DNA of 64,000 bases from Opeltia flavorubescens (taxonomy: Eukaryota > Ascomycota > Lecanoromycetes > Teloschistales > Teloschistaceae): contig KE546972.1 in the NCBI GenBank assembly GCA_000442125.1, positions 1,673,112 to 1,737,111 of the forward strand, written 5' to 3'. The notes below the pieces were generated by a model. It did not search any database. It saw only the letters and a list, made by a program, of their open reading frames with translations, and was not told the DNA's origin. Of the stretch, positions 1 to 64,000 are shown in pieces (the stretch's first letter is position 1; each line of letters starts with the position of its first letter). Both the position numbers and the translations under genes were made by a program.

Positions 1-716
1 CTGTGTTTCGCAATACCGTCATGAGCAAGGCGGTTGGTAACGATCCCAGTTGCAGACTGAACAATGCTAGCCTTGGGCAGATTTCGCAGAGCCGACACCA
101 ACGGATTCGTACCTAAAAATCGGAAGTAAGCTGTCAATACCACGAGGCTGCACAGGCTACTTACCTGGTATGTTCTTTTCTACCCGTTTCTGCCATTGAT
201 GTTGACTGGCCTTGAGCTCGCGCACGACGATGAAGCTGTCCTGGACCCCAAGATCTCGCTTACAGACCGGCTGTGATGATGTCGTCGGTGCTGCAGGGCA
301 TGACGATGGCGGAACAGTCGTGTAGCCGCAATCTGTCGTCACTACACCGTTTGTTGTAGATGTAAGCAGCGGCGCAGGCGATCCACCACAGTTGCAATAG
401 TTGGCCTCGCAATCCTGTTCATCTGGTACGACTACGTATGCGCATCCTGGTACTCCCCAGCACCCCTAGAATATCAACGAGTTAGTTGACTCTCACACTT
501 GAGAGAGAGGAAATCGGGCAAAGTGGACAATCGAAAATTTCATACAGGTATAGTGGTAACGCTTGTAGCTCCACATCTATCATCACGCTTTGATAGATTG
601 TTACGTCGAAGAACCGGAGAAGGTGTGATTCCAGGTTCGGCAGCAGCTCGGCCATGACATGTCGTAGCAAGAGTGGAGAGCGCTATACAGATGATGGAGC
701 AGACGGCAGTCCTCAT
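1..716 (-). CDS. Secreted Cys-rich protein, 3' end outside the window
   Basis: Three exons are visible: 716-546, 465-165 and 112-1, split by introns 545-466 and 164-113. Both introns have GT donors and TAG acceptors, and the phases agree. The start at 716 gives a hydrophobic signal peptide beginning MRTAVCSIICIALSTL. The mature part has a Cys cluster (GCWGVPGCAYVVVP, then YCNCGG) followed by a Thr/Ser-rich stretch with more cysteines, and a less structured tail that runs off the left edge. Such Cys patterns occur in secreted fungal proteins of unknown function. I do not recognise a catalytic domain. It is divergent from the next gene with about 1 kb between them. Confidence 0.7.
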
Positions 717-1770
717 GATAATTGGAGAATGAAACCTGTCGGCATGATCAAGTCACAAACCGGGCTCTTACAAGATATAGGAGTTCATTGACCGCAATCA
801 CGTCGGCTCAAATCCCGAAGCTATTGGTCTAAATTTCGAGGTCCGCAATAGTCATTATCGTCTGCAGTAGGCAAAAATTTGTGGAGGGTAGATGCAAAGC
901 GCAAGTAAGCAGAGGCATACACACAAGTGGAACTGTGCCTTCATCCGTGTTACTCTTGGTTTCAGGCAACCAGAATGATGCATACTCCTTTGAGAGCAAT
1001 TAGATGCAGTCATGCATGAGCAGGAACTGTGCCTCTATCTATTTTACTCTTGATTTCTGCGATGCTCATTTCTTACCTGGAGCTTTTGCAAGGCATCTCA
1101 AAATGGCTCCGGTACTCTGGACAAGGCTATTTTGACGCTAATGGATCATTCTCTTCCATTCATTGAGCAATCTGTGATGAGTAAGCTAAATTTTCAGGAC
1201 ACTCAACGAAGGATGGCGGTGATCCTTTCATGAAAAGAGTTTATACATGCTGGAATTATCAGATGTCACAAACTGCAGTGGCACATAGACGTTGGCTTCC
1301 GGCTAAAGACGGAACATCTAGACACATTCAAGGTTATTCACGGATGGATGATACCTCATTTCCCTAGGGGTCGGCATTCGTATCTGCGAGCAATTGCTTT
1401 GCCACGATGGCCAGCTTACATTCAATTCCAATATTACTGCATTGTAGGTCACACGAGATGCATACGTTTCTGCTGCCTTGCAGTTCGCCAATTTGTTTCT
1501 TCTGCGGCTGTCCTGCAATTACCTCGCTCCCCAATCGAAAAGCCTCACTTGTGGTAATCTCGTTGTGGAGGAGCTGAGCTAGTGTTTCGTCATTCGTCCA
1601 GGAGAGATATTATTACCCGTATTCTGGCATTCACTAATCATGATTGACAATTTTCGACGATAGTCCTTCCCCCAAGTGCCTTTTCACCCCTAACCAAGGC
1701 CTTAACATTGAAGCTCAGGTGGTTAATACCGTCACTCTACACCTAATTCTTTCTGATGAGAGTAATAGAC
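717..1770. other. Intergenic spacer with a diverged direct repeat
   Basis: This stretch separates two divergent secreted-protein genes and should hold both promoters. Short open frames here lack introns, domains or coding character. It contains an imperfect 35-bp direct repeat at 929-963 and 1023-1057, listed separately. Confidence 0.5.
929..1057. repeat. Imperfect 35-bp direct repeat, two copies
   Basis: Copies lie at 929-963 and 1023-1057; both begin GGAACTGTGCCT. By eye 29 of 35 positions agree, and five of the six differences are C/T or G/A transitions. That bias is compatible with RIP-type mutation, but the sample is tiny. Confidence 0.5.
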
Positions 1771-2794
1771 ATGAAGTCCTCACGCAGTCTCATACTCGCT
1801 CTTGCTTTCTTCTCTCCGTCCTTCGCCTCTGTCATCGAAATCACTGGATACGGCAGCCGCGAACCACCCAACCTCATCCTCCGCGACGATGGCTGCCCTA
1901 GTCGTGGCGATTGCGACTGCACCGACTGGGGCGCTGATTGCGACGTGGTGGACTGGAGCTGGGCAACCTGCGACGCATTTCCAGACGCCTGCAAGACGCC
2001 CGTTCCTGCCGTGCCTGTCGAAGGACCGCTCCAGTGCGCACCAGGGAATCAAGACACATACAAATCGTGTTGGAACGATATCCATGCGAATCTAGTGGAT
2101 GAATGTGCGTCTGCGATGGGAAACCAGCTGCCGGGTGGCAAGGTGAATAGCAGGAGCCCGAACATCACCCAGGTTCTGCGGGATGGTGGCAGTGGAGGCC
2201 ACGGGGTGACATACAGTGAGTCGTTCCTTTTTGGTGTCATCTCCGTAGTAGATGAGAGTGAGAGGAGAAATTTTAGAGGATGCTTGACTGATCATGGTAT
2301 ACCATACAGTGATGAATATAGGATGGATCCCCGGCTGCGATTTGTATGATGAAATGGTGCCTGACAATCCCTTCAGTCATTCCGGAGCTGATGATAGGAA
2401 CTACGTCGCAATCATCAAGGACACATATCACAAGTGTAAGTGCTTCCCTAAACCCTATACATTCATTACCTGTATTTATTTGATGTTATTTGATACGTTT
2501 CTCGTTTTCCCTCGGTAGCACGACACTTTGGTGAGCAGCAAATAAGATTCTCTCTAGAATAATTCCTGAGCCCAAGTGTGTCATTTTACTTCATTCTTCT
2601 CCGATAGAAAAGGAAAGGACGCTCACAAACCTTCTGTTCGACACACAGGTACAGGTAATTCCGGACTCGGCGGTTATTCTGACGTTGGGTGTCTGCGGTA
2701 TGGGTTTTACCCAAATGACATCGATGGCGTCTTTGCTTCGCCACCACATCCAGAAAAGTTTTGGAATTCTTATCCAAACATTTGCGGGAAGTGA
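1771..2794 (+). CDS. Small secreted Cys-rich protein, three exons
   Basis: Exons are 1771-2215, 2322-2435 and 2649-2794; the splice phases (1, 1) are consistent and give about 234 residues. The start at 1771 gives a clean signal peptide (MKSSRSLILALAFFSPSFAS); an in-frame ATG at 1756 adds five residues before it. The mature protein has a dense Cys region (DDGCPSRGDCDCTDWGADC), a middle with CW and DEC motifs, then WIPGCDLY, HKCTGNSGLGG and DVGCLRYGFYP. The spacing W-PGC, C-G-GLGG, GCL-Y-F is what decided the third-exon frame. The same kind of tail is seen in some secreted fungal chitinase-related proteins, from memory; no chitinase catalytic motif is present. Function unknown. Confidence 0.7.
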
Positions 2795-3645
2795 ACTAGA
2801 AGCTGTTGAGATGGTTTGGGTAGAGGCAAATTGGCTTGTGAAGTAGCAATGGAAAGACTTAGGAACAATTGTATCGGCTAAGGAAGATAACAAGGATATC
2901 GTATAAGCATCTCCCGTGACTCCACACAATTCAACGTCTCTAAAATTGATCTCCTGACGTAAGACGATATGACAATGTCAATACAGTTTGGCATGTCTTT
3001 TCCGAAGACATTGAAAGGAAGAACAGGGTGGATGTCCAAACAGGTTTCGATACTCTGTAAATTGAGTTCAGCGTCCCTCTACGGTTCGAAATATGATACC
3101 AATACTTTGCTGGTTGGAAAAAATTTTGATTTTCCAGTATCAAATCGCTAAAACCTAGGATTATCGATATTTTAAACAGCAAAATGAGAAAATTCGATAG
3201 GCGTGAGTAAGACACAACGAATATTAAAGTGCTTAGTATACTAGAAATTGCAGAACAAGAGATCTGTCGTGATCGCGGCAAGATGAACATGGTGGTAGCT
3301 GTAAAATTCTCTGCATGGCTTTATTGGCTGACACTGGTGAAAGCTAATTATCCTATATTATTGCCGAGCTTCTTTGAAGGCGCCTTAAGTGCCGAGCTAA
3401 AAAAAGTAGATCTCAAAGCAAGAAATCTCTCTTCTTTCTGCTAAGTATAGCCATCTGCAGACCCTATTCGCTACTCCTGTTGTATAAAGACCTGTGAGTA
3501 CTAAGAAAGATCGACGTGATCACAATTGATCACACAATACCCTACGACAAGACAGTAGCCTAACCTCATTGATCTTTATCGTTAGTAAGTTCAATTCACA
3601 TCAAATTCGTCCCTTGAAGTTACTTAGTGCTTGACGAGACGAGAA
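2795..3645. other. Intergenic, AT-rich
   Basis: No gene is recognised. A 116-codon reverse-strand frame (3290-2940) has a composition typical of the complement of AT-rich DNA and no coding signature. Confidence 0.4.
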
Positions 3646-4269
3646 ATGAGATCAGTCCTATTTATTGCCGGCTTCAGCCTTGTGTTTGGTGTTTCCTTGA
3701 GCGAATGTTCCGCCAATAGGGCCTGCGATAACCACGACAAGCAAGCATCAGTCTCTCCTCTCCTCACTCATTGTAGCTCTTTCTGAACTACCTGAGTTGC
3801 CCCAGGAATTAGTCCCACCCTCCTTCAGCTGTTTTCTCAGATCAAAGAATTGAGACCAAATGCGAAAGTCATCGTCCTCAGTTATGTTCAGTTCTGGCCA
3901 GTTGACGACTTCCCCAACGAATGCCCTACCGCGCCATTGCGACGACCCTCATCTGCTGAGAAAGACCTCATGAATCAACTTGTTGTGGAGATGAATGATG
4001 CGCTTTCTCAAGCGGCAAGTGAGAGCGGATATTAATACGTGGATGTGGACGAATCCTTCGAAGGTCATAGGTTGTGTCAACTCTCGCCTTGGATACAGGT
4101 TAAGTTCATTAAACGTCTCGTGTAAGGCGATGATGACGGTTTTCAAGATCCATATATCAATTTTGGTGTTTTCCATCCGAATGAAGAGGGCCAGAAACGG
4201 TATACGTCTCAGCTGGCAGCGGCAACAGACTGCGGAGCGGGCTTTAAGCTTACATCTTTCGAGCTATAA
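3646..4269 (+). pseudogene. Decayed secreted SGNH/GDSL-hydrolase-like gene
   Basis: An ATG at 3646 opens a signal-peptide-like start (MRSVLFIAGFSLVFGVSLS) that soon hits stops. From about 3817 the frame reads LLQLFSQIKELRPNAKVIVL and continues to a TAA at 4033-4035. Past that stop the same frame continues as VDVDESFEGHRLC. A further segment reads YINFGVFHPNEEGQKRYTSQ and ends at 4269. The GHR..C and HPN..G..RY pieces match the C-terminal half of secreted SGNH esterases, where the HPN histidine is the catalytic base. The stop could come from a single C-to-T change of CAA. The N-terminal GDS block was not found, and frames shift between the pieces. Confidence 0.6.
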
Positions 4270-5315
4270 TCACCCCATCCCTTTGTTCAGGACTGTTCGA
4301 GGTGCTTCCGAAGCCCAATGTTAGGAATGACTCAAATTCAATCAGTTTAGGCGCAGATCAGATTTCAACAAAGAATGTTGAGTAGAGGAGATGAAGCGCA
4401 GATAAGATAGTAAGACTGCTCGGTAATAACATCGAAGAATAGTCCTTTTGACAATTTTGAAAGCTCTTATGAAGCTCCCATGCACATATCAAGACAAAAA
4501 TGACGTACGCCCATGTTCACATGACTATCTTACGCCACACCCAATGAATTTACTGCACTCTCGATTGCCCGAGAAAGAATCGGTTGCCAATCCAGGGAGA
4601 AGATTAGAAGATGTAGCTCAAAGGTCTTCGTGTGGGATCATAAGATCATCAGCGTTTACGTAGCCGCTGAATCCTAATGCATCTATCTTGTATTATCTAC
4701 TTTGCCAACTTTCTTCCAAAGATATATCCCTTTATTTAGATTTGTCGACTTCGAAGTTATCAGTACCGATACTGTCCAGTGTAAAGTAATTGCTACCAGA
4801 ACGAATTGTGGAGACAAGCAAATACATAGGCGTCAAAGTAACATATAAGTTATGTCAGGACTGTTTACCAAAGATCTCAGTGCACTTCCCTTTCACCTGG
4901 TTTATAGTCCTAGTGATTGCCTCCTGATTTTGGCCCGTATGTCCACCGAGGATATGACGAAAGCAATCAAGAACGTGGCAGGAAGGCATGTTCTTTTCCA
5001 GGGTTCGTATTTAGATGCTGGAAAGTAATACAATACCCTAATTGTGGTTCTGCGTCCCTGGACATTACCCAGAACCTGAAAACACATCGATTCTTCTTGG
5101 CGAATTAAAAACCCATCTCTAAGTAGGAAAGAAACTGCCTCAAATTGAATCTTGATGCTTTAGTAGCACAAGCAACGGTATCATTGCTAGTCATCCAGAT
5201 CAACCTCATTCATTGCGACTCAGTCACCTAATTCAAATGCAACGTAACCGATAAGGCCAATGTCGATCACGTCCTTGCCGAAATTACACCGCAGAAAAAA
5301 ACTGGTACTGACTAG
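4270..5315. other. Intergenic, no feature recognised
   Basis: No frame in this kilobase has coding character on either strand. Confidence 0.4.
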
Positions 5316-5537
5316 CAAATCGCCCTAGTCTTCAACCCAAATCTCTTCTTTCAAGCCTTCTTCTATGCCGCCTGCACCTCCATCGTTTCTGACACCTTGA
5401 GCGACCTCCTCATGGCCGACAGAATTACTCCCGTCTTCTACTTGCACGAGCACGCTGATCTCCCCAGCGACACCGAAGCTCTTGCAGATGACCTGGTCCG
5501 CGCCTCCAACGACCCAGAGCAAGATTCAATAGCCTAG
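5316..5537 (+). pseudogene. Orphan terminal exon or gene fragment
   Basis: A 73-codon open stretch follows a plausible acceptor (ACTAG) and ends with TAG at 5535. It reads like real protein: a hydrophobic start (IALVFNPNLFFQAFFYAAC) and an acidic hydrophilic end. Codons are C-ending rich, unlike the surrounding DNA. No upstream exon or start codon could be joined to it, so it may be the last exon of a gene I could not resolve or the remnant of one. Family not recognised. Confidence 0.35.
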
Positions 5538-6160
5538 CCACTTGTCCATTCTACAATCGGCATTGTTGCTATATCTTCCAGCCAGCCTTGTCCCTTTTAC
5601 ATCAACCCCAATGGTATATGTACTTGCTCCTTAGTGTACCAGAGTCGAGATGATGATGGGTGATGGAAGCAGGACCTGAGGTAAATCGGTTTCTCGATTA
5701 CATTGCTACACCGAAATAGCTTTTACTTAGGCGAATTACACTCCTCACAAGTTGACCAACAGAAAAAGATGGAATACCAAAGCAAGGACTGAAAAGAAAT
5801 CAAACATTCCGTGAATGTATTATCCCCCGTCTCCTCCTTCGCAAACCAGTTGTATACTAGAATCATCATGCTGCAACACTCCCCAATTCTCTTCCCAATG
5901 GAATTATATCAACTTCTTCCAAGGGAAAAAACAAGACTGTAAAGAAGAAAATCGACCATTCACAGATCTACGCCCTCTATCTCCCAAATATCAGTCCAAT
6001 ATTAGAGAACCCGAAAACAAGTGCTACTACTCGCACAAACCGCATTCCAAAACAGGAAATTTTGAATATAATTCCAGACTTCACTCAACCCCCGGCACTC
6101 AATCCATCGGCTTGAAGAGAATCTCATCTATAATAACGACCCAAACCAAGCTCCAAATCC
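5538..6160. other. Intergenic, no feature recognised
   Basis: A 126-codon frame at 5815-6195 has no start context, no domain and low-information composition; it is treated as chance. Confidence 0.4.
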
Positions 6161-7700
6161 TTAAAACCCCGACCTCACTGCCGGCGACCTTCTAGGCAAG
6201 TGCCTGGGGGAACTCTGGTTCTCCGCGGAAGAATCAACCTCCTTATCATTGTGGCCAAAATGGATGTACAGCTCCATTTTCCCCACATACGGTTTGACGA
6301 AGTCAGAAAACGCAGCCAAAGATGATGGTATGGTAGGTATCAAATTTTGCCAGTCGTGCAGTATTGAACTTGAAAACCTGCGTTGATTGCTGGAGCATCT
6401 TCGTCCAGGTTTTGGATTACTATGCCGCATAGAAGCCATCGTGGAGGCTACGCCAATTCTGTTCATCATTGAGGAATCGCATTCAAGATGGGCAATAATT
6501 CACAGTAGTGGGACTCGCGTGGACAGAAAGGGGAACCCAAGCTAACCAGCATGAAGATTCGATCAATACTGTTGTAAAACGTTGGGCGGCTAATCCGCTG
6601 ATTGCTGCAGAATACAAGACTTTCATGATTCAAAACCTCGTTACGCATTATATTCGCCACATCCATCGGCTGTGAGTCATCATTCAAGCCGCTGTGATAG
6701 AAGTGGAACCGAAAGTTCCATTGAATGCATAGCCATTGACCGCGAACGATATCGCTCCTCCTTCACTTTTATTTGTGCCCTGGAAGGTGAGATCGTCGAT
6801 AACGTAGGCAAGAACATAAACCCGGCCCAGCGTTACAGTACCAACGGTGATAGTAAAGTACGAGAACGGCCCAGTAGTTGTGCTCCATAGGAGGAAACTC
6901 GTCTAGCTATTTGGGATCAGGGCCGCTGCTAAAGGCAGAGTCCAGATAAGTGGGTAATAAATAGTAGTCAACTCTGGCATCTCTCCAGCATATTTGGTAC
7001 TCGCAGTATTGCGGGTAAGCTTGAACCAGGTAAGCTTCTGGTCTTGTGGGTAAGTTGGAGCAGCTACCCGGCGGCAAAAACATTTGCGGGTCCTTGAATA
7101 GATATACCGATCGCTGTAATACGATCTCCGATTATGGAGCCGGTTGGTACGAAAGACAAAGTCTTCTGCTTGCTGGTATCTGTGGACAATACTTTCTGAT
7201 TCGCGACAACCGGCGTGGTCGCACTGTTCAACACCACGAAGCTGTTGTTGAAACTCAACCCGAAAAGGGTCGATTGCCTTTTGATAGCTAGTAGATACTT
7301 GTAAGCCGTATGTATATCTGGCATTGAGGTAATGAAGCGTGAAGGACTCGAAAATATCGACAACTTCGACCTCTGGATTCCACTCACAGCTTCAGAATTT
7401 TCCAAGCCTCTGTCCAACCTTCTTGCACCTTCATCTATAAGCTCGTGGGCGGATCGTTATGACGTACAGAACTGCCTGCATTCTTTAGCCGATTAATTAA
7501 CCCAGACTCTACAGCCACAAATGTCTCGCAGAAGGGATTGTCCACGCCTGCTTCACGGCAGCGTACCTCCAATCAGCCAGCTTTATCGGCAGGAGGGATG
7601 TCGACATTCTTCTGAATACGACCTAGAAAGCGGAAGCCGGGCGCAACAAGTCCAAGCACGGCCAGGATGAACGAGTCGACGTAAATCAGGTATGATCAAG
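6161..7700 (-). pseudogene. Decayed reverse-strand gene, several frameshifts and stops
   Basis: Reading the reverse strand from 7690 downward gives successive protein-like pieces in changing frames. In order: a hydrophobic stretch (YLIYVDSFILAVLGLVAPGF), a Cys-containing piece (EAGVDNPFCETFVAVESGLI), then a piece at 7417-7064. A beta-rich segment at 7063-6690 follows, interrupted by one TAG and including AISFAVNGYAFNGTFGSTSI. Two more open segments lie at 6687-6466 and 6469-6161. At least two frameshifts and two stops separate them with no splice sites that repair the frame. The family is not recognised. The alternative is a multi-exon gene with unusual introns, which I consider less likely. 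Confidence 0.45.
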
Positions 7701-9162
7701 CATCCGTAAATACAGAGTCAACTACATGTCAGTTCTAATGCTATCAATAACTTGAGTTCTTATCATACACGATGCTGAAGAAAAAAAAAAGAAAGTTTTT
7801 ATCTACCAAGCCACGTGTTTGAAATGATGGCAAATGGCACAGTCGCTAAATAGGCAAGGCATTGTTCACCCCCCGTGGCTGTTTGGTTGACCGAGTCCGA
7901 CCCCAACCAGGAAGCACAGCATCACCAGCACACGATTTTGCATATATTATTTCCTTACCCAAGATCAACAACAGTCTTTTGCAGCAGCCCTATTTCAAAG
8001 ATGACGCTTACCCCAGGGCGCGCGGTCAAGCTATGAAAAATACAGCCCACCCGCTGCACCGATCCCTACATTCGGCTATCTAGAAAAGCGATAGAGATTT
8101 CTCTCATCTATGACATGGGGGGAGTGTAACTGTATCTCCTCTGTCTGAGTCGCGTTCACGTTTTCTCAAATTCATATCTCGGACTTTTCTTTTGAGCATG
8201 GATAGAAGATACTTACTTGCTTCGGATGGGGAGAGATATTAGAGCGCTGATAAAAAGTGTATCCTCCTTATTCCTAGAGCGTGAAGAGAAAGTCTTTATA
8301 ATGAGTGGCGGCAAGGTATGGAGAGACATGGTTGTAGAAATGTACTTTTTCGCAGAGTCTGCCTCTTAGAAAGGTTATAGTGACCGCCCGAGCTATAATC
8401 TTCTATATCCTGGTCGGACATGACGTTTCTCACCGATGCTCGATCGTTACAGTGACAAAAGCCACGACTTATGAGCCAAAGCCCAACGAGCATCATCAAC
8501 CATGCAGAAGATTTGTGCGATATATAAGTGCCGTGCGAAGAGACATATATATCTGCGAAAACTTACATTAGACGTGGACCTTGGTGTGGGGCGCAAGACT
8601 TTTAGCGGCCTGATATTTGTAATCTTTTTCGGCGGGTTTCTGCTCTATGCTGTACAAGAACGCTCGGAATGCTGGAATCTAGGGCTTTTAGGTGAAGGAT
8701 CTTGATGGTTCTCGGTGCGTTTTGTTCATGTGGATTGTTTGGGAAATATGTCTATGGGTTGGTTGGAATTTTGTGACTTTTGTTATGGGGGATGTGTGTG
8801 GAGTTGAGGCAGTGGAGGGAGTGGTTGTGGCAATGGGGGACGATGTGGAGGTTTATTTGGTTGGTGGGAATTGCATCTCATACAATTTTGGAGATGTGCT
8901 ATGTAAGTGAAGTGTCAAAAAATTGATAGAGGGAGTAGATAAGAACCAATGTTCAAGAGACACGCTTCGGGAAAGGTTGTGCGATTGATTGATTGATTGA
9001 TGGTGGATGATGATTATATAGCCGACGAGAAGCTCTCATCACCATCGATCATAGCACTATTCAGACCAGCCCGCAAAAAGTAAATAAATCACGAACTGTA
9101 CAAATCCCACACCAAACCTAAACCCCTCACCGCATTTACCTCCACCATACCCCCATCCCAAA
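7701..9162. other. Intergenic, includes a G/T-rich stretch
   Basis: No gene is recognised. The + strand at about 8700-8880 is strongly G/T-rich with a long open frame of biased composition (Val, Gly, Trp), typical of strand skew rather than coding. A GATT microsatellite lies at 8983-9001. Confidence 0.4.
8983..9001. repeat. GATT tetranucleotide microsatellite
   Basis: Four full GATT units plus a partial fifth, seen directly. Confidence 0.8.
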
Positions 9163-10664
9163 TCAATCCTGATACCCATACGCAACAACCACATCCGGAT
9201 CCGCCTGGTTGAAATCCGCCGCCGTACTCCCAGAACTGAACTCCTTATCATACTTGAAATACGCACACTGCCACTCATTCGTGCTCCTCCGGAAATGCAA
9301 ATCTATGCTGTAGTAATCGAATGCGATTGCATCGTTTGCACATCTTTGTACTGCTTCGCAGACAGTGAGGGAGCAGTCGTAGGTTACCATGTTGTACCAG
9401 TAATCGCAGGCGCCGTAGGGACCGGTGAGGGAGGCGCTGCAGAGTGGGTCTTCATAGAAGCCTGTGCCGGTGTAGAATTGGGTGAATGTAGCGGTGCGGT
9501 CGATGGGAGAGTCGGGGTCGGAGTGGTCTGAGTAGGAGGCTGTGACGGAGGGGCAGGAGCGGGTGTCTGCTATTGTGGGGGGGACGTCGCAGACGGAGGA
9601 TTGGGTGGGGGTGCTGGTGGCGGTGATGGTGATTGTGGTGGTGCGTGTTACTGGGGAGTTTTTGTCAGCGTGGCGTATTCAATATTTATGAAGACGGATG
9701 ATTATGGAATCTGCTTACTAGGAAGGAGGGTCGTTGTAACGGTGCTTGTGATTGTTGTCGTTGGCGTATCTGTTGAAGTCGACGTTGCCGTTAGGGTAGT
9801 GGTACTTGTGAATGTGGTTGGCGTTGAAGTGATTTTCGTCGCTGCATTAATCCTGAGCTCAGCGAACATGGTCGCAATAAAGTAGGGGGAGAGTGGAGTT
9901 TAGTCTGTCAAAAGGATATACATAGACTTGCACTTACACTTGCAGGACGTAGAAGTGCTGATGGTCTGGATGTAGATTTCGCGGACTGCACATGTTCTCG
10001 ATTAGCTTTCTTATCATTGTTGATGTGTTTTGAGGATCACCAACAGCAATAGACCTTTTGGGGGAATCCGGGAGCACGGCGTTCGATGGCAGGGACGCCA
10101 TGTGGATGTTCGAGAGCAGGCTCATTTGCTCGCTTGTCTTTTGGCGCAGCGTTGATAGCGACCGTGGTTGTCGCGGAGGCTGTCACGGAGACGGTCGATT
10201 GGGCCGCTGTAGCTGTGACTGTAGCAGTTCTTGTTTGGGTCGGCGCGGTAATCTATTAGTCGCGGAATGAGCATGAGTGTTGTGCGAGAGGTAATCGACG
10301 AGTTATTCATATTTGAGACGGACCGTTATGATAGAGGTAGTGTACGTAGCCGTCGTTACTCTCGGAATGGGTAAAATTGGAACGGTTACGAAGCACGTTG
10401 AGATAGTGACCGTCTGTGTCGGGGCAGTCAGCCAAAAAACAACGGAATACATGTACGGTTTGACGAAATGGATTTCACTCAGTAACTTACCGATGTCTTC
10501 GTAGTAGTCCCAGTGACCGTTTCTAGCGTCGTTGGCACTGGTGAAACTACCTTGGTGCCATACGACGTCTGGCAGAAATCGAATGTACTAGTGGTTGTTG
10601 CACATTGACCAAGTATGGATAGGGCCAACAAGCTTCCGAGGGTAGTTAATACACCGAACTTCAT
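9163..10664 (-). CDS. Secreted Thr-rich mucin-like protein
   Basis: The start at 10664 gives a signal peptide (MKFGVLTTLGSLLALSILGQ). The first exon ends at 10491 with a GTAAGT donor. Further exon-like blocks in the reverse reading are rich in TVT/TAT/TTT repeats: about 10416-10325, 10255-10065, 10000-9950, 9850-9722 and 9655-9163, though only the first and last are firm. The last exon holds a Cys-rich globular tail including CDVPPTIADTRSCPSVTA, GPYGACDYWYN and SLTVCEAVQRCANDAIAFDY, ending YGYQD at 9163. The layout is that of a secreted or wall-associated O-glycosylated protein with a C-terminal Cys domain, a common fungal design. Exact function unknown; internal splice sites need transcript data. 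Confidence 0.7.
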
Positions 10665-11738
10665 CTTCAATCTTCTATCTTTCTGATCGACCGTGATTGG
10701 GGATTTTTCCAGACCAAATTCGAGTCGATCCAGGGAATGCCATCGTCTTTATTCGATCAGAATATTGAAAGCTAAGGAATATAGCGCGGTCCTCTTCCGC
10801 TGCTAACATCGAGCATTTCGTTCCCCTTTCACGTTTAGGTGCTACAGGGGAGGCAGATTGTATCCATCTACCGGGGTAGAATGTACTATGGGATGGGATC
10901 GCTCATGAGATTATGGATGGACCGTGCGCATTGACCGTGCGCATAGAAATATGTTGCGGAAAGTTTTAGTCGTTCCGTGGTAGGTGAGATGAAAATCCCG
11001 CGTATTCATCGTTTCTGGTCCACGAGCCTGTGCACCGCATAGCAAACGCCAGCATCAGCCACGAGATCCATGTGCCCGACACGTATTACACAGCCGCATG
11101 AAGAAGTCATTCATTGCTCGAACCACCATTATGACTGTACTGAAGATGGTGGAAACAACCTGGAAGATCTCTGTCAGGCCTAGATCATCGGGCTGCAACG
11201 TGGGTAGGCCAGGAACGGCTTGCAAGTTACGTGTGGGGCGTAATTAAGCATGCCTCGAATCTCGTGGGCATAGCACTAAGGTGATATTCCCCGATACGCT
11301 ATGTCTTTTTCAGAAGTGGGGAATCCTCAATGCGGTATGTGGGGAGAAATCGATAGTGGCCGATCTTTGATGTACCGAGGCAGCGCCGAAACAAATGTTT
11401 CTCCCTCATCTGTCGTCGCAAGCCAGAGACAATAGGACAAGATTGTGGTCGAACATGGATCATAATAGAGGGAATACCCTGGACTGTTTGCGTCGAAGAA
11501 GAGAAAGAGAATCCGCAACGCCAAGAAGCATAGGAAAAGGGTTAATCGATAAATACAGGTCTATGCACAAACCCTGATTAAGAGCGCGCCAAGACTTCAG
11601 AGACACGTGACCGAGCAATGACTTCCAGATTTGCTCGCTAGGAATTTGAGGGAAATGCTTCTCTTCTTTCCATGACCTTCAAGTCACCGACATTGGTTAC
11701 AGCGATATCAGAAGACATGCGGAATTTTAAAGAAATGA
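10665..11738. other. Intergenic with a short tandem duplication
   Basis: No gene recognised. A 12-base unit GACCGTGCGCAT occurs twice close together near 10920-10945. Confidence 0.4.
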
Positions 11739-12740
11739 CTAACTACTTGACGTATCTGTAGTTTCAGGTAATTCATCCTGCTTCGGCGGTAATGGTTTGG
11801 TCCTGATAGCGCCTCTTGCAATCACGACACCTTCGTCGTAGATAATCACGTTCATTTCCGCATACCTCCTCTCCCGGATTATGACTGTCGCAAGTTGCGC
11901 CAGCATATTGATCATGTCCCCACCAGTGGTCATATAATAATGAGGTGCTGCTGGGTGCGAGGTCCAAATCGTTCTCACTTCCACCGTGACAGCCACAAGA
12001 GATTGATGGTACACACCTAAAGGTTCCTTATTACGGCTGGCAAGACTTAGCATGAGATAAACAATCATTATAATGGTATCCCTTCTGTCCATGGCTTTGT
12101 CGAGGTATTCCACCCTCGCATCAAGTTTCTCGCCCGTTGCCAGGGCTGTTTGATTTCCCGAGCCATTTCGTTCAAAGGATATTTGGGTTTGATTGACCTC
12201 GGTTATTGCTCTGGCAGCGACAGCTGTCGTTGGAGGCACAATTGGTGGTAATATCGAGTCAGACCAGAAAATGGCAGTCCCCACCTTCACACTCTGGTAG
12301 TAGCCATAGTATACGGCCAACTCATACCGTTGACGAACAAGCATATCTTTAATACCCCCATTGATGAGAAACATAGCCCAGCGCACTTTTATATAAGTCT
12401 TGCTCGTCCTCCCTTCTCCAATCACCGATACGTAAACACCGGGGTAGTCGGGATGCGTCCATTTTTCATCACTGCTGACCATTGAGTCGATGTCACGCAG
12501 CGCCAGATTCTGCATCGCAGTCACGCAAGCCATCATGATTGGCAGTNCTGGTATCGCAGGTAGGTGATAAGCTGCCACATATTCGAAATCCTTGTTTGGC
12601 AGATCCGGCAGCGCTGAAAGACCAGCATTTTCAACACTAGAATTGGAACGTGGTGCTCGTGCGGCAATAGGTAAATGAAAAGCTGCACAGAAGCAGGACC
12701 CCGAGAGAACTAAAACGTAAATGAGGAGGAAATTGCGCAT
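11739..12740 (-). CDS. Secreted protein of unknown family
   Basis: A single uninterrupted frame of 333 codons. It starts with a clear signal peptide (MRNFLLIYVLVLSGSCFCAA), followed by an Ala/Ser/Asn linker and a globular body rich in beta-like hydrophobic segments. Examples are VYVSVIGEGRTSKTYIKVRW and YELAVYYGYYQSVKVG. Several N-glycosylation sequons lie in the middle (NQT, NGS). The tail is hydrophilic (PPKQDELPETTDTSSS). One base, 12547, is N and gives an undefined residue near position 65. I do not recognise the family and see no catalytic motif. It stands alone, with spacers of about 1 kb on both sides. Confidence 0.75.
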   Translation of the reverse strand: MRNFLLIYVLVLSGSCFCAAFHLPIAARAPRSNSSVENAGLSALPDLPNKDFEYVAAYHLPAIPXLPIMMACVTAMQNLALRDIDSMVSSDEKWTHPDYPGVYVSVIGEGRTSKTYIKVRWAMFLINGGIKDMLVRQRYELAVYYGYYQSVKVGTAIFWSDSILPPIVPPTTAVAARAITEVNQTQISFERNGSGNQTALATGEKLDARVEYLDKAMDRRDTIIMIVYLMLSLASRNKEPLGVYHQSLVAVTVEVRTIWTSHPAAPHYYMTTGGDMINMLAQLATVIIRERRYAEMNVIIYDEGVVIARGAIRTKPLPPKQDELPETTDTSSS

Positions 12741-14106
12741 CGTGATATCAGGAATTCGAGAGACCTCAAGGAAAATTGGCGAAGGAAAATTTTCGAAGAA
12801 TTCGAATCTATGCTGTTATCAATAAACATCCGAAAATCCTGATCTCATGTTACATCCTTGCGACATGCGGGATATGCACTACAGCCGCGCCGGGTATCAG
12901 GTGCTAGTATCGCATTGTAGGCTTAACACTCTCATAGGGATTATATCGTGATGTCACAGCCCGACCGAGTGTATTGATATGCGTATGGTATGGCTTCACA
13001 TCGCCTCGAAAGTCAAAATAGACAATATGACAAGTCAGCTTTGCAGGGGTATGATGGGGTTTTGTTCAAACTGTTTCCCGAAATAGTCAAAGCAGCTACG
13101 CGCCTTACAGGCGAAATATTACATCCGCTTCCGAAGAAACGGCGGTCAGTGACGATCGTCTGGCATTTAATTCGACAACTTCGCGATACACTGACTGAAG
13201 AGCTTTCGAACATCTCAATCGTGATAATGGCATGAGAATGTTAGGTGCTTCAATGTCGATCCAAGGAATCTTAGGCTCTGGCTTGCAACAGTCATCGCCA
13301 ATGACCTTCGCTTACCTCGGATCCCGTGATACGAAACACTGACTGCAATGTTAGCAACGTCCGGGAACTGTCATTAGGTAGCTCTTTGTAGTATCCCTCT
13401 TCAGGTTCAGTCTGGAGGGACGTTGTCTAGACCGAGGTACGATAACCAGCACCTATACCAGTATCTGATGGGAGGGCATTCCATTGAAAATACCAGAAGT
13501 AGTGGTTTGAGGGAACATTGGTAGAACATCCCGATAGGTGTAATTGGGTTCATGGATGAGCGTTCTGGTGTTCTGTGACCGAAGGACTCTAGCTCCAGAG
13601 GCTTCGGCAGAGAGGGTGTGAGGGGCTAGGGCTTCTGACGCTTATGTAATGATGCCAAGAAATCGCAAGGCTGAACTACAATTTGCCGTCTCATATACTG
13701 TTGTGTTCATCGGTGAAATCGTATGAAGTTTTGTCAATGCGACACCGCGGGACGATTTCAATCATCGGACAGGTCATGTCCTTCGTATTGATTTCAGCTT
13801 TTTTCTTTTAGAGAAGTTTTAACCGCAGTATGTGATCTTGTGCCGCTATATATGCAGGCACCTCCGATGGGGCGTTAGGCTGCATTGGCTGCGCCCAACC
13901 AGATAACCCTCTTAATGGCCGTGAGAGCACTCCTCTATTCGTGTGAGGGAAACACAAGAGCCGTAAATCGTATCTTGAAATATTCGTTGCTGATCTACCT
14001 GATTTTCGTTGTAAGCCTTTCTCATGGTAACAATACCTTTCGAAACCCACGATAGCAACTGAGACCCTTGCCGCAACTCAATCGGCAGCCTCGCGTGCTC
14101 AACGTC
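12741..14106. other. Intergenic, promoter side of the NDT80 fusion gene
   Basis: No gene recognised. The open frame of the next gene extends upstream to about 14068 without an ATG, so an upstream non-coding or short coding exon in this region is possible. Confidence 0.4.
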
Positions 14107-17100
14107 ATGTTTCATAGCCCGTCTGGACTTCGAGCCGCCGATATTGAAGACTATGACGAGCATACGAACACTCATTGGGGGCCTATCTACTCATCCAGTA
14201 GCTTTGGAAGGAGAGAGTATCACGACTCGCAATCTATGCCTCCGAATGATACAAAAGACTTGGATTTGCACCAACAGCCCGCATCTCAACGGAATAATTC
14301 ACTTGTGCCATTCGATCCCATTAATTTTCAGCACGAAATTCAGTCTGAAGATAGGACTTCTATACAGCCTATGATTGAGGTTGCAATCTTGAATGGGTTC
14401 TTCAAAGCGGATGGAGACTGGACCTGTTATCGGCGGAACTACTTCTCTGTCGATTTCTCTTTCCGTCTCGAGGGAGATTCTCTCCATACGTATCACATCA
14501 GGGATTCCGATAACCGTGATATGAAGGCTATCTCGCGCTTTCATCTGGCTTTATCCGCTACTACTGATTCTGGGAAACCGATCGACTTAACTTCTCACAG
14601 TGCAAAGAGAGACAAAGGTTTTTCGCGAGTATCAGAGAACCCTCTCACGTTTTCGAAAGCAATTGATCCATTATCTCCTGTGAATGAATGGACAGCTTCC
14701 TTCGAACGGATGCAATTCAAAAATGCTACCGCTAATAACGGCAGGCGAAGAAATGCGCAACAGCATTTCTTCCTGGTCGTGACACTATTCTGTGAGACTG
14801 GCGGAAAGGAAAAACCTTTAATTCCCGTTGCCTCGAGGAAATCTGCTCCGCTTGTTGTACGAGGACGATCTCCCGGTCATTACTCAGATTATAGATGGGG
14901 AAGCAATGTTGAAACGGCCCCGCCCAAGCTCGATCTTCCTATACGGACAGATACCATATTTGATCAATCCACTTCTGGATTCCATCTAGGCTCAAAGTCA
15001 GGTGAGTTCAAATTACCTGGCCCACAGATGGCTAGCGAGGAATCGTCAAGAGAGGAGCGACCAGAACCAGTGACAGCAACAACTACTATTAGCGACAATT
15101 CATCAGTCTCAAGCGTGCAATCATCTAGATCCAGAATGTCTTCCAAATCATCCATTTCTTCGCAAGACGAAACGCCTCGTCGACTTGTGGATATCCTCTT
15201 ATTGGATCGAGGATTCAAAGCCCTGTGCACAGACGGCTTCCGCTGTGTTGATCCTAATCGGTTTGAGAGAAATTTGCGACGGCTTCTTCGGATCTTCGTT
15301 AGGAACTTCAGGGCAAGACTACCTTCCCGATCTCGACTCATCCTTAGGTATTACAAGCACGAGCGTGCAGTGAACATAGCCAGCGCTCTGCGTACAATGT
15401 TTGCAACTGATGGTTTAGAGAAAGGGTTTTTGCTACAGCTGAAAGATGAGAAAATAGACAAGGAAAAGCTAATCGATCGATATCTTGATGACAACATAGC
15501 TAATCACAGTAAAATCGATACTTTGGATACTGGCGAACCGGCAGACCTTGATGGTAGCGCAAACCCTTCAATTTTCAACCGGACGATGAACCTTTTCACT
15601 GGTATCAACAAACCGGATCACATTCCAACCACCGTTCACCATTTCAATTCAGAGCTACTTAAGACGATGCAACAGGACGTGGACTCGATCCCCAGTGGCT
15701 CAGAGCAGTCGCCAGCAGAGGAGGACGACGACGACGATGAGGACGAAGCATTGGCACCTTCTCAGATCCAGAATTTGATATTCGAAAGTGATGCTTGGGA
15801 AGAAGCACGCGAGGGCCTCATGGGTTTCCTTGTTCCAATCTTGACGTCGATGCAACAAGACGAATATCGTCACAACGTTTACTATTCTGACTTGAATGAG
15901 GCTTTAGATTATCGACGATCACTTCCTGCTAAAAATTCGCTAATGGAAGTGCTTCTTTATTGCCAGGCGGCTTGCCGTGCTCTTCTTGATGAGCGTATGT
16001 TGCATGAAAGCCACGATATGAGCCGCGGCTAATGGCGTGTATAGCTCTACTTTCACATTTTATCCTTCGCAAATCAGCAGCGGAACTACAATCCTTCAAA
16101 AACTCACTTCTTCATGTTGAGGTACCTGTACGAGATGATCTCATCTGCCACAAGCGCGTTGGGCAAGAATTGCTGTCATTGGTGACCGAGGAAATAACAA
16201 GATTACATGCTATGCGATGTAGCATGATGAATATATACATAAGATGTCTTCAGGATCGGTACCAACAGTCGTCAGGCCCCAAAAAGGTATTCCGCTGTGT
16301 CGCTTTAAACCTTCCAGCCCTGACCAGATCTAGCCATGTAAAAACATGATTCTACCTTTTCAAATTATTGTCAAGAAACCCGGGTCAGAAGTCCAGGATA
16401 TACGTTTAGAACTTGAGATATCTACGAAGCAGCATAACGAGACTTCCAGAGACCTTTCAGAAATCCGTTCTCTGACCAAGCAGCTCCCTAGTCAAAGACT
16501 CAATGAAATTGCTGGGTGGGTGGGTCCTGATTCGTCCTCGTGGACGAGTGGATTCCGGCAATCCATCAAGTCGTTATGGCTTCCATCCTACGAAGCTTGC
16601 CAATCATGGGGAAAACTTGAGATAATGAATGTTCGAGCTCTTGTAATCGATACGAGAGTAGGCCTGTTGGTGAAACGGTGGCGAGAACTTGGAAGACGTG
16701 CTCCAACCCCTGGTTATAAGCGAATTGAGTGGCTGTGTGTGAGTGATGTCAATTTTTTGGAGTTTTTTAAATTCACACTCACTTCACCTAGGACTGTAGT
16801 GAAAAGCTATGGGGCGACTTCCAGATCCAAGATGCAGAAGCTGTCGAAAGTTTTACTAGATGGCTAGAACACCCGGACCAGCAACCTTATCATCCTTCAG
16901 CAAGTCATAATCCCTCACAGCTCAATGCAAGTTCAGCTACATCAACCCTAGGTCATCAGCAGGCTCATACACGTACCGATTCGCAAGCAGCGAACAATGC
17001 CCCTATAGCGAGCACTGCTACTACTCCAAAGCCCCTATCCCTACCAAGACAACCAACAGAACGATACTTGGAGCTTTGCATTAATACGGGGGAATATGAC

Positions 17101-17830
17101 ATCAGCCTTGCTGAAATCCATATCAATACGCCCGAGACGTCGATCACAAGCGATGGGCAGCTCTTCGAAGAGATCAGGAAACGATACCAAAAGTGTCGAG
17201 GCATTCTTCGAAACCATAAATGGTCACTCTTCAAGCCAATCGACGTCCATTTCGTCAGGGTAAGCCCTCTCTCCATCAAAACCTTGCGAAACCCTGCGCA
17301 CAGTACGAATCTAATACCATGATCCGTAGTTCTGCCTCGAGGACGGCGACGTTGGCATCCTGCAAAGTCCACTGTCGCTACCTACCGAAGATGCTGTCCT
17401 CCACTCTCGATCTTGGGAATTCTGCCCCTGTCCCTGCCCTCTGAAGGAACCTCCGCCTATCCCTACTAACGTATTCCTTCATCTTTTCAACTCTACCAGA
17501 ACCCACCCGCGCTCCACGTGGCTAAATCGTCTCCCCAAGAAACTTCATCACAGCATCTACCAACGGAATGGAGGTCCGCATGTGGGATGGCAGGCTATGG
17601 GCTGGGGCGTCCATATCATTGAAGGTCCGAATGTGAAAGCGATATTTCTATTACAAGTGCTTTTGGTTGTGATTAGCTTGGCTGGAGCTATTGTCTGGGC
17701 TGTTTTGAAGGGAGACGTGCAAGGTGGGTTTGGCATTGCGGGGTTTGTGGTTGCGGCTACGGGTGTGCTGGTTTGGACTGGTGTGGGATATGGTATTGGG
17801 CAGCAGCAGGAGCGGTTTGTGAGGATGTAA
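14107..17830 (+). CDS. NDT80-domain protein fused to a C-terminal membrane module
   Basis: Five exons: 14107-15994, 16045-16286, 16376-16738 (or from 16334, also in frame), 16792-17259 and 17330-17830; about 1,150-1,170 residues. Residues 90-262 form an NDT80/PhoG (Ig-fold) DNA-binding domain, with GDWTCYRRNYFSV, HSAKRDKGF, ATANNGRRRNAQQHF and VRGRSPGHY. Exon 1 continues without a break through a Ser-rich linker, a basic helical block (RFERNLRRLLRIFVRNFRAR) and an acidic run near residue 540. Later exons carry RIEWLCDCSEKLWGDF, RYLELCINTGEYDISLAEI and GWGVHIIEGPN, then two membrane-helix-like stretches before the stop. That tail is a recurrent fungal module of unknown role. A membrane-held transcription factor is the natural inference. 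The first ATG is chosen; an upstream exon is not excluded. Confidence 0.8.
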
Positions 17831-18694
17831 TACCATGGAACAAGTGACGGAAAAGTACAGATAAAAGGTGAGTACGACAGCAAGGACCAGTGTAAGGAAG
17901 ACGAATGCTATCTCAGCTTCAAAGATTCAATGCGGACATTTTTCTCACGACTAATTCAATAATTCAAATCTAACGAAGTCTTCAAAATTCCATCAACGGT
18001 ATCAGCTCTGCTGCGAAGGTCGATTTTTCTACCTCGGCTTCTCGAACAGCATATCAGGCTCAATTCTTGCGCAGCGATTTCGGATATCGGCATCGAATAG
18101 ACTACTATCGAGAACTGAGAGACTGATAACTCACCTCTCGCGACATGACCATCCGTGTGGAACTTGATCTTATCCAAGTTTGCTCGATTAATCTTTCCAC
18201 CACAAAAATGGACTAGACTTAACTCCAAGACTACAGTCTTGGTAAGCGCTCAAGCGTGTATGTAGCGGTGTCTGTAATGATATTTACCTCGAAAGTAATC
18301 AAGATAATTAAAGAGGATTTTTCTAGATTTTCCCAGGAAATACTATAGGGAACGATGTCACACGTCTTCTGTACAGCTACAATCTCAATGTCTTCGATGA
18401 ACGCTGTCTTTACTATTCATCTCTTATTCCTGATCGTTTGTGTAGAGCTAAAGGCAAACACGAAATTTTACCGGCTCTCTTCCAATGTTTCCACATGATA
18501 CGTCTCGTTGTTCATCTGACCTTCAACTTAATTCATGAATCGAGTTGCAGTCTTTAACCTAGACAAATAATGGAATTCAGTCTTTTTTCTTTCAATTTTA
18601 TGATCTTTGCTTCTGAAAGTCTCTCGTCTTAGGAAGAAATTCGCTCCGCTGCTCCTCATCATTCCCCACAACTTTCTTTCTTGAATCATATAAG
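17831..18694. other. Intergenic, no feature recognised
   Basis: AT-rich spacer; a CT-rich stretch just before 18695 is typical of fungal promoters. Confidence 0.4.
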
Positions 18695-19766
18695 ATGTCC
18701 GCAGATACCATTCGGTGGTCTGCTGCTAGCTGGCGTATTCTTACCATAGTCCTAACGGTCATAAGCTCGGTGTTACTATTCTCAATCCTTCTTCAGCCCC
18801 TCAACCCAAAGCCCGTAGATCCTCATGTTCTCAACCATGCACGGCACATCTCAACCAACTATCCACGTGCACCTATCCAAGGGGAAGCAGAGTACGAGGC
18901 TGCAATCTGCAAAGGCGATCAACTATGGTTAAAAATCGAAGACGCATTCGCCGGTCACGTACCTCCTGGCCCACAATTCACAGAAGATGACTTCAAAGAT
19001 GGTTGGAGCGACGGAGTCAAAGCCGACGTTAAAGAAATACCGGGGACATGGCATGATGCATTCTCGAGCTTCGCCCACAACCGGGCGCCTCGGGAGGATG
19101 AAACACAGGTTTTCCGCGCGGTGCAGGATAAAGCTTTCCGGTCTAGCACTGGAAGATTAGTGAGGGTGAGTTCACTAATAACTCCAAATCCTTGACAAAT
19201 GAGCGGGAGTCTTCCTTGAAAAATCCTTTGCTCACTAATGTCATTGTAAGACTCCAACAGGGGCGAAATATGTTCTGCAATACTGCCCCGAGTGGTCCGC
19301 CATGCTGGCTATAAGCGTCACAAGCCCGACTGCGCGCCTCACAGCTCCATTTGATAGGGTATATCCGGATATACCGACACCAGGAGAAATACCATCCCTG
19401 ATACCGCCCTTGAATCGCCTATCTGATATGTCATGGTACTACTATCGTGAAGCTGGTATCACACACCTGGCGCAGATCCGGTATATAGGCCACGATAGCA
19501 TCAGTAATAAAGAGACCAATACGGTTATCGAATACTTGTTCCTCAGGGGTTTCGGGACTGATCAACCGGATCTGAATTGGCCTGGATTGGTGTATAACGT
19601 CACGAGTGATGAGGGGAAGGCGCTACTCGCTACACCTAATAGTTTGGCGGTGGCGTGGATGATGGTTGATCATGCTGCTGTTTTTGGCCGGCGGCTTCCG
19701 AGGGTTCATCTCTTCGTTGGGGATTTCGGCTTTCCTAATATGCTTTGGGACTTGGCGCCAGTGTAG
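18695..19766 (+). CDS. P1: type II membrane protein, paralogue family P
   Basis: Exons 18695-19165 and 19251-19766, phase 0, giving 328 residues. The acceptor at 19250 was chosen because it restores the TPTGAKYVLQY segment that aligns with the two paralogues. A short cytosolic N-terminus is followed by one membrane helix (about residues 13-34) and then a lumenal or extracellular domain. Conserved family blocks are CKGDQLW, DAFAGHVPPGPQF, WHDAFSSFAHNRAPR, LIPPLNRLSDMSWYYY, IRYIGHD, WPGLVYNVTSDEGKALLATP, AVAWMMVDHAAV and MLWDLAPV. I recognise no named domain. It shares intron position and phase with P2 (22039-23120) and P3 (30215-31297). It lacks the Cys just before MLWDL that the others have. 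Confidence 0.85.
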
Positions 19767-20873
19767 CGAAAATAGTCGAGTTTTCGTAGCGGGATGGAGA
19801 AGTTTTTGGGAATGTGGGATATGCTATCAGCGTGCAGCAATGCAGGACAATTTTCTTATTCCTGAAGCTCGATTGTAGTATAGTAGCCTGCTCTCCTGCT
19901 CTTCATCGACTGACGATCAAGGATGTAGCAACGGTTCCGCGAGAGTTCGCTATGCGGCTAATCGATCTCGAGTAAATACTTTCAAACTTGCTTACAATTA
20001 GTTCGGGAACTATATCAGGAATTGATACCAGTCAGTAGGACAGCAAGAATCCGTCTGCAGCAATCGCTGAGTACAGAGGCTTACACTAACACGGGGCTCC
20101 ATACTTGAAGGGTGAGAGACACGCCGAGGCTAAATATCGAATAAATGGCCCGGCCAATGCTGCGGACATTCCGGATAAAGCACCAGTTACAAAATTCTCG
20201 TCATCCATCCGAAATGTACATTTATAGCACGGATTGATGACTCTGTAAGATGCAAGGCTTATTGGATGGATGATGATATTATTATAGCTGTGTGCATTTT
20301 AAATACTTCAATGAAAAATCTTTATCAGTATTGGGTCTGAACTGCATGAAAGCAGCCTATAAGCCATCCCGTACTACAACACCCGCGCTGAAAGTGAATG
20401 ATGTATTCCGAAAAGCATACAGTGATCTCTGAATAATCTACGCCATTCAGTGTGCTCTTCAGTGTGCTCTCAAAAGAGGGTGCGCTGAGCGTCCATGAAG
20501 ATGAATGTGTGTGACACGTCGGCCAGGATCTGACGCCAATCCAAGCAATCACCCCATCGTTGTGCAGCATGCGACGGCATCTTCATGCGCTTGGGAATTA
20601 TTGCCTGTCTTGATGTCCAACTTGATCCAATCATAGCCGGTTGATAGCCGCTTTGTTGACGGGATCATGTGGAGTTGCGGCGTAGTGCATGAACAAGGTT
20701 TCAGAGCAAAGGAGTTAAGGCGGGGAAGACATTCCATAGCGAACCTATACCGAGGAATTTCTTTCGTTTCAATTCTCATCCTTTCTCTACCAACAGATCA
20801 TTAGGATTGTCACATAACATTATGAAATGCAGCGTATGACGATCCTTCAACGCCGAATTTGCTGATCTTTGCC
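19767..20873. other. Intergenic with a perfect 12-bp tandem repeat
   Basis: No gene recognised. TTCAGTGTGCTC is repeated head to tail at 20446-20469. Confidence 0.45.
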
Positions 20874-21572
20874 ATGGAAGTCTCTACTTTGTTCTCGATA
20901 AGAACCTCTACCTCGTTCCTCTCGGAAATATCTACACTTCCAGGGATAAATGGAGATTTGACGGTCCTAACAATCAGGACCAAGGTACAGATCGTTACTA
21001 CAAATGGAGACTTGAGCCACTCAACAATCACAGCCACAACACAGGCCGTTACCATTCCAGTAACAACAGTCACAAGGGCCCCGGGACTTACCTTGAATCC
21101 ACTGTCACTGCCGGGACAGCCATCGTCGGTTTTACCCATCTCATCTTCGCCAGGAACAATGACTTTTGTTCCTACACCCAGCCCGACACCCGCAACTTTG
21201 ACTACATCCTCATCTGCATCTTCACCCACATCTTCAGAGCCATCAACATCGTCATCTTCAGCGAGAAAGATCGGCCTAGGGCTTGGCTTGGGGCTAGGCA
21301 TACCTCTCCTTTTACTGATAGCGATCCTTCTCTTCTTCCTTATTCGTTACCGCCACCGGAGGCGCCGAAAAGTACAGGCAGACGCAGGATACGGAGCTGG
21401 TGACGCTGTACCAGACAATACTACAGAAAAGAGAGGTATAGTCGATGCTCAGGATGGAAGCAAGGTGGACCGCGGCAGGCTATCAATACCAGAGCTACAT
21501 GAGGAGTATATCCAACCTTACACGCGAGAGTTGCCGGGAACACCGACGTCGAGGAGGAGTGAACTGCCGTGA
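20874..21572 (+). CDS. Q1: Ser/Thr-rich single-pass membrane protein
   Basis: The open frame reaches the stop at 21572; the first ATG is at 20874 and gives 232 residues. The first 130 residues are Ser/Thr/Pro-rich (STITATTQAVTIPVTTVTRA). A single membrane helix follows at about residues 133-157 (GLGLGLGIPLLLLIAILLFF). It is closed by a strongly basic stop-transfer (RYRHRRRRK), and the tail is hydrophilic and cytosolic. This is the layout of fungal wall sensors and other surface proteins of the Mid2/Wsc kind, though no WSC Cys domain is present. No signal peptide is visible from 20874, so a first exon upstream is likely missing from this model. It is related to Q2 at 23842-24234. Confidence 0.6.
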   Translation: MEVSTLFSIRTSTSFLSEISTLPGINGDLTVLTIRTKVQIVTTNGDLSHSTITATTQAVTIPVTTVTRAPGLTLNPLSLPGQPSSVLPISSSPGTMTFVPTPSPTPATLTTSSSASSPTSSEPSTSSSSARKIGLGLGLGLGIPLLLLIAILLFFLIRYRHRRRRKVQADAGYGAGDAVPDNTTEKRGIVDAQDGSKVDRGRLSIPELHEEYIQPYTRELPGTPTSRRSELP

Positions 21573-22038
21573 TGGTTGTGGTACTATCAGACTTCGGGGG
21601 TAAGGTCTTCGAGGCACAACGGATACGGGGATGAAATCCCTGTGGATTGATCCGCTTGCTATTGCTGTTTGCAATAGATACTTACACAGACGTCCAGGCA
21701 GCCCAGCATCGTCCTTCGAATACTTCGGTGAAAACTACCACGCTACTAGCGCGCTGCTTCGTAACGCTCTCATTCTGGAAAGATACATGGAACTGGTCTT
21801 ATCTTCAGATCGAGCCACCATCATTAGGAAGACAATAAGCAAACCGTGGGAGGCAGAGTCAAGACAATGATTTTCGAATGGAATAACGCAGTGGTATCAT
21901 GCATTCGAGAAACCGTATTCCGGATCGATAAACAGCTTCAGAAATGGTATCTCAACGCCCGTAAGCTATTCAATAATCACGAAATGTGCAATGTGAAGAG
22001 CTCATGGTGATTTGTCGGAATTCCTTATGTACAACACT
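21573..22038. other. Short spacer between Q1 and P2 (convergent)
   Basis: No gene recognised; it lies between the 3' ends of Q1 and P2. Confidence 0.4.
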
Positions 22039-23120
22039 TCATGCAGGCGCCAGATCCCAAAGCATACACGGCTGTCCCATATTCCCAAGAAAGATATGGA
22101 CACGAGGCCTCCTTCTCCTAAGAACCGCAGCATGATCAATCATCATCCACGCCACAGATAAACTATTCGGAGTCGCTAATAACGCTTTTCCCTCGTTACT
22201 AGTAACGTTGTACACCAGTCCTGGCCAATCTAGAATCGGATCTCGACGTCCGTATTTTGAAATAATCAAATAGTCGAAAATACTCTGCGTGTTATCGTTG
22301 ACAATCCATTCATGCCCGATGTAGCGAATCGCTCCTGCGTTTCCGTTTTTCGCTATCCAGTACCAGAGCATGTCTGAGAGGCGGTTTAAGGGCGGGATTA
22401 GGTCTGTGAAATCTTGAGGAGGCTGCATTGTTGGGTAGACTTTATCTCGGGTGTCGTTTAGTCGGTTGCTGGGGCTTGTCGCTAGTATGACTAGGAGAGC
22501 GGACCAGTCTGGAGCGTAGTTTAGGTAGTAGAGTCCTTTTGTTGGAGTCTGAAAAGTCAGTCATTCGATGCTAGGAAGAGTTGCGACGCACGTACTTGGA
22601 CTAATGCTCCCGTCTCGATCCGAAAAGATTTATCCTGTATTGCATTAAGGGTGCGGATCTCGTCGCTTCGGGGAACGCGGTTTTGGGCGAAGCTTTTGAA
22701 GGCGTCTTTCCAGTGGTCTTTTATATTTGAAGGGCTGGTTTTTGGGGCGTCGGTCCAGCCGTTGGCGAAATCTTGGTCTGTGAATTGGTGGCCTTGGGAA
22801 GGGATACGGCCGGCGAAGGCGTCTTCGACTCTTTGCCAGAGTGTTGCACCTTTACAGACTGCGTAACTATAGCTCATTACCAGGACCGGATCGGCTCGGG
22901 GTTGGATGCTTGGGACGTTGTCGTGTGATATCTGGTGGCTTGAGTTGTATGACGTATCATGAATTTCTGATGGATGCTGGCTTGGGGTGATAGAACCGAC
23001 ATCCTTGCTCGGGAATGGCTGTAGCAGGTTCCAGAACAGCGGCGCTGAGCTCAAGACTGCGAGGATGGTGCCGATGGTACGCCAGCTGAGCGTTGGCCGG
23101 CGTGATGAATTTGCAAACAT
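22039..23120 (-). CDS. P2: type II membrane protein, paralogue family P
   Basis: Exon 1 is 23120-22596 and exon 2 is 22548-22039, with a 47-nt intron (GTACGT donor, TTTCAG acceptor), phase 0; 344 residues. An N-terminal membrane helix (about residues 14-35) precedes a longer linker than in P1. The shared blocks then follow: VCKGATLW, DAFAGRIP, WKDAFKSFAQNRVPRSDEI, LIPPLNRLSDMLWYW, IRYIGHEWI, WPGLVYNVTSNEGKALLATP, VAWMMIDHAAV and PCMLWDLAPA. It is convergent with Q1. Intron position is identical to P1 and P3, so the copies arose by DNA-level duplication, not retroposition. Function unknown. Confidence 0.85.
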
Positions 23121-23518
23121 AATAGACTTTCCGGAACCTGCGAATGTAAACTCTGCAGCGAGATAACCAAAGACTCTGAACGTGGTTGAAAAGGCAAGTT
23201 TGCCACCTAGATCTTTGACGAAATTTCAAGATTCGACGAGACTAATCATTCTGTAGAACAAACGGGTGAAAATTATATGAAATTATGGATTCGAAAACGC
23301 CAACATCGAGTACATCTTTCAGCGTGCAATCGGACGACGAAAAACCAAAGAATAACTTGTGAAAAGATTATAAGATGTTTGCAATATTCTTGACCTGAGG
23401 TCTGGCGACGATATCAAGTAAATTAAGTACAACCAACGAGGCGCTCCATCAGTGAAGACTTCCAATCCAGCCCGTAGCAGATATATCAATTACCTCTGGC
23501 CTATTATATCAAGGATTT
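23121..23518. other. Spacer, promoter side of P2
   Basis: No gene recognised. Confidence 0.4.
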
Positions 23519-23841
23519 TTGCATTTCAAGCTTGTGGGTCGGCTCTACATGCTTTTCCAGGTGTTGGATGAGCTGTCATCCCAACAATTTAGACTCACCT
23601 CTACATTATCCTTCTCTTCCAAGATCTTCATTCACGAAAGCTCCAGTCATACTGTCTTCATCTCGACGATCTCGATCAGTAGCTACATAAACGAGCCCAC
23701 GTCTGGGCATGGATTTTAATACGCTGTTGTTGCTCATGATCACAAGCCGTCTTCTGATCGACACCAAAAGACACTATCGATAATCTTGCTTTTGCGATCT
23801 TGGAAGAATGGCAAATTCGGTGTCTCCCGACCATCAATTAA

Positions 23842-24234
23842 AGCCAATCACCTTCATTCTCTGCTACTCCAACAGCATCAACACCCATCTCTCGGTCAAT
23901 TTCGTACCAAACCCCATCCTTATCCTTCACCCAATCCGGGGCGTCACCATCAACCACCCAGTCGGCTCCGCCGTCCGTCTCATTCAGCCCACCCATTACA
24001 ACAAGAATTGTTATTGGAGTTGGCCTTGGTCTCGGAATTCCCTTACTTCTACTTACGACTGGTATTTTGCTTCATGTCTTTCGGCGTTATAATTTTCTCC
24101 ATACCAGAGCTTGTGGTGACGGGAATGATCTGCATCCAGAGCTTGATATTAAGGAGAGATTCGCAGAACTGCATGATGAAGATCTGAAAGAGCCACCTGG
24201 GAGGTCCACGCGGAAAGGATCGGAGATACTATGA
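23842..24234 (+). CDS. Q2: last exon of a Q1-like Ser/Thr-rich membrane protein
   Basis: An open frame from 23842 to the TGA at 24232 reads as a Ser/Thr/Pro-rich stretch (SATPTASTP...). It is followed by a membrane helix (IVIGVGLGLGIPLLLLTTGI) with a basic flank (RRYNF) and an acidic tail ending TRKGSEIL. The helix shares GLGLGIPLLLL with Q1. The frame upstream is closed by TAA at 23839, and AAAG at 23840-23843 could be an acceptor. A Ser/Thr-rich open stretch at 23590-23719 in another frame may be a preceding exon. It may be a gene with an unresolved first intron, or a truncated copy. Confidence 0.5.
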   Translation, partial: SQSPSFSATPTASTPISRSISYQTPSLSFTQSGASPSTTQSAPPSVSFSPPITTRIVIGVGLGLGIPLLLLTTGILLHVFRRYNFLHTRACGDGNDLHPELDIKERFAELHDEDLKEPPGRSTRKGSEIL

Positions 24235-25638
24235 TCAAGCGATGTTAGTATTAAGCTTGCTCTATTTAATGAGAAAAAAATGGCCCATGTAATCCTGGGG
24301 CAAATGAGGTACAATACTCGCAGGAAAGTTGCTTTTGGAACTAGGCGGAGAAGCGAAGTGGATGCAATTATTCGATGAAAGAATAGATCTTTTTCTAGCA
24401 AGGGAAATCTAGCATTTTCTCTAATCCGCGACTGTTGAGTTTACCGGGATTGGCCGAACGTCCGCCGATTTTCGACTTTGAAACCTCTAGAATCCCAGCT
24501 TGTGAACATAAAGATATTCCCTTCGTCCCATGGACTAAATCTCGACCATGTGTATTCCAACCTGTTCTTTGCCTTGGCTGTTTATTCGATAGATCTTAAC
24601 TCGTCTCAGTTAGGCCGACATGAATATTCAATGCGTCTGGCTCATCAAAATGTCGTAAATATAGCTATTGTTTCGGGAAAAGATTGCAATCGCGCTTTGA
24701 TTCGGAAGGGTTTAGGTTGCATACCTGTGCCACGCAGGGCTTAGTGCGTGTCGGCATCATCTTTTGATAATTCTACGTTGCGCTAACACTTTGTCTCTCC
24801 GCACCTCAGCCTCGTCAAACATCAGATCTTTTGCTCATTTCCTGATACCTTTCCGAAAGTTTACTACTCTGGCAGACAACTTCGTGCAGACTTATGTTGG
24901 GGCAACTGGGAAGATAGTGCGTGAGATCATCAATTGCACTCGAACCTACCTGCACGGACTCAAGCTACGCCACGAGCGTACTTGCATAACCTGGGAACGG
25001 AAGCGTTTGGGATTGGAGCACGAACACCTCACCGTCAATGATGCATTAGCCTAAAACCTGTCGATCTCAGCTCCGCCTTCTCAAATAAACATCTCCGCCT
25101 AAGCCATGGTTCACCAAACTCGACAAGCGAGCGAACGTCAACGTGCACAGAGCCGTTCTGTCCATGATGCAAAACATTTTGGCACCTAATCTAACGATAG
25201 ATACAAGCAGATGCAGTCGAGACATTCAAACCATTGATGATTGCAGGCCAACCACTACCGACACATCGCGATCATGCACTCCTCCCACGAGGCTGACCAA
25301 TCAGCATGGCGGGAGATTTTCCACCATTTCGAAACCCCAGTCTAGCCAATAATTCCCGAACGAAAGGAGGCTCTTTGGGACACCTATCTGCAAGCCACCC
25401 AGTCTTCGCCTTGACTGTGCCAATCGCTATGCAGGCTCATGTTAGCAAGAGCGGCAGCTTCTTCCTGCAGCATCCCCTCAAAAGCTTAGAATTTCCTCCA
25501 AAGCCACCCTTTGTCCTCTTGATTTTCAGTAGCACACGTCGTTTGTCGGACGTTCATGGCGTATTTCGCCAGGCTTAATCTCTGATACACCGAGCTTTGA
25601 GAGACAGAGTATCTGGCAAAGACAGCTTGGCCCACGCT
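24235..25638. other. Intergenic, weak open frame only
   Basis: A 96-codon frame at 24764-25054 has somewhat protein-like sequence but no start context, domain or splice support. Nothing else is seen. Confidence 0.35.
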
Positions 25639-28600
25639 ATGGATCCCATTTCCATACTTGCGGCGGTCGGATCTACACTCTTTGCGGTGAAGGAGGTATG
25701 GGATTTTGCGCAATGGATGCAGGGAATCTACGAAACCTACACTGATGGAGACAAGTTCCTGCAGCAAATCGCTCTCGAATGTTTCATCTACGGTGAATCC
25801 ATCAAGACAATTGGCCATTGGCTGAAGAGGAATCAGAGTTCGACGACACTTATGAGGCAGATGCGGATCACCCATAATGCTATTGTACTTGTCCAGGTCT
25901 CGATGGAAAACGTATCTCGCGACCTGCAAAAGTTCAAGGATGGCGTCCACGAGAAGAGCGCTAAAGCCACGAAACTTGCAAGGCGCAAACAAGATATGAA
26001 ACTTTTCCAGCAATTCATAGCGAACAAAGCAAAGCAGCAGTGGTTCGCACAGACCATGAAACTCCATCTCGTTGAATTGAGAGCTCATACTGCTACCCTC
26101 CATCTCATACTGGGCGTCATTGAGTTGTAAGTTGTTCAATACCAGCCAAGTTTCCCTTTCCGGATTACAGTGACTGATACCAAAGGTAGGGCCGGCAACT
26201 CACCGAATCAGAAAGAGAAGGAGCCAGAAAAACTGGACGCGAAGACGGGAAGGCTAGAGAAGCGACTCATGCTTCGGCAATTCCTTACAAAAGCTCTCGA
26301 TATCAAGCGTGCCGAGGTCGCTGAAAACGCCGATCGAGCAGATCTAGAGCAGTCATCCGCTCTGTCTCAGGAAAGCTCGACACAATCGGCGACTCGAAAG
26401 CTGACCTTCTACGACGTAGTCCAACTGGCACGTCAACAAGCGTTTGCGGAGAAGACGCGGCGATCAGACGATGACTTGATAGACTTGTCAGAAACCCCTG
26501 AGGCTTCCATGCTTCGACCGACAGCTGTAAGCGCACAGAGTGATCTTGCGCTGCTTGATCTGAGCAGCCCAATGCAGCACCAATCTCATTGTCCAGAACC
26601 GTCATTTCCCGATCTCGCCGAATTGGACATACCTGCGGAAGTATCGAAGGAGAGGCCTTCGGTACCAGAACTGGATGCCGCTCCGCCTCTTGTTCTATCA
26701 ACTGCAAGTTCGGCTGAGCTCATTGAACTCGATGCTTCTGGCGTTAATGAGTCCAAGAAAGAAACGGCAAGAGTACAAAGTCAACCCAATACTCAAGTCT
26801 ATGAACTCGGTGGAACATCTATCAGCTCCGGCGTGCATCCAGATCAACTTGGCCTCGAATACGCCGGGACTAAATCATCTTCGACTGATCGTTCAGTCAT
26901 TGAAGAGACCGTCGAAGTTGCTTCTTCACCAATACATGGTGCCTCGCCGGGATTGCCTCAGAAGTCACATGTTATGATCAACATTTCTCCGGATGAGAGT
27001 CAGGAGGTCAGGTCTATTGCAAGCAGTGCTGCCCCAAGCATCTTCAGTCACTCTTCGTCTTTGACTGGCGCTACTGGTACAAGTTCCTTGCCCGGAATTA
27101 CAGAAGAGGATGTACACGCGCGTAATGTTACCGCCCTTCGGTTGTCTTCGTGTGGTAATGCAGCAGATCAAGCTAGTCTACCTTTACGAAATAGTCCTGC
27201 CTCTAGCATTCACATCGAGGATAAGCTGGGCGTCAATTCAGCTCCGTCGAATCACGAAGCTCCAGCCAAGCCCCAAAGAACCTACTCTGAAGACAGTGTC
27301 TTTCAATCTAAATCGCGACCACTGCCTTCGCAGATTGATCAACCTGATGAGCAAGGCTTTCCATGGATCGTTCAAGCCGCACGTGACGCAGAGGAAGAGC
27401 TCATTCGGAAGTTGATAATTAGCGGAGCGGATCTTCAAGCTGTGCATTCATCAACACGACGGACTGCACTCTCGGAAGCGTCGGTCCGAGGCCATCAAAA
27501 AATCGTGGATGTCCTTCTTGAGGAAGGATGTCCGATAGAGCAAATTGACGCGGAAGGAAACACCGCACTACATCATGCATGCCAGCGAGGTCACTTGGCC
27601 GTAGCCAAGAGTCTAGTCCTCCATGGTGCTTCGGTCGATGCATCAGGATCAGAGGGAAGGTCTGCCCTGCACTTTGCTATGGAGGCACCAACGTACCAGA
27701 ACGTAATAATGCTCCTTATTCAGCACAGAGCCAACGTCAACGCCCGAGACGCATCTTTCCAGACCCCTCTGCATATCGGCGCCTGCCAAGGCAATGTCGC
27801 AATGTGCAGCTATCTTCTCAATGAGGGCGCACAGCTTGATGCCAGAGAAGCGCAGTCAAAGACTCCCTTGCATATTGCCTGTGAAATGGGGCATTACGAA
27901 CTGGTCCAGATGATGCTAGATCAATCGCAGCTACAACCGACGAATATGACCTTCTTAGCTGCCTTTTTTGCGGCGGTTGAGTATGGTCATGTGCGTATTG
28001 CTGAGTCTTTCTTCTCAAGGGGGCTCAAGCTACAAGATCTAAGAAGAGAGGTTCATAAACCACTCACCTTGGCAGCCAAAAGTGGGTACCTGGCGATGGT
28101 TGAGTTAATGATTCATGAGGGTTGTGATGTGAATGCCAGAGATGACAATGGATGGAATGCTCTCCACTATGCTTCTCATTACGGCCATTATCAAGTGATT
28201 GAGCGTCTCTTTGCAAGTGGCGTCGCTACCAAGGCGATTACATCACGTAAAGAGACTCCGCTTCTGTTAGCCGTCAAAGGGAACCACTTTCCAGTGGCAG
28301 AAAGGCTTCTACGAAATGGTAGTGACAGTAGTCTCGTGAATCTTGAGGATGAGCGAGGTCAGAAACCCATCCATCACGCCGTTCGGGCGGGGTCCCTCGA
28401 GACCTTCAATCTGATCATGTCCAACGGTGGAAAAGTCAATGAAGAAAATTCATTTGGCTGGCAGCCTCTTCATATCGCCACTGCATACGGCCATCTTCCC
28501 CTGGTCGAAGGACTCTTGCAATACGGAGCCAAGATTGAGGAAAAGCTAGGATCTTCATCAATTAAGAAGGATCAGACGCACAAGATTGTTGAGGAAGGCT

Positions 28601-29922
28601 ATTGGGCAGAGGCACGGTGGCCGTACCCAGGAAGCCGTGCGCTGCACCTAGCCTGTGAGTATGGCCAAGAGCAAATTGCGAACCTCCTCATCAGCAAAGG
28701 CGCAAAGCTGGAGTCTTCATGCGACGAAGGCTGGCAGCCTCTTCACCACGCTGCGTTCTTTGTTTCCTCATCTTTAGTGGAAATCCTGTTACAGGGTGGA
28801 GCCAACCCACACGCAACCACCAATGAAGGGAAAACCGCTGCGTCACTTGGGTTTTGTACAACTGATCCACCGATACCAGAAGATGAGAAAGCATACATAC
28901 ATAACTTGCTGAAGGAGTCTATGAATAAAGCTAAAAAGCAGAGAAACTTCAAGGTCGGTTTGAAAAAGGCCAGTACAGTGGAGGACAAGAACAATCTTCT
29001 CCGAACCGCGGCATTTTCTATGATGGTCGTTTCGAAACCGCATTTGCAAAAAGCGAACACGACTGCACAAAACCCCCATCGGGCCTCGACAGGTCTGGGT
29101 ACGGCGTTGAGCTCACAGCGCCCTCGGCTCCAGCATTTGCCATACACCTCACCTCTACCATCAACGGACCCTCCATCTATCTTAGCCACGGTAGAACCTC
29201 CCACTCCTAACTTACCCGCCTCACAGTCTGAAACGAAAATACCTACCCTGCCCAGCACACCCGACTTGAGCCGGCAACCTACCAACACAGTCGCACCTAC
29301 AAGCTCCGACAGCGCCTTTAAGCAAGATCCAGAAACAACCTCTACTTCCACTGCCGATACCTCCTCAGCCCTGGCAGCAGTCGCCACAGAATCTCAAACC
29401 CTCACTCAACCCACCCCTCTCCTCAAACGCCGCACAACATTCGGCCTTACAACAATGAAAAGCAAATCTTCCACCGACTCCTCCACCTCCAAACTCACCC
29501 TCGCCAGTATCGGTAAACCCAACCTCGAAATCGGCACCAAGACCCTCGAGATTGGTAAACAAGGCGTCGACTTGACCAGGCAGGGACTCGATCTCGGCAA
29601 AAAGGGTGTTGGGGCTATTCAAGCCCAGAGTTTGGAATTGGGGAAGCAGAGTCGGGAAATGGGCAAGAGGGGTGTGGATGGGAGTAAACAGGCTTATAAG
29701 AATGCGAAGAAGATGGTTGGGATTAAGGGGAAGTTTGGTGGGGGAGGGGGTAAGAAGGAGGGGAAGGGGAAGGGTGAGGTTGTGGAAGTGGGGAAGGAGG
29801 GTGTTGAAAATGATGGTGATGATAATGATGATAATGAGGATGATGGTAATGATGCTAAGAGCGTGTTTTCGTTGGGTGGGTTTGGGGAGGTGGCTGGGGG
29901 GTGGATTGGAATGGGGGAGTGA
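25639..29922 (+). CDS. Large ankyrin-repeat protein with fungal STAND-type N-terminus
   Basis: Exons 25639-26126 and 26190-29922, giving about 1,406 residues; the acceptor at 26189 restores frame and gives IEL-AGNSPNQ. Residues 1-160 resemble the fungal N-terminal domain found before NACHT ATPases (MDPISILAAVGSTLFAVKEV and following helices). No P-loop follows. Residues about 165-545 are low-complexity, with a series of acidic hydrophobic motifs (LIDLSE, LALLDLSS, LAELDI, LIELDAS). Residues about 549-1051 hold roughly a dozen ankyrin repeats (TALHHACQRGHL, TPLHIACEMGHYELV, NALHYASHYGHYQVI). A Ser/Thr/Pro linker leads to heptad-like repeats (LEIGKQG, VDLTRQG, LDLGKKG), then Gly/Lys- and Asp/Asn-rich ends. 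Probably a cytosolic scaffold or recognition protein. Confidence 0.85.
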
Positions 29923-30214
29923 ACGCGAAGTTATTGATATACCCGATTTGCGAAGTTTTTTGTCGCTTTATTATGGGATGATGATGTAAAGAACCCAAAG
30001 CAATATCATCATAACCGGGCACGTTCCGTCAAGTTTCAATAAGCAGTCCAAGCGAATGTATCTTTACCTCCCTCGAGCTGAGGCAGGATATATGGAAAAA
30101 AGCTTGCATACCAATCTGAGATATATCCCATTTCCCCACCTCCCTTTCCATTTAAGACCATTTACCTAATTATACTACATTAGCTTACCATACTACCTCT
30201 ACCAGAAAACACCA

Positions 30215-31297
30215 TCACACCGGCGTCAAATCCCAAAGCATACACGTCTGCTTAAGCTGCCCAAGAAAAACATGAATCCTCGGCGCCCTCCTACCTATCG
30301 CACCCGCATGATCGTTCATCATCCACGCGACTCCCAACCCATTCGGCGTAGCAAGAAGCGCCTTGCCCTCATCACTAGTCATGTTATAAACCAGTCCAGG
30401 CCACGGCAACGGCTGAGGGGGATCCGGCGTCCCAAACCGCTGGGTAAAGAGATAATAGATAACGCGATTGGTATCGTCATTGGAGATCCACTCGTGGCCT
30501 ATGTATCTAATCTGACTCGGGTTACCGCGTGTGCCGTAGTAGTACCATTGCATATCTGATAAACGGCTAAGTGGGGGAATCAGGTTAGGAAGATCCTCTT
30601 TCTTCGGGCGTTGGGGATAGATTTTTTCTTTTGNGTCGAGGAGGTTTGCTGTGGGACTTGTGGCTAGGAGGACGATGATTGCGGACCAGTTGGGGATGAA
30701 ACTTATTAGGTATTCCCCTCCTGTTGGTTTCTGTAGAGTAATCATTCGTCAGCTGCACCATAGAAACACGCATACTTGAGCACGGAAAATAGGTCAACTG
30801 ACTTGCACCTTATGCCCGTTAGTTAGGTTGAACGGCTTATTCTGCCTAGCATTCAGGGTGTAGATTTCGTTTATCTGGGGTACACGATTGTGAGCGAAGC
30901 TAATGAAAGCGCTACGCCAATGATCGCGAAGTTGTTGTGACGGACGGCCCTGCTGGAAATCTGTCCAGCCATTGCTGAAATCCTGGCTCGTGAATTGTGG
31001 GCCAGTGGGTACGTGGCCTGCGAAGGCGCTCTCGACTCTTTCCCAGAGTTGTCCCCCTTTGCAGACTTTGTTTGCGTAGTTCTGCGCCCTTGTGGGTGGA
31101 GCACGCCGATGGTGATGATGCTGGAGGCTGATGAGATTGTTGTTGGACGTTTGATCTGTCAAAGGAGCGGATACACGGCTGAGAGGACTGACAACCTTTG
31201 ATTGGAATAGGTGCTGGGAAACATTGGAGAAGAGTAAAGCTGATCCCACGACCCCCAGTAGCGTGGTAAAGGCACGCCAGCTGAGAGAGTACCACAT
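30215..31297 (-). CDS. P3: type II membrane protein, paralogue family P
   Basis: Exon 1 is 31297-30803 and exon 2 is 30730-30215, with a 72-nt phase-0 intron at the same place as in P1 and P2; 336 residues. The ATG at 31297 (MWYSLSWRAF) aligns with the paralogues; the frame is open further upstream. After the membrane helix there is a His-rich linker (HHHHRR), then VCKGGQLW, SAFAGHVPTGPQF, WRSAFISFAHNRVPQ, LIPPLSRLSDMQWYYY, IRYIGHEWISND, WPGLVYNMTSDEGKALLATP and TCMLWDLTPV. Base 30634 is N, so one residue is unknown. It is separated from P1 and P2 by the ankyrin gene. Function unknown. Confidence 0.85.
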
Positions 31298-32164
31298 GAT
31301 GGATATACTAGTAGATGTGGTATTCAAGATGGTCAGAGCAGAAATTTGAGGGAAGGCGAACAATCTACAGCTAAGAATATGAGATTGATGGTAATAGAAC
31401 ACTCTGGAAAATGCGTTGTTGCGCATGAAGGTCGGATGAAGGAGAGATACATTAAGTGATACGAAGAAGCAATATCCTTCGACGTTGAAAAGGTATTTTA
31501 TTGAACAGTCAAGTCGAGAATCCCAGAATTCTAGTCAAAATGAGATATATCAATATCAGCCTGACCGTAATAAGTCACATTACTCAATGATTACTTGCAA
31601 AGCATCCCATCAACTAGGTGTCGGAGAAGCTATATCCTAGGATTGTCTCTTCTAGCTTACATTCTGCTGTCGTTATTAGATTTGCATCGCTGAGTGGTTG
31701 ATAAGTTCACCAGAAGTTTATCTTCGCCCTGCATTTCACTTGATGATGGACAGTCCATATTGTGATCAGATGTGTCTACGTGCCAAAAGTCTCAATTTGC
31801 GACCGATGTTGGTTGGATATACTCAGTGTGTGTGGGGTGATGAACTTAACAAATAATGCACAAAGAATTGTAGATGGAATCTGTATGATCAAGCAATCAT
31901 GTCTAAGTGAAGCAAGTGGTTACATATACGTCACGCTGTGATTGTGATTCAACAGATTAGTCATGATCTTCCTCCCCACTAGTATATATTAAAAGTCCGC
32001 AAAAAACCTTCATGGGTCCATGTCCTCCCCCTCTGCCGTTCTTAATTCCATCACTCAGAAAAGAGATAACCACAAAACTAGCTTTTAGCTTTCGCCGGCC
32101 TTTGACCCCCAGAAACTTCTTCTCAAAACCGACTTAGTGTCTCATCGCCCTCCAGAAAGCCATC
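31298..32164. other. Intergenic, promoter side of the SRR1-like gene
   Basis: AT-rich; no gene recognised. A TATA-like element and CT-rich tract near the right end are listed separately. Confidence 0.4.
31981..31995 (+). promoter_or_regulatory. Possible TATA-like element
   Basis: AGTATATATTAAAAG lies about 170 bp before the ATG at 32165, with a C/T-rich stretch (CCTCCCCCTCTGCC) between, a common fungal core-promoter arrangement. Confidence 0.3.
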
Positions 32165-33363
32165 ATGGTGTGGGTTCACACGCACATCCCTCTATCCGAC
32201 ACTTCAAAGAAGCCAGTCAGCGAAGACCAGGTCGGCAAATATATCCTACACAACGAGGGACCTGATGTGCATACTATCACGAAAGACGGCCTTCCGGTAG
32301 CGAAATTCGCCAAGCGCTGGCTCGAATGCATCAACGAAAACGATCTCCCGGGTGATAGCAAATTGAAGGAGGATGAGTTTATCCAGTACGTATAATCTAC
32401 TTATACTCTCTGGACGATGGTGTGCCGTGAAGCTATATACATGACCTCAGCTAATCACAATATCGTGAAATTGTTTAAGGCCCCACATCTCCCTCCGGTG
32501 GGAGAACGCTTCTACAAGAGATGAAGGCGTCATCGAGGGCAGGCCAGTTGTTGTGGATGGCGTATACGTTCGACGTACCTTTCAGGAGATGAAAGATGAG
32601 TTTGAACAGCACCAGAAGGAATGGGAGACCAGCACTGCAGCACGGGAATTGATAGAACACTTTTCCCACCTCGCGAAGACATCAAACCGCCTTACGAAGA
32701 TTATCAGCTTCGGCACTGCTAGTCTCCAGCAAGCGTGGGGGGAGCAGCGGAGGCGAGCACATATTCAGGTTGCGGCTATGGTGACGATGTTGGGTTGCTT
32801 GAGTACTCACCTTTCCCATTTCTTTTCTTCAGATCAGATGAGTGATTCCGGCCTTATAGATGAAGGAAGACCACAAAACCATCTCGCCCGCCTCTTCTCG
32901 CAAGAACCAGCATACACCGCCCTCGACAAAGCCTTCCTCACAACTCTCGGTGTTGCAGTCGTCGACGACCCTGAAGGTTTCGATATGATGGATACGTCCT
33001 CCGTGTTTTGCAACTGGGGCGGTTATGACTATATCATACGCAAAATCAGCGAGGGTCTTTGGCCGGCTGTCACCGTAAGCCTGTCTATCGAGAAATATAC
33101 TTCGGAGGAATGGAGATCGGGGTATGGAAGGTAAGTACTACTGTACTAGAATTGCGTCTCTGTGAAGGCTAATATGGAAATCTGAATCTAGTATATCTCC
33201 CGCAGAAGGCAAGGTCATACTTGATATGGTCCAGGACTGTGATATGTGGCCATTTCCAGCGTTTGTGGATCCGGAGGAGGACCGACAACGTACTTTTAAG
33301 GGATACATCGTCTATTCGAGGAAATCCTTGAAGGACGCGATAACTGGTGAAGGGCAGGCGTAA
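32165..33363 (+). CDS. SRR1-like domain protein
   Basis: Three exons, 32165-32385, 32480-33130 and 33192-33363, with consistent phases (2, 2) and 347 residues. The C-terminal half has the SRR1-like signature: ARLFSQEPAYTALDKAFL, then LGVAVVDDPEGFDMMDTSSV, where the DDPEGF block is characteristic. The last exon continues that domain with FVDPEEDRQRTFKGYIVYS. The N-terminal 150 residues are hydrophilic with no domain recognised. SRR1 proteins are soluble; plant SRR1 acts in circadian and light signalling, but the fungal proteins have no established biochemical role known to me. Family assignment is fairly sure; function is not. Confidence 0.75.
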
Positions 33364-33854
33364 TTGGATATGGGCGTTGATGAGACGAATGATGATGAGC
33401 AAGCGAGATTTTGAACATGACGGACGGATTCTGAAACTTTCTTTTGCTCGTTAAGATCAATGCTTTGCATGCAGACCTTCAATTGTGTGGGTATAAGTCA
33501 TTGAAGCTAAAGTAGGTTTTTGGGATGATTGAGTTGACTTGGAGCATCTATCATAGTTGGTTAAACTACGCTCGCGTTCTTAAACAATAAGTTCGGCGCT
33601 GATACAGTTGTGACAAATATCAGATCTGTGAGAAGCAATAAGGCTACCATACGTCCCATCATANAATGCTAAACGATGCGAACATTGATGTCACTTCCTA
33701 GCTTGATGGCGTTTCCGAAGAAATGTGGAGATGATCTATAGAAGGTTGGTGTACTTGTACTCATCAAGGATATCTTTCCAATACAGAAGACAGATTAGTG
33801 CCAATCCAAACTTCCATATAATTAGTATAAGAATACCAACATGAATGATGAAAT
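33364..33854. other. Spacer with one ambiguous base
   Basis: No gene recognised. Base 33664 is N. It separates the convergent 3' ends of the SRR1-like and reductase genes. Confidence 0.4.
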
Positions 33855-35834
33855 TCAAGTCCACCTCGCACTGAAGAACTCGACATTCGACGCTTGACAA
33901 GCTTTCTTCCCCGCCTCTAGGAATGCATTGGGGCCAGATATATACACCCATGTACTCCCACTAACATCAGCTTTGCATACTTCATCAATAGCTTCCTTGA
34001 GATCGACACGAGCACGACCTTTGCCCGTCAAATGGGGCCGTACATCCAAGCCCGGGGTGTCTTGGAAAAAGGGCAATTTGATGTAGTCGGTTTCCCGGAT
34101 ACTCCAGACTACGATGCACCTTCTCCATGTCTTGTTTTCCGGTTGGGAGATTTTCCCACCGCGGCCCTCCTCACTTGGACCATTGCCTTCGAGAGCTGAT
34201 GCAGAAGTATCAAGCATGGGGGTGGCCGATTGAGCGCTGAAAGCCGCGGCGATGGAAACGGCTCCGCTGATGCCCGTACCGGCGACTAGGCAGATGACTG
34301 TATTGTAGCTGGCGGGATCGACGGGCGTGAAGTATGGCCCTTCTAGGCGAACCGAGGTTTGGCGTTGAGAAGGATGTGCCGCTAGTGCGCTTTCGGGGTC
34401 CGAGGCCTTCCTTATCTGAGGAGATGTGTCTACAGAATTTTCGTCCATGAGGCTTGCCACTTTGTTCGTCCATTGTTTACTCGCCTTCTTCTTGTGCTGA
34501 GCATTTTCTGGCTGTGCTATACTGGGTTCAGATTCGCTTTTGCGGAAGAGGAACTGGACCATGATTGGTTCGTCGTCTTTTGCAGATCGGGCAACGATCT
34601 TTTCCGACGTTGAGCTTGGAACCAAGGTTTTCTGCGATGCGAGATGTGTGATGGTCGTGAAGGGGTGAATTTCGCGAATGGAGGACTCGGTGTGATGGAT
34701 GTGAAAATGAGCCAGTGGTGAATGGCAAGCACATCCGTCTAGTCGTCGGCGAGGTAGGGGTAGCGTGAGGCTAGAGGAGGTCATTAGCCATAATAATGGA
34801 TGCGAGTCTGAATGATATTGCTACCAGAACCATCCTTTGCCGATAGCAGTGAGGTTACTTTCTATTTTGCCACTCAATTCGTAGATGCGCATGCTCCAGT
34901 CCAATAGCCACATGGCAAGGCCAGGTGCAGTGCAGTAGAATAATGTGCTGGCGTGCAGGCAAACGATGATGATAGCGATTATACTAAGCAAATGCGTGAA
35001 GTAGAAGAGGTTGAAATGCTTTCGACGTACACTTGGCAAAGTTGTGATGATCAAAAGCAGCATTATCATTGCAGCGACAAGACCAGTGAATACGAGGGAC
35101 GCCCTCCAGACGCCTAACGATGATTGAAGGCCTGGCCATACCTCGTCGAAGAGGTATGTCGGATTTAGTAGCGGGAAGGTTTCCCGTGTCGAACTCCGGT
35201 AGTAAATGGGAATCCATGATGCATATATTACTCCGTGGATGAGCACCAAAGCGCAGAGAAGATAGGCTTGTACCATGTGGAAAGCAAATGTCGTGGATGG
35301 CGAAAGCCGAAAGAAGGAGGCCAAGGCACTGTGTCTGGCCACCGGAAGTAGTACCATCCCCATCGTCACATCAGCGTAATGACCAGTCAGCGCAATGGCA
35401 GCAAGCGCATTGTTTCCACTCGTGACTCCTCCTTTCTTGCCTCGTGAAACAAAGTAATCCTGAAGTCGAAGCCACCAAATGCCCGTGATGATGCCATACA
35501 GACTCAGGACCCAAACCACGACCAAAAAGCCACTGAGCGTGATCGACTTCCCGAGGATGGGAAATTCGCTTTGGATGAGACGATGTCGCAGCAAAGAGGC
35601 TATGGAAGGTTGAAATGCGCGCAGGGCTAGTATCGTCACAGATAGAGAAATCCAGGAGTACCATACCACGACATGAAGTCGTGCCTGGAGCGGAAATAGC
35701 CATTCGCCGCACACCCCGGCATAGCAGTAATTGTTTGAGCGAAATGTTAAGGCAATGGATAGCCCGAAGGTAACGATGAGACTCCCGGTCAAAGGCCATA
35801 AGCAAGTTCGAGGCGTAATTCTTTTGAGTTTCAT
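33855..35834 (-). CDS. Ferric-reductase-like transmembrane oxidoreductase
   Basis: Exons 35834-34825 and 34770-33855 with a 54-nt intron; 641 residues. The first 310 residues hold about seven membrane helices. Two His pairs, H186/H200 and H281/H294, sit about 13-14 residues apart in two helices, the spacing expected for bis-heme coordination in the FRE/NOX superfamily. After the membrane part come the FAD-binding motif IHPFT, EGPYF, and an NAD(P)H-binding Gly motif (VAGTGISG). The C-terminal block is YISGPNAFLEAGKKACQ. The likely role is transfer of electrons from NAD(P)H across the membrane to ferric or cupric chelates. The loop around residues 410-480 is Ser/Lys-rich and longer than usual. 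Substrate is not decided by sequence. Confidence 0.85.
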
Positions 35835-36669
35835 TCCGGGAGGATATTCTCACTGAGGTTGATCATTGCTGGTCTTCCAGCCTTTCTCTTAACGAGAAGT
35901 GACGATACTTCCCCATAAAATTGAAAGTCATGTTGGTCCAACCGAGAGAGGTTGATACAGAAAAAGAAGATACCGCAGAACATTGCAAAAGTAGGGACTC
36001 TGAAGTTTTGGAGACGAAGGGAACAGATCCGATGACATCGTCGATTAGTTCGAACTCTAAGTATGAAACTCCTAAAGCTAGTCCCCAAGAAGATTATAGA
36101 TGCATGTGAAGAATCCCGATCTGGTAACACCCATGCACAGTAGTTACAAACGGTCAAATTATTTTGGTTGAGCATACCGATCGGGTTAGTCAGCTGCAGA
36201 GGCGTTTTCGGCAAGGGAGCCTTCCGAAAAGTGGGCTGAAAGGATTTGCTTCCAGATCGCAAAAGGGTCTTGGCTGATCTTCGTTCCATGGAAATGTAAA
36301 TACTATCCAGTCCCAGATGATGGCGTCTTTCAGATATCATGGTTGTCGTGGAATTTGTATTATCAAAATGTCTATTCACCGCCCGTCCAGGTACTGTGCT
36401 GTTTTTCCAGCGTCAGCAATGCCTGGTCTTAGTAGTATGATTTACACGTCAACTTGAAGTGAACGATGAGCAAGTGGATGATTTGCAGCAGTACTGCAAT
36501 TTTACTGCACTCATTGACGAGGCTTAAAAGATGCTAGATTGCGACAGATAATTTTTGACTAGTCGGTTGCAAGACGTGGTTCCTTCCCAACAGTACGGAA
36601 GGGTATCCGGGATTGTTGCAGTCGGAGCTCCGGTACATTTGACGCGATCCGCTATCCTAGCGGTGGTGA
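35835..36669. other. Intergenic, doubtful 182-codon reverse frame
   Basis: A reverse-strand frame at 36379-35831 overlaps the reductase start by a few bases but shows no domain, no splice sites and mixed composition. It is not called as a gene. Confidence 0.4.
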
Positions 36670-36936
36670 CCGAGGGTTGGTGACAAAAGTCCTGCACTAT
36701 AGGGGGCTTAGCAAACCCCATTAAAAGTTATAGCCTAACCCTCTTCAAAAGTTCATCATGTACCGCGTAACGATTGTCGGAGTTTTATAAATACTTATTC
36801 GAAGCGCATTTAATTAATCTTAAAATTCTAGTTACTTATAGAAAATTTTAATTGTTTCTGATCGAGATATAAGCCGAAGAAGCGCCCTAGGCAGAAAATA
36901 CCCCTATGGTGCAGGACTTTTGTCACCAACCCTCGG
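36670..36936. mobile_element. MITE-like element with 36-bp terminal inverted repeats
   Basis: The left end 36670-36705 and the reverse complement of the right end 36901-36936 match at 35 of 36 bases. Both start CCGAGGGTTGGTGACAAAAG. The element is 267 bp, its interior is AT-rich and it has no coding frame, which fits a miniature inverted-repeat transposable element moved by a transposase encoded elsewhere. I cannot see a convincing target-site duplication (flanks GGTGA and ACCCA), so the superfamily is undecided. It lies between the reductase promoter and the 3' end of the HMG-box/2EXR gene. Confidence 0.75.
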
Positions 36937-37071
36937 ACCCACTTTTCCAGTGGACTAATGGAGAATAACATATTTGTGGAGATGGTTTCCCTCGATTACT
37001 AGATGCAATCCGTCACGTCATCGGGCTAGCTACTTGCACCAGTATGATACATTAGTTGCTTGTATGCTGAT

Positions 37072-38400
37072 TCAATCTTGACCATGCCTGTGCTGGTCTT
37101 GCCCTGTCTGCACTGAGGCAGTAGAGCATCTCGAGGAAGTCATAATCCTACTGACGCGGTCTCTCTGCGCTTGAGTGCCGAGGGTCCTAACTGGGATGAC
37201 GTTATCCCACACGTCGACTATTGTCCCATCATTGAAAACCACTTTGCCAACACCCTTTACAACCGTCATGATCTCAAGAATCTGATCCATTTCCCGATCT
37301 TTATCATCATCTCCTTCATCCCCAGAACCATGCGCATTAATCCTCATCTCAACTAAGCTCGCTCGATCTGCCAATTCCTTACACACTCGCTTGAGTGCCC
37401 ATTCGCACTTACGATTCGGGGATAAATCCAATTCGACTTTCTTGAGCTTGCTGATCAGATCCTGGTTCGTGGGGTGGAACCCAGTCCTAAACATCGGGGA
37501 CGGAAGATTAGGATATACCTCCCCAATGAGCTCGATCTTAAAAGTGTTTTGCCCGAAGAAGACGGTAGTCGCCTCTTCGTAGATCTGTTTGCATACCACG
37601 AAGATACGGACGTCAACGGGGCCTTTATCCTCATCGGTGCCTGATTCGATCTCTCGGGGCCCCGATTGGTCCGGCTCAAGCTGTATCAACGCTCGAGGAC
37701 GAAGCAGAATGAGCTGGTAGACCGCTGTTCGCAATTCCGGCAACATATCCAGGAATCGAAAGGGCTGTTCAGGAACAGGAGTCACTGCACCGCCACAGGC
37801 TTCGGGATGGTCGCGGCGATAGCGGTTCCACAGCTGTGCTACTCTTCGGTTTCTAAGTTGTTGCTTGCTGGGTGGATGATCTGGGCAGTCGCCGTATCCA
37901 GGTTTTTCTTGGCAGACGACATGTCTACCTATGGAACGCATGCCGTTGGTTTCGGAATCAGAGGTATCGTCAGAATCGCTGTCGTTGCCTATCTCGACTA
38001 GCGGAGACAATGGAATCCGAGCATTGAAAGCCTGAAGATCTACGCGGTATTGCGCGTTCTGTGATTTTAGATGAGTAGTAGTCAAAGGCACTTTCTCTTC
38101 GGGAGTCATATTGAACCAGGCGTCTTTTAGGTTGATGGATAGACCTTTCTCTGTATTATGACGAAAATAGGTCAACCACTCGCAGCGCTGCTAATCATGC
38201 CATAAAGACTCACGTGTAATCTCCCTCGAAATAGCCATGTATGGCGAGAACTCGGGATACCTCTTTGGTGTCGCCCATATGATAGCATCCTCGCGTCGTG
38301 CGTCAAGCTTGAGCTGCCTCGCTGGAGAGATTTTCTTGATTATGCGCTCGTCGCTACCACCGGAAGTTGTCCCATCTTCGTACACTACAAACCTCTGCAT
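37072..38400 (-). CDS. HMG-box plus 2EXR-domain protein
   Basis: Exons 38400-38214 and 38150-37072, phase 1; 421 residues. Around the intron the protein reads PKRYPEFSPYMAISREI, then KGLSINLKDAWFNMTPEEKV. This has the shape of a divergent HMG box (proline-led first helix, then W-MT-EEK). The C-terminal half has the 2EXR signature: FRFLDMLPELRTAVYQLILL and later VCKQIYEEATTVFFGQNTF, where the F-box-like LP.ELR..IY helix and the CKQI..EA..VF.. helix are diagnostic. 2EXR is an abundant fungal domain of unknown role; HMG boxes bind DNA. The joining of the two is unusual to me. The acidic linker contains NDSDSDDTSDSE. Confidence 0.7.
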
Positions 38401-39117
38401 GATTTTGGACGGAAATTGTTTCGCTGGCGTGAGAGTGTCTGTGTTAACCCAACAAAGACACAGCGTAGAAGAAAGTGCCTTTAGGCTCCAAAATATACTG
38501 GCTCCAGATCAAGGCTAGCGTGGTTTAATGTTGACGCGAAGGATGCAAATCGTCAGCGTAGCAACCATGATGGTAAATGCCAATTGTTGAACTCCGCTGA
38601 TTGAAGAAATCGGATCACTCTAAACATTATCTGGTGCTAGCTCGACTGTCAATTTCATGAACTTTTATCCCAAACACTACCTCTTCCATAGCTTTGGTAG
38701 GTGAAAAATATCGATCAATACTATTGTTGTCCAATGTTTGCCAACGCGTATCCCGGCATCAGATGAAAAGAAACTGTAAAAGGTGTAGGAGAACCGCCGG
38801 CATTAGTAATATACAGTAGTCTTTGCTTCAACTTAATTTCCCTACTTCCCCCCTTCTTCTTTTGATTTTGAATCTTGTTGGCGATGGGCCGCAATTAATA
38901 TCGTCATGCCAAGACCAATGGCAATTGATCGATCGACCGCTAAGGAAGGACATTCCTGATTAAGTCTAGCTCTTGGGCATCACGAATTTACTCTAGGTCT
39001 TTCATCTCTCTGAACAATATGAGTGAGTTGTTATGAATCGGGCACTTTCCCTATTGACAAGGTCTAGTTAATATACGTCCTCTTGCCAACGGCGAGCTCA
39101 TTCGAAGTTGAAGAAAC
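38401..39117. other. Divergent promoter region
   Basis: No gene recognised; it separates two divergent genes. Confidence 0.4.
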
Positions 39118-40452
39118 ATGTCAACCACACAAACTGCGCGCACTATATCCAATAATAACACAGCCGAAACACCCGCATACGAATTGAGAGATACCGTTTT
39201 CAACTCAGAAGGCGTTGCACCAGCGTCTGCCGTCGAAATCATCCCCGATGGAGGCTACGGATGGACCGTCGTCTTCGCATGCTCGACAGTTACGTTCATG
39301 ATGAATGGCTGGACCGGCTCATGGGGAATACTCCAAACAGCCATCTTCCAAGAATACCCTACCAGCGCTTCCACGACCTCATTGTCCTTTGTGGGAACCG
39401 TGGCTCTGGCCTTGTGTACTGCTTTGGGCCTGGCTATGGTCCGTCTATCTGGACCACTCGGTGCACGTAGAACGATGTTGGGGGGAGTGCTCATGCATGG
39501 CTTTGGCATCATGCTTAGCAGCTTTACGATTAAAAACCTGGGTGGCCTCTTCGGGACTGCGGCGATCATGATTGGTCTTGGCATCAGTGTTATTTTTTCC
39601 ATGTGCAATACACTTCCTGTTCTCTGGTTCAGCAGTAAGCTCGGCACTGCACATGGTATCGTCAAAATGGGTGGTGGCGTCGGATCAACAGTCATGGCAA
39701 TCGTCGTTCAAGTGCTCATTGCAAAGGTCGGTATTCCATGGACTTTCCGAATTGTCGGAATCATGACGCTGGCAAGCGGGATCCCAGCTACATTACTCGT
39801 CAAGGAGCGTGGGACACTCCATCGAACCTCATTCGTGGATTGGTCATTATTCAGAAGCTTGCCTTTCAGCTGTATGTTCATCGCAGGAGCTATTGGCACA
39901 TTTGCCTTGTTTGTTCCCCCATACTTCTTGCCTCTTTTCGCTCACTCGATTGGCCTGTCAGCGTCAACAGGAGCAGGCATTGTTGCCGCTTTCAATGCTT
40001 GCGCCGCCGTCGGCCGTATTGCAGCAGGCTTCGCTTGCGACAATTTAGGCTCGACCAACGTGCTTCTCCTCACCATGGTCCTGAACGCCGTGAGTATGCT
40101 TGCGGTATGGCCGGTCTCTGAGACCGTAGGACCGCTGATTCTCTTCGCGGCACTTAATGGCGTGGCAAATGGTTCTTTCTTTGTCGCGATGCCTACCGCC
40201 ATCAATCGAGTGGCACCACCTGGTAAAGCAGCAGTCGGGATGGGCATGGCGATTACTGGTTGGACTGGAGGCTATCTCATGGGAAGTCCCATCGCCGGCA
40301 TATTGATTGCTGCGACTGGCGCAGAGAAAGCGCACAGCGTGGAACCATACAGAGCGGCTATCTTTTATGCTGGTGGTATCGCATTGGCGTCAGCGGCGTT
40401 TGTGCTTGTTGCAAGGTTAGGAATGGATACTAAAGTTTTGAAGAGACTATGA
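39118..40452 (+). CDS. MFS transporter, monocarboxylate (MCT) type
   Basis: Intronless, 444 residues. A hydrophilic N-terminus leads into IPDGGYGWTVVFACSTVTF, the DGGYGW motif that marks the MCT subfamily of the major facilitator superfamily. About twelve membrane helices follow. The loop between helices 2 and 3 carries GPLGARRTMLGG, and the central loop is short (LLVKERGTLHR). The helix 8 region has GRIAAGFACDNLG. The expected role is proton-linked or facilitated movement of a monocarboxylate or related small molecule across the plasma membrane. Substrate cannot be read from sequence. Length is normal for the family and no defect is seen. Confidence 0.9.
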   Translation: MSTTQTARTISNNNTAETPAYELRDTVFNSEGVAPASAVEIIPDGGYGWTVVFACSTVTFMMNGWTGSWGILQTAIFQEYPTSASTTSLSFVGTVALALCTALGLAMVRLSGPLGARRTMLGGVLMHGFGIMLSSFTIKNLGGLFGTAAIMIGLGISVIFSMCNTLPVLWFSSKLGTAHGIVKMGGGVGSTVMAIVVQVLIAKVGIPWTFRIVGIMTLASGIPATLLVKERGTLHRTSFVDWSLFRSLPFSCMFIAGAIGTFALFVPPYFLPLFAHSIGLSASTGAGIVAAFNACAAVGRIAAGFACDNLGSTNVLLLTMVLNAVSMLAVWPVSETVGPLILFAALNGVANGSFFVAMPTAINRVAPPGKAAVGMGMAITGWTGGYLMGSPIAGILIAATGAEKAHSVEPYRAAIFYAGGIALASAAFVLVARLGMDTKVLKRL

Positions 40453-41252
40453 GGGTATGGAGAGACGTCAGAGGCCATTGTGGCTGTCTGGTTCTTCTCG
40501 CTTCGGCAATTCATCGATGAAGTTCTACACGCTGAACTGACGCAACCTAAAGCTGCATTCGCGCACGGAACTTAAAGGACTGGTGATACTAATTCCGGGA
40601 AGGTCAAATTTCAACAATCGCATCATGATTCCGCTCAGCCCAGCGAGGTAGTGATATAGTCCAACACTCAGCTATCTCTCGACATGGACTATAATTCAAT
40701 TCGAACTGCTGCGCACTCGTTGAAGGACACCACTCGGTTAAGCATACCTCTCGCTCTAATATTCCAGACGCTTCGACACCCGAACCTCCCTCGCCTCATC
40801 CTGTACTGTTGGTGTTGTCAGCTCTGCACTGCCAAGCATTTAATTTCCCTATTTCAGCCACAGCTCTGTGCCGTCCTCTCGAACTTTAGTAGCTTCTTGC
40901 CGTGCCAATGATGATAAGCTTTTTCTGGCGATCCCATTCAAACCCCAGGGAAGCTAAGGGCTGTCAACACTAGGATGTGTTTGAGGCTTGACATCGTCTG
41001 GACAATCATCGCGAGATTTCACACAACAGCGATGATGTGCGAAACTTTCATTCGACGTGTAACGCCCTATTGCTGTGCCGAAATTACTGGTTTAAGGTCA
41101 AATCTCAAACAGAGTTGGAGTTGCTGGCAGATATATGGTCTCATCCCCCGTGTTTGCATGTTTCGAAACTTGATTCGATTGAGAGCGGTCTTTTCTGTCA
41201 TTTCCCATAAACACGTTCCTTAACATCTTGTTCGACATTTGAGTAATATAAC
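40453..41252. other. Intergenic, no feature recognised
   Basis: Short open frames at 40684-40911 and 40975-41223 have no coding signature. Confidence 0.4.
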
Positions 41253-42452
41253 ATGTTCGGGCTCACTCTCTTCTCGCTTTTACTCAGCTTGAACCTAGCA
41301 TCAGCCATCGTACAATCTCCTGTGAAAGGGCCCCTCAAAGGCTTCAACTACAACCCAAGAGACGATGTCGCAACCTTCTTCCCACTCGTCAAGAACGAAC
41401 TTCCCAACATTGGCGCACCCGGTTTCTCAAGCGCACGCCTATACACAGCCCTAGACCAAGACTCCGAAGAACCAAAACCCCACCCCGCATTCAAAGCCGC
41501 CGGAGACACCAAGACAGCCGTTCTAATTGGTCTCGCCGCCTCCCTCGGCGACGAGGACTTCCAAAAAGAACTGAAAGCCCTCGAAGCTGTCTTAAGCGAC
41601 AAAAATGGCATTCACGGCAACCTCGTCTCCAGGAACCTCATCGTCGGCATCTCCGTCGGCAATGAGGACTTCTACCGCCAATCCATCCAAGGAACCCCCA
41701 TGGCGAAAACCCAAGGCGATGGCTCCCAGCCTGATGTCATAATGAAGCAGATTAATCAAGTCCGCGACCTTCTTAAGAAGCAAAACCCTTCCCTCGTCAA
41801 CAAGATTCCTGTCGGCCACGCGGATACATGGAGGATGTGGATCAGGGAGGATTTTGGCAAACAACTCTTGACCGCGAATGAGACTATGGATTTCCAACCC
41901 ATTGATTTCATAGGCATGCAGGAATTCATCTACTGGGAGGGCTACGATGTACATAATTGGACTTCCTACCGCACGGAAGCTCTCGCTGCAGTCAAAGCCG
42001 CTGCAGGTAATATCCCCGTCTGGGCTACAGAGACCGGCTGGCCTGTCAGCGGACCTAAATGCTGCGACAAGGATACCAACGCGGAGGCTAAGCAAGGTCT
42101 GCTCGCTTGGCCGGGCAAGGATGAGGCGCAGATTATCTGGAATGGCGTGGGTTGTCAGACTTTATTTGCGGGTACGGGGGATGATGCGAGGAATACATGG
42201 TGGTATCGGGTTTTCGCCACGGAGGGGAAGAGTAAGGAGGCGGATGGGGAGTTGGATTGGCAGATTTTGAGTAATGTGACGGGGAGTACCGGGGCGACGG
42301 CGGCGTTTCCGTTGGATTGTAAGGTGGCGGTGCCGAGTGTTGCTACGCCGACTGCGTCTGCTACTGCTACAAGTCTTGCGACTGGGATGGAAATACCAAA
42401 GTGGGGGGTCCTTTCGTTGGTGGTCCTTGCTGGGTTGAGGACGGTGTGGTGA
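41253..42452 (+). CDS. GPI-anchored GH17 glucan endo-1,3-beta-glucosidase
   Basis: Intronless, 399 residues. Signal peptide MFGLTLFSLLLSLNLASA, then the GH17 start KGFNYNPRDDVATF. The acid/base Glu lies in ISVGNED (E138) and the nucleophile in ATETGWP (E260), both as expected in glycoside hydrolase family 17. The C-terminus is Ser/Thr/Ala-rich (VATPTASATATSLAT) with a hydrophobic end (WGVLSLVVLAGLRTVW), consistent with GPI attachment. It would act in the cell wall on beta-1,3-glucan, like the fungal Bgl2/EglC group. Third codon positions are strongly C/T-biased in the first half, unlike the flanks. No damage seen. Confidence 0.92.
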   Translation: MFGLTLFSLLLSLNLASAIVQSPVKGPLKGFNYNPRDDVATFFPLVKNELPNIGAPGFSSARLYTALDQDSEEPKPHPAFKAAGDTKTAVLIGLAASLGDEDFQKELKALEAVLSDKNGIHGNLVSRNLIVGISVGNEDFYRQSIQGTPMAKTQGDGSQPDVIMKQINQVRDLLKKQNPSLVNKIPVGHADTWRMWIREDFGKQLLTANETMDFQPIDFIGMQEFIYWEGYDVHNWTSYRTEALAAVKAAAGNIPVWATETGWPVSGPKCCDKDTNAEAKQGLLAWPGKDEAQIIWNGVGCQTLFAGTGDDARNTWWYRVFATEGKSKEADGELDWQILSNVTGSTGATAAFPLDCKVAVPSVATPTASATATSLATGMEIPKWGVLSLVVLAGLRTVW

Positions 42453-44030
42453 AGACCGACAGCTCGGTGCTTTGTACAATATCTAAATGTTGCCAACCGG
42501 ATTTCCAAGGATGTAGAAATGTATAGCTAGATGCCGTTCAAAGTGAAAGAAAAGTATACGACATGCACTTTTACCCCGTATCTCCATAAGCCGTAAGCGA
42601 TGAAGTCATCTCTCCTTGTCCTCCTGCTTCGGGATGTAGATCTATTCACATCAGCAGGATTTCCTTTGGCTCTATCCCTACAGGCAACCTTTCAAAATTT
42701 CCCCGTGATACTTGTTTATCGACTCGCTGGTTACGTTCGTTTGAGTTTCTTTTTCGGATTTGCAACGTCGCTCTTGGGCATGACTTGGCGGCAGACTGTA
42801 CTGTCCGACCTACCGTAGCAAGCGTAGCATATTCACATCGTCCTCGCGCTACGATAACTAATCCAGACAATCCACGTTATTCTCAACACCCCTACTTAAT
42901 TCGATTATCCAATCCAATCAATCATGCATGCAGCCATACCCATCTATATCTTCAAATTAAATTCTGCACCAACCGACTCCCTCCATCACATGATTGACCC
43001 CTCCTCGTCGCCATAGCAGCATGTTGGGAAGTCCTCGGTCGCGATTTCGACTCGAGAAAGACTTCGTAAATACACAAGGACAATGCTGCAGGATGAAGCG
43101 CGTTGTCATGCACTCGTTGATGACGATTATAAGGCTCCACAACCTGAAAGGAAAGACGCTATTTTCTGAGTACTTTCGCGTTGTTGATGTGGGTGTAATA
43201 GAGTGGGTTCATAGTCAGTTGAAATGTAGATCAATTGATGCGATAATGGTAGCGTTGAGATCACCTACGTGCTTGGACGTTTGAACGGTAGGATATAGTA
43301 ATTATTTTGGGAGAGAACCTCGTTTTCCGGGCGCGTTTGTGCAAATACAAGTGCGATGTGAGATATATATCAAGACGTTATGTAAAGCGAAATAGACGAA
43401 GCAGAGCGATGGACAGCTTTGGGCTATGGGGGCAAAATGGGACGGGTGATTTAACATGCTATATTTGGATTATACTATATATTGAGTAAAGGATGCTACG
43501 GGCAATGAATAGACCACTCTATATTCAATGCGATGGGGAATATTGGTGGTGATCACAATGGCGAAACTTTAACCGCAGCAATTTAAGTGAAACGTGATAT
43601 ATCTCCCCGGTTTTCCCACGTTCTCCATCGTCTCTTACTTCACTCTTGCACTATAATTAGATCTCATCATGATAGCGCTTCAAAATCTGTACTGCAAAGT
43701 TTCAATTCGTAGCATCCTGGTCATCATATAGCTGGGGTCTTCGACATTATGTAGGGTTATGGAAAAACTGCACATGGAAAACTTGCTCAATAACGCTCGG
43801 GACAACCGCGGGTTATCTTACCAACCGGTCCTGGAAACATGCTCTTCCCGTCGCTATGAGCCATACTTTTCCTCGTTTCACATGCGAAAACAAGTCCATC
43901 TTTAGCCTAGGTTGGGCTTAGGCTTCTGAGCACGTTTCCAGCAATAATACAAATCCCATCTTGCCGACTGCACTCTGTGCTGTTGGATCTACTATAACAG
44001 TGTTGAGAAGAATCAGTCCCAAAAATCTGA
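42453..44030. other. Gene-poor spacer
   Basis: Several 60-96-codon frames occur (for example 42994-43284) but none has domains, splice support or coding composition. Confidence 0.4.
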
Positions 44031-44600
44031 TTGCTTCAACTCCATTTCTTCCCGAATCAAAGAGAATTTACATTACAGATCACCGTAAAGCATATTCTCC
44101 TCCGACTGAAAACAAAAGCGACTGCAGTATGGGTCGAGTACGGCCTTTTCTCTTTCTTAGCACCACCATTACGAACCAGCTAACAAGATCTATAGTTTTT
44201 CTGCATGATCATGTGGTGTAGCCCAGGAGGTATTGTTCAGCGTATTGACGACAAATTCCTCAATTTCCTATACACGAATAGGGCAGCCTTCTGGATTGTA
44301 GAGCTCGTGGTAAGTGTTACTCCTTTGATTGATCCTTCGAATCAAGAGTGGGATGATTCAACTGACAAGGTCAAAATCTAGCTTATATTCGCCTTGATCG
44401 TTAGCTTTACTCTCTTCGTGCGTCAGACAATCAGTATAATCAAGGCGGTGAAAGCACATAGAGCTATGCAAATGAAGCAGATGGTGAAGGATGATGAGGT
44501 TTTGCTGGAAAAAGGGGAGCGTGAAGATGGGGAGCGTGGAGTCAAGGTTACAGTATTTGGACGATATCGTGTGATAGAACTACAGCCTTGGGCCACATGA
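44031..44600 (+). CDS. Possible small membrane protein, 5' end unresolved
   Basis: Two terminal exons are well supported: 44196-44309 (GTAAGT donor) and 44382-44600, phase 0. They encode RIDDKFLNFLYTNRAAFW, a membrane helix across the junction (IVELV-LIFALIVSFTLFV), and a charged tail with DDEVLLEKGEREDGERG ending LQPWAT. A possible first visible exon runs from 44031 to 44126 with a GTATGG donor, and CTAAC lies before the next acceptor. A start codon is not resolved: either ATG inside the second exon (44205 or 44211) or an upstream exon. Family not recognised. It may be a remnant of a larger multi-helix protein. Confidence 0.4.
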
Positions 44601-45218
44601 GATGTAGACAGCGATGTCGTCTTACTGTTCTGAGATATCGAGGTTGCTTAGTATGGTGTATAGGGGTGGAGTTTCGACGACTGGACATCAAGATCCTTGA
44701 AGATCTGCTTCATTTTCGGATTGAGCTTAATTGTACCGTGACTCGGTTGAATGGCTTGAACGAATGTTGAGTATCACATGCAACTCTTCATCATCACGTC
44801 AAGAAGGTGTCATTTAGACTGAATTGTCTTCTTCCTCGGCCACTTACGGAGTTGTCGGAAGGGCGAGGAATATCAATTGTCCTACTCCGATCACTTCTTG
44901 CAGCTTTCCGCCTGTAGAGAGAGCATCAGGACGAGCATCTGTTTTATGAAAGGCCTTGTAGGTAAGCGTTTTTGAGACAAGGACCATGACTCCTGAGGTG
45001 TTGACAGATGGTTTACTAGCTGGTTACAAGATGAGGCAATCAGAGAACTGACTAAGTAGGTCTGATTGTGTTCTAAAAAAAAAGAAGCGTGACAAAAGAC
45101 AATTTGCAAATGAAGGGAACCGTTATGTCGAAGTATATATACACCCAAACGCCCTACTCAACCGAACAGTCCGAGTAATCAAATCATCATCAAACGATAG
45201 ATTCAAGCAAGCGATCCC
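44601..45218. other. Spacer, no feature recognised
   Basis: No coding signal on either strand. Confidence 0.4.
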
Positions 45219-45644
45219 TCATCGCTTGACCCCTTCCTCCACCACCACCATCCGAAGCTCCTCCCGGTGCTTCCGCCTCAGGTTCATCACACTGGCAACA
45301 CTGAAGACAAACGCAGCGCAGCCCAGGATCGCGGCCATGAAGATCTAGTCGTGGTATCGATCTATCAGCAAGCCTCTTCGCTGACGCGAAGCTGTGCATA
45401 TGATTGGAAATGATCTTACAAGGAAAACCTCAAACCAGTAAACGGCATTGTCCGGGATGCCGTGAAAATCGCGCGTTTGGATGTTGCGCGGGGGCTTGCC
45501 AGGATGTCCTCTGACGCTGTGTGGTGAGCAATGAAACCCGATCAGGCACATGAACGAAGAGAATCCCTGTTGAGTGTCAGATTTCTGACCTGAGTTGAGT
45601 CTAGATCATTTGGGGAGGGGAAGAAGAGAGAGTACTTGGCCCAT
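45219..45644 (-). CDS. Small (93-residue) putative membrane protein, three exons
   Basis: Assembled by hand. Exon 1 is 45644-45636 (Met-Gly-Gln only), exon 2 is 45566-45420 and exon 3 is 45344-45219; all junctions are phase 0 with GT/AG borders. The product begins MGQGFSSFMCLIGFHCSPHS, continues through a basic, Pro-rich middle, and has a helix-like hydrophobic stretch (VYWFEVFLIFMAAILGCAAF) spanning the exon 2/3 junction. A short charged tail follows, ending EEGVKR. The start MGxGxSS resembles an N-myristoylation context. Family not recognised. The tiny first exon with a GTACTC donor is the weakest point; exons 2 and 3 are better supported by composition. Confidence 0.45.
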
Positions 45645-46859
45645 GGCGAAATGCGAAATGAGAAGATATATAGTTTGGGATGGTTATGGAAAGTCTCTCT
45701 GGGCTGGAAGACTTCAAGGTGATCCTTCTAGAGACATAGAGGGGGATCGACGTTTTTATGGCGACGAGGGGTCCAGAATCATCTTCACTCGGCGCACACT
45801 ACTTCTGGTACCTGTTCATGCCAAGTCTGGGATACTTGTTTTGTCGCATGGAAACTCTCTCACGCGGCTAGGAAACGCGTGCACATGGAAAGAACGTGTT
45901 GCCAAGTGTATTTGTTATTCGTAGCTACTGGCTGAGGGTGATAGCATTTGTTGCTTGACTTACCTTGGCTCGGTACCTCGACTTGTTCAACCATGGTCCA
46001 ACAGGGGGATTTCTGTGTAATTCTCGCACACATGGGGTCAAGAGCATGGCTAGGTTTTCCAAATTATCAACATTCAGATTGAAAGTAAATTGTACTTTTC
46101 ACCAGGAATTGAGCAGTCTATGATGTCGAATGATCGATCGGGGCACGAAATCTACTTAAGAGCGGTATTGCGCAGATTTATCGATTTACAGACTTTGGAT
46201 GTGGTGTTTGGGTGTGTGTCTCAGAGATTGCATGGCATGTCGATTTGTCTGTCTTGTATAGGAAAGGACTGGCCATCCTTGCTGTTATCTCACTTAGTGC
46301 AGGGTAGACCCTTGAAGATTTCACTTGGTCGCATCCAGTCCGACAATAATCGTCAACATCAAGGACAGTTTCGTCGTAAGCAAATTTACCAGACTTCATT
46401 CAACATGCGGCGCAAGAGTCAATACACGTTTCAGTGAACAAACCTAGCGACCATCAACTTCTTGTTGACTTCACTGCTTCAACATATAGCCTTCATCATG
46501 GATAGTACTGACGTAATAATCTTATGAATGCCGAGGCTTGTTTACCAACAGGTAGCCGGAGGCGAAATTTCTTCGCATTGTTTTGTCTCCGCTACTTGTA
46601 CCCCACAAGCCACCATCTTATACTGCTCAAGGTCTATCGACAGTGAACACATAGTGTTCCTATTAGCTATTCGCTTTTGACTACGAAAACGGCAGATGTA
46701 CCACATAATCTAACGATTCGCATGCACCGCCATCCAAACCAAGACCCAGTCCCTGCAGATCAAATGCAAATCTATTTCACCATGGAGCTTAAATTTGACG
46801 ATGGAGTCAGTACTGGTAGACACAGTTATCAATGGTATCACTGATTTTCCAAGGGGTGG
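45645..46859. other. Gene-poor spacer
   Basis: A 115-codon frame at 46090-46437 and a 109-codon frame at 45595-45924 lack coding character. Confidence 0.4.
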
Positions 46860-47066
46860 ATGAAATATCAGACGGTGCCTCGCAATTTGATGACTGAAGA
46901 AGAGTTGCGCTCGATGAAGGAGCTCTGCAATAGATACTGTGGTGAGTAATCGGTGGCGCAATCTTCGACTAGCAGCGATGACTGGTCTTCAGATCATGAC
47001 AAGGCTGTTGCTGGTGGTAAGAAGAGCTCTGTGAGCGGTGACGATGACGACATCTCCAAGCAATAA
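46860..47066 (+). CDS. Possible tiny two-exon gene or gene fragment (51 residues)
   Basis: ATG at 46860 opens NLMTEEELRSMKELCNRYC. A GTGAGT donor after 46941 and a TTCAG acceptor at 46992 (51-nt intron) join in phase to an Asp/Ser/Lys-rich end (SSVSGDDDDISKQ) with stop at 47066. The phase match and hydrophilic, protein-like composition are the only support. It may be the 3' end of a gene whose upstream exons have decayed. Confidence 0.3.
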
Positions 47067-48050
47067 TCCGAGAAGATACTGGCACCTTGTCCGACTAAGG
47101 TGCCTTCTCGGTACTTGTGGATATGGCATTCAATTTTCGTATCGTCTACCGCGGCAAAGGTTGAATAGAGATAGGTTACCATAAAAATGGAGATACCACC
47201 TACATGTTTCTCCAAGAGAGATGTAAGAAAAAGATGTGTCAGTGGCTGAATGGTCTCTTCTTAGGTCTCGGTCATAAACCGTTGTGGTTCTACCGCATGA
47301 TACGTCTGCTGTGTCCTGCTTGAAGCCTTGTTGCCGAGTGAACCATCGAAGTGACTAACAAGACACAACCTCTCCAACAGCTTTTTTGGTCCATTGCTCC
47401 CTTATCCTTACAAACGTCCAAGAAATATGCTAACCCTAATGTGGTACCAATGATTTCGCATTATTGGTCAGCGCTCAGCAAGGTCTCACTCTTGCATTTG
47501 TCTATACGATACTGATAAAGTAGAATCCTCCTGGATACCATTCTATGTAATCATTCTACGGCTACAAGAAGGATGATGAAGGATTAGGCCACGTGAGATT
47601 CCAAGCCAGAATCCTGCGCACACATCGAAGCACGCAAACCGTGTTCCCCAGCCCTGAGTGTCTTCAAATTTCCAAGGTCTGCGTTAATAGAAGAGCTCCT
47701 TAACTACACCTCAAGGCAGTAGGGTTTCAATCCTGGTATGAAGAACTGGGATTCCATAGATTTGATTTCCAATAATTGGATCCTGGTTCACCTAGAAGGG
47801 TCATATCACCTGGGTCATACTGGCTGAATCCAAATACAGAGCACTGACGATTTCTTCAAGCCACCTATATCAACTATTACTTGAGGCTTTATCGGAAGTT
47901 GAAGAATCTCGTCCGATCGAGAGGATTTTTAGGAATCTGCGAGATGACATTCGTATCTCTGACTCGACAAGGGTGTCCTGCAGCTAAAGTCTTGGCGGGC
48001 AATTCTAGGCAGCAGCTTTTTTCGACCATCAGTGAGACCTGTGACAACGG
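47067..48050. other. Spacer, promoter side of the protease gene
   Basis: No gene recognised. Confidence 0.4.
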
Positions 48051-48917
48051 ATGACCTATCAGTATTCAGTACGTGTATCTAGTATGAGCGGATCTAGGAA
48101 ACTCCGGATTCTCCCTCAAGGCGCCTCACTGCCGGACCTTGATAGACAAGAACAGTCACTCTTACGAAGAAAACAAGCGAAATTAAGATTAACAAGCGCA
48201 TCAATTTCGAAATTAACAGCATCACAGCCACACCAAGAAGAAATCTTGCAAGCAACCCTGATCTTCGCAAGTTACGAGGCAGGCACTGCCGTGTGCATTC
48301 ATCCCGATGGATGGATTTTGACCTGTGCGCATTGCATGGGGGAATCTGAAGAAGAGTGGCGAAACCACAGCAGAAGATGGCTGCTCTTCCACACCGGCAT
48401 CGCTGTTCAGGCAGAATGTCGCGCCTGGGACTCGACTTTAGACTTGGCTCTGCTCAAGATCATCCTTGTGGAACGCCCGAGCGATGACGCTGTTGATTCT
48501 ATGGCGTTCCCACACGTCAAGTTGGCAAGTACTCCACCAAGACGCAATGAGCCGATCATTTGTATTGGTCAGCCCGGAGCGGATGATCTGGAATCAAGCA
48601 CCAGACGCAAGACTAAATACAACCTGATCGAGATCTCTGAGGGTCGATTCCGTGGAATGGTACCTGGCGCAGATCCACTCGACAATTCCGAGATCGGTTC
48701 GCTCAAGCATGATGCCTGGACATATTGGGGGCATTCAGGTGCACCTCTGGCTAAGAAAGAGAATGGAAGTTTGATTGGACTACATTCATCTTGGGACGAA
48801 CACACTTTGATGAGGCATGGTGTACCTCTACAGGCTATCAGACATTTCTTGAAAGAGATTGTTGGTAAGGTAGAGGAAATCAGCGCTGAGACGAAGAGCG
48901 CGTTAGCGCTTCTCTGA
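48051..48917 (+). CDS. Intracellular trypsin-like serine protease
   Basis: Intronless, 288 residues. No signal peptide: the first 60 residues are basic and polar. The chymotrypsin-fold triad is visible: His94 in ILTCAHC, Asp131 in STLDLALLKI and Ser229 in WGHSGAPL. GTAVCIHPDGW and a terminal GLHSSWDEHT block fit trypsin-like domains of the HtrA/Trypsin_2 kind. No PDZ domain follows and the protein ends shortly after the fold with a helical tail. A soluble cytosolic or nuclear protease is inferred. A second ATG at 48084 (MSGSRKL) is also possible as the start. Confidence 0.85.
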   Translation: MTYQYSVRVSSMSGSRKLRILPQGASLPDLDRQEQSLLRRKQAKLRLTSASISKLTASQPHQEEILQATLIFASYEAGTAVCIHPDGWILTCAHCMGESEEEWRNHSRRWLLFHTGIAVQAECRAWDSTLDLALLKIILVERPSDDAVDSMAFPHVKLASTPPRRNEPIICIGQPGADDLESSTRRKTKYNLIEISEGRFRGMVPGADPLDNSEIGSLKHDAWTYWGHSGAPLAKKENGSLIGLHSSWDEHTLMRHGVPLQAIRHFLKEIVGKVEEISAETKSALALL

Positions 48918-49366
48918 GTATTCTATAGTATATCTGGAGAGTCGTTACAATATCGAAGAAGCCCTGATCTAGATTGGGACTGGTGATATATATCTACAGG
49001 GTGGGCAAGAGGTTGGTCAAGTGTATCTCCAATTTTAAGCTATCCTACAATTATCTTGGATTATCTTGAGTTGCCGCGTTTTGCCTCAGCTCGGTGAGCG
49101 GTCAAGCCAGAAGAAAGTAAGCGCCATCAAAAGCTTGACAAGAAAGTCGAAAGACTCCCTCCTCGAGTAGGCAAAGTCTCCATCAAGATCAAACTATGCA
49201 ACACCCACTCTTCGTGTCGACAGTCGAGCATTACAGCCCTCCATCATACCATCAAACTGCCACCAACAAAGAATTGAAATACACGTCCCGATTCCAGAAG
49301 GATTGATACTCAGTGGATCCATACTTGCCACTCCCTTTAATCTCAGAGCATGGACAATAGGAACCC
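48918..49366. other. Convergent spacer
   Basis: No gene recognised; it lies between two convergent genes. Confidence 0.4.
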
Positions 49367-49993
49367 TCATGTACCCTTCCCTCCTCTCTTTCTTCTCAAG
49401 ATTGTCAGAGCCGCCATGACGCCATAGGCTACGTAAAGTGCAATGACGATAGCACCCAAGCCAACCCTAGCATTCACAATACCGCCCGAGCTCTTTGAGG
49501 GAATGTAGCTATTGAGCGCATGCCTGAGGTTGACCTGGAAGCAAGTTTCGCCCTTGCCAGCATTATCAAAGCCAATTCCGCTGACCTCGCAATCCATCCA
49601 AATGCTCCACTGGGTAAGCCAGCCGATGAAATAGATGCTCGAGACGACGAGGGCGTAGATTGGGTGGAGAGAGAGGTAGAAATGTAGGGCGAGATCGGTG
49701 AGGGCTTGGAGGATGGTGAAGAAGGGCATGAAGAGGGAGTAGACGATAATTTTGCTAGTAGATGTATTAGTATAATGGTCGTTTGGGGGGGCTTGATGGA
49801 AAGAGATAGCGTACCTGTTGGATGGGCGGGGGCGCATCCAGACGAGAGCTTGCTCATCCATGGGAGTCTTGATCGCTGCACTGGCGTACGAGACTGCAGT
49901 GCCAAAAGTAGCGGTGGCGAAGATGAAGATGAGGATGTTGATGAGAGGAGTGTAGCGCAGCCGACCAGTCCACTGGATGGAGGTGATAGTCAT
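49367..49993 (-). CDS. Four-helix integral membrane protein, MARVEL-like topology
   Basis: Exons 49993-49815 and 49754-49367 with a 60-nt intron; 188 residues. Four hydrophobic helices are seen: INILIFIFATATFGTAVSYA, a second at IIVYSLFMPFFTILQALTDL, a third at IYALVVSSIYFIGWLTQW, and a last near VGLGAIVIALYVAYGVMAAL. A Cys-containing loop (MDCEVSGIGFD...ETCFQVN) precedes the last helix, and the end is basic (RRKRGGKGT). Four helices with an acidic/Cys loop and a C-terminal basic tail resemble fungal MARVEL-like membrane proteins. No specific function can be assigned. Confidence 0.75.
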   Translation of the reverse strand: MTITSIQWTGRLRYTPLINILIFIFATATFGTAVSYASAAIKTPMDEQALVWMRPRPSNRYAISFHQAPPNDHYTNTSTSKIIVYSLFMPFFTILQALTDLALHFYLSLHPIYALVVSSIYFIGWLTQWSIWMDCEVSGIGFDNAGKGETCFQVNLRHALNSYIPSKSSGGIVNARVGLGAIVIALYVAYGVMAALTILRRKRGGKGT

Positions 49994-50778
49994 GGTTGAT
50001 GACGATCGCTAAATCAGTGGGAGGCTTCCTTATCGGAGGGTCGCGAAAAATGGGGTGGTGACTATCACAGGGTGACGTTCAGCTATGATGGTATCTCGAG
50101 GAGAAGAGTCAGGGATTGGGACTTTGGAAGGAGTAGCAACCGTTTTCATGACATTGAAGGTAAATTCAGAGGATTAATGTGACGCCTGGTGGGAATGAGG
50201 CTGAGTGCATGAAATGTGCAGAAGGCTGTGAGAAGGCTATGTTCGCAAAATTGAAAGGGCACAACACCACTTCTGAGAAAGTGGAACGTACGTGATTAAT
50301 ATGCGAGGCTGCAAATATCGGGACGGAGACTTTTTGTTGTGTGAGCTTTACTGTTCTGTGGTAAGGGTAATGGCTTGTCAGGCTTTGGGTTCCGGGGAGT
50401 AATAAAAGCAAAAATATAAGTGCCCGCTCAAAAAAAACATTCATCAACCGTCTGCCTTGAAGTGCCGCCTAACGACAAAAATACTTTTTTGTGGCTTGGA
50501 TTTGCCTCTTCGCCTATTCGCACGGCTTTCATTATACATTCAACGTTCGATATCAACAAAATAGTCATTCATCTGCCAAGGAAGAGCTTTTTATTGTAGT
50601 TTGGGCTTGAAATTCGAAAGAATGCAAGCAGGGCCTACAGGCATCGAGCTTTCAAGACAGAAGTCACTGCTGCTTTTGAATTCGATGATTGACGCTTTCA
50701 GAAGTACCTAGCATTCGTTTCATGGTGAATGATAATCGTCGCTGTTCTATTTCCAATCGCTAAGAATGGGATGACTAC
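49994..50778. other. Spacer, no feature recognised
   Basis: A 93-codon reverse frame at 50447-50166 starts with a signal-like hydrophobic run but lacks any further support. Confidence 0.35.
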
Positions 50779-51181
50779 TTGAATCACTCGTCAATATGGC
50801 CAACGTCTGGCCTAGAAGAGTACTCTACAATGCAATCCCACCAAGCTCCAGATATTTGGTACTCGGATTCAGCATCCTGGATAAATGTAGTACTTTCGTA
50901 CAATGCCATGGACGAGAATCAGTGCGCCCATATAGACGAGGCGATATCAGGGTGTACGAGTTGCGGGGTTGTATGGATTCCAGCAGTATGACGATGGCCC
51001 AAATCCTGGCAATAATGTTGGCGCCAGCGCCATTTCAGGAAAAGGTTGTATGGACCCAGGAACCAAACCTACCAATCGATATACCCTCGCCAACTCGTTT
51101 CTAATATACGTTAGTGCAAGCTGTTGCGGAAACGTTGGCAATTGGCCGATTCAATTCTACAATCACTCTGTGTTTGACTAA
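50779..51181 (+). pseudogene. Possible decayed gene fragment with a frameshift
   Basis: Two protein-like stretches lie in different frames: 50779-50990 (with DENQCAHIDEAISGCTSCG) and 50969-51181 (with ISGKGCMDPGTKPTNRY and SASCCGN). Both are Cys-containing and end to end would make one secreted-type protein. The overlap region has no usable intron, so a frameshift is likely. Family not recognised. Confidence 0.3.
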
Positions 51182-53152
51182 GCTCGTCCAGGTAATCCAC
51201 AAGTTGAGCTTCCTGTGTACTGATGCAAACCCTTCCCTGCAGGCATGATGGCATTCTGAGCGGGCTTAGACACGGAGACGATTGGAGGTACTGTTGTAAA
51301 GTGGAAGCAAGATCCTGAGGTAAATGGTGGCATCAAGCGGTTAGTCTTGCATTGTGAGATGAGGGTACCGCCGATGAGGGGATCTCGGCGGAAAACAAGG
51401 AATAATGCGCAATAAGCATTGCATGCATGACATCTACGCCTGGAGTAGGCCGACTATCGTCAATGTGTAACCTGGTCTTGTACTCGAAAAATTCTATACT
51501 CATAGATTGGCAGTGACGATCCCGGAACTACAGATGTCAGTATTGAGAACATCGGTCTACATGGGAGAAGTCTAAAGGTTTGTCGCAGTGTATAAAGATC
51601 ATGTATACTAATCTAGTGTGGCGAACTGAGGTTTATGTCGGATTCTTGTCGCACGCATCCTTCTCCCCTCACGGATGACAACCTACAATGGGGATTACAT
51701 AGCAATGATAGATCTCTAGGATACCTAGTATAGGTACCGTTCTTGATAACTCTCTTGCAATAATTGATCCGAATTCTAATGACATCTGCCAGGGACCACA
51801 GTCGGTGGCGTCTGTCGCGTCTGCAAGACTTACACCCTGCTAGTGCGATATCTTGTAAATATCCTGTTCGTAATCATCATCTCAATGAAGCCTCCGCTGA
51901 CAATGGTATTGGGTCAACAGCGGATCGAGATTATGGCGATGCAAGTAGAACGCCACCGGAAGACATTCATGATATCTGTGCGTGGTGAAGGGTGTGCTCG
52001 TTGATTGTAGCAGCAGTCAAAAGGCGTTGATTGGATGAAGGTATGTTGGAGCTGATGTACAATACAACCTGATGTGGTAGATAATCATTAGTCATGATGG
52101 TCGCTGCAAGCGCTTGCTACAACCCGTTTCGCATCATTCTCAGAAATGCTTGAGGACGATGAATTGAGGGACAGACCTCCGTTCACCCTTGTTCGAGTAC
52201 CAACCATCTGGATCTTACTTTGATTGCCGCCTTGAATACTCAAGTGTCCAGTAATGCGGGAAGTGTGGAACATCAGATGGTGGTGAATCAACTCCTTTGG
52301 TAGACGACTGATGCACTATGTGTCTGATAGGCGATGCGATGTTTAGCACTGGTATTCTACTGCTGATAATTTCGCTTGAATTTGCAAATTCTGGACCTCG
52401 AGCTACAACATGAATTCAAGAGTCATGACAGGACCAGAGGTACGGCATGGATTCCCTCAGAGAGCGATTCACATAAAACACGGCTAATACCCAATATCGT
52501 CCTATCCTCGGATCAGAGAGTTGCTCGATGACTTATTTAGTGGAGGACATGTTATTCAAATAGTATAACCCTAACAAACATCATCTGTATATAGATGAAA
52601 CCTGATATTCTCTGGCAGACTTCATGCACTTGCAGCCCACGCGCGTCTAGAGGGACTCCCCTGTCGCCGTGCGTTTCAAGGCTGCCGATACAAATACCTC
52701 TTTCGCTGGACCTGCGTCAGTCAAACTCAACACTTTGTCGGAAGCTCTATACATTTCTCACAATGGAATATTGTCGATTTTTTGAGAGATTTTCACTAGT
52801 GCAGAGTGTCTGCTCTAGCGTGATGGGCTGCAATTTCAAACAGAAAATCGTGGACTCCCAGCCTGATTACTCCTTTTACTTGCCCATGCGCAAGGCTGAT
52901 CTCTTTCGAGAACGTGATTCGCGTGTTCAAGTTACACAGCATAAGCCACAGCCGCTTTGTGTAGCCCCCAAGTTCCAGCACCCAATCAAAATCTCCATCC
53001 TCCGGTGATTAAGGGTTGCTGAAGACACAGGTGCCTACTCCTGGCGACAAAGGCAAAACACAATGCCTTTATCGTGGGGCTGTCTCCTAATCGTTCAGAC
53101 GATAATTCTTCCCTAATCTCTCCAACAACTATTATAACTTGTGTGCTCTATC
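51182..53152. other. Gene-poor spacer of about 2 kb
   Basis: Open frames up to 137 codons (52595-53008) are present, but composition is not coding-like and no domain is visible. Confidence 0.4.
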
Positions 53153-54246
53153 ATGCGCTTCACGAAAGTCCCTCAATTACTCTTCAAATACAGTTGGAAT
53201 AGCGTATACTTCTATGCTGTATCTACGTTTGCCTCGTCCCACTCCCCATTCCCCCCCGAAAGCAGCCACAAATGCTACTTCCTGGACGGGTCTTTCGACC
53301 CTGCTGGAGGTCCTTGCTATGACAACGTCGGCGCAGCCATGTGTTGCTATGATGGCGAGCAATGCGATGACGGGAGCACTTTGTGTTTGGCTAATCCCAA
53401 CGGACCCGTGGGAACTCTCGATCATGGAGCTTCCATCTGGAGACGTTCATGCACAGATTTCACTTGGCAAGATCCGGCCTGCTTCGCCATTGCTTTTCGT
53501 AAGGCGTTCACCTTTTGTTAAGCATTCTTGACGAATGACTTGTTAGCTAATGACTCTTTCGTGCTTCTGTAGGCTCGGGCTACAAGTCCGTGCAATTGAC
53601 CAACTGCTCCGACGGCACGTTCTGTCCCCGAGCCAAAGAGCTAGTGAATGAGACCTGCTGTGACGATCATCAAGGAGAATTTGCGGTTCTGGGTCATGCA
53701 CGCATCGACGAAAGTGCAGTAAGCAGTATTCGGGCTGCCACCACCACCTTAGGAGCACAAAGTCGGAGCGGCGTCACGACAAATCAAGATTCTCACTCCC
53801 CATCAAGTACGACGAGCAGCATCCGGACTACGATCGTCGCCTCTGGACGAGTAGCCGAGACAGCTCTTACCACAATGTCGGTCTCCAACTCGGTATCGAC
53901 CTCCAAAACCTTGTCAACATCTTCGTCCGCTACTTCTTCACCATCTACCCCAGCGCTAGGCCAGTCTGCCAAAATCGGCATAGGAGTAGGTGCTGCTGCT
54001 TTTGGTATCATCGTCGTTACCTCGCTAGGCTACGTTGCTTTTCGCCGGCACAAGAGTCTCCAGCGAAAATCTCAGGGCTTGGGTAAGATGATCGAATGTC
54101 CTGGGGGTCTGGAAATACAGAATGTCAACACCGAAGGGCGACATGTCCATGAGCTAGAGGCTAGAGAACGACCCCAGGAGCTGCATACGCTGCAAAACTC
54201 CCATGAAGTCGAAGGAAGAGTGTCAGATCTAAGGGCTGGGAAATGA
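53153..54246 (+). CDS. Cys-rich single-pass surface protein
   Basis: Exons 53153-53498 and 53573-54246, phase 1; 339 residues. The ectodomain reads CYFLDGSFDPAGGPCYDN, then CCYDGEQCDDGSTLCLANPN, a WRRSCTDFTWQDPACFAI block and NCSDGTFCPRAK, i.e. about a dozen cysteines in a pattern common to a large family of fungal surface proteins. A Ser/Thr-rich stalk leads to one membrane helix (IGIGVGAAAFGIIVVTSLGY), a basic flank (FRRHKSLQRK) and an acidic, glutamate-rich cytosolic tail. The start at 53153 gives only a weak signal peptide, so the true N-terminus may differ. A role in sensing at the wall is a guess from layout. Confidence 0.8.
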
Positions 54247-54542
54247 CAAATCAGAGCTGGTGACCTTCGAATGTACGATGGTAGGCTATCGGGGGTATTC
54301 GATTAATAATCCAAACCTAACATCGCAATCATCGAGGACGATGGTAATTAATATGTTTGATACAACTCTTTTTCAACATCAGAAATCTTTACCCTAGCAA
54401 TTAAGGACTTTTTCGACGTAGTCCCTATCCACGAAAGTCTGTCGACACATTCACGTGTTTATAAGCATTCCTAGATATCGCAATTCCACCAAAAAAATAG
54501 AAAACTACAATTCCTAGCCCAAGAATAGCTTCTATCATTGCT
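54247..54542. other. Short convergent spacer
   Basis: No gene recognised. Confidence 0.4.
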
Positions 54543-55949
54543 CTACTTCACCTTGGTAATTACCCAGATTTCGCCAGTCTGATCCGAGCTCATGAATAAC
54601 CTTCCCGCCTTATCAAAAGCGAGGCCAGCAGGTCGGAAACAGTAATCGTTCCAAACGTAGGGGCGTATCTGGCCACACTTTGTAACATCTGGATTACTCA
54701 TGATGTCGATAACAGCCTTCTTGCTCGTCGATGGCGCTACAGGGAAGCCGTTCGCAAAGTCAATCTTCGAGACCTTATAACCAACAGAGACGTTACGGTC
54801 CCTGATCGAAGATATGTCAGCTCAAATTCATCGATCGAAAAAGCAGTAGATTGTTGCTTACCAGCTCCCATGAAAGCTGATGTACCCTTCACTTCCATCC
54901 GCTGTAAATTTCAAATCAATCGGGGCCTGATGCGGAGGAAGTGTGATGACAGGAGCAGCCCTTTCCTTAGCGCAAACCGCATCATTGATAGTATCATTCG
55001 CCGTAAAGGTGTTATTCACGTCCCCTACAAGGAACTGGTTTCCAACTACCAGATCTCCTCTGTTGGGAATAGCGTGCACGTCCCAAGCTGCATGACAATA
55101 AGGGTACCCATGATTGAGTCCCTGGTTGAGATCATTGGATTTCCCCATGATACCATGGTAATTCAATTCGTCGCCTGGGTTGTTCTCGGAAATGTCCTTG
55201 CCATCTCGAGTTGCGTAATCCATGCCCATGTCGACGCTGTAGAGACCGCCGGTTGAGGGATGCTCTGCGATGCCGACTGAGTTGCGGAGACCCCAGCCGA
55301 GGAGTTTGCCGGTTGTGTTGAAGTTTTGGGGAGTCGTTGTGCTGCTCTTGACAGGAAACGATTTGATTTGGCAATGGCCGGTCGTCAAGTCTAGGGAAGC
55401 AAAGTCGACATTGTCCTCGCTGCCTCTACTAACGATCAAGGTGTTCTTCTGCTTTTTGGCATATAGGAGAGTTCGGGTAATATGTTGAGGATTGCTAGCA
55501 CGGGCGACATCTATAATATCGTTACCGGCTCCACTCACACTGCTTTTGGCAGTGTCGTAGGGCCAGGAAAATACTGATAGTACCGAGGATGCATAGAGTG
55601 TCTTCCCGTCGCCAGAGACGGTAATACCGTGTGTTAGATCGGCATTCCGAATGACATTCGCTTTTTGGGAGACTTCCACGCAATGATTACCCTGATCTCG
55701 GATGGTCAAGCTTGTGATACCGGCTTGCTGCTCCACGACCAGAAGACGGCCTTGTTTGTCGAAGACAAGTCCGCGTGGCTTGGTCAGGTTCGTAGCAATG
55801 AGCTGGGCTTTGTATCCAGGCGCAAGGGATGGCGCAGGATAACTTGGATGTAACTCGGAGGGACATGAGCTGGCGGCTGGTGCTGAGTTTGCTTGTGTAG
55901 TTGCGTATACAACCCAGAGAAACAAATACGAGATCTTGTGGAAAAACAT
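54543..55949 (-). CDS. PQQ-dependent sugar dehydrogenase-like secreted enzyme (AA12 / L-sorbosone dehydrogenase type)
   Basis: Exons 55949-54862 and 54801-54543, phase 2; 448 residues. Signal peptide from MFFHKISYLFLWVVYATTQA. The body is a six-bladed propeller of the soluble quinoprotein glucose dehydrogenase fold. Visible blocks are LTKPRGLVFDKQGRLLVVEQ, LGWGLRNSVGIAEHPSTGGL, NPGDELNYHGIM, LNHGYPYCHAAWD, GSEGYISFHGSW and, in exon 2, FRPAGLAFDKAGRLFMSSD. These match the L-sorbosone dehydrogenase/AA12 group, which oxidise sugars with pyrroloquinoline quinone as cofactor. The cofactor residues cannot be verified by eye. It would be extracellular, possibly paired with other oxidative wall-degrading enzymes. 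Confidence 0.88.
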
Positions 55950-57425
55950 GACACAGCTTATCACAGGATGTAGAAATTCGGATCAATAGCTTGAGGAGTT
56001 GAATCAAGAGAATTGAAGTCAACATGGGAAAAAGCTTGATTATATCTAGGCTTCGGGTGCGAGCAGGTAGCCTGGTACCTCGAATCCATCGCTCAATGCG
56101 GGCAAATTGCGATCACATTAAAAGGCAGTCGTTACTGGTCAATTGACTTGGTCAGAGCTTAGAGATAACATGGGGAAGAACCCCGCTTCGTCATACTGCA
56201 GCTCAACTGGAGCGCACAAAGCTAGGAGATACATTAGCCAGCGATCTAGCGCCAAGCCATGGACGTTGCTGGGTGCCACCGCGCAAAGCTTTTTATCCGC
56301 ACCTATCATCTGGAGCCCTCTTCAATGACAGCTTCGAATCTCGCATCTGGTCAGACTGACAGATAAACATTTTTCTTGGGCGATGCGAATTGTGGTGCAT
56401 CGATGAATACCTAACCATTTTGGTCAGGTACTCGGCTTGTCAATCAAATTTCGGAAATCTCTACTAGGCATGAAGGTGTTGTTCGACAACAAGAACCTCC
56501 AGGATCGATGCAGAATACCTTCACTTCCTGGGGCTAAGTGCTAGCCATGAATGAAATCGCGGTCTGCATCTATCTTCGGGGTATTTTATTAAGCATTCTT
56601 CATTCATGAGCTCATTTAACAGCTTTGCTTGCCTTCCTTCTACCACGAAGGGGTTTTCCCATCTGTAGGAATACCAACCAGCTTGCTTGTGTCGCAGGAA
56701 TCATTCTCCCACCGCTGAAGAATTACTGCCAGGCGAGCGTCAATGACTGAAAAAAGCACAAAAGGTTGGGAATCAGAGTTCGAAGATTCATCCTAGTTCA
56801 ACAGGCACTTCAGCGCAAAGGCTTGACAGTCATGCTGAGGCCTCGGGCTCGAGACCAATGAGCCTTTGACGTTTAAAACAGTTTGTATTGACACGAGATG
56901 ATATGCTTGTACTGTAGCATGTATAAGAAGTGTAGACATCACGCGGTCCTAATGATATTTCGTCGCCTGGCGCAATACTAAGATTAGTTTTTGATGATTC
57001 GGTTCTTCTACGAGCTTCTTGCCCTAATCCCTGGTTTTCAAGCAGTTTTTTCTGACTTAGTCTGACCTATCTTTCATTCTTATCTTCTCGTCAATATTTC
57101 CATGCTCCAATATCTTTTCCCAATTGTCCGATTTACTTTGAACCTCACAGTACAGTGTAAGCGCCTTATCGTATCGGGTTCCTGCCAAGATGTACCTGCA
57201 TATGTGTACATGGGCCCCATCACTAAATTTAGATCGAGACGTGTCGAGAACAACGATTTCCTGGGTCGCTATCTCAGCCTTTCAAATTTTCCGATATTTA
57301 GACAACGTGATATTCTCGTGACAATGATCCGCTCAAACCGGGTCACACTTTTTTCGCTTCCCCTTGTTTGCATCACCTAGTAAAGCACCAATCGCAGGGT
57401 ATTCACCTCGCATCCCTTGTAAACA
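55950..57425. other. Divergent promoter region of about 1.5 kb
   Basis: No gene recognised. It lies between the divergent AA12-like and discoidin genes. Confidence 0.4.
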
Positions 57426-58172
57426 ATGCCGACATCTATCAACATCTTAGCATTGTGGCCCTACCTAATCATATCTTCACTTTCCCTCTGCCTTGCACAA
57501 ATAGACTGCTCAAATTGCACTTGCCATGTCGACAGCTATCAAGCTTATGGTCCCAACGGTGCCTCCCTCGACTGCAAAAAAGCTCTCGATAACAACTTGA
57601 CATCCTATTGGATCACACAATACTATCCTTCTCCCAGTCCGCTCCCGCACAATTTCACCCTCGATCTCCAAAAACTCTACAATGTCACAGGTCTCTCGTA
57701 TATTCCTCGTCAGGACGGTCTCAATATTGGCAACATTATAGATTGGAAAATCACACTTAGCGCCGACGATATGGATTGGGGGCGCAGATTTTTTGGAACA
57801 TGGACACCTAATTCTTCAATCAAGAAATTTGAATTTGGAGAACAGATCGAGGCACGATGGATTATGTTGACGGCGTATACGAGTGAAGGTAGCCCTTTTA
57901 ATAGGACTAATGCGGCAGAGATCCGTATCTTTGAAGCAACGAGTGCAGTGACATCTACAGCTTCGCCGCATGCGGCGCCATCATCTTCAGCAATGAGTCA
58001 GCCCTCGCATAGCTCTGATACGAGAGATGGGAATCCTTTGGGGAACGTGGGTACTGCTTTTACGGTACTGGGTGGTCTTGCTGCTTTGGGGACTTTGGTA
58101 TGGAGTATTTTGAGGTTCTGTGTGCAGGGACGAGGGAAAATACCGGCAACGATAAGTTCGGGTAGGCCTTGA
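57426..58172 (+). CDS. F5/8 type C (discoidin) domain surface protein
   Basis: Intronless, 248 residues. The start at 57426 gives a signal peptide (to SLCLAQ). A Cys-rich start (DCSNCTCHVDSYQAYG) leads into a galactose-binding-like fold, with KALDNNLTSYWITQYY, FTLDLQKLYNVTGLSYIPRQ, WKITLSADDMDW and ARWIMLTAYT. The order DG.-.T.W, LDL-, -ITGL.Y.PRQDG, RYI-L is that of F5/8C sugar-binding domains. A Ser-rich stalk and one membrane helix (VGTAFTVLGGLAALGTLVWS) follow, then a short basic tail. It probably binds carbohydrate at the cell surface; the ligand is unknown. Confidence 0.85.
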   Translation: MPTSINILALWPYLIISSLSLCLAQIDCSNCTCHVDSYQAYGPNGASLDCKKALDNNLTSYWITQYYPSPSPLPHNFTLDLQKLYNVTGLSYIPRQDGLNIGNIIDWKITLSADDMDWGRRFFGTWTPNSSIKKFEFGEQIEARWIMLTAYTSEGSPFNRTNAAEIRIFEATSAVTSTASPHAAPSSSAMSQPSHSSDTRDGNPLGNVGTAFTVLGGLAALGTLVWSILRFCVQGRGKIPATISSGRP

Positions 58173-58650
58173 ACTTGGGTACATTTGTCGGATCGAGACT
58201 TGGGGGCTGTCCAATGATTTGTGCGTCTAGCCGTACCAGGATTAAATGAATACTCGGTTCAAAATAAATGATGGTATACATGATACGGATATACCTACTA
58301 TGAACTAGAGCACATCAACAGCTGGCGACCGATGATCAAAGAGTTACTTAGAATGCAAGAAGTAATCCATAATCATTATGGATTTTGTTACTACTCCCAA
58401 CCGAACTCTTTCGCCAAAATTGCGTTGGTTGAAATTTGATTTAGCTACATCTTGTAAGGATTTGACCTCGTCGGCCAAAGCTCTACCTCATCGAATATTG
58501 ATGAAGGTAGACTGAAGTTTAAGACTGAAGTTTGATTGTATTAGATGAAAGTACCCTATCAAAAGGAGGCCCAACAGCGACTGTAGTGGAAGGGCATTAA
58601 TGCTGTTTCCTTCTGACAGACTACCAGAACAATCGTGCCACAGCAACACA
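58173..58650. other. Convergent spacer
   Basis: No gene recognised. Confidence 0.4.
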
Positions 58651-59316
58651 TCATTCACACGCACAATGCGCCATGTCAAATTTGATCTTCTCCATCACAA
58701 CCAGAATAGACAAGACTGCGCACTCTTTGTAACGGTCCTCTGAGTCCCCCTGTGCCTTTCTACAAGCTTTACCGCATGCCCCAGGATTGTCATAATGCTC
58801 AGCGATATCGCGTGGGCATAGGTACTTCTTGACGATCCTCCACGTGGGGAAATGCTGAACTTTGGTATTTGTGTGGTACTCCCTTGGCAAATCTTCGACA
58901 CGGTTGACAACATCCGCTGCAGTCGTGGTTGTCACCGCTTTGAAGTACCGCTGTTCTTTGAGCCAAGCTGCTAGTTTGGGAATATCGAGATAGTCGGCTT
59001 GCGCGTAGATTGCGGCATACATGGCGAAGTCATGGCCTTTGACAGCGTCATAGCACAAAGGATAGGTACCGTGACGGAGGAAGCGGAGGACGTGCTTAAA
59101 GATCTCCGGGTCGGCGTCGAGGAAATAGGTTCCATCAGCTCGCTTGGTTGACTCCCAGCGTTCTGCGATCAAGCTCTGGAGAAAGCCGCTCCCGTTGAGT
59201 GTGGCTTTATTGGTGTGAAAGCGCTGTTCTCCAACTTGAAGAGTCACCTGCACTGATGGGCTCGGAGGCAAGGATACTCCAGAGATGAGATCTGGGGATT
59301 GGTCTCCGTCGGACAT
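58651..59316 (-). CDS. BTB/POZ (potassium-channel tetramerisation type) domain protein
   Basis: 221 residues from the ATG at 59316; the frame is open further upstream but has no other ATG. Residues about 20-115 form a T1-type BTB domain: VQVTLQVGEQRFHTNKATL, then GTYFLDADPEIFKHVLRFLR and HGTYPLCYD, YAQADYLDIPKLAAWL. The FLDADPEIF..VLRFLR..  block is diagnostic. The C-terminal half is helical and ends Cys-rich (ACGKACRKAQG, AHCACE). Such proteins often form oligomers or act as adaptors for cullin-3 ligases; no such link is shown here. Soluble, cytosolic. Confidence 0.85.
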   Translation of the reverse strand: MSDGDQSPDLISGVSLPPSPSVQVTLQVGEQRFHTNKATLNGSGFLQSLIAERWESTKRADGTYFLDADPEIFKHVLRFLRHGTYPLCYDAVKGHDFAMYAAIYAQADYLDIPKLAAWLKEQRYFKAVTTTTAADVVNRVEDLPREYHTNTKVQHFPTWRIVKKYLCPRDIAEHYDNPGACGKACRKAQGDSEDRYKECAVLSILVVMEKIKFDMAHCACE

Positions 59317-60063
59317 GGCGGATAGAACGGTTGAAGTGTAGTGAACAACTTTGTTGGTGATTGCGCTTCGGTAAGCAGACAGATTACACGAAGAATCGGG
59401 TGATGAGAAGGGAAGGAAAGAGAGAGGAAATGGAGCGGCGGGACATATATTCAATGCGGTCAGGGTAGCAAACACCAGTGGGGCACAAATGATGGCATTT
59501 AGCGCCTGCTTAGTTATAAAACCGTGATGGCGGTGTGCAAGCACCCGTACCACAGAGGATTTGGGATGAATACCAGCCTGTCAATAGGAACTAATTTGAT
59601 AGTGTAGCCAATTCTCCAAACATCGCCAAAAGACTAGGAACGCTATCCCGCTATCATATCATCAAAACCGAGCGATAGCAAATCATTGAAGCCCTGAGGA
59701 CTATTGAAAATTTCCTTCGTCACAGGTGCTGATAAAGTAGACAAGAGAAAGTATGTACAGAAGATCTCAACCCTCTCTCAATGACTAAAGAAATGGTCGA
59801 TAGAATTGGATGAAACTGGCTTCGTTTTTGATCCAATTCAGGTACAAGGTATACTCTTGTAGAAATCACATAAATTCTTATATGCTTAGGTCACGGTGCA
59901 ATGGACACCCAGAAGAAGTCAAGAATGTATGTAGAGATACACAAACTTCTATGGAGCATAATCAATGATATTGGTTTCACAGATTGTTGGTAACTTGCAA
60001 TGCTTGTTATGACGAACCATTTCAAAAACAGTACCGTGTCCGGCACCCGCCGATATTATGCGA
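59317..60063. other. Spacer, no feature recognised
   Basis: No coding signal beyond the upstream open extension of the BTB frame. Confidence 0.4.
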
Positions 60064-61018
60064 TCATCGATTGGCTGGCATTGACGGGATGAATCGCGGT
60101 ACCCTAGGGGTCTGATCATACTTCCGGCGAACGAAGTACTCATCTGGATCGTCAGGAGCTAGTCTAGTCGGAGAGACACCAGGAAGCGGAACACTGGCGA
60201 TATCTCGATACGCAGTCCTGACGAAATTGGGCCCTTTCCAAACATCGCGAAGAACGTACTCCGAGATACACATCCTTTCCAAGGGAAACTCACTAGTCCA
60301 TGGAAAATCTTTGTATTTGCGATGCAGGTCCGACGCATCGAAGACTGGCGACAGGTATTTACGGCCTAGTGCTCTCGCAGCAGCTTCTTTCGAGAGGGGG
60401 ACATTTGACTTGGCGTTCGAGGTCCGCATGAGGCAAGACTGGAGCAAGTCCGCTTTTGGCTGGAGCGCGGGTATAAAGCCCTTGGCGATGAAAACATTCA
60501 TAACTGGAGCGCAGAATCCTTGTAAGAAACGGAAAGATTCCTTGACGTTACATTGAAGAGACATTGCTGCTTTAGGATAATCAGGCTGGGAAGGTTGCTC
60601 ATGCAAACCGTGCAATGCGATAAATGGAGATCGCCTGGAATGTTGTATATTAGGGTTTTTGTTGAGATACTTTGCTACTATAAAATAAGTGACTAGCAAT
60701 CTGTCTCCAACTTGTGCGCTTACTTTTATAGTATGTGGCAGTGTTATTACGATACTCCTGACTGATATCATGCAATAATTGGCAAGCTTCTTCAATACGC
60801 TTGGGGGTATCTAAGCGCAGATGTCCCATTGTATAGTGAAGCTGCTCAGGGTGCAACCACGTTTCCCTGGGTAATGCTGCTGCCATAGCATCTCGAGCTA
60901 TTTGGTCGAGCGAGGCATGTAGCTGTGGTCTTGATATTGCCGTGGCATACGGTATTCGGAGAAAATGCGTGCATCCAAATTTTTCTTTAGACACCATGCG
61001 CAGGACCCGTATGACCAT
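60064..61018 (-). CDS. 2H phosphoesterase-like (AKAP7/ASCC1-type) protein, second motif degenerate
   Basis: Exons 61018-60724 and 60674-60064 with a 49-nt intron (GTAAGC donor, ATAGTAG acceptor); 301 residues. The N-terminal half shows THFLRIPYATAISRPQLHAS and LHPEQLHYTMGHLRL, which contains the first HxT motif (H61-Y-T63). Later come FIALHGLHEQP and DASDLHRKYKDFPWTSEF. This order fits the AKAP7-NLS/ASCC1 branch of the LigT/2H superfamily. The usual second HxT, expected in the LLQSCLMRTS block, lacks histidine. Family membership is likely; catalytic activity is doubtful. It is the last gene recognised before the telomere. Confidence 0.7.
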
Positions 61019-63900
61019 CGCCAGCTAAGTCAGTCGTAATTGAATCGGGAAAACATAAGTTGACGTTGGAAACTGACGGATTACAGCGAGGTTATGAGGT
61101 CAGAGAATTCCGAGGGCTTGTTACACAAAAAGCGGGGGTATATCATGCATGTATGTGCATGAAACAAGATTAGCTCGCTGCATTCCATTCCACGACTAAT
61201 TCTGCAAGCCACTGCGCGGTAATTTATAGATATATACAGACGACTACATGCAGCGAAAGTGTATTTCTTTGTCGCAGATCATAGTTGCGTATTACTGCTG
61301 TCCAAGTCGATGACCTTTACAACATAGCCGAAATATGTCTGAACTATACTTACTGTGGGTTGTTGACGGCAGATATCGGAACAAAGCAAATTAGTTTCCA
61401 GTCCCCTGGACCACGAGGAGGGCTGCATATTCCTATGAAAAGCTATCTTCCGGACGTATCTAGCAGCTAGAGTTCATTTCAGATCAGTCAAAGAGGTTTC
61501 CACGACAAAACGACGATACTGTAGCAGGGGTAACCTCGCGCAGAGGCGTAATGAATTGAAGCAGAAGTGGAGAGATTTCTATTAGTACCCTGTATTCGAT
61601 CGTATTTTTTTCCATCCGCAATGTAAATATTCCTTCAAGGCATTACCAGACCCTACTGATATCCTAAATATTCTATGCGGCCCTCCAACATCCCTTACCA
61701 AAGGACTACGAATCCTAAAAGCTGCTTCACGGCAACGATCCACGAAGATGAGTGACATGTAATAGCCCACCTCGGGAATAATTAGCTACGCATCTCTGAT
61801 ACACTTAATAGTATATATCCTGTCCGGCTTCTTCCCAACCAGTAGGTCTCGCGTCGGTAGGGAAGATCTTGTACTTTCCGAGTTTCTTATGGTTGACTTG
61901 GGTGTGAAGGGATCAGCTGGCACGATGTGAATATCGACGGACTATTATATACTAGGGCTGTTGAATGCTACTGCTACCACATGGAGTTCTTTGCTCGATG
62001 GGTGCAATGAATTATCGTGCTCAATTGAGCCATCCTAAGCAACGGCTCTGATTACGCTCACCGCGGCCGTAAATCGAAACTTCTTGATATCTAGACAGGG
62101 ATCTTGCATCAGAATGAGAGCGCTGTATCAAACTTACGCTTTGATCGTTGAATCCTTTGCAAAATCATCCTCGTCCATCACAGCCGAATTTTGGAGCCGC
62201 TGCCGTTGATACATGTATTGGCCATCCGAATCTACACCTTGTAAAGTATTCAGTAAAATCTAACCTATGATGTGTCCTTGAGTCATTGTATGAATTCCAA
62301 CCGCAGAGACGTACGATTGCAAAGCATGGCCGTACTAGATCATTAGAGTCAACTCAAGAAAATGAAGCATATCCAAAGTTGGCAAGTGTGGCACAATGTT
62401 CAGAACTCTCATGCAGATCTCTACGTGACATCTAGTCACTGCCGAAGGTTGTTCCTCTAAGGCCAAAATAGACGTGTTGCTCGTCATTGAGCTTAAGAAG
62501 AGTATAGGAGCCATCCGTTTTACGCTCGGCCCACTGATTATCGCAAACACAGTGCTACTCTGATGGATATTTGCAGTCGACATGCCAAGCAACCTGATGA
62601 TGCATGTTAATAACCTCTGATTTATCGTGACTTCTCTTGGACGAATCATAAAAATGGATTCCCTTGGCAACGGTGGCAAGGACTTCGTGAGAATGCATTG
62701 TTTGTTTGATGATATACGTCTTCAAATATCGTGTCAATGGAGCTGTCGAAACTTCTATTGAGAATACACTTGCGATTATCGATCCGTTCGCTGCACGACT
62801 AAGAAAGAAGTCACGGTGGTCAATCCATCGGTAACAGGAAAGTGAGGAAGATTGATGTTGATTTCACGGTTGAGGAAGAGAGCCTATAATAGCATATTGT
62901 ACGGTCATCTACCGCGCACTTCAAAGCGAAGATCGTGTCCTATCTTGGTAGTTTTTCATATGGCAGCCCGAAAATCGTAACTGTCCTATATCTCACTCCG
63001 CTACAGAGGACTTGATAGCCGTTGAGTAGCAATATTGAATACTGTGTTGTAATCTGAGTATATACAATATTGTTGTTGAGATCATCAGTGGATCTTATTG
63101 TTTCGACACAAAGTAGAAGACGTGTAATGAGATGGAAAGAATGATGTATCTGTGTATAGCAAATATAAAATCACCAATACCGAGGAGGTAACCCGGACCG
63201 TTCAATCTTATCTATTTCTCAGCTAAAAAGCGCATTCCATATATATACCGCCTAGACACGCTATTATATATTGCGGGCCTCTTGCGCTATTGTCTAGGAA
63301 CTTGGCAGGTAATGCGCTGGTCATAAATTTCTCGCAATGAACCCACGAGTTGGAGCTGCATTTTGAGAGCATCTAACGAAGCTTTCTCCTGCTGCATGAT
63401 GAGAGTCTGGTATGGAATATCCCAGCGCCACGCCAGGAAACGTCCAGACTGCTACCAAATCGACGCCTAAAGAATCAGAATAACGCCCTCTAGGGTGAAC
63501 CGTCGATGGTGTTAGTACAGCGATGACCGTGAACTATAATGTGGATTCTATTCCGGGGCTATAGAGGGGATTGACTTTGCCGATGTCAATACTGTTACTG
63601 CACTGGAGATGGTCGAGGACGTGGTCAATACTCTGTATTGGAGACGGAAGCGTTTTGTGGCTTGGGGCAGTGCAAACACACTTGGCGTGATCGCTGCAGC
63701 ACTAGTCGATCACAAAGCTTAGTCGAAACACACACTTTGCCTAGAACGCGATGATCGACAGATATCATACCCTTTTAGAGCCAAGATTGAACAAGGCGTG
63801 AAGCCGCAGCATACGCTGATTCGTTCACGTGGATTGAAGCCCGCGGCCCGATCTTGGTTCAATGACAGATTGAGTAGGATACAAATAGGGAAACAAAGAG
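61019..63900. other. Subtelomeric gene-free region
   Basis: About 2.9 kb with no frame above 114 codons that looks coding, no RecQ-like telomere-linked helicase and no transposase. AT-rich, with short palindromic-looking TATA runs near 63240-63270. Confidence 0.5.
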
Positions 63901-64000
63901 TTAGGGTTAGGGTTAGGGTTAGGGTTAGGGTTAGGGTTAGGGTTAGGGTTAGGGTTAGGGTTAGGGTTAGGGTTAGGGTTAGGGTTAGGGTTAGGGTTAG
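63901..64000 (+). repeat. Telomere, (TTAGGG)n
   Basis: Sixteen perfect TTAGGG units plus four bases run to the window end, in the orientation expected of the 3' end of a chromosome arm. This is the standard filamentous-fungal telomere repeat. Confidence 0.99.

Follow-up and report, generated by a model that had tools for sequence, protein, structure and literature searches.

A likely membrane-anchored NDT80 protein encoded near a telomere of Opeltia flavorubescens, with a terminal module found at other loci of the genome

The window analysed here, a stretch of 64,000 nucleotides from O. flavorubescens, forms the end of contig C8. It contains a gene whose DNA is best read as encoding one fused NDT80 protein with a membrane end. 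Judged from sequence and from a predicted model, the product is likely a membrane-anchored (tethered) NDT80 factor. Sequence searches of the genome's own contigs placed the terminal membrane module of this protein at seven loci at least. We propose, with a probability of about 0.45, that the gene encodes a subtelomeric three-part protein whose NDT80 domain would be tethered on the cytosolic side, freed by a signal, and then act on targets overlapping those of XprG/VIB-1. The gene and its parts are as follows.

14107..15994, + strand: exon 1 from splice assembly, with the N-terminus, NDT80 domain, Ser-rich linker and first part of the second module; open frame 14056-16032, donor GTATGT at 15995
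14416..14889, + strand: NDT80/PhoG DNA-binding domain, residues 104-261 (Pfam PF05224, 118 bits; aligned to yeast Ndt80, 1mnn)
14890..15174, + strand: Ser-rich linker, open for 95 codons, holding a donor-like CAG/GTGAGT at 15002
15175..15994, + strand: exon-1 part of the second module (RRLVDILLLDRGF...RFERNLRRLL...), a domain without Pfam match
16045..16286, + strand: exon 2, following intron 1 (GTATGT, branch CTAAT, TAG acceptor)
16397..16738 (alternative start 16376), + strand: exon 3, ending in RIEWLC; weakest junction, donor GTATTC at 16287
16792..17259, + strand: exon 4, start of the shared membrane module (DCSEKLWGDF...FVR); intron positions in common with paralogues by alignment
17330..17830, + strand: exon 5, end of the shared membrane module, from alignments; W, G and E of GWGxxxxE invariant
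17639..17707, + strand: predicted membrane helix 1, mean hydropathy 2.78 (model helix 101-127)
17729..17797, + strand: predicted membrane helix 2, mean hydropathy 1.92 (model helix 130-165)

Splice assembly joined five exons through four GT..AG introns in frame from 14107 to 17830 on the + strand, giving a protein of 1146 aa, and the ATG at 14107 and the stop at 17828-17830 were borne out. The preliminary description had placed the NDT80 domain and the beginning of a second module in exon 1 with no stop between them; both indeed lie, together with the linker, in a single stop-to-stop frame of 658 codons (14056-16032). Good splice signals mark introns 1, 3 and 4, whose removal leaves the frame intact; the donors of introns 3 and 4 are GTGAGT and GTAAGC, and the modelled exons run through 1146 codons without a stop. 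Intron 2 is the weakest point of the model, with its GTATTC donor and two possible acceptors; use of the acceptor at 16375 instead of 16396 would give a protein of 1153 aa. Codon-usage scoring was trained on just six frames of the window and is a weak measure, too weak to decide the linker and exons 2 and 3. By this measure the modelled frame ranked first of six for the N-terminus, the NDT80 domain, the first half of the linker and the exon-1 module, with a small signal throughout, and was outranked in exons 2 and 3 and in the linker's second half. The 40-codon windows starting at 15127-15247 had negative scores.

These weak points bear on the possibility that the locus is not one gene. The NDT80 domain and exon-1 module might belong to a gene ending at the stop at 16347-16349, with a membrane-module gene beginning close to the ATG at 16346. 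Alternatively, splicing at 15002 might cut short an NDT80 gene within exon 1. For a division into two genes speak the weak intron 2 donor and the codon usage of exons 2 and 3, which does not favour the modelled frame; the short form is favoured by CAG/GTGAGT in the linker, a match to the full donor consensus. However, the frames of two such genes would overlap at 16346-16349, leaving no room for a promoter between them, and the other three introns are well signalled and frame-keeping. Even in the first arrangement the NDT80 domain would still be fused to the exon-1 module. Splicing at 15002 was judged improbable, as no branch site precedes any acceptor within 400 nt. We regard separate genes, in either form, as unlikely. 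The linker itself is open for 95 codons, against 2 and 7 stops per 94 codons in its other two forward frames; base composition alone would produce an open linker in the correct frame with a chance of about 0.002. Use of the 15002 donor, which is without a near acceptor, could yield a soluble NDT80 form.

The N-terminal part of the fused protein is a well-preserved NDT80 domain. Residues 104-261 matched NDT80_PhoG (PF05224) with 118 bits, where the cut-off is 27, covering positions 1-179 of the 180 in the profile, and in the Pfam search of the whole protein no other family was matched. In a block-level comparison with yeast Ndt80 (1mnn), which does not address single DNA contacts, the blocks YKRNYF/YRRNYF, AKRDKG/SAKRDKG and RGRSP are kept. 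Apart from Ndt80, exon 1 matched in PDB only ETV6, weakly and over residues 378-418 (E >=0.14). Three NDT80 loci are present in the genome: the window gene, L020, tentatively labelled XprG/VIB-1-like, and L021, tentatively labelled NdtA-like. Over residues 90-262 the window domain is 55.2% identical (95/172) to L020 and 33.5% identical (52/155) to L021. Like the XprG/PhoG, VIB-1 and RON1 branch, then, the window gene has a domain of the kind found in L020 (55% identity), but the L020 frame is without a membrane stretch and the window protein adds about 790 residues after the linker.

At the other end of the protein, exon 5 contains two hydrophobic stretches after GWGVHIIEGPN (17600-17632), just as had been claimed, with hydropathy values of 2.78 and 1.92 that none of 2000 shuffles of the exon reached together. 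An AlphaFold2 model of exon 5 built from six sequences predicted two helices with confidence, at residues 101-127 and 130-165 of the exon (block pLDDT of 65-94); the model is confident in the hairpin only, and 94 of the 166 residues have pLDDT <50. We compared the last exons of five of the six paralogues, leaving out L051, which has a frame change there. A matching hairpin was present in all five, and shuffles reached its values in 0/2000 cases for four of them and in 7/2000 for L017. Before the hairpin the window protein has no strongly hydrophobic stretch (maximum 1.27), and the single open frames of the other two NDT80 loci have none comparable (0.88 and 1.38). The earlier suggestion of a membrane-tethered factor thus gains support from hydropathy, from the hairpin in five tested paralogous last exons and from the predicted model.

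The search that gave the module loci covered 34.4 Mb in 23 contigs, and the counts of loci are lower bounds. The window protein as query found the copies on C9, C8 (302k), C13 and C5 at E <=4e-7 and the one on C20 at 0.005, and L051 on C14 was reached through the L019 query with E 4.8e-45. A weak match at C2:355095-355187 (E 0.11) was excluded from the seven loci, which are as follows.

14107..17830 of the window, + strand: the window gene
C9 at 347k: L015
C8 at 302k: L016
C13 at 62k: L017
C5 at 49k: L018
C20 at 56k: L019
C14 at 51k: L051

The copies are held together by intron positions as well as by residues, two module introns being in common to 5 and 6 of the 7 loci. An intron directly after W-x-C is required to keep reading in the window gene and in L015 to L018 (5/7 loci; 4/6 paralogues), and reading continues without it in L019 and L051. 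A GT directly follows the FV[QR]-type motif at 6/7 loci (5/6 paralogues) and is absent in L019; L051 reads on whether or not an intron is assumed here, and its intron was placed by the match to L019. In GWGxxxxE, the W, G and E do not vary among the six last exons that were aligned. The window gene carries all marks of the module: the W-x-C then x-C motif, both introns, GWGxxxxE and the C-terminal hairpin. While the membrane half of the second module thus has six further loci in the genome, the exon-1 half gave no second copy there at E<=10. Module profiles found nothing significant in PDB (best E 0.39, and 0 matches for the second profile), and a single-sequence model of the exon-1 module, with mean pLDDT 38.7, was too poor to use. 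No relatives were confirmed in viral or prokaryote contigs, as expected, because the protein is fungal.

Several of the sister copies stand behind other domains. At L015 a Zn_clus match of 30.6 bits (cut-off 21), covering positions 5-34 of the 39 in the profile, lies in an uninterrupted frame with RIRWTC of the module; the start of the Zn2Cys6 cluster would be in the preceding exon. This arrangement (C9:345700-353700, positions 1505-3414 on the - strand) makes L015 a second possible membrane-tethered transcription factor, to judge by its sequence. At L018 (C5:43500-51500, positions 3738-6505 on the + strand) a HeLo domain (29 bits, cut-off 23.2) is followed by a likely short intron and a P-loop, GATGSGKS, in a GTPase-like frame which continues into RIEWIC, although the GTPase matches are below cut-offs; HeLo, P-loop GTPase-like stretch and membrane module are seemingly one gene. 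The module is therefore not specific to transcription factors. At L051 (C14:45000-53500, positions 3745-7350 on the + strand) HET, ankyrin and module stretches are split by in-frame stops, in addition to the frame change in the hairpin region. The ankyrin matches there are below cut-off and in the same frame as RIRWTC, and HET (29.3 bits, cut-off 22.5) lies upstream; since stops divide HET from the ankyrin frame, the link of HET to the module is unproven, and HET may be broken off or separate. Dinucleotide ratios gave no support to repeat-induced mutation behind these stops.

The remaining copies gave no proven partner. A C2H2 finger upstream of L016 (26 bits, cut-off 25.2) was not taken as fused, as a stop divides the two consecutive stretches of the same frame that lead from finger to module, and a transporter upstream of L017 was taken as a separate gene. 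Neither L017 nor L019 has a known domain in the module's own frame, and L019 has a TAG in frame. The frame entering the module at L017 (C13:61000-69000, positions 2452-3147 on the - strand) has its own hydrophobic stretch near its start.

Most of the copies lie near chromosome ends. The window itself ends in telomere repeats:

63901..64000, + strand: telomere repeat (TTAGGG)n that closes the contig, about 46 kb away from the gene

Five of the seven module copies (window, C5, C13, C14 and C20) lie no farther than 65 kb from a contig end, and telomere repeats are present at each of those five ends; among the contig ends read, 12 of 13 had telomere repeats, and the start of C2 is N. For 46 ends the chance of five in seven is about 9e-5, with a distance cut-off picked after the data had been seen, and with the window gene left out, 4/6 copies are subtelomeric (chance 7e-4). 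Such a position could also be that of a real fusion without special function, a degenerate or recently assembled gene under weak selection. The in-frame stops in two sister loci, L051 and L019, fit this explanation, as does the fact that the part of the second module in exon 1 occurs only once in the genome. It is nevertheless quite improbable in our view, given that the 1146 modelled codons are without a stop, the NDT80 domain is well preserved, and the hairpin and the invariant motif residues are kept.

Proteins combining an NDT80-type domain with a membrane helix are known from other systems. Like MYRF and Dictyostelium MrfA, the window protein has both, the helix being predicted here. It differs from them in that no ICA was found, the two-helix hairpin is at the extreme C-terminus, and the module is common to non-NDT80 proteins. 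The search for an ICA/endosialidase-chaperone domain gave no Pfam match at E<=10 in the window protein, in a setting where HMMER filters drop most matches above about 0.1. According to the part of PMC3828593 covered here, the MRF family had been found in animals and not in fungi, and MrfA cleaves itself in a manner known from the tail-spike proteins of phages. As no ICA domain was found in the window protein, the cleavage that the preliminary description held possible would have to use something else.

The preliminary description had called the fusion unusual, and this needs changing, since other loci of this genome have the membrane module attached to different domains and a candidate class of fungal NDT80 proteins with a transmembrane domain is in print. 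The portion of PMC13294678 covered here describes a small fungal orthogroup, ENOG502D42H (example member A0A9P9Q0Z2_9PLEO), as a putative class with NDT80 and a transmembrane domain and no ICA, and contains no experiment on it; a preprint of the same work is among the records on this orthogroup. Compared by description only, the window protein is like this group in being fungal, in having NDT80 as sole known domain and a membrane helix, and in lacking the MYRF ICA, but section 27 of PMC13294678 is without mention of a shared membrane module or other partners. Four Fusarium proteins in the covered part of that paper have DUF3176, unlike the window protein, which has no match to it. The covered portions of the fungal cell death review PMC12881547 contain no such module, and no description of it was found in titles and abstract starts on NDT80 with membrane, HET, HeLo or Zn2Cys6. 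XprG, VIB-1 and RON1 are described in the covered parts of PMC4683649, PMC4950302 and PMC3821154, and 'transmembrane' and 'membrane' have 0 occurrences in PMC4683649. In the literature covered, a fungal candidate class that pairs NDT80 with a membrane helix and lacks the MYRF domain had thus been published before, and the shared anchor, which also follows Zn2Cys6 and HeLo-type domains, is the part that did not turn up.

In the mechanism that we propose, the protein would have three parts: the NDT80 DNA-binding domain (nearest to L020), a middle region, and the membrane module at the C-terminus, which closes with a helical hairpin. Because no strongly hydrophobic stretch precedes the hairpin, we infer that it would be made in the cytosol and inserted via its C-terminus, with the NDT80 domain on the cytosolic side. 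The protein would be held outside the nucleus until a signal arrives, which the module would read. The NDT80 part may then be freed by proteolysis, or a shorter product may be made instead; release of this kind is suggested by analogy with other membrane-tethered factors. The freed part would act on targets overlapping those of XprG/VIB-1. If this is true, fungi have their own NDT80 membrane tethering without the self-cleaving domain of animal MYRF, the anchor is a common part that carries, among others, domains associated with self/non-self cell death in fungi, and the published candidate class gains a testable biological setting.

A real fusion could also stay on the membrane as a receptor of non-self or stress, in which NDT80 would serve as a bait or decoy instead of an output. 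Like fungal HeLo/HET incompatibility-type proteins, the window gene has the C-terminal module that follows HeLo and GTPase in L018 and lies downstream of HET, with stops between, in the apparently broken L051, where ankyrin matches occur as well; it differs in having NDT80 where the cell-death-type N-terminus stands. The subtelomeric place of 5/7 copies is consistent with a bait, and so is the control of heterokaryon-incompatibility cell death by VIB-1, reported in the covered parts of PMC4683649 and PMC4950302. However, the blocks aligned to yeast Ndt80 are kept, as expected of a working binder, and Zn2Cys6, a second DNA-binding type on the module, suggests output, so that a bait seems doubtful. 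More broadly, and only as a long shot, the module may be a membrane receptor or anchor of fungi that is combined, for the most part close to telomeres, with different outputs: NDT80 and Zn2Cys6 for gene regulation, HeLo/HET for cell death. The NDT80 version would then link a signal at the membrane straight to a programme like that of VIB-1.

Two further frames were observed in the window. One at 26131-29919 (+ strand), of 1263 codons, is rich in ankyrin repeats (Ank_2, 318.7 bits), and the other, at 54861-55982 (- strand), is TrAA12-like (248.9 bits).
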